Origin: an uncultured Oscillospiraceae bacterium
GTDB taxonomy: Bacteria > Bacillota > Clostridia > Oscillospirales > Oscillospiraceae
Direction of reading: 5' to 3'
Assembly: GCA_947626905.1 (NCBI GenBank)
Contig: CANQUE010000014.1
Location: forward strand, 1-42,297
DNA length: 42,297 nt
The translations under genes were made by a program, and so were the position numbers. Positions 1 to 42,297 of the stretch are shown here, piece after piece (the stretch's first letter is position 1; every line of letters begins with the position of its first letter). Below the pieces are notes generated by a model. That model was not told the DNA's origin, did no database searches, and was given only the letters and a program-made list of their open reading frames with translations.

Positions 1-48
1 GTCGATTCCAATTCCGTAAGGCAGTTGCCGCTTTTCAATTATTCGTTG

Positions 49-534
49 TCATACTGTCTTACGAACACTTGCCTGGTCTAGGGTGTGGATGTTTTCTTTC
101 TCAAAGATCACTTCCACACCTTTGGCTTTGAGTTCCCGTACCGTTTGAAGTGCATCTACGGTATTTCTTGCAAAGCGAGAAATGGACTTCGTGAGGATGA
201 GATCTATTTTCCCAGCCAAGGCCATCTCCACCATCTTCTTGAACTGCTCACGGTTCTTGGTGTTAGTGCCGGTGATACCTCTATCTGCGAAGATGCCTAC
301 CAGTTCCCAGTGAGGGTTACTCGTAATAAAGCGAGTGTAGTAATCCACCTGAGCCTCATAGCTGGATTCCTGCTCATCTTGTTCTGTGGAAACCCGTGCA
401 TAGGCTGCTACCCTCAGCTTGTCTGGCTCCAGATTTAATTCCTGCTCCAGTTGCACTGTGATAGGTTCTATGACGGTAACGGTGCGCTTTCGCTCTTGGA
501 CTTCAAGAGATGTGCTATTGTTGGTTATATTCAC
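49..534 (-). CDS. Serine recombinase, resolvase domain only (truncated)
   Basis: The protein of 161 aa carries the N-terminal resolvase/invertase catalytic domain of a large serine recombinase: YARVST with the nucleophilic Ser near residue 49, then [12 protein letters not shown], the conserved active-site helix. Large serine recombinases normally have 450-550 residues with Recombinase and zinc-ribbon domains; here the frame stops just after the catalytic domain (IHTLD then QASVRKTV). I chose a GTG start because AGAGGAGG lies 7 nt upstream; an ATG at 555 would leave that motif inside the gene. The start overlaps the end of the preceding recombinase by 20 nt, so translation is probably coupled. 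The same frame stays open beyond the TGA to the window edge (QRIIEKRQLPYGIGID), so this may be a deletion remnant, an interrupted gene, or one half of a split recombinase. It probably cannot act alone. Confidence 0.75.
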
Positions 535-1879
535 TCTGTTTCCTCCTCTCTTCATTTTTAGCTAGTGACTTTTGCCTCGCGGCCTCACGCATTTCCGGTG
601 TCCAGCTTTCCCGTCTGGATTTGTGTTGCCACGGCACTGTGGCAACAGTGCCGTCTTTCATATAGAAGATGAGCTGGTGAGGCTCCGGTACTTCAATCTT
701 TTGCACTCTAGATAGCAGAAGTTCCCGGTCTAGTGCTACATCCGCACCAAGGCCGAGAACTTCTTTGGTTTTCTCTATGAGAATTGTCTCCGGGATTGCC
801 TGCGCTGGGCAGACAGCCTTACCAAGCTCATAATTGCGGCGACAGGCCCAGGTGGGGTGTTTGTACTTTCCCTTACCAGCGTTCCGGTGTATGTAACTAC
901 CACTGCATTGGCCACAAGAAACTAAGCCAGTGAAAAGGTATTGGGGGTGAGAGCCACTTTCCGTGATGGAGAAAGTATACATTTCTTTCCTCCGAGCGAT
1001 TTCTGCCTGTACCTGCTGGAACTGTTCTCTGGGAATAATTGCTGTGTGGCTATTCGTAACTTCGTATTTTCTCACCTGGCCACGGTTAATTATGTCCTTT
1101 TTGGTCCGGAAATCTGGGCGGTATCTTTTCTGCAGGATCATGTCTCCGGAATATTTTTCGTTGGTAAGGATACGCATAACACTGATTCGGCCCCAACTGT
1201 CCGAAAAAGGTGCCGGGACTCTCTGTGCGTTTAGTTGTTTCGTAATGGCCGTCATGCTCATGCCAGAGAGATAGGAAGTGAAGATGTGTTGGACTAGCTT
1301 TGCTTCTTCTGGCACTACTTCCAGTTTACCGTCCCCCAGCCGGTATCCCAACATCCGGCCTACCCACGGCTCGCCTCTCTCAAACTTCTTCTTGATGCGC
1401 CACTTTTGATTCTCGCTGGCAGATCTGGCTTCCTCTTCGGCGTACATTGCGAGAAGCGTGAGTAAAAGTTCTCCGTCTGGGCTGATGGAGTGCATATTCT
1501 CTTTCTCGAAATAACAATCGATGCTGAGCTTCTTTAGCTCCCGGACAGTTTCCAGAAGTACCACCGTATTTCTGGCAAATCTGGTAATAGACTTAGTAAT
1601 CACTAAGTCTATCTTCCCGGCGCGACAATCATCGAGCATCCGTTGAAACTCTGGCCGGGCAATAATAGTACCAGAAATGCCGTTGTCTGAGTAGATATCT
1701 ACCAGTTGCCAATCCGGATGGGCATACACATAATCCTCATAATATTCCGTTTGCGCTTCCAGTGAATGAAAGGCAGCGTCCTTGTCTGCAGACACTCTGG
1801 CATAAGCTGCCACACGCACTAGTTTAAGTGGTTTTGGCGTAGCTGGAATGCACTCTATAGTTGGGGCTTTACCTGTCAT
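515..1879 (-). CDS. Large serine recombinase (site-specific integrase of a mobile element)
   Basis: This 454-aa protein is a full-length large serine recombinase, which excises and integrates mobile elements through a phosphoserine intermediate. It has the resolvase domain (YARVS with Ser about residue 30; [11 protein letters not shown]), the Recombinase domain (from about 150, with YLSGMSM and [10 protein letters not shown]), a zinc ribbon (CGQCSG near 330, WACRRN and VCPAQ after it), and a charged C-terminal tail. The start chosen (MTGKAP) follows AAAGGATGAG by a few bases; ATGs at 1888 and 1924 are possible. It overlaps the upstream small ORF by 11 nt and the downstream recombinase by 20 nt, forming a coupled operon. 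Sets of two or three such recombinases are common at one end of clostridial integrative elements, so it is probably the integrase of an element extending left of the window. Its partner attachment sites were not found. Confidence 0.93.
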
Positions 1880-2036
1880 AGCTCTCATCCTTTCTACCCC
1901 CAAATATCCTTGGGGCATCCACATGATAGCTCTGGTGCGGCAGAAAAGCCAGTCCTTTTTTAGCTCTATTCGCAGTTTTTTGGCGGACCTTTTTAGCCTT
2001 GCCTTTGATGATACTGGCTCTCTGGCCAGCTCGCAT
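1869..2036 (-). CDS. Small basic protein leading the recombinase operon
   Basis: A 55-aa ORF begins MRAGQRASII and is rich in Lys and Arg in its first half (KGKAKKVRQK). An AGAGGT motif stands 5 nt before the ATG, and the stop overlaps the recombinase start by 11 nt. That coupling is the main reason to think it is translated. It lies immediately downstream of the operon promoter. I do not recognise the family. It could be a small DNA-binding accessory factor or a leader peptide that sets recombinase translation. A longer form from an upstream ATG at 2081 is possible, but that ATG sits essentially at the predicted transcription start. Confidence 0.5.
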   Translation of the reverse strand: MRAGQRASIIKGKAKKVRQKTANRAKKGLAFLPHQSYHVDAPRIFGGRKDESYDR

Positions 2037-2081
2037 GATGACCTCTATAAATAACCTCCACTTAAAAATATACTGGGACAC

Positions 2082-2109
2082 ATTGTAGCTCAGATTGTCA
2101 AATTGTCAA
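2082..2109 (-). promoter_or_regulatory. Sigma-A promoter of the recombinase operon
   Basis: On the minus strand TTGACA (complement of 2104-2109) is followed after 16 nt by TACAAT (complement of 2082-2087). A second TTGACA (complement of 2096-2101) is nested 8 bp downstream. The duplicated -35 hexamer is unusual and could be a repressor or regulator site. Seen in sequence; use not tested. Confidence 0.65.
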
Positions 2110-2140
2110 GCATGAGCGAGATGAGGGGTGTTTTAAACGA

Positions 2141-2160
2141 TCTGTAACAGGGGTAGAGGT
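2141..2160 (+). repeat. Imperfect direct repeat, copy 1
   Basis: TCTGTAACAGGGGTAGAGG begins at 2141. A near-identical copy with two substitutions lies at 2562-2580, about 420 bp away, and the pair encloses the gene-poor GC-rich stretch. Confidence 0.5.
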
Positions 2161-2561
2161 TTTCAAAAAGTGCCCGAAGCGATGTTGCAAATTAGGCCAT
2201 ATTTAATGCTGAGAGAAGATGTGGGTATTATCTGACCACCTGCCCCTCATGCTATGCCAGCGTCCCAGGCGGCATAATTTTTGCCCTGTGGCGGCCACGT
2301 TAGCCCCACAAGGGCCGTGACCGGCCGTGGTGCTATCCATGTGCCCCTCCTGGGCTAGAGGGCGGTGCCTAGGCGCGGTATGGCCGCACTGGAGGAGGCA
2401 AGCCAGAGCATATTTGGGGCAAGGGCAGACCGCCCCGCATTTGGGGAAATGATATCCCGAAAGGGATATAGAGTCCGCTCCCTTAAAGGCCAAGGTTTCG
2501 CCATATTCCGCCGCTTGCAAGCGCTTGTAATCCGAGGCGAGTCGATGGGCGACTGGATGGG

Positions 2562-2580
2562 TCTGTAACAGAGGTAGATG
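2562..2580 (+). repeat. Imperfect direct repeat, copy 2
   Basis: TCTGTAACAGAGGTAGATG matches the copy at 2141 at 17 of 19 positions. The two copies could be recombinase or protein binding sites, or footprints of a past duplication or insertion. No function is shown. Confidence 0.5.
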
Positions 2581-2646
2581 CTTGATTAATGCTCCCAAAT
2601 ATAGCATTTTGGCAACGGCGAAATGGTGAGATTTATGTTTATTTTC

Positions 2647-2673
2647 GCACAAACAAAAATGGTGTGCTATAAT
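2647..2673 (+). promoter_or_regulatory. Extended -10 promoter with flanking inverted repeat
   Basis: TGCTATAAT forms an extended -10 element (TATAAT at 2668-2673) with a weak -35. The arms GCACA (2647-2651) and TGTGC (2663-2667) form an inverted repeat across the spacer, which could be an operator. Transcription would start about 2680, exactly at the 5' arm of the structured RNA. Confidence 0.55.
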
Positions 2674-2679
2674 AAAAGA

Positions 2680-2824
2680 GCATTAATCTGTTTTTGTAAG
2701 TAGCCCGCTGATTTCATGGATAAAAATGGCACCGGAAGGTTCTGATTCATGAAACCGGTTAAGCCTATGGCGAAGCTATTTTGTGAAAACAGATTAATGC
2801 ACCCTTGCGGTGCCATTTTTGTTA
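2680..2824 (+). ncRNA. Riboswitch-like structured leader RNA (unidentified class)
   Basis: The predicted transcript begins with a 15-nt arm (2680-2694) perfectly complementary to 2786-2800. TAGC (2701-2704) pairs with GCTA (2775-2778) inside it, TTTCATG (2712-2718) pairs with CATGAAA (2748-2754), and GCC-tat-GGC forms a small hairpin near 2763-2771, giving a multi-stem junction. The apical loop of the TTTCATG stem holds AAAAATGGCACCG (2722-2734), perfectly complementary to CGGTGCCATTTTT (2808-2820) outside the closing stem. The order is therefore A-B-A'-B', a pseudoknot. The B' arm also forms the competing short hairpin GCACC/GGTGC (2799-2813) followed by a T run, a terminator-like switch. 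Pairings are seen directly; the riboswitch role is inferred. I could not match it to FMN, TPP, SAM, lysine, c-di-GMP, preQ1, fluoride, cobalamin or guanidine consensus motifs. Confidence 0.6.
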
Positions 2825-2869
2825 TAACACTAAAATGGCCTGCGCTAATAAAATAAAGCGAGGTAGGTC

Positions 2870-4420
2870 ATGAAAATCATCCCAGAATGTATAAATAAAA
2901 CTAAGCGTCATCTCTGTGCCAGCGGCTCAATACTTCTCCCGTTGGCACAGAAATGGGGCTTAGTGGGGGTTCTGACTATTTGCGCGATATCTGGCGTAAT
3001 GGCACAGAATGTTTCTGCTGCGACAATCACCATGGAAGTACCAAGCACGCTTAGTTTAACAGTCGCACCGGATGGCAAATTACACGCCTCAAGTCCTGCT
3101 ACTGTAAAGATTACGAGCGATGCCTATGCTGGTTATACCTTCACAATTAAAAGTAATGACACTAGCAATGCATTGAAAACTACTAATGAAAGAACTATTG
3201 AATCTATCGATGTAGCTGCGGGCACAAATGATTTCCCGTTAAATCACTGGGGATTCCTGCCTAGCAAATTCAACAGCCAAGAAAACACGCAATATCAGCC
3301 CGGACCAACTGACGAGGCAGTTACGATTGACAAGACTAACCCCAAAAGCTCGAGCAACAGCACCACTAGCTACACAATTACTTTAGGCGTGAAAGTCGAC
3401 AATGAAACCTCCGCCGGAACTTATAGTCATAATTTTATTCTCACCGCCACCGCCAATGACGTGCCATACACCATAACCTATCATATGAACGAAGGCACAG
3501 GCATCTCTACTTTGCAGAATGGTGATTTACCCGAAGGAGATTCTATCGAGATTAGCAAGGCGCCGACACGTGCGGGCTACAATTTCGCTGGTTGGTGTGA
3601 GCAAGCAACTACCAATGAGACTTGCGGCGGCAAGGTTTACCAACCCGGAGAAACCTATACGCTGGGCAACAGTGACAACGCATTGGATCTTTATGCTATA
3701 TGGGCGCAAAAGATGCAGGATTGGAAAGGATGTAATGCTTTGGGCGACAAGATTGCTTACTTGGTGGATTCGCGCGACAACAATATCTATACTGTAGCGA
3801 AGTTAAAGGATGGCAATTGCTGGATGACGCAAAACCTCAGGCTGGGCAAAGTTGGGGAAACTATGCTCTTGACATCCGCAGATTCAGATGTAGAAAATAA
3901 CTTTACCTTGCCAGAGAGCAACATTAGCAAGTTCTATCTGCGCGACTACGGAGATTATACTTCAAGGCAACCAGAAGAATACGATAATGATGCCGTCTAT
4001 TTAGACCCAGTCCAAGTTAAGAAATATGGTGGCTATTATACATGGCACACAGCTGTGGCTGGCAGCGGCGACCATACGACATTGAACAAAGATGCTCAAT
4101 CATCGATTTGCCCAAAGGGATGGAAGCTCCCAAGTGAAAATATTTACAGAACCTTTGGAGAATATTACCCAACGCCAAATACATTTATTAATGAGTCCGT
4201 AGCTGGATTTGTGCTAGGTGGTAGCATAGGGACAAGGCGCGACGCAGAAGGTAGGGAAGCGATTGGGGGCCAAAACACTTCTGGATTCTATTGGTCAAGC
4301 ACAGCTAAGAATTACAGTGCGTCAGCGTTTGAATTCAATTTTACTGCGTCCAGTATTAACTGGAATCCGAATATGAACAGATTCGATGGGCGCTCTGTCC
4401 GTTGTTATGCGCGCCAGTAG
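2870..4420 (+). CDS. Secreted surface protein with InlB-type repeat and FISUMP domain
   Basis: This 516-aa protein has a long N-terminal signal region with a hydrophobic stretch near residues 30-45 and a likely cleavage site after VSA near 50. A beta-rich segment (about 51-195; EVPSTLSLTV, YAGYTFTIKSND) follows, then one Listeria-Bacteroides/InlB B-type repeat (about 200-282; ITYHMNEG, PTRAGYNFAGW, YAIWA). The C-terminal half is a Fibrobacter succinogenes major paralogous (FISUMP) domain (about 285-516; GNCWMTQNLRLG, CPKGWKLPS, GFYWSSTA, ending SVRCYARQ). No LPXTG motif or C-terminal anchor is visible. It is likely exported and may mediate binding or adhesion. This architecture recalls surface proteins of Saccharibacteria and other gut bacteria; from memory, it is unusual for this host. 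Its AT-rich codons contrast with the core genome, suggesting transfer. The structured RNA directly upstream probably controls it. Confidence 0.8.
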   Translation: MKIIPECINKTKRHLCASGSILLPLAQKWGLVGVLTICAISGVMAQNVSAATITMEVPSTLSLTVAPDGKLHASSPATVKITSDAYAGYTFTIKSNDTSNALKTTNERTIESIDVAAGTNDFPLNHWGFLPSKFNSQENTQYQPGPTDEAVTIDKTNPKSSSNSTTSYTITLGVKVDNETSAGTYSHNFILTATANDVPYTITYHMNEGTGISTLQNGDLPEGDSIEISKAPTRAGYNFAGWCEQATTNETCGGKVYQPGETYTLGNSDNALDLYAIWAQKMQDWKGCNALGDKIAYLVDSRDNNIYTVAKLKDGNCWMTQNLRLGKVGETMLLTSADSDVENNFTLPESNISKFYLRDYGDYTSRQPEEYDNDAVYLDPVQVKKYGGYYTWHTAVAGSGDHTTLNKDAQSSICPKGWKLPSENIYRTFGEYYPTPNTFINESVAGFVLGGSIGTRRDAEGREAIGGQNTSGFYWSSTAKNYSASAFEFNFTASSINWNPNMNRFDGRSVRCYARQ

Positions 4421-4490
4421 CCCTTTATTTCATAATCTAGAAACTCGTAAATAATGAAACGCAAATAACGCGTTGCGAGGGCGCTATTCA

Positions 4491-5105
4491 CTATTCATTT
4501 GGAAGAATACATGTTCTCGAAGCATGTCTTATATACAAAAGCGCTAAATCTATCCCACCATAAATCTTTTTGCCGTCTACACTATAGGCGATAACGCTAC
4601 ATTCTCCTTGCCTATACATGGGATCAGCGATGCGATTTCTCAAAACAGGGATGTGGCGCAGGGCCTGGTTAACGACAAGATACGCCTTGCAGGGCGGCTT
4701 ATAGTATTTTGAATAATTGAACTGTAATGCGTCAGCATCCTGCTCCATAAGTGTATACAGAATGCTTTTGTTAGGCAGGATTGCACTGCGGCTGTTGCAA
4801 ACATCATAGCACTCTACTAGCATATGGCCCTTGCGGATAATCTCAAAACTTTCTAAGAAACACGCTGTTTTGCCGGTATTGATAATCTGTATACTCAAAT
4901 CCGATAAACTTGTTTTTGTTCTTAACTCCGGCTCTGTCAATTCACTCTCTGGCGTTCCTTCTGCCTTAAAAATTAAACTCGGCCTGTTTTGATATTTCGC
5001 AGTCAGTATGTTTAAAACCCATCCTAATAGAACGCCAACAATTGCGAATACCCCACTCAGTATCGCACCAAAATTATTGGCCAGAGCTTTTATCAGTTGC
5101 TCCAT
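4491..5105 (-). CDS. Small N-terminally membrane-anchored protein downstream of the type IIL enzyme
   Basis: This 204-aa protein starts MEQLIKALAN with AGGTGA 5 nt before the ATG, 8 nt after the stop of the restriction-modification gene, so the two are probably co-transcribed. A single strong transmembrane segment lies near residues 14-36 (ILSGVFAIVGVLLGWVLNIL). The rest is soluble, with a predicted beta-rich core (LSIQIINTGKTACFLESFEI) resembling the general pattern of small membrane-anchored proteins often found in defence islands. I do not recognise a named family. It may be an accessory or alternative effector linked to the type IIL system or the Gabija locus, or simply a hitchhiker. A longer frame to 5177 would overlap the upstream gene and has no better ribosome site. 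Confidence 0.65.
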   Translation of the reverse strand: MEQLIKALANNFGAILSGVFAIVGVLLGWVLNILTAKYQNRPSLIFKAEGTPESELTEPELRTKTSLSDLSIQIINTGKTACFLESFEIIRKGHMLVECYDVCNSRSAILPNKSILYTLMEQDADALQFNYSKYYKPPCKAYLVVNQALRHIPVLRNRIADPMYRQGECSVIAYSVDGKKIYGGIDLALLYIRHASRTCILPNE

Positions 5106-5113
5106 AGAATCAC

Positions 5114-7897
5114 CTATGATTTTTTCTCTAATTTCTGTACAAGAGCTTGATACATCTTCATCAATTCTGCCACGCAACTGCTCTCAGTCATGTTCTTAAC
5201 AGAAAAGCCATATGCCTGCATGACGGCCCGGTCGTTGTCCTGATGGGCTTTCCGCAGTTCCGGCGGCATGGCGACTTCGTCATAGAGGTCGGCAAGACTT
5301 GCATCCGGGTAGAGAGCGCGGGCATCCAGAATGGCTTGTGCGGTTTGCTCGATCTTCGCTTTCTGCGCGTCTGTGGGCGTGGGCCAGGGGAAATTGTTGT
5401 AGACAACATCCTTGGAATAACGATAGTCACTTTTAAGGCGGCCGCAGACTGCCCTCATCCATGCCATATGGACATTGGAGGTCAACACGCCAAAGTGGTA
5501 AAGGGTGGCGTCGGGTATGATAAACACAAGATCACTGCTAAGAATATCCGGGGTTAATAGCCCCATCGGAACGTAACGGCGGCGCTCAGATGATACTTTG
5601 GGAATTACAATATAGTTGTTCTCAGGAATGTTTGTTGTTGCAAATGAAAGTGGATAATCTGCTAATTTTTTGGTGCTGGCCCGCGAACTGTTCAGTCGGA
5701 ATTCCCGTACATTTGCTACACGCTTTTGGCATTCTGGCATTTTTCGCAGTTCATTTGGTGGACAGTCTTTCAAATATAAACAATGCCTATATGATCGGTT
5801 TATGAATTCTTGGGAACCTATCCATGGCCTAAACCACTTTTCAGCGGACGGTTCTTTCTGCAAAAAAGCTACTTTCTCCTCTGTTGTGAACAAATAGTTC
5901 CCACCATCGAGAGGCATATTTCCAATCCCAATCTCAGGCACGTCACAGATTGGCTTGTTTCTACTCTCCACGAAAACATTATCCGCATCCAGCAGATAGC
6001 CATTGATATTCTGTACCACCTGCGGGCGGTCGGCAGAATAAATCACCTTTGGTGCATTATTCGGGGCAACGCTGAAACCGACAATCACGCAGTGAACGTG
6101 CGCCTTGATTTTCGCTTCGCTGTCCCAACGGAATGTACGGTGAGCAAAGTCAATATGTACGCCCATATCGAACAGCGGCTTCCAGAGGTTCGCCACGGAT
6201 TCACCTTGTGTCACAGAATTGGTGGACACAAGTGCCGAGCGTATAGATGTCCCCATCATCAAATCGGCACACTTTTTGTACCAACAGGTCACATAATCAA
6301 GATTACCTGCATTTTTCCAACCGGGGAACACGGAGTTCAAGTCGTCCTTTTGTGCTGTGTTCATCATTCGCGCACCCACAAAAGGCGGATTACCCATGAT
6401 GTAATTCAGCTTGTATTTCGGTACTACGCTTTCCCAATCAATCCGTAGCGCATTACCCTCTGTAATACACGCATTCGTTTTCAGCGGTAAGAAGTTAAGG
6501 GTAGTATGGACAACTTCCTCGGTTTCCTGCATCATCTGACTTTCTGCGATCCAGAGAGCCGTTTTCGCAACGGTTACAGCAAAATCGTTAATCTCAATGC
6601 CATAAAACTGGCTGATACTCACCTTGATAGGATCGCCCACATCCAACATAATTTGCCCTTGGTGAAGCAGGGATATTACTTCGTTCTCCAAACGGCGAAG
6701 AGAAAGATAGGTCTCGGTCAGGAAGTTCCCGGAGCCGCAGGCCGGATCAAGAAAGTTCAGGCTGGCCAGTTTCTTCTGGTATTCTTCCAATTTGAGCTTG
6801 CGGGTTTTTCTTACGGTGATAGCTTGGATTTCCTTTAGCTCTGCCTTTAGCGCATCCAAAAACAGCGGGTCAATGACTTTATGGATATTCTCGATAGAAG
6901 TGTAGTGCATCCCACCAGAACGCCTGGTTTCGGGGTTCAGTGTACTCTCGAAAACAGCTCCGAAGATCGTGGGGCTAATATCGCTCCAGTTGAAATCTTC
7001 GCTGGCGTTTTTGAGCAAGAGCATCTTTAATTCTTCAGTGAAGGGTGGGATCTCGATATTTTCGTCGCTGAACAGCCCGCCGTTGACATACGGGAATGCG
7101 GCCAGCTCCGGGTTATCGTCCGCGAGATACTTGTCTCTGTCTTCCGGTTTCTGATCCAGGATTTTGAACAGCTCCATAAGCGCTCTGCGTATGCCATTGG
7201 CAGGGATATCCCGCAGATAGTCGTGGAACATACTTTTGCTGCCAAAAATACCGGCATCCTCGGCATACAGGCAGAACACTAGCCGCACGCAGAGCTTATT
7301 GAGGCTTTGGAGCGTCCGAAGGTCATTGGGATTCTTGTATTGTTTTAGGAGCGCATCATACAAGACCCCTACCAGCTCGCCTGCTTGCAGGGAGATTTCC
7401 ATTTCCTTTTTGATGTGGTCATTGCCGGTATCTACCAGAAATTGTAAGCGGTAGTATTCCTTTTCCAGATCAGCTAACCGAATTTTCTCTGGTTCACCAC
7501 CTGGGCGCTCCATGTCATAGACATAGAACTCCGCAAAATTGCAGGTTACAACCCAGCGAGGATGCCGGGAAACCGGCAACTCTAAGATGTACTTTTTTGC
7601 CTGTTGGAATGGGTTCAGCAGAGATCCGTCAGACTGGCGGATGGGTTTATTCAGATCTTTGCCAAGCCCTTTTTGTTCAATAAGAACTTTGGTAGCAGGT
7701 ATTGTACCATCGATAAAGCTGGTATGATCCAAATGCACCTGTTCTTCAAAAACAATAAAATCCTCCGGATGCTCTACGCCAAAGACATCCCGTAAAAGCG
7801 ACAGCCAAAATGCTTGGCTTTGTCCCTTCTCGTAGCCTTTGCCTTTCCAGTTAGCCGCGAACTGCTTGGCGGCTTGCCTCTGTTCTATATCTGTCAT
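5114..7897 (-). CDS. Type IIL restriction-modification-specificity fusion enzyme (MmeI-like)
   Basis: This 927-aa single polypeptide matches the MmeI/type IIL layout. The N-terminal PD-(D/E)XK nuclease shows Asp63 followed by ExK at 74-76 (LIEQKG). A helical connector follows. The gamma-class adenine methyltransferase has motif I LDPACGSGNFL near residue 380 and motif IV NPPF near 500. The C-terminal part (about 600-900) is the target-recognition domain, ending in a helical spacer (NFPWPTPTDAQKAKIEQTAQAILDAR). Such enzymes methylate one strand of their site and cut unmodified DNA about 20 bases away, so no separate methylase or specificity subunit is needed, and none is present. The ATG follows GAGGTGG by a few bases. 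All catalytic motifs look intact. It is one half of a defence island with Gabija. Recognition sequence cannot be read from here. Confidence 0.9.
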   Translation of the reverse strand: MTDIEQRQAAKQFAANWKGKGYEKGQSQAFWLSLLRDVFGVEHPEDFIVFEEQVHLDHTSFIDGTIPATKVLIEQKGLGKDLNKPIRQSDGSLLNPFQQAKKYILELPVSRHPRWVVTCNFAEFYVYDMERPGGEPEKIRLADLEKEYYRLQFLVDTGNDHIKKEMEISLQAGELVGVLYDALLKQYKNPNDLRTLQSLNKLCVRLVFCLYAEDAGIFGSKSMFHDYLRDIPANGIRRALMELFKILDQKPEDRDKYLADDNPELAAFPYVNGGLFSDENIEIPPFTEELKMLLLKNASEDFNWSDISPTIFGAVFESTLNPETRRSGGMHYTSIENIHKVIDPLFLDALKAELKEIQAITVRKTRKLKLEEYQKKLASLNFLDPACGSGNFLTETYLSLRRLENEVISLLHQGQIMLDVGDPIKVSISQFYGIEINDFAVTVAKTALWIAESQMMQETEEVVHTTLNFLPLKTNACITEGNALRIDWESVVPKYKLNYIMGNPPFVGARMMNTAQKDDLNSVFPGWKNAGNLDYVTCWYKKCADLMMGTSIRSALVSTNSVTQGESVANLWKPLFDMGVHIDFAHRTFRWDSEAKIKAHVHCVIVGFSVAPNNAPKVIYSADRPQVVQNINGYLLDADNVFVESRNKPICDVPEIGIGNMPLDGGNYLFTTEEKVAFLQKEPSAEKWFRPWIGSQEFINRSYRHCLYLKDCPPNELRKMPECQKRVANVREFRLNSSRASTKKLADYPLSFATTNIPENNYIVIPKVSSERRRYVPMGLLTPDILSSDLVFIIPDATLYHFGVLTSNVHMAWMRAVCGRLKSDYRYSKDVVYNNFPWPTPTDAQKAKIEQTAQAILDARALYPDASLADLYDEVAMPPELRKAHQDNDRAVMQAYGFSVKNMTESSCVAELMKMYQALVQKLEKKS

Positions 7898-7953
7898 ACT
7901 ACCACCTCAGCGATGATTGATTGATTATGAAAATGCTTCTGTCTCTTTTTATA

Positions 7954-7982
7954 ACTATACCACACAGAGAAGCAGATTTCCA
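7954..7982 (-). promoter_or_regulatory. Candidate promoter of the type IIL operon
   Basis: On the minus strand TGGAAA (complement of 7977-7982) and TATAGT (complement of 7954-7959) are separated by 17 nt, in the 132-bp gap between gajB and the type IIL gene. The -35 is a weak match, so this is tentative, but it would make the restriction gene independent of the Gabija transcript. Confidence 0.45.
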
Positions 7983-8029
7983 GGGCACCTGTATAACACA
8001 AAACGGGTATTTCAATTGGCTTTACCAAC

Positions 8030-9457
8030 TCACGGGGAAAGCTCAAGAGTCGAGGATGGAGAAATTATATATATTTTTCTCATTGCTCTTGTCATAGCAA
8101 CATAGAATTCTTTTGCAGATAGAGGATCTGTCATATCGATTATGACACAGTCAAACTCAAGGCCCTTGGATAGCAATGTACGCGATGAAAGGAACTTAAA
8201 GTTATGATATCTCTTTTGCAAGGCAGGGTCCTTACGGATATGCTGTGCTGCTTCAAGAACAGAGATGTCGTGTTCCTTGGCATATTTGAGACTCCGGATC
8301 ATCTCGTTATGGAGCTCCCTGCGGTGGAATTTGAAAACAGGGGTCTTCTCAATCCAATCCAGTATTTGCAGCGCAGCCTCATATTTATCACAGTCCTGTA
8401 TGCCCACAAGAAGTTCACCAAACTCTTTGTGCTTTTTGATCCGACCGAAATCAAAGCTGTTCTTTCCCAACCTTTCCTTATATGAGCCAAGTTCTGCGTT
8501 GATATTCGTTTTGCAGTGGCTTTCAAAATTCAAAACTGAAAGATATAGCTCTGATCCACCCAGATTAGAGAATGACTCCGCATACTTGTACAAATCTTCG
8601 CATTCCTGTTTTTCGTCGACCTGAAAGATACCAGGGTGCTTTAAACAGAAATCTCTTTGTTGCGGCTCCCATTTTGTAATATATAAAACAGATTGATAAT
8701 CCTTCAGTTCACTGAGCATCGAATACAAATTGAATCTCTGCGGATGAATCAAGCCAACGAGCCCAGAGCACGAACCCACATTCAATGTGCATTGCGCCCC
8801 TGATAGTGTGGGCCATAAAGCACGCCGAACATCACCCAAGTACTGGCCAAGCGCAGGATTTGTATTTATCCAGCGCCACGGAAAAGTTTCAACTTCTACT
8901 TTGTAGTAACCGAGGTCATCCCAGTTCACCAGCGGCTGCCGGCTAAAAGAGAAGATACCCTGCAAGGGGTCTCCCAATACTCTGATCGGGAGATAGCGGC
9001 CCATCTCCTGAAATATCTCATGGTGAGCCTGCAGGCAGTCCTGATACTCATCGACGATGATACCAGAGTATGATGATTGCAGCACTCTTCCAAGCCAATC
9101 ATGTTGAAACAGTTGTTTTGTCCCAGTATAAAACTGCGCGTAATATTGGTCTGTCTCAGATTTCGTTTTATATGGAGAAAGCGAGGTATCAATTGCTGCG
9201 GTATTTCTGTATGACATACACCAGCGGGTGCAAAAGGCGGCAATGGTCGAAACGGCATACTTTGACTTTGGTATCTTCCGTGTGTTGAGCCTTTTTTGCA
9301 ATGAATCAACCCCAGCATGAGTATGCGTGAGAAGTAGCTGCCTCCCATCAAAGTGTTCGACCATATCTACAATCATTTCAGTTTTCCCATGTCCGGCCGG
9401 AGCAGTTATCACCGCTGTAGGATGTGCTGAGATCTCGTCAAATTCCTGCTTTGTCAT
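8030..9457 (-). CDS. gajB: Gabija subunit GajB, UvrD/Rep-like helicase
   Basis: This 475-aa superfamily 1 helicase-like protein has a Walker A loop APAGHGKTE (residues 19-27), motif II DEYQD near 138, motif III GDPLQGIF near 160, motif V SKGLEFDCVI near 430 and motif VI VAMTRA near 455. It is compact compared with UvrD (about 720 aa), as expected for GajB (about 500 aa). Its start overlaps the 3' end of gajA by 20 nt, so the two are made together. In Gabija, GajB binds the GajA tetramer and contributes helicase-like ATPase activity to the attack on phage DNA. The motifs are visible; the system assignment rests on pairing with an OLD-type ATPase/Toprim nuclease in the known gene order. Confidence 0.88.
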   Translation of the reverse strand: MTKQEFDEISAHPTAVITAPAGHGKTEMIVDMVEHFDGRQLLLTHTHAGVDSLQKRLNTRKIPKSKYAVSTIAAFCTRWCMSYRNTAAIDTSLSPYKTKSETDQYYAQFYTGTKQLFQHDWLGRVLQSSYSGIIVDEYQDCLQAHHEIFQEMGRYLPIRVLGDPLQGIFSFSRQPLVNWDDLGYYKVEVETFPWRWINTNPALGQYLGDVRRALWPTLSGAQCTLNVGSCSGLVGLIHPQRFNLYSMLSELKDYQSVLYITKWEPQQRDFCLKHPGIFQVDEKQECEDLYKYAESFSNLGGSELYLSVLNFESHCKTNINAELGSYKERLGKNSFDFGRIKKHKEFGELLVGIQDCDKYEAALQILDWIEKTPVFKFHRRELHNEMIRSLKYAKEHDISVLEAAQHIRKDPALQKRYHNFKFLSSRTLLSKGLEFDCVIIDMTDPLSAKEFYVAMTRAMRKIYIISPSSTLELSP

Positions 9458-11150
9458 TCTGAATCACCCAATTACTTAAACTTGTAACCACCGTTTTGAT
9501 TTTAGACTCGGCATCGAGTTCATCCCAGTACTGGAAAACTACTGAGCCAAGTTGCTCACCCAAGCCAATTAGTTTATACCAATTATTATTCTTGGCTGTC
9601 TTCCCTAGCATTGTAAGTTGTTCTGGCGAGAGGTCAGAGAGTGCAATTCTGTCTCCGTTTCTTTGGTATGGGATGGAGCTGCGGTCCAAGTGAGCAGCAA
9701 TTGAGTCTGCGCCTTTCTTATCAACTGCAAGTTGCAGTACATCTTGAATTGCTGACATGGGGAGTTCAGAAAAACACTGTTCCTCAAGTGCATTGGGCTT
9801 GTCCCAGTCGAACACAGGAACTCCTGCCGCTTGCATTCTCTGCTTATCAGCATCTTCACTATCTTTATCTGAGTCCATTAATATACAGATATCGTAACCA
9901 CAATTATGCAGTACATTTGCACATTTGAAGGTACTGGAGCCGCCACCATCCGCTGTCCCAACGCCCTTATATGCCATTCGGTATCCTCTAGTTTTGGCGA
10001 TGTGCTTGTCGAAAGCTCTGATAAACCCTATTTCTGTCTTACCCTCGCAGACAATCAAGCGCTTAGAAAGAAAAGCTTCCGCATTTCGCCTGACTTCTCC
10101 CTGCATCGTATCGTTCGCCTCTGGGTCTTCTCCCCTTAAGAAAAGGGCAGTCGTCGTTCCACCAACAGAATGAACCACCATTAGTTCACTAATTAAGCAT
10201 TCGGCCACCACTATAGGCGAATGGGTTGTCATCAGGATCTGACCAGCTGCGCTGTGGTCAGACCTGAATTCATTTATCAGATTTCGTAAGCGATAAGGCT
10301 CCAGCCCATTTTCTATTTCGTCAATCAGCAATAATGCGTTTCCGGCGGCCGCACCAATGTTTAGCCCCATAGACAGCAACCTTTGACTCCCCATGCCGAA
10401 TTGGCTTAAAGGGACATCGCCATCAAACAAGCCTACAGTGGATGAAAACGAACCGCCCTGGATGAGTAAGCGACTCTTTACCTCTGTGCTGAAATCAATG
10501 CCATACTTTTTCCCAACATCAGATAATGTGGAAGATACATCGTCCAATTTGCTAAGGTCAGCCTTTTGGGCCATCTCGCGAAGGGAGGTTGTATAGGCTT
10601 CATGCAGTATGCCTTTCGAATCTGCATATTTTTGTAGTACCGAGTACTTCCCCCATGTCAAATCCTTCTCCACATTATTTCCTATAGTCCCTACAAATAA
10701 CTGTCTCCTGTCATTTTGCGATATAATCCGAGGTTCAAGTCGATTACATACAATTTCCCATTTTGGTTCCAGAGATGCATTTATTGTGAGCTGGATGGTT
10801 AAACAGCAAGGAAGATCATCTTTTGGCTCATCGTCAATACCTTCGCCAAATTCAGCATATGGACCGCGGAGATATAATCCATATTTATCTTCAGCATAAA
10901 ACCCTTCAGGGAACTCTGAAAAGGTTGCTTGAATAACAATTGCATTCTCCACATTGTTACAGTAAAAATCTGAATCAGACGCAACAAGATTCCATGAGGG
11001 CCAAAATACCCACTCAATCGCCTTAAGAAGTGTGGATTTCGTGCTATCCCCCGCACCAATCAAACAGATCAGCCGAGAGTCAAGCGGAAAGGTTATTTCA
11101 CTTTCTCGAATACCACGAAAGTTTTGAATTTTAAGGCTTGTTATTCTCAT
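9438..11150 (-). CDS. gajA: Gabija subunit GajA, OLD-family ATPase-Toprim endonuclease
   Basis: This 570-aa protein starts MRITSLKIQNFRG, typical of OLD/RecF-like ABC ATPases. Walker A is the variant GAGDSTKST (about residues 32-40), where the usual GKS/T is preceded by Thr. An ABC-type segment MGSQRL lies near 258, Walker B LLLIDEIENG near 277, and the H-loop TTHSP near 309. The C-terminal Toprim nuclease has VCEGKTE near 369 and the metal-binding MDSDKD near 426. Length and layout match GajA (about 580 aa), a nucleotide-inhibited, site-specific nicking enzyme that is released when phage replication depletes NTPs. The ATG is chosen because GAGGAG stands 7 nt upstream; an ATG at 11186 lacks one. 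It is first in the gajA-gajB operon. Confidence 0.9.
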   Translation of the reverse strand: MRITSLKIQNFRGIRESEITFPLDSRLICLIGAGDSTKSTLLKAIEWVFWPSWNLVASDSDFYCNNVENAIVIQATFSEFPEGFYAEDKYGLYLRGPYAEFGEGIDDEPKDDLPCCLTIQLTINASLEPKWEIVCNRLEPRIISQNDRRQLFVGTIGNNVEKDLTWGKYSVLQKYADSKGILHEAYTTSLREMAQKADLSKLDDVSSTLSDVGKKYGIDFSTEVKSRLLIQGGSFSSTVGLFDGDVPLSQFGMGSQRLLSMGLNIGAAAGNALLLIDEIENGLEPYRLRNLINEFRSDHSAAGQILMTTHSPIVVAECLISELMVVHSVGGTTTALFLRGEDPEANDTMQGEVRRNAEAFLSKRLIVCEGKTEIGFIRAFDKHIAKTRGYRMAYKGVGTADGGGSSTFKCANVLHNCGYDICILMDSDKDSEDADKQRMQAAGVPVFDWDKPNALEEQCFSELPMSAIQDVLQLAVDKKGADSIAAHLDRSSIPYQRNGDRIALSDLSPEQLTMLGKTAKNNNWYKLIGLGEQLGSVVFQYWDELDAESKIKTVVTSLSNWVIQNDKAGI

Positions 11151-11320
11151 TATGTTTCTCCTCTGCAAAAGGATGTTTTTTGCCAATTCTATAAATTAAG
11201 ATGCTGGGTATGGAACTCTGTCGGCCTATTCAAAGATGCCCCGTGTTTTTTGTCGGCAACCAGGACACATACCCGTTGGCCTAGACTCTCCAGCCACTTC
11301 CTCTAATACGTCTATTTTAA

Positions 11321-11349
11321 ATTATAATATGAAAGTACGAGGTTTTCAA
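11321..11349 (-). promoter_or_regulatory. Sigma-A promoter of the Gabija operon
   Basis: On the minus strand TTGAAA (complement of 11344-11349), a 17-nt spacer and TATAAT (complement of 11321-11326) form a good promoter. The leader to gajA would be about 165 nt, long enough for regulation; no known RNA motif was recognised in it. Confidence 0.6.
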
Positions 11350-11957
11350 TAATATTATAGTCCATAAGCTATTGGGGAATGTCAATGCTACAGATCTGTA
11401 TGGAAGCACGTAATTACTTCGACCGGTGAGCTGTGATTCATGACAAAACCGGACAAAGCCATATAGCGAGTGGATGCCCCTAGTGTAACGGATAATATTT
11501 CTTGGTGCAGTCAAGTGCCAAAACAGCACTCCACGTCCACGTCAAGACACATTTCGAGTGTTCATAAGGATTTCACTTTATGAGCACTCGAATCCTTTTA
11601 TCCGCGTCCCATGCGGGGCGGGCGTGTCAGCCTGCCCTGCTTTTATTTTGCGGCTGGTTCAATGATCGGCTCATGGACGTCCTGGAACACCGCCCAATTC
11701 TCCATAAAGCGGCACCCCTCACGCAGAGGTCTTGCGTAAGGGGTGCGTTTGCTCACTCGATAGGCTTCATTGTGGGAAGATCTATCAAAACCGCTTTTTC
11801 TGTAATATCAATATTATTTCGTCTTCTCCATCTTGGTATTATGCGAATTTTCACAGGATTGCTTTTATCCTCGTTCAGCGTCCGCCCCGTCATGGAAACA
11901 AAACAGGATCGATCCTGCCGAATTTCGGGCGGTTTTTCTCAGATAGACGATGTGCTG
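11350..11957. other. Intergenic region without a supported gene
   Basis: Beyond the gajA promoter, about 600 bases separate the defence island from the FkbM gene. Open frames of 70 codons (11317-11529, minus) and 145 codons (11580-12017, plus, running into the FkbM gene on the opposite strand) show no family features. The only clear structure is an inverted repeat at 11712-11746. The stretch probably marks the edge of the accessory island. Confidence 0.4.
11712..11746. repeat. Strong inverted repeat (14-bp arms)
   Basis: GCACCCCTCACGCA (11712-11725) and TGCGTAAGGGGTGC (11733-11746) pair with a single mismatch around a 7-nt loop. It lies about 210 bases downstream of the FkbM gene on the minus strand. 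Neither side has a long T run (TTTATGG on the minus side), so it is only a possible terminator or a palindromic repeat. Confidence 0.5.
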
Positions 11958-12860
11958 TTACAACACCGCATAAACAACGGTATCATTTTTATTGGGCTTA
12001 TGATGCCGGACATATAGTTTGTACTCGGGGACCAGCTCCCTGATATAAAAGGGGATCTCAAAATAATCCTGCGGTTCATGATAGATACTGACAGCCAACC
12101 GGGGCTTATCCCTGCGGATGATTTTTTCTGCTCCCCGCAGCGCCTCCATCTCGCTTCCTTCGATGTCCAGCTTGATAAATGTAACCTTGTCCTCCCAGCA
12201 AACATTATCAATGGAATCCACGGTTACCACACAAGAACCAACTTCCGAAATTTTCGAATTATCTCCTCCCTTTTGTTCAAAATGTAATTTCGTCTTTCTA
12301 CTCCATAATCCAAAAGGAAGGATCTCAATGTTTTGATAGTCATGCGCTTTACAGGTCTTGATCAAACGGCTTCGGTTGATCTCGTCCGGTTCCCAAGCGT
12401 ATACTTTTTTCCAATACCCCCCCCCGGCAAATTTTTCCAAGCCTATGATCGAATCTCCCGTATATGCCCCTCCGTCTACAAATACCTCATCCTTTATGGG
12501 ACTAAGAATATCCCTTTGAAAATACATAGGGCTCACAACGATCCGTTGTAGTTTCTCTTTGCTTGGCGCCAGGCGATAACTGATAACTGCTTGCAGCGTT
12601 TCACGGGAAAACTCGTCCTCCAACATCGATGCTACTGCTTCAAACATACTCTTGTGGCTGTTATAGCACGCCGTAAACTCTCTTCTCGTTTCCTTTGCTG
12701 TCATGAGCGAATACCGATCATAATCATGTTCGCAGAGATATTTGTATCTATCAGCACGGTACTTTCTTATTCTGCGCCCGATCTTAGATCTTTTGAAAGC
12801 AGAAACCAGCTTCGCAGAATACTTATATTTCTCTAAAAAAAGCCTGACGTCATGCAACAT
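11958..12860 (-). CDS. FkbM family SAM-dependent methyltransferase
   Basis: This 300-aa protein has the Rossmann methyltransferase core in its C-terminal half: the SAM-binding loop VFVDGGAYTGDS near residue 125, an acidic strand end AWEPDE near 152, and the FkbM hallmark FIKLDIEGSEMEALRGA near 228. FkbM enzymes methylate hydroxyl groups of sugars or polyketides and often sit in surface-polysaccharide loci. The N-terminal third is charged, helical and of unknown role. No glycosyltransferase or polysaccharide gene is adjacent, so the substrate is unknown. The coding strand holds a run of nine G (complement of 12417-12425, within FAGGGYW), where slippage could switch the gene off. It is read in frame here. 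Intermediate base composition suggests it belongs to the island margin. Confidence 0.85.
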   Translation of the reverse strand: MLHDVRLFLEKYKYSAKLVSAFKRSKIGRRIRKYRADRYKYLCEHDYDRYSLMTAKETRREFTACYNSHKSMFEAVASMLEDEFSRETLQAVISYRLAPSKEKLQRIVVSPMYFQRDILSPIKDEVFVDGGAYTGDSIIGLEKFAGGGYWKKVYAWEPDEINRSRLIKTCKAHDYQNIEILPFGLWSRKTKLHFEQKGGDNSKISEVGSCVVTVDSIDNVCWEDKVTFIKLDIEGSEMEALRGAEKIIRRDKPRLAVSIYHEPQDYFEIPFYIRELVPEYKLYVRHHKPNKNDTVVYAVL

Positions 12861-12977
12861 AACGGTCTTTCTTCCTCAATTCAAACTTTTCGGGCAGGAT
12901 CCATTCAGTACATATCAATAGTATCATAAAAGAGCCCCTATGCGGGATTGATATTTTCACGAATTGTTCTTTTCATT

Positions 12978-13739
12978 TCAGTTTAACTCCTTTGTCAAAT
13001 GCGGCGCTGTCTGTCTTCTAACTCTCGACCTGTGCACACCACGAAACACATTTCTACTACTACAAGTCAAGAAATTGATAACGCCACGAGCGACCTGTCC
13101 CGCCGAGGGCAGACCGTGGCTCGCCAAGGCGATCCCACTCATCAACAACCAGAAGGGCATACTGCAAAGGGTCATGCCAAAAACCCGCTGGAAGGTCGGG
13201 AACTCCGCAGGGCAGCAGGCCATCATTTTCCGATTGCCAAGGGGATAGGAGAAGGCCGCGATCAGTATAAGCACCAGCGCCGGCAGCGTCCCCTCCAGAT
13301 GCATGGTGCGGAAGTGGGCCGCCTGCAGCAGAAATACCCCCAGCAGGATCACGCCGGAACAGGCCAGATTCTTTCCAGGGATCTTTTTCCCAAACAGCGG
13401 GGTCAGCAGGATCCCAGCTACGATGGTCAGCTGCCAGGTGGCCGCCACGAACCAACTCTCCCCATACACAGACGCCCATGTCAGCGGCGCGTAGAACAGC
13501 CCGAAGCCCACCGTGCTCCACAGCAGCCAGGGGCCGGGGTTCGCCCTGACCTCTCTCAGCACCGCGCCAACGCCGCCGCGGCGGCTTGCCAGCGCCCATG
13601 TCATGGGCAGCATGAACAAATAGCGGAGGCTGGCGCTCCATAGCCAGTAGCCGCCGCCCAGATTCATGCTGCGGTTCAGAACAAAGGTGGCCGCGAAGAA
13701 AAGCGAGGCCAGCATACCCAAGAATATAGATTTTTTCAT
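12978..13739 (-). pseudogene. DMT/EmrE-superfamily exporter with aberrant C-terminus
   Basis: The frame encodes 253 aa. The first 220 form seven or so hydrophobic helices typical of the multidrug resistance efflux transporter family in the drug/metabolite transporter superfamily (IFLGMLASLFFAATFVLNRS, LWSASLRYLFMLPMTWAL, ILIAAFSYPLGNRKMM). Relatives have about 300 aa with ten helices. Here, after SAGQVARG, the sequence switches abruptly to a basic non-membrane tail (CSSRNVFRGVHRSRVRRQ). The last helices therefore appear replaced by unrelated DNA, and the product is probably non-functional. The break is near 13,075, close to where base composition changes, so it may mark an old deletion or insertion junction. 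The ATG follows GAGGCGAGGAT. Confidence 0.7.
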
Positions 13740-13831
13740 TCATCCTCGCCTCATTTAACAACGATCTGTCATTCTAACATCTCCCCGACAAATGGGAAGT
13801 TGTCAACTGAATAGATTTGCTGATATCCAAA

Positions 13832-14299
13832 TCACAGCTTCTTTTCAAACACATATTGTTGGGGTGTCATTCCCATTTCCTGATACATAGCGATAGCGCC
13901 CTTGTTGAAGCACCATGTGTACACATCCAGACGAACAGCCCCTTGCTCTTTTGCCCAAGTCTCCACCTTGGTAAAGAGCGTGGCCGCAATCCCTCTGCGG
14001 CGATAGGCGGGCAAAACAAATATGTCATCCAGACAAACTGTCCTTATATCCTTTACCATACCGCTTTCTTTCCAAAGCGTCGCCCTAACAACACTCACAA
14101 TCTGCTCATCATCAAAGACTCCCAGTTGTATAACGTCAGGGTTGGACAAATTCTGAATAAAAGCATCCTTGGGATACACTTCATCATTATCCCGACTCAC
14201 AAAAAAGTCCGGTCGTTCCTGTACATGAAGCTCATCCAATTCCTGATACAGTTTGACCACTTTGTCATAATCGGATTCTGCCAGTTTTCTGATTTCCAT
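13832..14299 (-). CDS. GNAT family N-acetyltransferase
   Basis: This 155-aa protein starts MEIRKLAESD with AAAGGAG 8 nt upstream; an earlier ATG at 14344 is less well placed. It has the GNAT fold: DDIFVLPAYRRRGIAATLF contains motif A (R/Q-x-x-G-x-G/A, here RRRGIA) that binds the acetyl-CoA pyrophosphate, and LDVYTWCFNKGAIAMYQEMGM is the usual beta5-alpha4 segment ending with the aromatic residue near the cofactor. It acetylates an unknown amine. It follows the LysR gene by about 57 nt on the same strand and may be part of its regulon. Confidence 0.88.
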   Translation of the reverse strand: MEIRKLAESDYDKVVKLYQELDELHVQERPDFFVSRDNDEVYPKDAFIQNLSNPDVIQLGVFDDEQIVSVVRATLWKESGMVKDIRTVCLDDIFVLPAYRRRGIAATLFTKVETWAKEQGAVRLDVYTWCFNKGAIAMYQEMGMTPQQYVFEKKL

Positions 14300-14356
14300 A
14301 TATTCTAACTCCTTTCGACAACTCCCGATCTGTCGCGCCAACAAGAAACATAAAGG

Positions 14357-15271
14357 TTATAACTGGCTGTTTTCCTGCACCACGGACCGCACCGCGTCCA
14401 GGAACCGGGCCAGCATGGGCGACGGCTCAGGCGGGTGCAGGATGCCAAAAGGGATGGCGTGGTCCCACTGCACCGGCAGCACCTTCAGCATGGGATGGAC
14501 GCAGGACCACTTGCCGATCACCGCGAGCGCGTTCCGGCTCTGCTCGCAGCGGTTGAAGATGCTCATATCATAGAAATCAAAGTCCGCGATCTGTATGTCC
14601 GGGTGGTTCCGCGTCAGGTCGTCCCGCAGCTCGTCCATGTACCGGCTCCATCCCCGGTGGATCAGCAGCAGTTCCTCCCCGGCCAGGTCCTCCGGCGTCA
14701 AGACATCCTTGGCCGCCAGGGGGTGATAGATGCTCACGGCGCAGCAGATGGGCTCCCGGGATATCTCAAAGCCCGCGCATTGGCGCAGGGCCAGCAGCGT
14801 CTCATCGAAGATGCCCGTCACCACGTCGATGTTCTCCCCTAGGTTGCGAAGTATCTCGCGGGCGTTCTCCGGGGTGTTCTCAAAGGGGACCAGCTGAAAG
14901 CTCACGTCCCCGCACCGCTCGTGGATCTGGGGCCACAGGTCGGTGAGAAGCTGGGCCGGGGTCATGGGCGAGGTGCCGATGCGCACCACGCCGTACTCCT
15001 CCTGCATGGCGGCGTGGGCGCGGGCGATGGCCCGGCGGGAGTAGTCCATCATGTACTTGGCGTCCCGGTAGAGGGATTCGCCCGCCTTGGTGAGCGTGAG
15101 CCCCCGGTGGCTGCGGACAAAGAGCTTCAGGTCCAGCTCCGATTCCAGCAGGTTGATCTGCTTGATGACCGCCGTGGGCGTGATGAAGGCGTCGTCCGCC
15201 GCCTTGTTGAAGCTGCCCGCGTCCGCCACCCGGACGAATGTTTCCAGCTGGGGATTATACAAACCGCTCAC
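14357..15271 (-). CDS. LysR family transcriptional regulator
   Basis: This 304-aa protein has the LysR winged helix-turn-helix at residues 6-65 (ETFVRVADAGSFNKAADDAFITP, QINLLESELDLKLFVRSHRG) and a substrate-binding co-inducer domain from about 90 to 300. The start is a GTG with AAGGA 5-6 nt upstream. Its promoter overlaps a 31-bp palindrome, a plausible autoregulatory operator. Adjacent genes on the same strand are the GNAT enzyme and the broken exporter, likely members or former members of its regulon. The inducer is unknown. Confidence 0.92.
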   Translation of the reverse strand: MSGLYNPQLETFVRVADAGSFNKAADDAFITPTAVIKQINLLESELDLKLFVRSHRGLTLTKAGESLYRDAKYMMDYSRRAIARAHAAMQEEYGVVRIGTSPMTPAQLLTDLWPQIHERCGDVSFQLVPFENTPENAREILRNLGENIDVVTGIFDETLLALRQCAGFEISREPICCAVSIYHPLAAKDVLTPEDLAGEELLLIHRGWSRYMDELRDDLTRNHPDIQIADFDFYDMSIFNRCEQSRNALAVIGKWSCVHPMLKVLPVQWDHAIPFGILHPPEPSPMLARFLDAVRSVVQENSQL

Positions 15272-15293
15272 CGTCCTTTCCTTTCATATCACG

Positions 15294-15335
15294 ATTATAA
15301 CATTGGATTTCCCCGGCTTCAAGCCGGGGAAATCC
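15294..15335 (-). promoter_or_regulatory. Promoter of the LysR gene overlapping a 31-bp palindrome
   Basis: On the minus strand TTGAAG (complement of 15317-15322), a 17-nt spacer and TATAAT (complement of 15294-15299) form a promoter. A perfect palindrome with 15-bp arms and a one-base centre (15305-15335) covers the -35 and half of the spacer. It may be the LysR operator; it could also act as a hairpin at the end of the sirtuin transcript, but lacks a T run. Confidence 0.65.
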
Positions 15336-15407
15336 ATCAAGCGCAGACTACGGTATCGTAGGCGACCTTGCGCGCACAGGCCGCGATGTCGTTCATCAGA
15401 CCGTTCT

Positions 15408-16338
15408 TCAGGCATTTGATCCGCCGCCGTCTCCTGACGCCTGTGAGCCTGTCCTCTGACGGGACGGGAAGCGGAGCTCCGACAGCACGCCGCCGATGTC
15501 CCCGTTGATACAGATGCTCCGCTCTTCGATCTCTTTTGGCGCAAAGGCCTTGCTTCGGTTCAGCACCGCATAGACCGCCCGGGGATCTTGCGCGGTCATC
15601 CGCCAGAACGGGTATTTGATGATCCCCGGGGTGTTGTACCCCACGCCCAATTCCAAAAAACAGGACCCGCCCCGCCGCTCTCGTCCGCAGAAAGTTCTCG
15701 TATCGTCCGGCCGCCTCATGCCAGCCGGCGTCCTCCACGAAGCGGTCGTCGGCCCGGAGGTTCATCGTCATGGGCCGGCCGCAGTGGGGACAGACGGGAA
15801 TGAGTTCCGAAGGCACGCGCCTGTCCTTTTGCCTCGCCACCATCTCCCGGACAGTACCCTCATTGTCAAAGGTTTCCTGACAGCACGGCTCGGAGCACTG
15901 GAACAGGCCATAATCTCCCTGGGTGTAAAACAGCCGCTTTTTGTCGAATCCCGCCTTCTGGAAACAGTGATCCACATTGGTGGTGATCACGAAGTAGTCC
16001 TTCTCCCCCACCAGCGCCAGCAGATCTTCATAGACCCGTCTGGGCGGGTCCATATAGCGGTTGATGAAGATATACCGGCTCCAATAGGCCCAATATTCCT
16101 CCGGCGTGGAAAAGGGATAAAAGCCGCCGGAATACATATCCTCAAAGCCGTATTCCCGGATGAAGTCGGCAAAATGCTTTTGAAACCGCTCTCCGGTATA
16201 GATGAATCCGGCGGAGGTGGAAAGGCCCGCCCCCGCGCCGATCACCACGGCGTCGGCCCTGTCCAATGCATCCCGAAGCCGGGCGGCGTTATCCGGGCGG
16301 CCGTCTGCAGAGCCCAACGTTTTCCTGGCTGTGAACAT
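15408..16338 (-). pseudogene. Class M (SirTM-like) sirtuin interrupted by a frameshift
   Basis: The start ATG follows GAGGAGAT by 4 nt. The N-terminal Rossmann motif GAGAGLSTSAG (near residue 33), TTNVDHC (near 126) and a zinc module (CSEPCC, then CPHCG) identify a sirtuin. The position of the catalytic His in ordinary sirtuins is Gln here (FYTQGDYGLFQC), a hallmark of class M sirtuins, which are protein ADP-ribosyltransferases rather than deacetylases. After RVLF the frame is lost at a run of six T (complement of 15655-15660). Removing one T restores RVLFLELGVGYNTPG and the rest of the domain (ICINGDIGGVL) in the frame ending at 15408. The macrodomain, lipoate ligase and GcvH-like partners of SirTM operons are absent. 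The break could be a real mutation, a slippage switch or a sequencing error. Confidence 0.78.
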
Positions 16339-16427
16339 GAGTATCTCCTCTATCCCGCTCCGGCCGGCTTCGCCCTCCGGAGCCTCTATGTGTTGGCCCC
16401 CGCGCCTGGGGACCCATGCGTTTGGCC

Positions 16428-17240
16428 TTATCCCATCCCGGTCAGAAGTCCTGTCCAGGTCCTCTCGCCCACCTGTCCGTCCCATTGGACCGGCTCGGCG
16501 GGAAAGAGCTTCTTCTGGGCCGCGATCACCGCCGCGGCGGTCCTGGCCCCGAACTGCCCGTCTATCTCCAGGGCCTTTCCCTCCCCGTCGGCTATGCCGG
16601 CCCCGGCCAAAAGCCGCTGCACCGCCTTCACCTGGGGCCCGGCGCTCCCGCGCTGGAGAAGAGCCACCCGCACCCACTGGACAGGGCCGACCCGCTCCGC
16701 CCCGGAGGACCCGGCCTCCTGGCCGCCCTTCTCCCCGTCGAACAGCGGGTGGCCGAACCCCGCCACATAGCTGTCTGTCAGCGGGTGGACCCGCCGCGCC
16801 ACCCGGTCGCCAGCGTTTCCCTCCACCGTGACGACGGCGTCCGCCGTCACCTCTATGACGATGCCCGTGTGGACCAGGGCGCCATTTTCCTGGAAAAAAG
16901 CCTGATCTCCCGCCCGCGGCGTGCGGTCATAGCGTCCCTGCGCCTGGTAATATCCGGCGGAAAACGGCACCGCCGCGCCCAAAGGACCGGTCTGGCACTG
17001 GATGCGCTGGGCGTCAGGGCCAAAGGCCCTGAAAAAGCACCAGTCCGCGAACACATCGCACCATTCAAAGCCGTTTTTGTTGCCGTTATAATACCCCGCG
17101 CCGGCCAGATCCCGGGCGTATTTCGTCCAGTTGCCGCTCCCATGGTTGGCCTGCGGATCGTCCAGAGAGGCGTTGGTGGCCTTCTCCCGGTATCCTACCT
17201 CCGCCAGCGCGACGGCGATCAGTTTTTCCGCGTCAGTCAC
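16428..17240 (-). CDS. CHAP amidase/endopeptidase with peptidoglycan-binding domain
   Basis: This 270-aa protein has an N-terminal CHAP-like cysteine hydrolase domain (EWCDVFADWCF with the probable nucleophile near residue 61; ALVHTGIVIEV with the His near 124) that cleaves peptidoglycan. The C-terminal PG_binding_1 domain (about 195-265) contains GPQVKAVQRLL and IDGQFGARTAAAV. No signal peptide is visible, which is more like a phage endolysin than a secreted autolysin, though no holin or phage genes lie nearby. The start is a GTG after GGGTGAT. It lies between the sirtuin and thymidylate kinase genes on the same strand. Confidence 0.82.
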   Translation of the reverse strand: MTDAEKLIAVALAEVGYREKATNASLDDPQANHGSGNWTKYARDLAGAGYYNGNKNGFEWCDVFADWCFFRAFGPDAQRIQCQTGPLGAAVPFSAGYYQAQGRYDRTPRAGDQAFFQENGALVHTGIVIEVTADAVVTVEGNAGDRVARRVHPLTDSYVAGFGHPLFDGEKGGQEAGSSGAERVGPVQWVRVALLQRGSAGPQVKAVQRLLAGAGIADGEGKALEIDGQFGARTAAAVIAAQKKLFPAEPVQWDGQVGERTWTGLLTGMG

Positions 17241-17290
17241 AGTATATCACCCGGCCCATCCTATGCCGGTCCGGGAGAGATGTGATGAAT

Positions 17291-17309
17291 GCCGCCGGAA
17301 GCCGGCGGC
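17291..17309. repeat. GC-rich hairpin between tmk and the CHAP gene
   Basis: GCCGCCGG and CCGGCGGC pair around a 3-nt loop just after the tmk stop codon. It has no T run on the minus strand, so it may be a weak terminator or mRNA-stabilising hairpin. Confidence 0.45.
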
Positions 17310-17316
17310 ATATGGA

Positions 17317-17976
17317 TCACACAAGGCCCATGATCTCGCTGTGGATATCCTCCACCGGGCGCATGGCGCCGTTCGCCAGGCACTGTACCACCGTCCATCC
17401 CAGCGCCCCGGCGCAGTACTCCGCCGCCGCCCAGCTGCGGGCCATATAGGCCCGGTCCGCCTCGTGGATGTCCTCCCGGCTTGCATCGCCTTTATAGCGC
17501 TTCAGCAGCAGATCCCAGGTCGTTTCGGCGCTGGTGCGCAGATAGATCACCTGGTCCGGCGCGGGGATGCCCAGCAGCTCATACTCAAAATGGAACAGCC
17601 ACCGCAAAAAACCGGGCCATTGCTCCTCCGGCAGCTTGGAGCACTGGTGCACCGCGTTGGAGGTAGTGTACCGGTCGGCCACCACCGTACCGCCCTGCCG
17701 GTAAAACGCCTCCCAGTCCCGCTTGTAGCTGGCATAGCGGTCCACAGCGTAAAACGAAGAGGCGGCATAGGCGTTCACATCCCCCGGCTGGCTGCCAAAA
17801 TCCCCCCGCAGGTACATCTTCACCAACGCGGAGGACTCGCTCTCATAATCCGGGAAGGATACGGCCCGCACCCTATCGCCCCGCGCCGCCAGGGCCTCAT
17901 ACAGCCCCTTGGCCTGGGTGGCCTTGCCGCTGCCGTCCAGGCCCTCGATCACGATCAGTTTTCCCTTTTTCTCCAT
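17317..17976 (-). CDS. tmk: Thymidylate kinase
   Basis: This 219-aa enzyme phosphorylates dTMP to dTDP with ATP, an essential step for DNA synthesis. The P-loop is IEGLDGSGKATQ (residues 8-19). The dTMP-binding segment includes YAVDRYASYK and VADRYTTSN (DR motif), and ETTWDLLLKRYKGDASREDIHE forms the lid-like region. Starting at MEKKGKLIV gives the family's usual length and places GAGGTGG a few bases upstream; an in-frame start at 18012 has no such site. A promoter stands directly upstream, after the terminator of the purine operon, so tmk is a separate unit. Translated with high confidence. Confidence 0.94.
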   Translation of the reverse strand: MEKKGKLIVIEGLDGSGKATQAKGLYEALAARGDRVRAVSFPDYESESSALVKMYLRGDFGSQPGDVNAYAASSFYAVDRYASYKRDWEAFYRQGGTVVADRYTTSNAVHQCSKLPEEQWPGFLRWLFHFEYELLGIPAPDQVIYLRTSAETTWDLLLKRYKGDASREDIHEADRAYMARSWAAAEYCAGALGWTVVQCLANGAMRPVEDIHSEIMGLV

Positions 17977-18002
17977 ATCCCGCCACCTCAACTCTCCGCC
18001 CG

Positions 18003-18031
18003 AGTATACCACACCCCGCCGCCGGTTGCAA
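18003..18031 (-). promoter_or_regulatory. Sigma-A promoter of tmk
   Basis: On the minus strand TTGCAA (complement of 18026-18031), a 17-nt spacer and TATACT (complement of 18003-18008). It begins immediately after the fhs terminator hairpin. Confidence 0.65.
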
Positions 18032-18059
18032 GAAAGCCTCCCTGTCCGGGAGGCTTTCT
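18026..18059 (-). terminator. Rho-independent terminator of the purine operon
   Basis: AGAAAGCCTCCC and GGGAGGCTTTCT (arms 18031-18042 and 18048-18059) form a perfect 12-bp hairpin 13 nt after the fhs stop. The downstream arm ends in CTTTCTTG, a modest T-rich tail. It separates the operon from tmk. Confidence 0.75.
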
Positions 18060-18072
18060 CACTGCGCGGTCC

Positions 18073-19740
18073 TCAGAACAGACCGGATATCACGCCCCGG
18101 TCGTCCACGTCGATCTTCTCCGCCGCCGGGACCTTCGGCAGGCCCGGCATGGTCATGATATCCCCGGTGAGCACCACCACGAAGCCGGCGCCGGCGGAGA
18201 CCTTGACCTCCTTCACCGTCACGGTGAAGCCCTCCGGCGCACCCAGCTTCGACGGGTCGTCGGAGAAGCTGTACTGGGTCTTGGCGATGCACACGGGAAG
18301 GCCGCCGAAGCCCAGCTCCGTCAGGCGGGCGATCTGTTTGGCGGCCCCGGGCAGGATGGCCACGCCCTCGCCGCCATAGACCTTCCGCACCACAGCGGCG
18401 ATCTTCTCCTCCAGCGGCGCGTCCAGCCCGTAGCTGAAGCGGAAATCCGGTTTTTCCTCCGCGCACAGCCGCACCACCTCATGGGCCAGATCCACAGCCC
18501 CCTCGCCGCCATGGGCCCAGAAGTCGCCCAGCACGGCCTTCACGCCCAACCGGGCGCAGCTGTCGATGACCTGGGCGATCTCCGCGTCCGTGTCCGTGGG
18601 GAAGCGGTTCACCGCCACCACGCAGGGCAGGCCGTAGACGTTTTTGATGTTGGAAACATGGCGCAGCAGGTTGGGCATGCCCTTTTCCAGCGCCGTCAGA
18701 TCCTCGCGGCCCAATTCGGTCTTGGGCAGGCCGCCGTGCATTTTCAGCGCCCGGATGGTGGCCACCACTACCACCGCGCTGGGGGTCAGTCCGGCATAGC
18801 GGCATTTGATATCCAGGAATTTCTCCGCCCCCAGATCCGCGCCGAACCCCGCCTCAGTGACGGTATAGTCCGCCAGCTTCATGGCCATGCGGGTGGCCAG
18901 CACGCTGTTGCACCCGTGGGCGATGTTGGCGAAGGGTCCGCCGTGGACAAAGGCGGGCGTGCCCTCCAGCGTCTGCACCAGATTGGGCTTGAGCGCGTCT
19001 TTCAGCAGCGCCGCCATAGCCCCCACGGCCTTCAGATCCTTCGCCGTCACCGGCGCGCCGTCATAGGTATAGGCCACCACGATGCGGCCCAGCCGCTCTT
19101 TCAGGTCATGGATCGAACCGGCCAGGCAGAACACCGCCATGATCTCCGTGGCCACGGTGATGTCATACCCGTCCTCCCGGGGCACCCCGTTGACCCGGCC
19201 GCCCAGACCGTCTACCACATGGCGCAGCTGCCGGTCGTTCATGTCCACGCACCGCTTCCACACCACGCTCTTGGGGTCAATGTGCAGGGCGTTGCCCTGG
19301 TAGATGTGGTTGTCCAGCATGGCGGCCAGCAGGTTGTTGGCCGCGCCGATGGCGTGGAAATCCCCCGTAAAATGCAGGTTGATGTCCTCCATGGGCACCA
19401 CCTGGGCATAGCCGCCTCCGGCGGCGCCCCCCTTCACGCCGAACACAGGCCCCAGGGAGGGCTCCCGCAGGGCCAGGACGGCGTTCTCTCCGATCCGGCG
19501 CAGTCCGTCGGCCAGGCCGATGCTGGTGGTGGTCTTCCCCTCTCCCGCGGGCGTGGGGGTGATCGCCGTGACCAGCACCAGCTTTCCCTCCTGCCGGGGG
19601 CTTTCGTCCAGCAGGGCGTGATCTACCTTCGCCTTGTATTTCCCGTACGGTTCCAGATACTTCTCGTCTATCCCGGCGGCCGCGGCGATATCGCCGATGG
19701 GCTTCATTTGGCAGGCCTGGGCGATCTCGATATCGGTCAT
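18073..19740 (-). CDS. fhs: Formate-tetrahydrofolate ligase
   Basis: This 555-aa enzyme joins formate to tetrahydrofolate with ATP, giving 10-formyl-THF. The P-loop [14 protein letters not shown] lies near residues 63-76, followed by [24 protein letters not shown] and the family block [21 protein letters not shown]. The length is normal. The start MTDIEIAQ has GAGAGGAGG 8 nt upstream; a longer frame to 19884 runs into guaB. As last gene of the purine operon it supplies the cofactor used twice in the same pathway, by PurN and PurH, so its presence here makes sense. In anaerobes it can also serve folate-dependent acetogenic or amino-acid metabolism. Confidence 0.97.
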
Positions 19741-19754
19741 GACAGCGCCTCCTC

Positions 19755-21257
19755 TCACTGGATGGAGCCCGTGGTGCGCAGCGTCACGTCGTGATAGCCG
19801 CCCTCCACGATGCTGGTCTCGGATACGAGGGTGAGTTTCGCGTTTTTCTGCAGCTCGGGGATGGTGGTGACGCCGCAGTTGCACATGGTAGATTTTACCT
19901 TGTAAAGAGTCTTCTGCACGTTCTCATGCAGGCCGCCGGCGTAGGTGACATAGCTGTCCACCCCTTCCTCGAAGCTGAGGCCCTCCGACCCGCCCAGGTC
20001 GTACCGCTGCCAGTTCCGGGCCCGGTTGGAGCCCTCGCCCCAGTATTCCTTCACATAGGTGCCGTTGATATGCAGCTTGGGCGTGGGGCTCTCGTCAAAG
20101 CGGGCAAAGTACCGGCCCAGCATGACGAAGTCCGCGCCCATGGCCAGCGCCAGGGTGATGTGGTGGTCGTGGACCACGCCGCCGTCGGAGCAGATGGGCA
20201 CATAAACGCCCGTTTCCTCAAAATACGCGTCCCGTGCCTTGGCCACCTCGATGACCGCCGTAGCCTGGCCCCGGCCGATCCCCTTCGTTTCCCGGGTGAT
20301 GCAGATGGAGCCGCCGCCGATGCCCACCTTCACGAAGTCCGCACCGGCCTGGGCCAGGAACCGGAACCCGTCCGCGTCCACCACGTTGCCCGCGCCCACC
20401 TTCACGCTCTCGCCGTACTTCTCCCGGATCCAGGCGATGGTGTTCTTTTGCCAGACCGAATGGCCCTCGGAGGAGTCGATGCACAGCACGTCCGCTCCCG
20501 CCTCGATGAGGGCGGGGACACGCTGGGCATAGTCCCGGGAGTTGATGCCCGCGCCCACCAAAAGCCTCTTCTGGCCGTCCAGAAGTTCATCCGGGTTTTC
20601 CTTGTGGCTGTCGTAGTCCTTGCGGAATACGAAATACTCCAGCCGTCCGTCGTCCGATACGATGGGCAGGCAGTTGAGCTTATGGTCCCAGATGATGTCG
20701 TTGGCCGCCTTCAGACTGGTGCCGGCGGGGGCGGTGACCAGCTTGTCCATGGGCGTCATGAAGTCCCGGACATGCTCGTCCGGGCTCATGCGGCTGATCC
20801 GATAGTCCCGGCTGGTGACCAGGCCCAGCAGCTTGCCCTGGGCGGTCCCGTCCTCGGTGACGGCTACGGTGGAGAAGCCGTTTTTCGCCTTCAGCGACAG
20901 GATGTCCCCCAGGGTGGCGTCCGGCGTGACATTGGAGGCGCTGACCACAAAACCGGACTTGTGGTTCTTCACCCGCGCCACCATGGCCGCCTCATCCTCG
21001 ATGGACTGGGAGCCATAGATAAAGGACAGGCCTCCCTCTCTTGCCAGGGCGATGGCCAGCGTGTCGTTGGACACGGACTGCATGATGGCGCTCACCAGGG
21101 GGATGCTCAGCCGGATGGCGGGCTCCTCCCCCTTTTTGTAGCGCACCAGCGGGGTCTTCAGGGATATATTGCCCGGCACGCACTGCTCCGAGGTATAGCC
21201 GGGGATCAGCAGATATTCGCTGAAGGTGTGGGACGGTTCGCTGTAATAGTAAGCCAT
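19755..21257 (-). CDS. guaB: Inosine-5'-monophosphate dehydrogenase
   Basis: This 500-aa protein oxidises IMP to XMP with NAD+, the committed step to GMP. The TIM barrel is split by a pair of CBS domains (about residues 95-215; [29 protein letters not shown]). The catalytic loop [12 protein letters not shown] carries the Cys nucleophile near residue 315, followed by GRGQATAV, and SDGGVV binds the IMP phosphate. The GVTTIPEL tail is typical of the longer bacterial IMPDH type. It lies 15 nt after purL and 14 nt before fhs, with GGAG before the ATG, so IMP made by the operon is drawn toward guanine nucleotides. Confidence 0.95.
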
Positions 21258-21272
21258 ATACCTGTTCTCCTT

Positions 21273-24200
21273 TCACATTCCGCTGAAATACCGCACCGCG
21301 GAGCGGAACATACCCATGTCATATTTGCCCGGGACGTTTTTATACAGGCCCGCTCCGATCCGCTCGGAGTGGCCCATCTTGCCGAAGACCCGACCGTCGG
21401 GAGAGGTGATGCCCTCTACCGCCAGCACGGACCCGTTGGGGTTGAAGCGTATGTCGTAGGTGGGGGTTCCGTCCAGATCCACGTACTGGGTGGCGATCTG
21501 GCCGTTTTCCGCCAGGTTTTTAATGAGCTCCTCCGACGCCAGGAACCGGCCCTCTCCATGGGAGATGGGGACGGTATAGACCTCGCCCGGCCTGGTTTCC
21601 GCCAGCCAGGGGGACTTGTTGGACGCGATCCGGGTCCGCACGATCCTGGACTGGTGGCGGCCGATGGTGTTGTAGCTCAATGTGGGGCAGTTTTCGTTGG
21701 TGTCCACGATCCTTCCGAAGGGCACCAGGCCCAGCTTGATCAGGGCCTGGAAGCCGTTGCAGATGCCCAGCATCAGCCCGTCCCGCTGCTCCAAAAGTCT
21801 GGTCACCTGCTCCCGTACCGGGCCGCCCCGGAAAAAGGCGGCGATGAACTTGGCGCTGCCTTCCGGCTCGTCGCCGCCAGAGAAGCCGCCGGGGAGCACG
21901 ATCATCTGGGCCCGGGCGATGGACTCGGCGGCCCGCTCGATGCTCCGGGCGGTGTCCGCCGCGGTCAGGTTGCGCACCACCAGTATCTCCGCCTCGCCGC
22001 CGGCCTCAGTCACGGCCCGGGCGGTGTCATATTCGCAGTTGGTGCCCGGGAACACGGGGATCAGGACCCGGGGCTTGGCCTGCTTCACCGCCGGCGCGGT
22101 GCGCTCCTTGGCGGCGAAGGAAAACGCCTCCACGGCGCCGGTCTCACCGGTGCGGGTGGGATACACGTCCTCCAGCACGGCCTCGTTCAGGGCCAGCAGC
22201 TCGTCAATGGAAGCGCTGTCCGCGCCCAGATCGATGGACTGCTCCGCCGTGGTGACGCCCAGGCGGAGGGTGCCGGGCAGCGCCGTCTCCTCCGTGAGCT
22301 CGGCCACGATGGCCCCATAGAAGGGCAGATGCCAGTCCTCGGTGACGCCGGGGTCGGCCCGGAAGCCGATCCGGTTGCCGAAGGACATCTTCATCACCGC
22401 CTCGGCGATGCCGTTCTCCACCGCCCACGCGGCCTGCACCTTACCCGCCCGGCAAAGGGTGTGGAAGGTCTCCCAGGCGGCTTTCTGGCTGTCCCCGCCA
22501 AGGGCGGTGGGGGCGAACAGGTACACCGGAAGTCCGGCCTCCTTGAACTCGGGGGACAGCACCTCCCCCGCTTTTATAGGGGCGATGGCGAAGGAGATCA
22601 GCGTGGGAGGAACGTCCTTGTCCATGAACGAGCCGGACATGGAGTCCTTGCCGCCGATGGCGGCGGCCCCCAGCTCCAGCTGGGCGTCCAATGCCCCCAG
22701 CAAGGCCTGGAAGGGCTTGCCCCAGCGCTCCGGATCGTCCCGCAGCTTCTCGAAAAACTCCTGGAAGGTCAGGTATGCGTCTTTATAGTCCGCGCCGGCG
22801 GCCACGATCTTGGCCACCGAGGTGACCACCGCGTGATGGGCCCCTTCATAGGGGTCAGCGCTCATCCAGTCCGGGTCGCAGCCCCAGGCCATGACGCTGG
22901 CCTGGTCCGTGTGCTGGCCCGGCAGCACCGGCAGCAGCGCCGCCATGGCCTGGGCCGGGGTGGTCTGGGTCCGGCCGCCAAAGGGCATGAGCACGCTGCC
23001 CGCGCCGATGGTGGAGTCGAACCGCTCGGTCAGGCCCCGCCGGGAGCCGCATTTCAAACTGCCGGCCATGTCCCGCAGGGAGCTGAACTGGGCCTGGCCC
23101 AGCTCGGCCCGGGCGGCGGCGGGCACACGCACCGCGGCGTGCTTCACCGCGCCGTTGGTGTTGAGGAACGCCCGGCTCAGGTCGGCGATGGTCCTCCCCT
23201 TCCAGGTCATCACCATCCGGGGGCTGTCCGTGACCACGGCCACCTGATAGGCCTCCAGGTTCTCTGCCTGGGCGGCGGTGATGAACGCCTCCGCGTCGGA
23301 GCGGGCCACCACCACGGCCATGCGCTCCTGGCTCTCGGATATGGCCAGCTCCGTGCCGTCCAGGCCCTCATATTTCTTTCGCACCGCGTCCAGATCGATG
23401 GCCAAGCCGTCCGCCAGCTCGCCGATGGCCACGCTGACGCCGCCGGCGCCGAAGTCGTTGCAGCGTTTGATCATCCTGGTGACGTTCCCGTCCCGGAAGA
23501 GGCGCTGGATCTTCCGCTCCTCGGGGGCGTTGCCCTTTTGCACCTCGGAGGCCATGGTCTGCAGGGATTTGGTGTTGTGGCTCTTGGACGAGCCGGTGGC
23601 GCCGCCGATGCCGTCCCGGCCGGTGCGGCCGCCCAACAGGATCACCACGTCCCCGGGCACAGGCTCCTCCCGGCGCACGTTCTCCGCCGGGGCAGCCGCC
23701 ACCACCACGCCGCACTCCAACCGCTTGGCCACGTACCCCTCGTGGTACATCTCGGCCACGTGGCCGGTGGCCAGGCCGATCTGGTTGCCGTAGGAGGAGT
23801 AGCCCGCCGCGGCGGTCTGGGCCAGCTTCCGCTGGGGCAGCTTTCCGGGCAAGGTCTTATCCAGCGCCGCCCGGGGATCGCCGCCGCCGGTGACCCGCAT
23901 GGCCTGATGCACATAGGCCCGGCCGGACAGGGGGTCACGGATGCAGCCGCCGATGCAGGTGGCCGCGCCGCCGAAGGGCTCGATCTCCGTGGGGTGGTTG
24001 TGGGTCTCGTTTTTGAACATCAAAAGCCAATCCTGCGTCTGGCCGTCCACCTGGGCGGGCACATGGATGGAACAGGCGTTGATCTCCTCGCTCTCGTCCA
24101 GCTCAGGAAGCAGTCCTCGCTTTTTCAGTACCTTGGTGCCCAAGGTGGCGATGTCCATCAGTGTCTGAGGCCGGGCCGAGGCCTTCTCATGGCCGTAGAC

Positions 24201-24974
24201 CTCCTCCCGGGCCGCCAGGTACCGCTCATAGGATGCCCGCACCGCCCCGTCGGCGATGTCCACGCCGTCGATGTGGGTGGAGAAGGTGGTGTGGCGGCAG
24301 TGGTCGGACCAGTAGGTGTCCACCACCCGCACCTCAGTGATGGTGGGGTCCCGGTGCTCCTCGCTCTTGAAATAGTTTTGCAGGAACTTCAGGTCGTCCA
24401 GGTCCATGGCCAGGCCCAGCTCGTCCAGCAGGGCCGCCAGGGCCGGCTCGTCCATGGCGGTGAAGCCCTCCACCGTCCGTACGTGGTCCGGCACAGCGTA
24501 GGTCCGCTCCAGGGTCTGGGGCTTGTCCATGGAGGCCCGGCGGCTCTCCACTGGGTTGATGACATAGCCGGCGATGCGCTCCACATCCTCGGCCGTCAGC
24601 GCGCCCCGCAGCAGATACACCTTGGCGTAGGACACCAGCGGTCTCTCCGCCCCGGCCATGAGCTGGATGCACTGGGCGGCGGAGTCGGCCCGCTGGTCGA
24701 ACTGCCCCGGCAGGGCCTCCACGGCCAGCACCGTCCACTGCCCCTCCGGGGTGGGGAACGTTTCGTCATAGGTCCGGTCCACCTGGGGCTCGGAAAACAC
24801 CACGCTTTTTGCCTGCTCAAAGACCTCCCGGTCGATGTGGTCCACATCGTACCGGTTCAGGATGCGCACTTCCTCAAGGGCCTTCACCCCCAGGAAGTCC
24901 CGCAGATCGGCCAGTAGGCCGGCGCTCTCCGGGGACACGCCCGGCTTTTTTTCTACATATATCCGATAGACCAT
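21273..24974 (-). CDS. purL: Phosphoribosylformylglycinamidine synthase, single-chain
   Basis: This 1233-aa enzyme converts FGAR, glutamine and ATP to FGAM (step 4 of purine synthesis). An N-terminal PurS-like region is followed by two AIRS-like halves (DTYWSDHCRHTTF near 220; FKNETHNHPTEIEPFGGAATCIGGCIRD near 310; GGKDSMSGSF near 770). The C-terminal class I glutaminase (about 985-1233) has PGTNCEYDTA, the nucleophile Cys in LGICNGFQALIKLG, and a catalytic SHGEGRF. Fusing all three parts removes the need for separate purS and purQ, which are indeed absent. At about 1230 residues it fits the shorter single-chain clade seen in Clostridia rather than the roughly 1300-residue enterobacterial form. 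It begins 10 nt after purD. Confidence 0.96.
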   Translation of the reverse strand: MVYRIYVEKKPGVSPESAGLLADLRDFLGVKALEEVRILNRYDVDHIDREVFEQAKSVVFSEPQVDRTYDETFPTPEGQWTVLAVEALPGQFDQRADSAAQCIQLMAGAERPLVSYAKVYLLRGALTAEDVERIAGYVINPVESRRASMDKPQTLERTYAVPDHVRTVEGFTAMDEPALAALLDELGLAMDLDDLKFLQNYFKSEEHRDPTITEVRVVDTYWSDHCRHTTFSTHIDGVDIADGAVRASYERYLAAREEVYGHEKASARPQTLMDIATLGTKVLKKRGLLPELDESEEINACSIHVPAQVDGQTQDWLLMFKNETHNHPTEIEPFGGAATCIGGCIRDPLSGRAYVHQAMRVTGGGDPRAALDKTLPGKLPQRKLAQTAAAGYSSYGNQIGLATGHVAEMYHEGYVAKRLECGVVVAAAPAENVRREEPVPGDVVILLGGRTGRDGIGGATGSSKSHNTKSLQTMASEVQKGNAPEERKIQRLFRDGNVTRMIKRCNDFGAGGVSVAIGELADGLAIDLDAVRKKYEGLDGTELAISESQERMAVVVARSDAEAFITAAQAENLEAYQVAVVTDSPRMVMTWKGRTIADLSRAFLNTNGAVKHAAVRVPAAARAELGQAQFSSLRDMAGSLKCGSRRGLTERFDSTIGAGSVLMPFGGRTQTTPAQAMAALLPVLPGQHTDQASVMAWGCDPDWMSADPYEGAHHAVVTSVAKIVAAGADYKDAYLTFQEFFEKLRDDPERWGKPFQALLGALDAQLELGAAAIGGKDSMSGSFMDKDVPPTLISFAIAPIKAGEVLSPEFKEAGLPVYLFAPTALGGDSQKAAWETFHTLCRAGKVQAAWAVENGIAEAVMKMSFGNRIGFRADPGVTEDWHLPFYGAIVAELTEETALPGTLRLGVTTAEQSIDLGADSASIDELLALNEAVLEDVYPTRTGETGAVEAFSFAAKERTAPAVKQAKPRVLIPVFPGTNCEYDTARAVTEAGGEAEILVVRNLTAADTARSIERAAESIARAQMIVLPGGFSGGDEPEGSAKFIAAFFRGGPVREQVTRLLEQRDGLMLGICNGFQALIKLGLVPFGRIVDTNENCPTLSYNTIGRHQSRIVRTRIASNKSPWLAETRPGEVYTVPISHGEGRFLASEELIKNLAENGQIATQYVDLDGTPTYDIRFNPNGSVLAVEGITSPDGRVFGKMGHSERIGAGLYKNVPGKYDMGMFRSAVRYFSGM

Positions 24975-24984
24975 ATATCCTCTC

Positions 24985-26253
24985 TCAGTCCGCCAGCGCC
25001 CTCATGGCTCTGGCTCCGATGTCATGGCGATAATAGGCGTTGCCGAAGTGGACCTTCTCCACGCCGGCGTAAGCCGCCTGGATGGCCTCGGGCAGAGTAT
25101 CCGCCACCGCGGTGATGCCCAGCACCCGGCCGCCGCTGGTCAGCAGCTTTCCGTCCGCCAGCTTCGCCCCGGCCACATACACCTGGGCGGCAATTCCCTC
25201 GTCATAGGTGATCTCGTAGCCTTTTTCATAGCTCTCGGGGTAGCCGTCGCTGGCCATGATGACGCAGCAGGCGTGCTTGTCCGAGAAGCGGATCTCTGTT
25301 TCGGCCAGGGCGCCGTTCCGGCAGGCCAGCATAGCCGTGAGCAGGTCCGACTGCATCAGCGGCAGCACCACCTGGGTCTCCGGATCGCCGAAGCGGCAGT
25401 TGTACTCGATGACCTTCGGCCCCTCCGGCGTCAGCATCAGGCCAAAATACAGGCAGCCCCGGAAGGGCCGGCCCTCGGCGGCCATGGCGGCGATGGTGGG
25501 CTTGAAGATGGTCTGCATGCACTGCTCGGCGATGTCTCTCGTGTAATAGGGGTTGGGGGCCACGGTGCCCATGCCGCCGGTGTTCAGGCCCTGGTCGTCG
25601 TCATGGGCCCGCTTGTGGTCCATGGAGGACACCATGGGTTTGACGGTGACGCCGTCGGTAAAGGCCAGCACGGACACCTCCGGGCCGGTGAGGAATTCCT
25701 CCACCACGATCTGGTCGCCGCTGGCGCCGAATTTCTTATCCTCCATGATGGACTTGACGGCCTCCACAGCCTCTTCCCGGGTCTGAGCGATGAGCACGCC
25801 CTTGCCCAGGGCCAGGCCGTCGGCCTTCACCACCGTGGGCAGCGGCGCTTTTTCCACGTAGGCCAGCGCCGCGGCGGGATCGTCGAATACCTCATAAGAG
25901 GCGGTGGGGATGCCGTATTTTTTCATCAGGTTCTTGGAAAAGACCTTGCTTCCCTCGATGACGGCGGCCTTCTTGTCGGGGCCGAAGCAGGGCACGCCTG
26001 CGGCCTCCAGCGCGTCCACCATCCCCAGCACCAGCGGATCGTCCGGGGTGACCACCGCGAAGTCCACGGCGTTTTCCCTGGCAAAGCGCACCGCGCCGTC
26101 GATGTCCTTGGCCCCCACGTCCACGCACACCGCGTCCGCGGCGATGCCGCCGTTGCCGGGCAGGGCATAGATCGTCTCCACGCCGGGGTTTTCCTTCAGC
26201 TTGCGGATGACGGCGTGTTCCCGGCCGCCGCTGCCGATGACCATGAGTTTCAT
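24985..26253 (-). CDS. purD: Phosphoribosylamine-glycine ligase
   Basis: This 422-aa ATP-grasp enzyme makes GAR from phosphoribosylamine and glycine (step 2). MKLMVIGSGGREHA is the typical N-terminal Rossmann start, chosen over an upstream in-frame start at 26349 that lies inside the preceding gene; CAGGAG stands upstream of the ATG. ATP-grasp elements are VVKADGLALGKGV, QIVVEEFLTGPEVSVLAF, and VIEYNCRFGDPETQ with the metal-binding Glu and Asn. Length is standard. It follows the MutS-like gene by 25 nt and precedes purL by 10 nt. Confidence 0.96.
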   Translation of the reverse strand: MKLMVIGSGGREHAVIRKLKENPGVETIYALPGNGGIAADAVCVDVGAKDIDGAVRFARENAVDFAVVTPDDPLVLGMVDALEAAGVPCFGPDKKAAVIEGSKVFSKNLMKKYGIPTASYEVFDDPAAALAYVEKAPLPTVVKADGLALGKGVLIAQTREEAVEAVKSIMEDKKFGASGDQIVVEEFLTGPEVSVLAFTDGVTVKPMVSSMDHKRAHDDDQGLNTGGMGTVAPNPYYTRDIAEQCMQTIFKPTIAAMAAEGRPFRGCLYFGLMLTPEGPKVIEYNCRFGDPETQVVLPLMQSDLLTAMLACRNGALAETEIRFSDKHACCVIMASDGYPESYEKGYEITYDEGIAAQVYVAGAKLADGKLLTSGGRVLGITAVADTLPEAIQAAYAGVEKVHFGNAYYRHDIGARAMRALAD

Positions 26254-26278
26254 AGGTTTCTTCTCCTGCCTCCAAATC

Positions 26279-27862
26279 TTATTCCCACGCGCCTGTTTCC
26301 AGATATCTCTTCGCCCGGCGCTCCGCCTTGTCCACGAGCGCGGCGTCAAAGCCCATCAGGCCCAACAGCCGGATGGCGTTCCGGGACCGGGCCGGTCCCT
26401 CCCGGAGCCGGTAGTCGAACCGCATCGAATCCTCGCCCACCGTCTCCGCAAAGTGGCACATCCGGCACTTCCCCGCCAGCAGGGCGCACAACTCCAGATC
26501 GTGGGTGGCCGCCAGGCACAGGACCCCCGCGTCAAAGAGCGTCTCCAAAATGGCGCTTGACGCCGCGATGCGCTCGGCGGTGTTGGTGCCCCGCAGGACC
26601 TCGTCCACCACGCATAGGACGGGCCGTTCCCTCTCCGCCGCCGTCAGGATGCGGCGGATGGACTTGATCTCCGTGACGTAATAACTCTCCCCCGCCAGCA
26701 GATCGTCCTCCAGGGCCATGGACGAATAGAGGGTAAACACGCCGCCTTGGTAACTCTCCGCCGCCGCCGTACACAGGCTCTGGGCCAGCAGGACGTTCAA
26801 AAGCGCGGTACGCAGATAGGTGCTTTTGCCGGAGGCATTGGAGCCGGTGAGCAGCATGGGGCCGCCCAGGTCCAGATCGTTGGGCACAGCGGCGTCCAGC
26901 AGCGGGTGGACCATGCCCCGGATGTGCAGCTGGGCCGAGCCGTCAAAGGCGATGTCCGGCACGGCGTACACCTCCATGCTCTTGCGCCAGGAGGCCGCCG
27001 CGATGGCCGTATCCAGCCGTCCCAGGCCCTCGATGACGGCCATCAGGTCCTTTTGGTTGGCCCACAGCTTGTTCTTCAAGTATTCATAGGTGATAAGGTC
27101 CAGCAAGAGCAGCGAGGCCAGCAGGTCCCCCACGTTGCCGGTGTCCATGCCGGAAATGCCGCCGGTATGCAGCACGAACCGCAGCTTTTTCAACGCCTCG
27201 TAGGCCCCCGCCAGTTCCCGGTCCAGGTCCGGCGCGCCCAGCCTTTGGACCCGCCGCAGGGCGAACACCTCCGCCACCGAGTAGTTGAGGGTGTCAAACT
27301 CCCGGCGCACCCGCCGCAGCATGAACTCCCGGAGCGCCATATTGAAGGACATGAGCAGGATCGCCGCCATGATCGGGACGACGCCCAGCACTCCCAGCAC
27401 AAGGCTGGCCACGAACGCTACCGACAGAGTCACATAGAGGCCAAACAGGCTCCGTCCCCCGGCCTCCGGTGCGAACGCCGTGCAGAGGTCCGACCGCCGG
27501 GTCCGGCCCAGTTTGTCCAAAATGGCCTGGACCTCCAGCCGCTTTTCCGGCCGGGCCTCCATGAACGCGATGAGCCTGGCCCGGCGGCCGTATTCCTCCC
27601 CGGTCAGGGCGGGGTGGCGCAGGGTGTCATAAAGCACCTGCTCCCCCGGCGTGGACAGGCCCGGGTCGATGCGCCGGAACACCCGGTCCATATCCAGGTC
27701 ATGCCAGGTGACATCATCCACGCTGTAACCGTCCTCCCGCTCCCGGCGGTAGTCCGACCAGGCCCGGATGCGCTCCATGTCCCCGCCAGTAAAGTACACG
27801 TCCGGGCGTTTCCCGAAGGCCGCCTCCAGCCGGCGCCGGCGCTTTTTCTCCTGCCCGAACAC
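26279..27862 (-). CDS. Membrane-anchored MutS-family ATPase in the purine operon
   Basis: The protein (about 527 aa if the GTG at 27862 is used) has the C-terminal MutS ATPase core: Walker A TGSNASGKSTYLRT near residue 340, VTEIKSIRRIL, Walker B VLCVVDEVLRGTNT near 415, and ATHDLEL near 455. Before it comes a lever-like helical region. Two adjacent hydrophobic segments (LFGLYVTLSVAFVASLVLGVLGVVPIMAAILLM; about 140-175) suggest a membrane anchor. The mismatch-recognition domains of MutS1 and the Smr nuclease of MutS2 are absent. Known membrane MutS homologues in Firmicutes have no firmly established role. Upstream codons to 28150 only shadow purH. The start is uncertain: the GTG is 2 nt after the purH stop without a strong ribosome site; an ATG at MERIRAW is an alternative. 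Confidence 0.82.
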   Translation of the reverse strand: MFGQEKKRRRRLEAAFGKRPDVYFTGGDMERIRAWSDYRREREDGYSVDDVTWHDLDMDRVFRRIDPGLSTPGEQVLYDTLRHPALTGEEYGRRARLIAFMEARPEKRLEVQAILDKLGRTRRSDLCTAFAPEAGGRSLFGLYVTLSVAFVASLVLGVLGVVPIMAAILLMSFNMALREFMLRRVRREFDTLNYSVAEVFALRRVQRLGAPDLDRELAGAYEALKKLRFVLHTGGISGMDTGNVGDLLASLLLLDLITYEYLKNKLWANQKDLMAVIEGLGRLDTAIAAASWRKSMEVYAVPDIAFDGSAQLHIRGMVHPLLDAAVPNDLDLGGPMLLTGSNASGKSTYLRTALLNVLLAQSLCTAAAESYQGGVFTLYSSMALEDDLLAGESYYVTEIKSIRRILTAAERERPVLCVVDEVLRGTNTAERIAASSAILETLFDAGVLCLAATHDLELCALLAGKCRMCHFAETVGEDSMRFDYRLREGPARSRNAIRLLGLMGFDAALVDKAERRAKRYLETGAWE

Positions 27863-27864
27863 GG

Positions 27865-29043
27865 TCAGTGGTGGAACAGCCGCATACCCGTGAAGGCCAT
27901 GACCATGCCGTATTTGTCCGCCGTGGCGATCACGTTGTCGTCCCGGATGGAGCCGCCGGGCTCGGCGATATAGGCCGCGCCGGATTTTCTCGCCCGCTCC
28001 ACGTTGTCGCCAAAGGGGAAGAAGGCGTCGCTGCCCACGGTGACGCCGGACTGGCTGGCGATCCACGCCTTTTTCTCTTCGGCAGTCAGCGGCTCGGGCC
28101 GCCGGGTGAACACGTTCTGCCACGCCCCGTCGGAAAGCACGTCCTCCCACTCGTCGGAGATGTACACGTCGATGGCGTTGTCCCGGTCGGGCCGGCGGAT
28201 ATCCGGCTTGAAGGGCAGGGAGAGGACCTTCTCATGCTGCCTGAGATACCAGTTGTCCGCCTTGTTGCCCGCCAGGCGCGTGCAGTGGATGCGGCTCTGC
28301 TGGCCCGCGCCCACGCCGATGGCCTGGCCTTCTTTTACGTAGCAGACGGAGTTGGACTGGGTGTACTTGAGGGTAATGAGGGCCACGGTCATGTCCACCA
28401 CTGCCTCCGGGGGCAGGGTCTTGTTTTTCGTCACGATGTTGGCGAAGGCCTCCGCCGTGACCTTGTACTCATTTCTCCCCTGCTGAAAGGTGATGCCGAA
28501 AACGTCCTTTCGCTCCACCGGCGCGGGCACATAGGCGGGGTCGATCTCCACTACGTTGTAGTTTCCCTTTTTTTTGGTCCTGAGGATCTCCAGCGCCTCC
28601 GGCGTGTATCCCGGGGCGATGATCCCGTCGGAGACCTCGTTTTTCAGATACCGGGCCGTGGCCGCGTCGCAGGGCTCGGACAAGGCGGCCCAGTCCCCGT
28701 AAGAGCACAGCCTGTCCGCGCCCCGGGCCCGGATATAGGCGCAGGCGATGGGCGACAGCTCCTCTCCCGGGTCCACGAAATAGATCTTCTTATCCGTTTC
28801 GGAGAGAGGCTTGCCCACGGCGGCCCCCGCCGGGGAAACATGCTTGAAGCTGGCGGCGGCAGGCAGGCCGGTGGCCTCGGAAAGCTCCTTCACCAGCTGC
28901 CAGGAGTTGAAGGCGTCCATGAAGTTGATGTATCCCGGCTTGCCGTTCAACACCTTTATGGGCAGCTCTCCGCCGTCCGCCATGAAGATACAGGAGGGCT
29001 TTTGGTTGGGATTGCAGCCATATTTCAGTTCCAGTTGTTTCAT
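27865..29043 (-). CDS. purH: AICAR formyltransferase, without the cyclohydrolase domain
   Basis: This 392-aa protein transfers a formyl group from 10-formyl-THF to AICAR, giving FAICAR (step 9). It corresponds only to the transformylase part of bifunctional PurH: KYGCNPNQKPS near the start, the catalytic Lys-His pair in SFKHVSPAGAA near residue 66, and SNSVCYVKEGQAIGVGAGQQSRIHCT, then SDAFFPF and GGSIRDDN. The usual N-terminal IMP cyclohydrolase (MGS-like) domain of about 190 residues is missing. Its function is supplied by the separate PurO-type protein encoded just upstream. The start ATG is 15 nt after that gene. Product accumulation of AICAR (ZMP) is what the operon's riboswitch senses. 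Confidence 0.93.
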   Translation of the reverse strand: MKQLELKYGCNPNQKPSCIFMADGGELPIKVLNGKPGYINFMDAFNSWQLVKELSEATGLPAAASFKHVSPAGAAVGKPLSETDKKIYFVDPGEELSPIACAYIRARGADRLCSYGDWAALSEPCDAATARYLKNEVSDGIIAPGYTPEALEILRTKKKGNYNVVEIDPAYVPAPVERKDVFGITFQQGRNEYKVTAEAFANIVTKNKTLPPEAVVDMTVALITLKYTQSNSVCYVKEGQAIGVGAGQQSRIHCTRLAGNKADNWYLRQHEKVLSLPFKPDIRRPDRDNAIDVYISDEWEDVLSDGAWQNVFTRRPEPLTAEEKKAWIASQSGVTVGSDAFFPFGDNVERARKSGAAYIAEPGGSIRDDNVIATADKYGMVMAFTGMRLFHH

Positions 29044-29058
29044 CGCTCCCGCTCCTTT

Positions 29059-29766
29059 TCAGGCTGTGTGTTTGTTGATGATGACCGTGTCCCGCGCCCC
29101 GGTGGCCAGGTCGATATAGGACACGTACAGGGACACCTTGTTGTCCTCGTTCAGGGCCTGCCAGACCTGCTCCGCCAGCGTCTTCGCGTCGGGGGCGTCA
29201 ATGGCGACGCGGGCGGGCTCCCCCTGATAGGAGGGCAGCGGCTCGCCGTCCGCGGCGTAGGTATGGATGATGTGGGCAAGGCCCGCTTTGGGCTTGTCGT
29301 ACTCATAGAAATACCGGCAGCAGCAGGCAGGGTCCCCGTCCAGGCTCTTCAGGATGGACAGCTTATAGCTTCCCTCTTTATCCACGATGCCGGAGATGCG
29401 GGGGGTATAGTTGGGCCCGTCCGGCTCGAATTCCCTGGTCATCAGCGCGTGCCGGAAGCATTTCCCCGCCAGCAGGCTGTCCCGGATTGTATCGGTCTGG
29501 TCCCCGTTGGTGACCACGGTATCGGTCCCTACCGCCCGGACCGGATGGTAGATGATGAGGCTGGGGTCCGACATCTTCGCCGGATCGTGGGCCTGGGTGC
29601 GGATGCCGTCGTCGGTCTGCACGAACACCCGGTTGCGGCTGTTGACGCTGCGGCCCATGATGAAGTAGACGATCACCGCCTTCTTATCGTCGGCGCTGCG
29701 GCCCAGGGCGATGCCCCGGCCGGGGTAGGTCCTTTCGCGCAGGTATGCTCTCAGATCAGTCGCCAT
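29059..29766 (-). CDS. purO: IMP cyclohydrolase, PurO-type
   Basis: This 235-aa protein matches the archaeal-type IMP cyclohydrolase family (IMP_cyclohyd, as in methanogen PurO), which closes FAICAR to IMP (last step). The start MATDLRAYLRERTYPGRG follows AGGAGG 6 nt upstream and is conserved-looking (RTYPGRGIALG). Further family features are VIVYFIMGRSVNSRNRVF, ALMTREFEPDGPNYTPRISG and YLSILKS-like YKLSILKSL. It overlaps the purN stop by 11 nt. The fold differs from the MGS-like cyclohydrolase of bifunctional PurH. Codons upstream to 29937 only shadow purN. Separate PurO and AICAR transformylase genes also occur in other Clostridia. Confidence 0.92.
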   Translation of the reverse strand: MATDLRAYLRERTYPGRGIALGRSADDKKAVIVYFIMGRSVNSRNRVFVQTDDGIRTQAHDPAKMSDPSLIIYHPVRAVGTDTVVTNGDQTDTIRDSLLAGKCFRHALMTREFEPDGPNYTPRISGIVDKEGSYKLSILKSLDGDPACCCRYFYEYDKPKAGLAHIIHTYAADGEPLPSYQGEPARVAIDAPDAKTLAEQVWQALNEDNKVSLYVSYIDLATGARDTVIINKHTA

Positions 29767-30376
29767 GCTCTTTCCTCCTGGCAATGTCCGCGGCGACCAT
29801 CTCCGCCGCCTGGGGCAGGATGATCCACTCCGCCTGTTCCATGACCCGCCGCTGCAATGCCTGCGGCGTGTCGCCGTCCTCGACCATGACGGGCTTCTGC
29901 AAAAGGATGCGCCCCCCGTCCGGTATCTCGTTGACAAAATGCACCGTGGCCCCTGTGACCTTCACGCCCCGCTCCAGGGCCTTCTCATGGACCTTGAGGC
30001 CGTAATATCCCTTGCCGCAGAAGGAGGGGATCAGCGCCGGGTGGACGTTCAAAATGCGCTCCGGGAACCGGTCCGTGAAGTCCTTGCTAAGGATGCTCAT
30101 GAAGCCCGCCAGTACGATCATCTCCGCGCCGTGCTCCTCCAGCGCCTGCAAAATGGCCGCCTCAAAGGCCTGCTGGCTGCCCAGCTCCTTCCGGGAGCAT
30201 ACCACAGACGGTACCCCGGCCTTCTCCGCTCTTGTGAGCGCGTAGGCCTCCGGCTGGCTGGATACCACCAGCACGATCTGGCCGCTGGCCAGTTTTCCCG
30301 CCGCCTGGGCGTCCAGCAGGGCCTGCAGGTTGGTCCCGCCGCCGGACACGAACACGGCGATACGCGTCTTTATCAT
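29756..30376 (-). CDS. purN: Phosphoribosylglycinamide formyltransferase, folate-dependent
   Basis: This 206-aa enzyme formylates GAR with 10-formyl-THF (step 3). It shows the N-terminal nucleotide-binding loop FVSGGGTNLQALLDA, the catalytic Asn and His in ILNVHPALIPSF near residues 109-111, and the Asp in EIPDGGRIL near 146. Length is standard. It overlaps purM by 4 nt (ATGA type) and purO by 11 nt, so translation is coupled. No formate-using purT is present, making the pathway fully dependent on 10-formyl-THF from fhs. Confidence 0.96.
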   Translation of the reverse strand: MIKTRIAVFVSGGGTNLQALLDAQAAGKLASGQIVLVVSSQPEAYALTRAEKAGVPSVVCSRKELGSQQAFEAAILQALEEHGAEMIVLAGFMSILSKDFTDRFPERILNVHPALIPSFCGKGYYGLKVHEKALERGVKVTGATVHFVNEIPDGGRILLQKPVMVEDGDTPQALQRRVMEQAEWIILPQAAEMVAADIARRKEHGD

Positions 30377-31419
30377 ACCAGCTGCACCCGCTCTCCGCCG
30401 GACACGATCCGGCCCAGCACATAGGCCTCTTCCCCTGCGGCGCGCAGCGTCCGCAGGGCGCTGTCCGCGTTCTCTTCCGCCACGGTGACGGTCATGCCCA
30501 CCCCCATGTTGAAGGTGTTGAACATATCCCGCTCCGGGATCTCGCCGGCCTTTTGGATGAGCCGGAAAATGGCCGGGGTCCGCACCGCGGCCTTCTCGAT
30601 CCGGGCGGAAAGCCCCTCCGGGATGCTGCGGGGGATGTTCTCATAAAAGCCGCCGCCGGTGATATGGCTGACGCCCTTCACCGTCACGGCTCCCATCAGG
30701 GCCAGCACCGGCTTGACATAGATCTTTGTGGGCGCCAGCAGGGCCTCGCCCAGCGTCATGCCCAGCTCCTCCTGCCGGCCGTCCAGCGTCTGCGGCCGCT
30801 CGTCCAGTCCGAAGACCTTCCGCACCAGGGAAAAGCCGTTGGAGTGCACCCCGCTGGAGGGCAGCGCCAGGATCACATCCCCTGCCCGGGTGGCGGTGTT
30901 GTCCAGGATCTTGCTCTTATCCACGATCCCCACGGTGAATCCCGCCAGGTCGTAGTCGTCCGCGGGCATGACGCCGGGGTGCTCGGCGGTCTCCCCTCCC
31001 ACCAGGGCGCAGCCGGCCTGGACGCAGCCCTCGGCCACCCCCGCCACGATGGAGGCGATGCGCTGGGGCACGTTTTTGCCGCAGGCGATGTAGTCCAGGA
31101 ACAGGAGGGGCTTGGCCCCGGCGCAGACCACGTCGTTGACGCACATGGCCACGCAGTCCACGCCTACCGTGTCATGCTTATCCAGATACTGGGCAATGCG
31201 CAGTTTGGTGCCCACGCCGTCGGTGCCGGAGATGAGCACAGGATGCTCCATCCCGGCCAGATCCGGCTCAAAAAGCCCGCCGAAGCCGCCGATGCCCCCC
31301 AGCACGCCGGGGATGGCGGTGCGGGCGATATGGCTCTTCATCAGCTCCACCGCCGTGTATCCGGCGGTGATGTCCACGCCGGCGGCGGCATAGCTGGCGG
31401 AATAGCTCTCCTTATTCAT
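30373..31419 (-). CDS. purM: Phosphoribosylformylglycinamidine cyclo-ligase (AIR synthetase)
   Basis: This 348-aa enzyme closes FGAM to AIR with ATP (step 5). Family features are SYAAAGVDITAGYTAVELMK, the glycine-rich GGFGGLFEP, SGTDGVGTKLRIA, VGVDCVAMCVNDVVCAGAKPLLFLDY, and GGETAEHPG, ending with ITGGGFYENIPR and FNMGVGMTV. The start MNKESYSAS has GGGGAGGGG upstream and lies 8 nt inside the end of purF, so the two are coupled. Codons upstream to 31452 only shadow purF. Confidence 0.96.
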   Translation of the reverse strand: MNKESYSASYAAAGVDITAGYTAVELMKSHIARTAIPGVLGGIGGFGGLFEPDLAGMEHPVLISGTDGVGTKLRIAQYLDKHDTVGVDCVAMCVNDVVCAGAKPLLFLDYIACGKNVPQRIASIVAGVAEGCVQAGCALVGGETAEHPGVMPADDYDLAGFTVGIVDKSKILDNTATRAGDVILALPSSGVHSNGFSLVRKVFGLDERPQTLDGRQEELGMTLGEALLAPTKIYVKPVLALMGAVTVKGVSHITGGGFYENIPRSIPEGLSARIEKAAVRTPAIFRLIQKAGEIPERDMFNTFNMGVGMTVTVAEENADSALRTLRAAGEEAYVLGRIVSGGERVQLV

Positions 31420-32854
31420 CCCGGCCCCTCCCCTCGCTGATCTTGTACTCAAAGCGGCTCCTGGCGCTGTTTTGGGGAATGGCCGTGGGATAATCGTTGG
31501 TAAAGCAGGCGTCGCAGAAGCCCTCGCAGCTCTCCCCGCCCAGCAGCCAGGGCAGGTCCTCCGTGGGCAGATACCCCAGGCTGTCCGCGCCGATGATGGC
31601 GGCGGTCTCCTCCACCGAGTGATGGCAGGCGATGAGATTTTCCCGGGAGTCGATATCCGTGCCGTAATAGCAGGGGTTCAAAAACGGCGGCGCGGAGATG
31701 CGCATATGCACCTGGGCGGCGCCAGCCTCCCGCAGCAGCCGCACGAACCGGGCGCTGGTGGTGCCCCGGACGATGGAGTCGTCTACCACCACCACCCGCT
31801 TGCCCCGGACCGCGCTGGCCACAGGATTGAGCTTGATGCGCACCAGGTCTTCCCGGGTGCTCTGGCCCGGCGCGATGAAGGTGCGGCCGATGTACTTGTT
31901 CTTGATGAAGCCCACGCCGTAGGGGATGCCGGAGCGGCGGGCGTAGCCCAGCGCCGCGTCCAGGCCCGAATCGGGCACGCCGATGACCACGTCCGCCTCC
32001 ACCGGGTGGCGGATGGCCAGCCGCTCTCCGGCCCGGACCCGGGCCTCATGGACGCTGACCCCGTCGATCACGGAGTCCGGGCGGGCAAAGTAGATATGCT
32101 CAAAGATACACAGCTTTTTCGGCGCCTTGCCGCAGTGGTCCCGGATGCTCTGTACCCCGCCCTTAGAGAACACCACGATCTCCCCCGGCTCCAGGTCCCG
32201 GATGAACCGGGCGTTCACCGCCTCCAGGGCGCAGGTCTCCGACGCCACCACATAGGCCCCGTCCTCCCTCTGGCCGTAGCACAGGGGCCGGAAGCCGTTC
32301 TCATCCCGGACCGCCAGCAGCTTGGACGGGCTCATCACCACCATGGAATAGGCGCCCTTGATGAGGAACATGGCCTGATTCACCGCCTGTTCGATGGAGG
32401 GGGCGGTGAGGCGCTCCTTGGTGATGACGTAGGAGATGACCTCCGTGTCGCTGGAGGAGTGGAAAATGGATCCCTGCAGTTCCAGGGCCTTGCGCAGCTC
32501 CGCGGAGTTGACCAGGTTTCCGTTATGGGCCAGGGCCATCCGGCCCTTGATATGGTTGACCACCATGGGCTGGCAGTTTTCCCGGCCGTTGCAGCCGGTG
32601 GTGCCGTAGCGGACGTGGCCCACGGCCATGTTCCCCTCCGGCAGATGGTTCAGCACCGGGCCGGTGAACACGTCGTTCACCAGGCCAAGGTCCTTGTAGA
32701 AGCTGAACAGGCCGTCGTCGTTGATGACGATGCCGCAGCTCTCCTGACCCCGGTGCTGCAAGGCGTACAGGCCGTAATAGGCCATCGGCGCCAAGGGCGT
32801 CCGCTGGGGAGAGAATATCCCCAGCACGCCGCATTCTTCGTGCAGACCGCTCAT
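31412..32854 (-). CDS. purF: Amidophosphoribosyltransferase
   Basis: This 480-aa enzyme makes phosphoribosylamine from PRPP and glutamine, the first and main control point of purine synthesis. The N-terminal glutaminase begins MSGLHEECGVLGIF, so a short propeptide must be removed to expose the Cys8 nucleophile. The PRPP site is VVVVDDSIVRGTTS near residue 350. Cys in KKLCIFEH (about 249), NPCYYG (about 395) and FCDACFTN (two, about 446-449) match the [4Fe-4S] ligands of B. subtilis PurF, which make the enzyme oxygen-sensitive and link its stability to oxygen. It starts 15 nt after purC with AAGGAG upstream. Confidence 0.96.
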   Translation of the reverse strand: MSGLHEECGVLGIFSPQRTPLAPMAYYGLYALQHRGQESCGIVINDDGLFSFYKDLGLVNDVFTGPVLNHLPEGNMAVGHVRYGTTGCNGRENCQPMVVNHIKGRMALAHNGNLVNSAELRKALELQGSIFHSSSDTEVISYVITKERLTAPSIEQAVNQAMFLIKGAYSMVVMSPSKLLAVRDENGFRPLCYGQREDGAYVVASETCALEAVNARFIRDLEPGEIVVFSKGGVQSIRDHCGKAPKKLCIFEHIYFARPDSVIDGVSVHEARVRAGERLAIRHPVEADVVIGVPDSGLDAALGYARRSGIPYGVGFIKNKYIGRTFIAPGQSTREDLVRIKLNPVASAVRGKRVVVVDDSIVRGTTSARFVRLLREAGAAQVHMRISAPPFLNPCYYGTDIDSRENLIACHHSVEETAAIIGADSLGYLPTEDLPWLLGGESCEGFCDACFTNDYPTAIPQNSARSRFEYKISEGRGRDE

Positions 32855-32869
32855 ATAGCTCCTTATATC

Positions 32870-33577
32870 TCAGCCCAAAATGCGCTTCATCATCTCGGCG
32901 TAGGCGTCCTCCACCCCACCCAGATCCCGGCGGAACCGGTCCTTGTCCAGCTTTTCATGGGTGGTGCTGTCCCAGAAGCGGCAGGTGTCGGGACTGATCT
33001 CGTCGGCCAGCACCAGCTTGCCGTCGGAGGTCTTGCCGAACTCCAGCTTGAAATCCACCAGATCCACGTTCACCGCCTTGAAGAAGGCCTTCAGCACGTC
33101 GTTGACCTTGAACGCCATGGCCTTGATGGCGTCCAGCTCCGCCTCGGTGCACAGGCCCAGGGCCAGAGCGTGATAGTCGTTGATGAGCGGATCGCCCAGC
33201 GCGTCGTTCTTGTAGGAGGTCTCAAAGGTGGGCCAGTCGAACACGATGCCCTCCTCCACGCCGTAGCGCTTGGCAAAAGAGCCCGCGGAGATGTTCCGGA
33301 TGATGACCTCCAAAGGCACGATGTCGACCTTGCGGACCACGGTCTCCCGGTCGTTCAGCTCCTCCACATAGTGGGTGGGCACCCCCTCCGCCTCCAGGCG
33401 CTGCATCAGATAGTTGGTGACCCGGTTGTTGATAGCACCCTTGCCGACGATCTGCCCTTTTTTCAGCCCGTTGAAGGCGGTGGCGTCGTCCTTGTAGGAC
33501 ACGATCAGCAGATCGGGGGCCTCGGTGGCATAGACCTTTTTGGCTTTGCCTTCGTACAGCTGCTGTTTCTTCTGCAT
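32870..33577 (-). CDS. purC: SAICAR synthase
   Basis: This 235-aa enzyme joins CAIR and aspartate with ATP (step 7). The N-terminus [16 protein letters not shown], then [32 protein letters not shown], and [16 protein letters not shown] are family hallmarks. The start is set at MQKKQQL because GGGAGG lies 7 nt upstream; an ATG 15 nt earlier precedes that site. It follows purE by 26 nt. Confidence 0.96.
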
Positions 33578-33603
33578 GGTATTACCTCCCATAAGCTGGT
33601 GAT

Positions 33604-34098
33604 TTAATGATTGAACCGCGCTTCCACAGCGGCGTTTTTTTCCAGGACCTTCTCCCTCCCGGCGGCCCGGGCCCTGTCGAGGGCGTCCGCCAGGCCCTGG
33701 TCGGACAGCGCCAGGATCTCCACGGAAAGCAGCGCGGCGTTGACGGCCCCGTCTATCCCCACGGCGGCGACCGGGATGCCCGATGGCATCTGCACCGTGG
33801 ACAGAAGGGCGTCAACGCCGTCCAAGGCTTTGGCTCTCAGGGGTATGCCCACCACCGGCAGGGTGGTGTTGGCGGCCAGGGCTCCCGCCAGGTGGGCCGC
33901 CATCCCGGCGGCGGCGATGAGCACGCCGAAGCCTGCCTCCCTGGCGCCTCGGGCAAAGGCCCGGGCCTCATCCGGCGTGCGGTGAGCGGAGAAAACATGC
34001 ACCTCGTAGGGCACGGCGAACTCGTCCAGTTTCGCGGCGGCCTTTTCCACAACGGGCAGGTCGCTGTCGCTGCCCATGATAATGGCTACTTTCTTCAT
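33604..34098 (-). CDS. purE: N5-carboxyaminoimidazole ribonucleotide mutase, PurE class I-like
   Basis: This 164-aa protein interconverts N5-CAIR and CAIR (step 6), or carboxylates AIR directly if it is a class II-type enzyme. It has [12 protein letters not shown], the active-site [37 protein letters not shown], and [15 protein letters not shown]. The usual partner purK (N5-CAIR synthetase) is not in this window, so purK lies elsewhere or the enzyme is the CO2-using form; sequence alone here does not settle it. It is the first gene of the operon, behind a ZTP riboswitch. AAGGAAG stands 7 nt before the ATG. Confidence 0.95.
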
Positions 34099-34122
34099 GC
34101 AAGCACTTCCTTAAAGCAATTT

Positions 34123-34154
34123 GGACAGCCCTGATCTTTCATACAGAGCTGCCC
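34123..34154 (-). promoter_or_regulatory. Expression-platform hairpin of the ZTP riboswitch
   Basis: An 11-bp hairpin with G-U pairs (arms complement of 34144-34154 and 34123-34133) begins within the GGGCA of the riboswitch's conserved 3' element, so ligand-bound and hairpin states should exclude each other. It lacks a T run (AAATTGCTTTAAGG follows), and the purE ribosome site starts about 10 nt later. Control may be translational or act on an imperfect terminator. Confidence 0.6.
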
Positions 34155-34226
34155 AGACGGTCGACAAAAACAATGAAATTGGCTCCCCTGCGTGCCTCGC
34201 GTCCCGTCAGTTGCCAACTCACCCCA
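34150..34226 (-). ncRNA. ZTP (pfl) riboswitch upstream of purE
   Basis: On the minus strand stem P1 TTGGC (complement of 34213-34217) pairs with GCCAA (complement of 34179-34183). Between them are AACTGACGGGAC, a small hairpin GCG-CGC, and the invariant GGGGAG just before P1'. After an AT-rich linker comes the conserved element CCGTCTGGGCA (complement of 34150-34160). CCGTC can pair with GACGG (complement of 34204-34208) to form the ZTP pseudoknot; this pair is a compensated variant of the more common GGCGG/CCGCC. The class binds ZMP/ZTP (AICAR nucleotides) and raises expression of purine and one-carbon genes when 10-formyl-THF is short. Its place 50 nt before purE fits exactly. Confidence 0.86.
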
Positions 34227-34256
34227 TCGATTGTACTGATCTTTCGATCTGAAAAT

Positions 34257-34286
34257 ATTATAACAAAGGGCCGAAAGGAAAGTCAA
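34257..34286 (-). promoter_or_regulatory. Sigma-A promoter of the purine operon
   Basis: On the minus strand TTGACT (complement of 34281-34286), an 18-nt spacer and TATAAT (complement of 34257-34262). Transcription would start about 34250, some 25 nt before the ZTP riboswitch. Confidence 0.75.
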
Positions 34287-34503
34287 TTCTTCCCTCCTTT
34301 TGGAGGTCGACATTTTTTTGCCAAAAAACTGGTAAGATTTAGCCATTCTGCCCAGTATGTCCGCATCCCCGCCCGGCGGGGACTGTTTTTGATACGGAAT
34401 TTTAACTTGTGACCCGGTTATTTGCGGTGTAGGATATAATTAAGGGGATATAGGCGCATATAAATAACACATTTAACACATTTTTCCTGGGAGAAAGAAG
34501 ATC

Positions 34504-36330
34504 ATGGACGTTTTTTATCGGATCATCGCCATGCTGGGCGGCCTGAGCATGTTCCTGTACGGCATGCGCGTCATGGGCGACGGGCTGAAAAGTTGTTCCG
34601 GCGGAGCCATGAAAGCGGCCCTGGCCAAGGTCACGGGAAAGCCGGCGCTGGGTTTCCTGCTGGGCATGCTGGTCACCTGCATGATCCAAAGCTCCCACGC
34701 CACCATCGTGCTGACGGTGGGTCTGGTAGGCGCGGGTTTCCTCACCTTCCGCCAGTCCGTCGGCATCGTGCTGGGCGCCAACGTGGGCACCGCCATCACC
34801 GCCCAGATCATCCGGCTGATGGACGTGGAGTCCGGCTCCACCAGCATCCTCTATCTGTTCAACGCCAAGAATCTGGCCCCCCTGGCCCTGATCGTGGGCG
34901 TCGTGCTGATCATGTTCGTCAATCGGGGCGCGTCCAAGAGCGCCGGCACCATCGCCGTGGGCTTCGGCGTGCTGTTCATGGGGCTGATCTCCATGTCCGA
35001 CGCGGTCAGCTCCTTCGGTCCCAGTCTGAGCCGGCTGCTCACCGCCTTTGAGGGCAACTACTTCCTGGGCTTCCTCTCCGGCGCGGCCGTCACCGCCGTG
35101 ATCCAGAGCTCCTCCGCCGTCATCGGCATCCTTCAGTCGGTGGCCAGCTCCGTAGGCGTCCGGTTTTGCGGGGTGTTCGCGGTGATCATCGGCGTGAACA
35201 TCGCCGACAGCATCTCCGCCTATCTGGTCAGCCGCATCGGCGCCAAGCCCGAGCAGATCCGCACCGTCACCGTCCACGTGATCTACAACGTCTGCGCCGC
35301 GGTCTTGATCTCCCTGGTCCTGGCGGTGCTGCGGGGCGCGGGGGTGCTGGGCGACGGGCTGTGGTACCGATCCCTGGACTCCGGCGGCGTTGCGAACGTT
35401 CACGGCCTGTTCCGGCTGGTGCCCGCGGTGCTGCTCCTGCCCCTGAGCGGCGTATTCGCCCGCCTGGCGGAAAAGCTGGTGCCGGATAAGCCCTTGGACG
35501 CGGAGGATCAGGACATCATGGAAAACCTCCGGGAGCTGGACAGCCACCTGGTCACCAACCCGGCCCTGGCCCTGGACCAGTCCGCCCACCTGATCGGCCA
35601 CATGGGGGACGTGGCCCTGCACAATTACGACGCCGCGGTCCAGCAGCTGTTTGATTACGATCCCAAGCGAACGGACCGCATCGACCAGCGGGAGGCCCTT
35701 CTGGACCGGATGGCCGACGCGGCCAACCAGTACATCGTCAGCCTCTCCCCCTATGTCACCCGGGCCGTCGATAACCGCAGCCAGAACTTCCAGATCAAAG
35801 TGCTCACCTGCTTCGAGCGCGTCGGCGACCTGGCCCAGAACATCCTCCACGACCAGCAGCGGCTCATTGCCTCCGGAAAGCCCCTGACTCCCGCCGCCCA
35901 GGAGGATCTGAAGGGCACGCTGGCGGCGGTACGGGACATCCTGGCCCTGACGGTGGACGTATACAAGACCGACGACATGGCCCGGGCGCGGAACGTGGAG
36001 CCTCTGGAGGAGGTCATCGACGACATCATCGAGGTGATGAAGGCCCGGCATGTGGACCGGATGACCCGGGGCATCTGCGACGTGTACTCCGGGATCCAGT
36101 ACGAGAACATCCTGCAAAACCTGGAGCGCGTGTCCGACCAGTGTTCGGATATGGCCGTGTATATGCTGGGCCGGGACGACCTGTCCATCTCCGGTCAGGA
36201 GCACCGGTACCTGCATGAGCTGCACCACTCCGGCGACCGGGAGTATGGCCGCCTGTTCCGGGACAATTACCACAAATACGCCGGCGCCCTTCACCTGTCT
36301 GAAGATGGCTCGGAGATAAATAATCCTTGA
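34504..36330 (+). CDS. Na/Pi cotransporter family protein with PhoU-like domain
   Basis: This 608-aa membrane protein belongs to the NptA/YjbB-type sodium-phosphate cotransporters. Two inverted Na/Pi repeats hold the QSS signature (MIQSSHAT near residue 60, VIQSSSAV near 200) and GANVGTAIT and GVNIADSIS loops, within about eight to nine membrane segments. The C-terminal 250 residues form a helical PhoU-like domain (ALLDRMADAANQYIV, CFERVGDLAQNI, DQCSDMAVYM) that probably gates or regulates transport. GGGAGAAAG precedes the ATG. A TATAAT occurs at 34435-34440 without a matched -35. It is divergent from the purine operon, separated by about 400 bp. Confidence 0.93.
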   Translation: MDVFYRIIAMLGGLSMFLYGMRVMGDGLKSCSGGAMKAALAKVTGKPALGFLLGMLVTCMIQSSHATIVLTVGLVGAGFLTFRQSVGIVLGANVGTAITAQIIRLMDVESGSTSILYLFNAKNLAPLALIVGVVLIMFVNRGASKSAGTIAVGFGVLFMGLISMSDAVSSFGPSLSRLLTAFEGNYFLGFLSGAAVTAVIQSSSAVIGILQSVASSVGVRFCGVFAVIIGVNIADSISAYLVSRIGAKPEQIRTVTVHVIYNVCAAVLISLVLAVLRGAGVLGDGLWYRSLDSGGVANVHGLFRLVPAVLLLPLSGVFARLAEKLVPDKPLDAEDQDIMENLRELDSHLVTNPALALDQSAHLIGHMGDVALHNYDAAVQQLFDYDPKRTDRIDQREALLDRMADAANQYIVSLSPYVTRAVDNRSQNFQIKVLTCFERVGDLAQNILHDQQRLIASGKPLTPAAQEDLKGTLAAVRDILALTVDVYKTDDMARARNVEPLEEVIDDIIEVMKARHVDRMTRGICDVYSGIQYENILQNLERVSDQCSDMAVYMLGRDDLSISGQEHRYLHELHHSGDREYGRLFRDNYHKYAGALHLSEDGSEINNP

Positions 36331-36355
36331 CAAATCCAAAAGAATCCCTTATAAT
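36327..36355 (+). promoter_or_regulatory. Near-perfect sigma-A promoter of asnB
   Basis: TTGACA (36327-36332), 17-nt spacer, TATAAT (36350-36355). The -35 overlaps the stop codon of the cotransporter gene. Start of transcription would be about 36362. Confidence 0.85.
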
Positions 36356-36363
36356 CCGCCCAT

Positions 36364-36407
36364 GAGCAAAGACGTTCTGTTTTCAGCGCGTCTTTGTTCT
36401 TTTTATT
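36364..36407 (+). terminator. Rho-independent terminator/attenuator in the asnB leader
   Basis: GAGCAAAGACG (36364-36374) and CGTCTTTGTTC (36389-36399) form an 11-bp hairpin followed by TTTTTATT. It ends the cotransporter transcript but also sits just after the predicted asnB transcription start, so it could attenuate asnB. No competing antiterminator fold was seen in the short leader. Confidence 0.75.
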
Positions 36408-36427
36408 GAGAGCAAGGAGAGAGCAAT

Positions 36428-38008
36428 ATGTGCGGGATCATGGGATTTACCAAACGAACGCTGACGCGGGAGCAGCTGCGGCCCTATTTTGACAGGACCT
36501 GTTTCCGGGGACCGGACATGAGCCGGATCGAGCCGGCGGGGCCTGGATGGCTGTGCTTCCACCGGCTGGCCATCATGGGCCTGCATCCTCACGGGATGCA
36601 GCCGTTCCATCTGGACGGGGATATGGCGGTGTGCAATGGGGAGTTGTATCTGTTCCGGCCGCTGAAGGCGGAGCTGGCAAAGGAATACGATTTCGTCAGC
36701 GGCTCCGACTGCGAGATCATCCTGCCCCTGTACCGGAAATATGGAACGGATATGTTCAAAATGCTGGACGCGGAATTCGCCATGATCCTTTACGACAGCC
36801 GGCAGGACCGCTTCATCGCCGCCCGGGACCCCATCGGCATCCGGCCGCTGTTTTACGGCCAGCTCGCCGACGGGAGCATGGTCTTTGCCAGCGAGGCGAA
36901 AAACCTGGTGGGCCTGTGCGAAAAGATAAACCCCTTCCCTCCCGGCCACTACTGGGCAGACGGGAAGTTCGTCCGTTACGCCGACCTGACGACGGTGGAC
37001 CGGTATCTGCCGGACGACGTCGACACCGTCTGCCGGAACATCCGGGAAAAGCTGATCCTGGCGGTGGACAAGCGGCTGGACGCGGACGCGCCGCTGGGCT
37101 TTCTGCTGTCCGGCGGATTGGACAGCTCTCTGGTGTGCGCCATCTCCGCCCGCATCCTGGGCCGGCACATCCGCTCCTTCGCCATCGGCATGGACACCGA
37201 CGCCATCGATCTGAAATATGCCCGCCAGGCGGCGGACTGGATCGGCGCTGACCACACGGAGGTGTACATGACCTGGCAGCAGGTGATCGATGCGCTGGAG
37301 GTGGTCATCGCCATGCTGGGCACATGGGACATCACCACCATCCGGGCCAGCATGGGGATGTATCTGTGCTGCAAGGCCATCCACGACACCACGGACGTGC
37401 GGGTGCTGCTGACCGGAGAGATATCCGACGAGCTGTTCGGCTATAAGTACACCGACTTCGCCCCCTCCCCCGAGGCGTTCCAGGCGGAGGCGAAAAAGCG
37501 GGTGGATGAGCTGTACATGTACGACGTGCTCCGGGCGGACCGGTGCATCAGCGCCAACTCCCTGGAGGCCCGGGTGCCCTTCGGGGATCTGGAGTTCGTC
37601 CGATACGTCATGCAGGTGGACCCGAAGCTGAAGGTGAACCGCTACGGCATGGGGAAATATCTGCTGCGCCAGGCCTTTGCAAACGACCACATCCTCCCCG
37701 ACGGCATCCTGTGGCGGCAGAAGGCGGCCTTTTCCGACGCGGTGGGCCACTCCATGGTGGACGATCTGAAGCGATACGCCGAGACCATGTACAGCGACGA
37801 GGAATACGAGCGCAGGCGCGGGAAATATACCTTTGCCCGGCCCTTTACCAAGGAGAGCCTTCTCTATCGGGAGATCTTTGAAAAATACTACCCCGGGCAA
37901 GCGGAAATGATCGCGGACTTCTGGATGCCCAACAAGTCCTGGGCCGGCTGCGACGTAAACGATCCCAGCGCCCGGGTCCTGGCCAACTACGGCGAGAGCG
38001 GGGTATGA
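36428..38008 (+). CDS. asnB: Asparagine synthase, glutamine-hydrolysing
   Basis: This 526-aa enzyme makes asparagine from aspartate, glutamine and ATP. The N-terminal class II glutaminase starts MCGIMGF with Cys2 as nucleophile, followed by CFRGPD, RLAIMG, VCNGELYLF and SGSDCEIILPLY. The synthetase domain (from about 215) has the pyrophosphatase loop LSGGLDSSLV, then GEISDELFGYKY and ANSLEARVPFGDLEFV. It is of the AsnB size (about 550 aa) with a normal end. A strong promoter and a leader hairpin precede it; AAGGAGAG stands before the ATG. Confidence 0.95.
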   Translation: MCGIMGFTKRTLTREQLRPYFDRTCFRGPDMSRIEPAGPGWLCFHRLAIMGLHPHGMQPFHLDGDMAVCNGELYLFRPLKAELAKEYDFVSGSDCEIILPLYRKYGTDMFKMLDAEFAMILYDSRQDRFIAARDPIGIRPLFYGQLADGSMVFASEAKNLVGLCEKINPFPPGHYWADGKFVRYADLTTVDRYLPDDVDTVCRNIREKLILAVDKRLDADAPLGFLLSGGLDSSLVCAISARILGRHIRSFAIGMDTDAIDLKYARQAADWIGADHTEVYMTWQQVIDALEVVIAMLGTWDITTIRASMGMYLCCKAIHDTTDVRVLLTGEISDELFGYKYTDFAPSPEAFQAEAKKRVDELYMYDVLRADRCISANSLEARVPFGDLEFVRYVMQVDPKLKVNRYGMGKYLLRQAFANDHILPDGILWRQKAAFSDAVGHSMVDDLKRYAETMYSDEEYERRRGKYTFARPFTKESLLYREIFEKYYPGQAEMIADFWMPNKSWAGCDVNDPSARVLANYGESGV

Positions 38009-38020
38009 AACATATACGGA

Positions 38021-38053
38021 AAGGGAAGGGTCCGGGGACCCTTCCCTTTTTTC
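38021..38053 (+). terminator. Terminator between asnB and the thioesterase gene
   Basis: AAGGGAAGGGTCC and GGACCCTTCCCTT form a long hairpin 13 nt after the asnB stop, followed by TTTTTTC. It lies between convergent genes and may also serve the thioesterase gene, though the minus-strand T tract is weaker. Confidence 0.85.
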
Positions 38054-38072
38054 TCTTTTCCGCCGGGGCCGC

Positions 38073-38804
38073 TTACCGCAGCCGCAGTACCATTTGGGCG
38101 GCGACGGAGTCATCCGGCTTCTGCACCAGCAGATGCCAGCCCTCCTCGTCCTGCCGGCGGTAGACGCGCAGCTCCTCCCCCTCCCGGCAGGCGGCGCTGT
38201 AGCTGATCTCCGCCTCCGCCACGTCCATGGCCTCCAGCTCCGCCACCGCAAAGGTGCCCATGAGCATGCGCACATAGGCCACGTTGTTCATGTGCCGGCC
38301 GGTGTCGATGTCCCGGGACGTGACCGTATAGCGGGCATGGAGATAGGCCGGCTCCGGCTTTTCCTTAAAGCGGGTGAATGGCTCCCCACAGACCCGCTCG
38401 GGCAGGTGCTCCAGGTCGGCGGGATAGCCGAAGTCGTCCCGCTTCATCACCCGGCCCGTATCCACGTTCTGGGCCGCCCACTCGGTCCGGCCTTCGGCCA
38501 GCACCTCGCCGTCTTTCGTCAGCCGGTAAAAGCGGTCGCATTTCACGTTGCCCGGCTGCCCCGGCCAGGTCCGCACCCGCACCCGGTCCATATATCCCGG
38601 GTTTTTATAAATGCGCACCCGGGTGCGCACTGCCAGCCAGAAAGCCCTGTGGGAGAGCATGTCGTGATAGCCCACGCCGATGCATTCGGCGTGCTCCGCC
38701 GCCAGATCCATAAAAAGGTCGAACAGCCCCGACAGCCGCAGCATGCCCGCGTAGTCCAGCTTGCTGGTGCACAGCACCTCATCCTTTTCCAGGTAGTTTT
38801 GCAT
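38073..38804 (-). CDS. Acyl-ACP thioesterase
   Basis: This 243-aa protein is a tandem hot-dog-fold acyl-acyl carrier protein thioesterase (FatA/FatB-like), which releases free fatty acids from ACP. The N-terminal domain has DYAGMLRLSGLFDLFMDLAAEHAE and WLAVRTRVRIYKNPG. The second has YTVTSRDIDTGRHMNNVAYVRMLM, where the Asn-His pair of NNVAY-type motifs belongs to the catalytic or binding set. Length matches the family. GGGAGGG precedes the ATG. It follows nrdG on the same strand, separated by a hairpin. A role in membrane lipid turnover or fatty acid scavenging is inferred. Confidence 0.88.
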   Translation of the reverse strand: MQNYLEKDEVLCTSKLDYAGMLRLSGLFDLFMDLAAEHAECIGVGYHDMLSHRAFWLAVRTRVRIYKNPGYMDRVRVRTWPGQPGNVKCDRFYRLTKDGEVLAEGRTEWAAQNVDTGRVMKRDDFGYPADLEHLPERVCGEPFTRFKEKPEPAYLHARYTVTSRDIDTGRHMNNVAYVRMLMGTFAVAELEAMDVAEAEISYSAACREGEELRVYRRQDEEGWHLLVQKPDDSVAAQMVLRLR

Positions 38805-38822
38805 ATTCCCTCCCCAAATGGA

Positions 38823-38850
38823 ACCGGCCTCCCGTCAGCGGGAAGCCGGT
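38823..38850 (-). terminator. Hairpin at the end of nrdG
   Basis: ACCGGC/GCCGGT and TCCCG/CGGGA form an 11-bp stem with one mismatch around a 4-nt loop, containing the nrdG stop codon. The minus-strand tail (TTCCATTTGG) is only weakly T-rich. Confidence 0.5.
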
Positions 38851-39377
38851 CCTTTATGGTCGTCCCAAAGAACGATCTGTCCCCGATCCCGGGTGGCGTT
38901 CATGTCGATGATCCGCTGGTTGGAAGAGCCTCTGAACCGCAGGCTGATGTCCTTCAGCCGCTGGATGAACGGCCCGTCCACCAGCACGTCGATCGCGGCC
39001 AGCAGTTGGTCTGTGACCTCGCACCGGGGGTGGCTTCCCTCCCGCAGGAGATCCTCATACACGAAGCCGGTGAAGGCCCAGACCGTCTTGTCCGGATACA
39101 ACGCCCGCACCCGGTCCACGAACGGCGCCAGCACCCGCTGGTTCTCCGGTTCAAAGGGGTCGCCGCCCAGCAGGGTCAGGCCGTTTATATACCGGGGGGC
39201 CAGCATTTCCAGTATCCGGCCCTCCGTTTCCGCGGTAAAGGGCTGGCCATATTCAAAATCCCAGGTCTCCGGCTGGAAACAGCCGGGGCACCGGTTGGTG
39301 CAGCCGGACACGAACAGGGTCACCCGCACGCCGATGCCGTTGGCGATATCGCAGTTTTTTATCTGGCCGTAATACAT
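38835..39377 (-). CDS. nrdG: Anaerobic ribonucleotide reductase activating enzyme
   Basis: This 180-aa radical SAM enzyme makes the glycyl radical on NrdD. The cluster motif CTNRCPGC (CX3CX2C) lies near residues 26-33, with LLGGDPFEPEN as the SAM-binding GGE-like stretch and WAFTGFVYEDLL after it. The start MYYGQIKNCD lies 5 nt after the nrdD stop codon without a clear ribosome site, so translation is probably coupled to nrdD. The frame upstream to 40013 only shadows nrdD. Confidence 0.93.
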   Translation of the reverse strand: MYYGQIKNCDIANGIGVRVTLFVSGCTNRCPGCFQPETWDFEYGQPFTAETEGRILEMLAPRYINGLTLLGGDPFEPENQRVLAPFVDRVRALYPDKTVWAFTGFVYEDLLREGSHPRCEVTDQLLAAIDVLVDGPFIQRLKDISLRFRGSSNQRIIDMNATRDRGQIVLWDDHKGPASR

Positions 39378-39382
39378 AAGCT

Positions 39383-41581
39383 TTACAGGTGCAGGACCCG
39401 GTCCTTGATCTCCTGGGTGCGGCCCTGGTTCCAGAACTGGGTGCCGATATAGCCGCAGGTCCGGCGGGCCACGTTCATCTTGTTCTGGTCGGTGTTGCCG
39501 CAGCGGGGGCAGCGCCAGATCAGCTTTCCGTCGTCCTCGGCGATCTCGATCTCCCCGTCCCAGCCGCACACCTGGCAGTAGTCGCTCTTGGTGTTCAGCT
39601 CGGCGTAGATGATGTTGTCGTAGATGAACCGCATCACCTGCAGCACAGCCTCCAGGTTGTTCTGCATATCCGGCACCTCCACATAGCTGATGGCGCCGCC
39701 GGGAGAAAGGTGCTGGAACTGGGCCTCGAACTTCAGCTTGGTGAACGCGTCGATCTGCTCGGTCACGTGCACGTGATAGGAGTTGGTGATATAGCCCTTG
39801 TCCGTGATGCCGGGGATGACGCCGAAGCGCTTTTGCAGGCACTTGGCGAACTTGTAGGTGGTGCTCTCCAGAGGCGTGCCGTACAGGGAGAAGTCGATGT
39901 TGTGTTGCTCCTTCCAGCGCTTGCAGGCCGCGTTCATATACTGCATGATCTCCAGGGCAAAGGGCGTGGCGGAGGGGTCGGTATGGCTCTTGCCGGTCAT
40001 GTACTTGACGCACTCATAAAGGCCCGCATAGCCCAGGGAGATGGTGGAGTAGCCGTTGTACAGCAGCTTGTCGATGGGCTCGCCCTTCTGCAGGCGGGCC
40101 AGGGCGCCGTACTGCCACAGGATGGGGGCCGCGTCGGAGAGGGTGCCCTTCAGCCGCTCATGGCGGCACATCAGCGCCCGGTGGCACAGCTCCAGCCGCT
40201 CGTCAAAGATCTTCCAGAACTTCTCCAGATTGCCGCCGGAGGATAGGGCCACGTCGGGCAGGTTGATGGTGACCACGCCCTGGTTGAAGCGGCCGTAATA
40301 CTTGTGCTTGCCCGGCTCATAGTTGCCGGCGTTGGCGATGTTGCCGATGCCGGCGTCCGTGAAGCGGTCCGGCGTCAGGAAGGAACGGCAGCCCATGCAG
40401 GTGTACACATCGCCCTTCAGCTCCAGCATCTTCTTCTCGGAGATGTAGTCGGGGACCATCCGCTTGGCGGTGCATTTGGCTGCCAGCTCCGTCAGGTAGT
40501 AGTAAGGCGTGCCCTCCTCCACGTTGTCCTCTTCCAGCACATAGATGAGCTTGGGGAACGCGGGGGTCACCCAGATGCCCTGCTCGTTCTTCACGCCTTC
40601 ATAGCGCTGCAGAAGGGTCTCCTCGATGATGATGGCCAAGTCCCGCTTCTCCTGCTCGTTTTTGGCCTCGTTAAGGTACATGAACACGGTGACGAAGGGG
40701 GCCTGTCCGTTGGTGGTCAAAAGCGTCACCACCTGGTACTGGATGGTCTGCACGCCCCGGCGGATCTCTTCCCGCAGGCGCTTCTCCACGATCTGATCCA
40801 CCTGCTCGCTGGTGGGCACCACGCCCAGCGTGCTGATCTCGTCCCGGACGATGGCGCGGATCTTCTCCCGGCTGACCTGCACGAAGGGGGCCAGATGGGC
40901 CAGGGAGATGGACTGGCCGCCATACTGGTTGGAGGCCACCTGGGCCACGATCTGGGTGGCGATGTTGCAGGCGGTGGCGAAGCTGTGGGGCCGCTCGATC
41001 AGGGTGTCGGTGATCACCGTGCCGTTCTGGAGCATGTCCTCCAGGTTCACCAGATCGCAGTTGTGCATATGCTGGGCATAATAGTCGGTGTCGTGGAAGT
41101 GGATGATGCCGTCCTCATGGGCCTGGACGATGTCCTGGGGCAGCAGGATGCGGTTGGTGATGTCCCGGCTGACCTCGCCGGCCATATAATCCCGCTGGGT
41201 GGAGTTGACCACCGGGTTTTTGTTGGAGTTCTCCTGCTTGGCCTCCTCGTTGTTGCACTCGATCAGGGCCAGGATGCGGTCGTCGGTGGTGTTGGCCTGA
41301 CGGACCAGGCTCCGGGTATAGCGGTAGGTGATGTACCGCTTGGCCACCTCGTAGGCGCCGTGAGCCATGATCTGCTCCTCCACCATGTCCTGGATCTCCT
41401 CCACGGAAGGGGAACGCCCCAGCTCCACGCAGCTCTTCTCCACAGAGTCCGCGATCCGATGGATCTGGGTGTTTGTCATACGCAGATCATCCTCCACCAC
41501 ATCGTTGGCCTTGGTGATGGCATTGATGATCTTGGTGATGTCGAAGGTGACCTCCGAGCCGTTTCTCTTGATGATCTTCAT
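39383..41581 (-). CDS. nrdD: Anaerobic ribonucleoside-triphosphate reductase
   Basis: This 732-aa class III enzyme reduces NTPs to dNTPs in the absence of oxygen, using formate. An N-terminal ATP cone (about residues 1-95; KIIKRNGSEVTFDITKI) gives allosteric control. The catalytic barrel has CMGCRSFL. The C-terminal zinc site is CQVCG and CPRCG, followed by the glycyl-radical segment RRTCGYIGTQFWNQGR. Length is normal. It is transcribed with nrdG from a promoter carrying NrdR boxes. GAGAGGAG precedes the ATG. Confidence 0.96.
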   Translation of the reverse strand: MKIIKRNGSEVTFDITKIINAITKANDVVEDDLRMTNTQIHRIADSVEKSCVELGRSPSVEEIQDMVEEQIMAHGAYEVAKRYITYRYTRSLVRQANTTDDRILALIECNNEEAKQENSNKNPVVNSTQRDYMAGEVSRDITNRILLPQDIVQAHEDGIIHFHDTDYYAQHMHNCDLVNLEDMLQNGTVITDTLIERPHSFATACNIATQIVAQVASNQYGGQSISLAHLAPFVQVSREKIRAIVRDEISTLGVVPTSEQVDQIVEKRLREEIRRGVQTIQYQVVTLLTTNGQAPFVTVFMYLNEAKNEQEKRDLAIIIEETLLQRYEGVKNEQGIWVTPAFPKLIYVLEEDNVEEGTPYYYLTELAAKCTAKRMVPDYISEKKMLELKGDVYTCMGCRSFLTPDRFTDAGIGNIANAGNYEPGKHKYYGRFNQGVVTINLPDVALSSGGNLEKFWKIFDERLELCHRALMCRHERLKGTLSDAAPILWQYGALARLQKGEPIDKLLYNGYSTISLGYAGLYECVKYMTGKSHTDPSATPFALEIMQYMNAACKRWKEQHNIDFSLYGTPLESTTYKFAKCLQKRFGVIPGITDKGYITNSYHVHVTEQIDAFTKLKFEAQFQHLSPGGAISYVEVPDMQNNLEAVLQVMRFIYDNIIYAELNTKSDYCQVCGWDGEIEIAEDDGKLIWRCPRCGNTDQNKMNVARRTCGYIGTQFWNQGRTQEIKDRVLHL

Positions 41582-41662
41582 GTCGCGCCGCCTCTCCTCT
41601 CGCTGGGTCTATATCCCACATTCCCGGCCGGGCCGACCGGTTACATAACGCTGCTGGATGCT

Positions 41663-41691
41663 ATACTAGCACAACATCTTGTGCCTGTCAA
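41663..41691 (-). promoter_or_regulatory. Sigma-A promoter of nrdD-nrdG
   Basis: On the minus strand TTGACA (complement of 41686-41691), a 17-nt spacer and TAGTAT (complement of 41663-41668). The spacer is almost completely occupied by NrdR box 1. Confidence 0.8.
41670..41685 (-). promoter_or_regulatory. NrdR box 1 (strong)
   Basis: GCACAACATCTTGTGC is a 16-bp palindrome with 6-bp arms that fits the NrdR consensus (ACAC-N-ATATAT-N-GTGT type). It lies between -35 and -10, where bound NrdR would block RNA polymerase. Confidence 0.78.
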
Positions 41692-41700
41692 TAGTCTTCG

Positions 41701-41716
41701 TTTCAATATTTTGTTA
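41701..41716 (-). promoter_or_regulatory. NrdR box 2 (degenerate)
   Basis: TTTCAATATTTTGTTA on the plus strand keeps the central ATAT and the outer C and GT positions of the NrdR box. It is exactly 31 bp from box 1, three helix turns, the spacing expected for paired NrdR sites. Confidence 0.6.
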
Positions 41717-41837
41717 CCTCGGGAAGAAGGCGCAAACCCTTGAAAATACAGGGAATTTCGTAAATTTTTGTAATATTTTATGAGTATGACCGCCGGGATC
41801 GGCCAAAAAAATTTTTTTGCGGGCGACGATTTTCCGG

Positions 41838-41878
41838 CAAAAAGACACGGGCCGCACCACAGGATGTGGCGCGGCCCG
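41838..41878 (-). terminator. Rho-independent terminator after the symporter gene
   Basis: CGGGCCGCACCACA (41848-41861) and TGTGGCGCGGCCCG (41865-41878) form a 14-bp stem with one mismatch; on the minus strand it is followed by TGTCTTTTTG. It ends the symporter transcript before the nrdD promoter region. Confidence 0.88.
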
Positions 41879-41898
41879 GGAGATATCCCGCGTCCGGA

Positions 41899-42297
41899 TC
41901 AGGCGGCCTGAGAGCTGTGCAGCTTCTTCTGCAGCCAGTCCTTCCCGTCCACGAACCGGCTGACGATGTAGCTGACCACATAGTCGCCGGCGGCGTTGAT
42001 CATGGTGGCAGGCGGGTCCACCAGGTTGCCGATGGCCACCAGGATGGGGAACGCCATGCTCATCTGGTCCGGGAAGAAGATGGAGCAGATGATGTACTCG
42101 CCGATGTAGCCGCCGCCGGGCACGCCGCTCATGCCCACGGAGCTGAGCACCGCCACCAGCACCACCGGCACCAGCATCCCGATGCCCATGTCCTTGCCGA
42201 ACACCCCCAGCACGAAGGCGATCTTCAGCACGCAGGAGAAGCAGGAGCCGTCCATGTGCATGGTGGCGCCCAGGGGCAGCACCATGTCGGACACGTC
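41899..42297 (-). CDS. Dicarboxylate/amino acid:cation symporter, C-terminal part
   Basis: The last 132 or so residues of a DAACS-family (GltP/GltT-like) sodium- or proton-coupled transporter are present; the N-terminus lies beyond the window. Visible features are the reentrant-loop region LPLGATMHMDGSCF, GVPGGG (HP2 loop), and the substrate-binding helix LVDPPATMINAAGDYV. The tail is short and charged. Substrate is probably an acidic amino acid or C4-dicarboxylate. The gene is cut by the window end, not by mutation. An internal ATG at 42294 is not the real start. Confidence 0.9.
   Translation of the reverse strand, partial: DVSDMVLPLGATMHMDGSCFSCVLKIAFVLGVFGKDMGIGMLVPVVLVAVLSSVGMSGVPGGGYIGEYIICSIFFPDQMSMAFPILVAIGNLVDPPATMINAAGDYVVSYIVSRFVDGKDWLQKKLHSSQAA

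What the first reader, a model, noticed from the sequence alone, without database searches (positions are those of the whole stretch)
2647..2824. Riboswitch-like RNA with interlocking 15-bp and 13-bp helices upstream of a surface protein
Seen directly: arms 2680-2694/2786-2800 and 2722-2734/2808-2820 are perfectly complementary and ordered A-B-A'-B', with nested small stems and a competing GCACC/GGTGC hairpin plus T run at the 3' end. It begins at the start predicted by an extended -10 promoter. This is the design of a pseudoknotted leader that chooses between an antiterminating B:B' pairing and a terminator. I cannot assign it to a known class, so it is an orphan riboswitch or regulatory RNA candidate controlling the FISUMP protein. 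A trans-acting small RNA is the alternative.
Basis: partly seen in the sequence, partly recalled or inferred. Interest (0 to 1): 0.72.

Follow-up and report, generated by a model that had tools for sequence, protein, structure and literature searches.

The report
Pseudoknotted leader RNA of surface-protein genes
Just upstream of a surface-protein gene lies an undescribed, knotted leader RNA that tiny gut bacteria living on other bacteria (Saccharibacteria) carry in up to about 50 copies per genome, each with different letters but the same shape, and which seems to have spread from them into this Clostridia genome.

Summary
The 15-bp and 13-bp arms are exactly where stated and interlock A-B-A'-B'; none of 2,000 dinucleotide shuffles gave two interlocking arms of 10 bp or more. 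Homologues reveal a large RNA family absent from Rfam: one copy in 4 of 35 genomes of the window's genus, and 3 to 52 model matches in each of ten Candidatus Saccharibacteria genomes, mostly upstream of secreted FISUMP-like proteins. The RNA starts at an extended -10 promoter (121 of 125). Helices P1, P2 and P3 are almost random in sequence between copies yet pair. A conserved loop strand (B) pairs with a 3' strand (B') ending in an invariant U-run. P1, P2 and the B:B' pseudoknot carry many double compensatory changes (0 of 500 shuffles); P3 passes a partner-swap test. Likeliest function: a cis-acting transcription attenuator with B:B' as terminator stem. Termination, switching and any signal are not shown. 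A third B copy (B2) after the U-run in 64% of elements hints at partner switching. T-box and chance readings fail tests; a DNA recombination site fits worse. I rate it a new class of a known kind (structured attenuator leader), unusual for its copy number and arm variability.

The parts
2665..2673 (+). extended -10 promoter (TGC TATAAT)
   Evidence: 121 of 125 homologous elements have a box with at most one mismatch to TATAAT in the 24 nt before P1, mostly 3-7 nt from it
2680..2694 (+). P1 5' arm (A), at about the first transcribed bases
   Evidence: perfect complement of 2786-2800; P1 covariation
2698..2704 (+). P2 5' arm (AAGTAGC)
   Evidence: fold; P2 covariation
2712..2721 (+). P3 5' arm closing the B loop
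   Evidence: P3 pairing versus swapped partners
2722..2739 (+). B: conserved loop strand AAAAATGGCACCGGAAGG
   Evidence: aligned in 62 homologues
2745..2754 (+). P3 3' arm
2763..2771 (+). small hairpin GCCTATGGC, seen in similar form in other Clostridia copies
   Evidence: also in L040, L161 and (GCC..GGGC) L110
2775..2781 (+). P2 3' arm (GCTATTT)
2786..2800 (+). P1 3' arm (A')
2799..2813 (+). competing mini-hairpin GCACC-CTTGC-GGTGC
   Evidence: a tail hairpin of 4 bp or more in 62 of 62 homologues, but the exact pairs are less well supported than B:B'
2803..2820 (+). B': 3' strand CCTTGCGGTGCCATTTTT, complement of B
   Evidence: 10 of 18 pairs with double changes, 0 of 500 shuffles
2816..2820 (+). 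U-run of the putative intrinsic terminator
   Evidence: each T 95-100% conserved in 62 diverged homologues although the opposite A is only 58-85%
2832..2840 (+). B2 remnant AAAATGGCC, third B-like copy after the U-run (degenerate here)
   Evidence: B2 in 64% of homologues versus 2.6% in shuffles
2870..4420 (+). FISUMP-domain secreted surface protein (516 aa), the gene led by the RNA
   Evidence: TIGR02145 54.3 bits, cut-off 41.65; Pfam Flg_new repeat

Best explanation
It is a cis-acting leader RNA of about 142 nt (2680-2821) that attenuates transcription of the surface-protein gene behind it. Shown by comparison: transcription is set to start at P1; P1, P2 and P3 form an elongated hairpin, with a U-rich junction between P2 and P3, that presents strand B in its loop; and B pairs with B', just 3' of P1, making a pseudoknot. 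Inferred: B:B' is an intrinsic-terminator stem (A-tract, G+C-rich stem, invariant U-run) built in pseudoknot form, so the default is early termination at about 2820. A competing local hairpin (CACC/GGUG), and after read-through a third B copy (B2), can take B' away from B, giving an ON state. What tips the balance (a protein, a metabolite, another RNA, or the rate of transcription) is unknown. The family belongs to Saccharibacteria, where it is the common leader of a large paralogous set of adhesin-like proteins; the Clostridia copies were most likely acquired with the gene.
For: P1 97.4%, P2 91.7% and B:B' 93.0% of cells paired over 62 diverged copies; 31 of 39 pairs with changes on both sides, 0 of 500 shuffles on every measure, and sliding the partners destroys the signal (B:B' was not part of the model used for the alignment). 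P3: 13.9 against 7.9 with swapped partners. Extended -10 box mostly 3-7 nt before P1. U-run conserved even where its A partners are not. An ORF follows on the same strand in the elements with enough downstream DNA, mostly FISUMP-like secreted proteins. FISUMP and the RNA co-occur across 295 Saccharibacteria genomes (30 of 34 against 70 of 261, Fisher p 4e-12, not corrected for ancestry). B2 in 64% against 2.6% in shuffles. G021 has a natural derivative: a -10 box joined directly to TTGCGGTGTCATTTTTG and the gene, without P1-B-P1', consistent with one promoter serving leader and gene.
Against: No transcript data: neither termination at 2820 nor any switching has been seen. The U-run is short (5 U, then GUU). 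The B:B' helix must reach from the foot of P1 to the P3 loop, which needs a sharp bend at the U-rich junction. B2 lies beyond the terminator and would be pointless if the only role were to end transcription, so the leader may do more than attenuate. A few copies precede housekeeping genes (IleRS, GlyRS, ribosomal protein S12, MurJ), which fits no obvious single signal.
Confidence: 0.6

Rival explanations
1. Attenuator with the opposite polarity: the small GCACC/GGUGC hairpin plus U-run is the terminator and the B:B' pseudoknot is the antiterminator.
For: A tail hairpin of 4 bp or more is present in 62 of 62 homologues, 5 bp or more in 53; in a clade with GGUGUC the P1' end becomes GACACC, keeping the hairpin Watson-Crick while B:B' drops to a G-U wobble.
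Against: The A-U pair of the small hairpin is broken in 7 of 62; the stem stops 2 nt before the U-run in the common form; B:B' has an A-tract opposite the U-run and reads as a complete terminator stem.
Confidence: 0.17
2. The leader is mainly a released small RNA that acts in trans: terminated leaders expose B' (or B), which pairs with B2 or B of other paralogous mRNAs and cross-regulates the surface-protein family.
For: B, B' and B2 are shared by dozens of loci in one cell; B2 fits its own B' better in 8 of 10 variants; no two sampled P1 arms of the same genome cross-pair fully.
Against: Nearly all copies are tied to a downstream gene at short distance, as expected for cis elements; B2 is absent in about a third and degenerate in the window; the difference is confounded by orthologues between genomes and by choice of register.
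Confidence: 0.12
3. A DNA element: a folded single-strand recombination site (attC-like) or a palindromic mobile element that shuffles surface-protein cassettes.
For: Arms vary in sequence but keep their folding, as in integron attC sites (own knowledge); paralogues with near-identical downstream DNA have unrelated arms; two serine recombinase genes lie nearby in the window.
Against: A -10 promoter at a near-fixed distance and an invariant T-run at the other end frame the element as a transcript; same orientation as the gene in the sample; G-U pairs are freely used in the helices, which favours RNA; each gene has its own promoter.
Confidence: 0.06
4. Ligand-binding riboswitch of an unknown class.
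For: Pseudoknot, conserved loop and junction nucleotides and a terminator-like 3' end resemble transcription riboswitches; strongly conserved structure.
Against: The conserved nucleotides are almost all explained by B:B' pairing, the U-run and a short U-rich junction, leaving little for an aptamer core; the genes are surface proteins, not metabolic.
Confidence: 0.05

Closest known systems
T-box leader RNA (RF00230)
   Same: Attenuator leader; strand B (UGGCACCG..AGG) looks like the T-box UGGNACC word and its complement forms the 3' arm of a terminator-like stem.
   Different: The first base of UGG is C, A or G in 25 of 61 readable copies, so pairing with tRNA NCCA is not kept; no Stem I with specifier loop recognised; no Rfam T-box match; genes mostly surface proteins.
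Pseudoknotted transcription riboswitches (e.g. preQ1, ZTP; general knowledge)
   Same: Hairpin-loop to 3'-tail pseudoknot next to an intrinsic terminator in a 5' leader.
   Different: Here the pseudoknot strand itself ends in the U-run; no conserved aptamer core is evident; helices are hypervariable; up to about 50 copies per genome.
Integron attC sites (general knowledge)
   Same: Imperfect folding arms of variable sequence, many copies per genome, each next to one gene.
   Different: Promoter and U-run frame it as a transcript; the conserved parts are a loop and a 3' strand rather than paired core sites at the ends.
FISUMP / Fib_succ_major surface proteins (TIGR02145, PF09603)
   Same: The controlled protein is a member; the domain is mentioned in a paper on diversity-generating retroelements in human microbiomes (PMC4159848; found by search, not read).
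   Different: No structured leader was found described for these genes in the literature searched.

Membership tests
T-box leader | conserved UGGN complementary to tRNA NCCA | tested here: not met
   column 95 of A3: T 36, C 21, A 2, G 2
T-box leader | match to the Rfam covariance model | tested here: not met
   no T-box hit at permissive thresholds in the window region or 12 homologous loci
T-box leader | controls amino-acid related genes | tested here: not met
   mostly FISUMP-like surface proteins; IleRS, GlyRS and an ABC binding protein in single cases
Any Rfam 15 RNA family | score above gathering threshold | tested here: not met
   only a ZTP riboswitch elsewhere in the window; permissive searches gave only sub-threshold, mostly eukaryotic microRNA models at the element
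Cis-acting attenuator leader | conserved structure between promoter and gene | tested here: met
Cis-acting attenuator leader | intrinsic-terminator-like stem plus U-run at the 3' end | tested here: met
   B:B' stem and 95-100% conserved U-run; sequence evidence only
Cis-acting attenuator leader | two mutually exclusive conformations | tested here: inconclusive
   competing hairpin and B2 exist; switching not shown
Cis-acting attenuator leader | conditional termination in vivo or in vitro | not testable with these tools
   needs transcripts
Metabolite riboswitch | conserved aptamer core and ligand response | tested here: inconclusive
   little conservation outside paired strands, U-run and U-rich junction; ligand not testable
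Integron attC site | recombinase core sites and integrase-mediated cassettes | not tested
   no core-site search run; promoter and U-run framing argues against

The most novel reading that the evidence does not exclude
The leaders form one genome-wide RNA network: some 40-50 surface-protein genes of an episymbiont share the same interchangeable switch strands (B, B', B2), while hypervariable but self-paired arms keep each leader folding in cis. Released leaders would compete for each other's strands, so that only one or a few adhesins are expressed at a time, an RNA-based form of mutually exclusive surface-antigen expression.
Probability: 0.1. Interest if true: 0.93.

Novelty: new variant of a known kind. 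Interest (0 to 1): 0.74.

Why it matters
Saccharibacteria live on the surface of other bacteria, and how they control the proteins on their own surface is little understood. This gives them a common, recognisable control element: one RNA class, absent from Rfam, with 42-52 model matches in each of four genomes of 0.8-0.9 Mb, mostly in front of adhesin-like proteins, plus copies that appear to have reached Clostridia with the gene. The arms are close to saturated with change yet still pair, which makes it a clean natural experiment on structure-only selection, and the shared strands B, B' and B2 make cross-talk between paralogues directly testable.

Tried and rejected
Rfam at gathering and permissive thresholds: no match for the element. 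Phage and plasmid collections: no similar DNA. Viral contigs: three pattern matches; the two read (L173, L174) lacked the rest of the element and L175 was not seen in the cut output. T-box reading rejected on the UGG test and on Rfam. Chance inverted repeats rejected. Reverse-strand matches of the model (E about 1e-5) are by-products of the B/B' palindrome and were kept out of A3 by source choice and an E-value cut. Within-genome orthogonality of P1 arms: slight (0 of 1086 against 43 of 3336 full cross-pairings) and confounded by orthologues. P1/P3 length compensation: no correlation (r = -0.11). Contamination as the source of the window copy judged unlikely: about 29 kb of the 42-kb contig is near 62% G+C, with the element in a 45% G+C stretch carrying recombinase genes, and other Clostridia MAGs carry copies too. 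Literature: no paper found joining Saccharibacteria with FISUMP, or with Rfam and cis-regulatory; the library holds open-licence papers only.

Full report
Observation. In 2,000 dinucleotide-preserving shuffles of 2647-2824 none had a 15-bp arm and none had two interlocking arms of 10 bp or more. The strand folds better than all 200 of its shuffles (z -3.7). An extended -10 box TGC TATAAT lies at 2665-2673 and a small hairpin with a T run at 2799-2820. Rfam has no match there, even at permissive thresholds.

Homologues in the window's genus. A DNA search of relatives gave short matches in G020, G026 and G011; in G020 and G026 a FISUMP gene follows, and in G011 the contig ends in the T run. Reading them showed the same plan each time: -10 box, arm A, a second helix, the strand AAAAATGGCAYC.., a third helix, A', then CCTTGCGGTGCCATTTTT. 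The arms are unrelated in sequence but pair within each copy. With a covariance model, 4 of 35 genomes of the genus have one copy each; in a draw of 291 genomes of the class only the window's own genome gave a strong hit, plus one marginal hit.

A many-copy Saccharibacteria family. Model R1 gave 48, 44, 52 and 42 matches in four Saccharibacteria genomes of 0.8-0.9 Mb and 3-25 in six others; some of these counts may include reverse-strand by-products. In 295 genomes of the class 34 had a match; in 192 genomes drawn from the whole phylum only two did, both already known. These draws are one genome per species, so they show breadth and are not a census.

Structure. On 50 copies, P1 and P2 have 96.6% and 82.6% of cells paired and 20 of 21 pairs with changes on both sides; the covariation score is 0.746 against 0.232 in shuffles (0 of 500) and falls to 0.04-0.14 when partners are slid. 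On 62 copies including diverged clades, P1 reaches 97.4%, P2 91.7%, and B:B', which was not part of the model, 93.0% with 10 of 18 pairs changed on both sides (73 cells against 22.4 +- 3.5, 0 of 500). Examples: UGGC:GCCA becomes CGGC:GCCG, AGGC:GCCU or GGGC:GCCC, and GUAAGG:CCUUGC becomes AUGAGG:CCUCGU or GUUAGG:CCUAGC. P3, which encloses the B loop, scores 13.9 against 7.9 when 3' segments are swapped between copies. Between P2 and P3 lies a U-rich junction (runs of 4-6 T in most copies), in some copies the loop of a short extra hairpin (judged by eye). This is comparative evidence of structure, not of function. Relatedness of the copies is not modelled in these controls, but the number of independent double changes is large.

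Transcript frame. 121 of 125 elements have a -10 box within one mismatch of TATAAT in the 24 nt before P1, against 28 of 125 in a control stretch further up, mostly with an extended TG, at 3-7 nt from P1. So P1 starts at about the first transcribed base. At the other end the T run is 95-100% conserved in the diverged set while the opposite A residues are 58-85%. That is expected for a terminator U-tract and not for pairing alone. A tail hairpin of at least 4 bp is present in 62 of 62, but its individual pairs are less consistent.

Genes. An ORF follows on the same strand in the elements with enough downstream DNA (103 found, none lacking); the ORF finder is permissive, so this alone is weak. 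Of 19 sampled downstream proteins 12 match Fib_succ_major or its repeat partner in Pfam, several below Pfam's cut-off; on NCBIfam the window protein and four of six others pass the FISUMP cut-off, a fifth falls just short. Presence of the RNA and of FISUMP go together (30 of 34 against 70 of 261 genomes, p 4e-12, not corrected for shared ancestry). Single copies precede IleRS, GlyRS, ribosomal protein S12, MurJ and an ABC binding protein, named here by my reading of the translations.

Variable arms. Pairs of elements whose next 75 nt are at least 90% identical have element identity 0.65, against 0.60 for unrelated pairs and 0.59 for shuffled sequence. The arms are thus nearly saturated with change even where the adjacent 5' UTR is shared, yet pairing is kept. 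Recombination or gene conversion with a boundary near B' would explain this as well as fast drift; the data do not separate them.

B2. A further B-like strand follows the U-run within about 100 nt in 64% of elements (2.6% in shuffles). In 8 of 10 copies with a changed B', B2 fits its own B' better than the common one; the register was chosen by fit, so this is a hint only. In the window B2 is degenerate (2832-2840).

Mechanism. I take the RNA to be a cis-acting transcription attenuator in which B:B' is the terminator stem. Shown by comparison: promoter position, P1, P2, P3 and B:B' pairing, conserved U-run, association with the genes. Inferred: termination, the polarity of the switch, the role of the small hairpin and of B2. 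Unknown: the signal. G021 carries the same kind of gene behind a -10 box fused directly to the end of B', without the rest; it is a short contig, so an assembly fault is possible. The copy in the window lies in a lower-G+C stretch with two serine recombinase genes beside a 62% G+C part, which fits acquisition from Saccharibacteria; no tree was built.

Comparison with the known. B resembles the T-box word UGGNACC, but the first base is not kept, no Stem I was recognised and Rfam's model does not match. As a working principle it is closest to pseudoknotted attenuators and transcription riboswitches; as a family it matches none of Rfam 15. No description was found in the open-licence literature searched, which leaves subscription journals and preprints unchecked. 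I therefore call it a new class of a known kind.

Noticed in passing
window 2914-2950: A strong hairpin inside the FISUMP coding region (CTGTGCCAGCGG / CCGTTGGCACAG) encodes the N-terminal motif CASGSILLPLA; in G020, G026 and G021 both arms differ together.
   Followed up: partly
L042 1418-1450 (G021): A FISUMP gene whose -10 box is fused directly to TTGCGGTGTCATTTTTG, lacking P1, B and P1'; natural deletion or assembly fault.
   Followed up: partly
L059/L193, L202, L219, L241, L112: The leader also precedes IleRS, GlyRS, ribosomal protein S12, MurJ and an ABC substrate-binding protein in single cases.
   Followed up: partly
L219 1501-1710: Here the tail plus the 3' end of P1 can pair with the downstream B2 region over about 25 bp, so B2 could also compete with P1.
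   Followed up: no
window 2652-2662: An 11-nt B-like stretch (AACAAAAATGG) just upstream of the -10 box is the complement of 2813-2823; a similar copy is seen in L161.
   Followed up: no
window 2763-2771: Extra small hairpin GCC..GGC between P3 and P2' in the Clostridia copies (window, L040, L161, L110).
   Followed up: no
window 1-13000: Lower-G+C stretch (about 45%) with serine recombinases (49-555, 515-1924, minus strand) and a MmeI-like restriction-modification gene (5114-7897, minus) beside 62% G+C DNA.
   Followed up: partly
window 34144-34224: ZMP/ZTP riboswitch on the minus strand (Rfam RF01750, 44.8 bits).
   Followed up: no
class of G099: About 70 of 100 FISUMP-bearing Saccharibacteria genomes have no match to the RNA model: a further diverged leader or none.
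   Followed up: no
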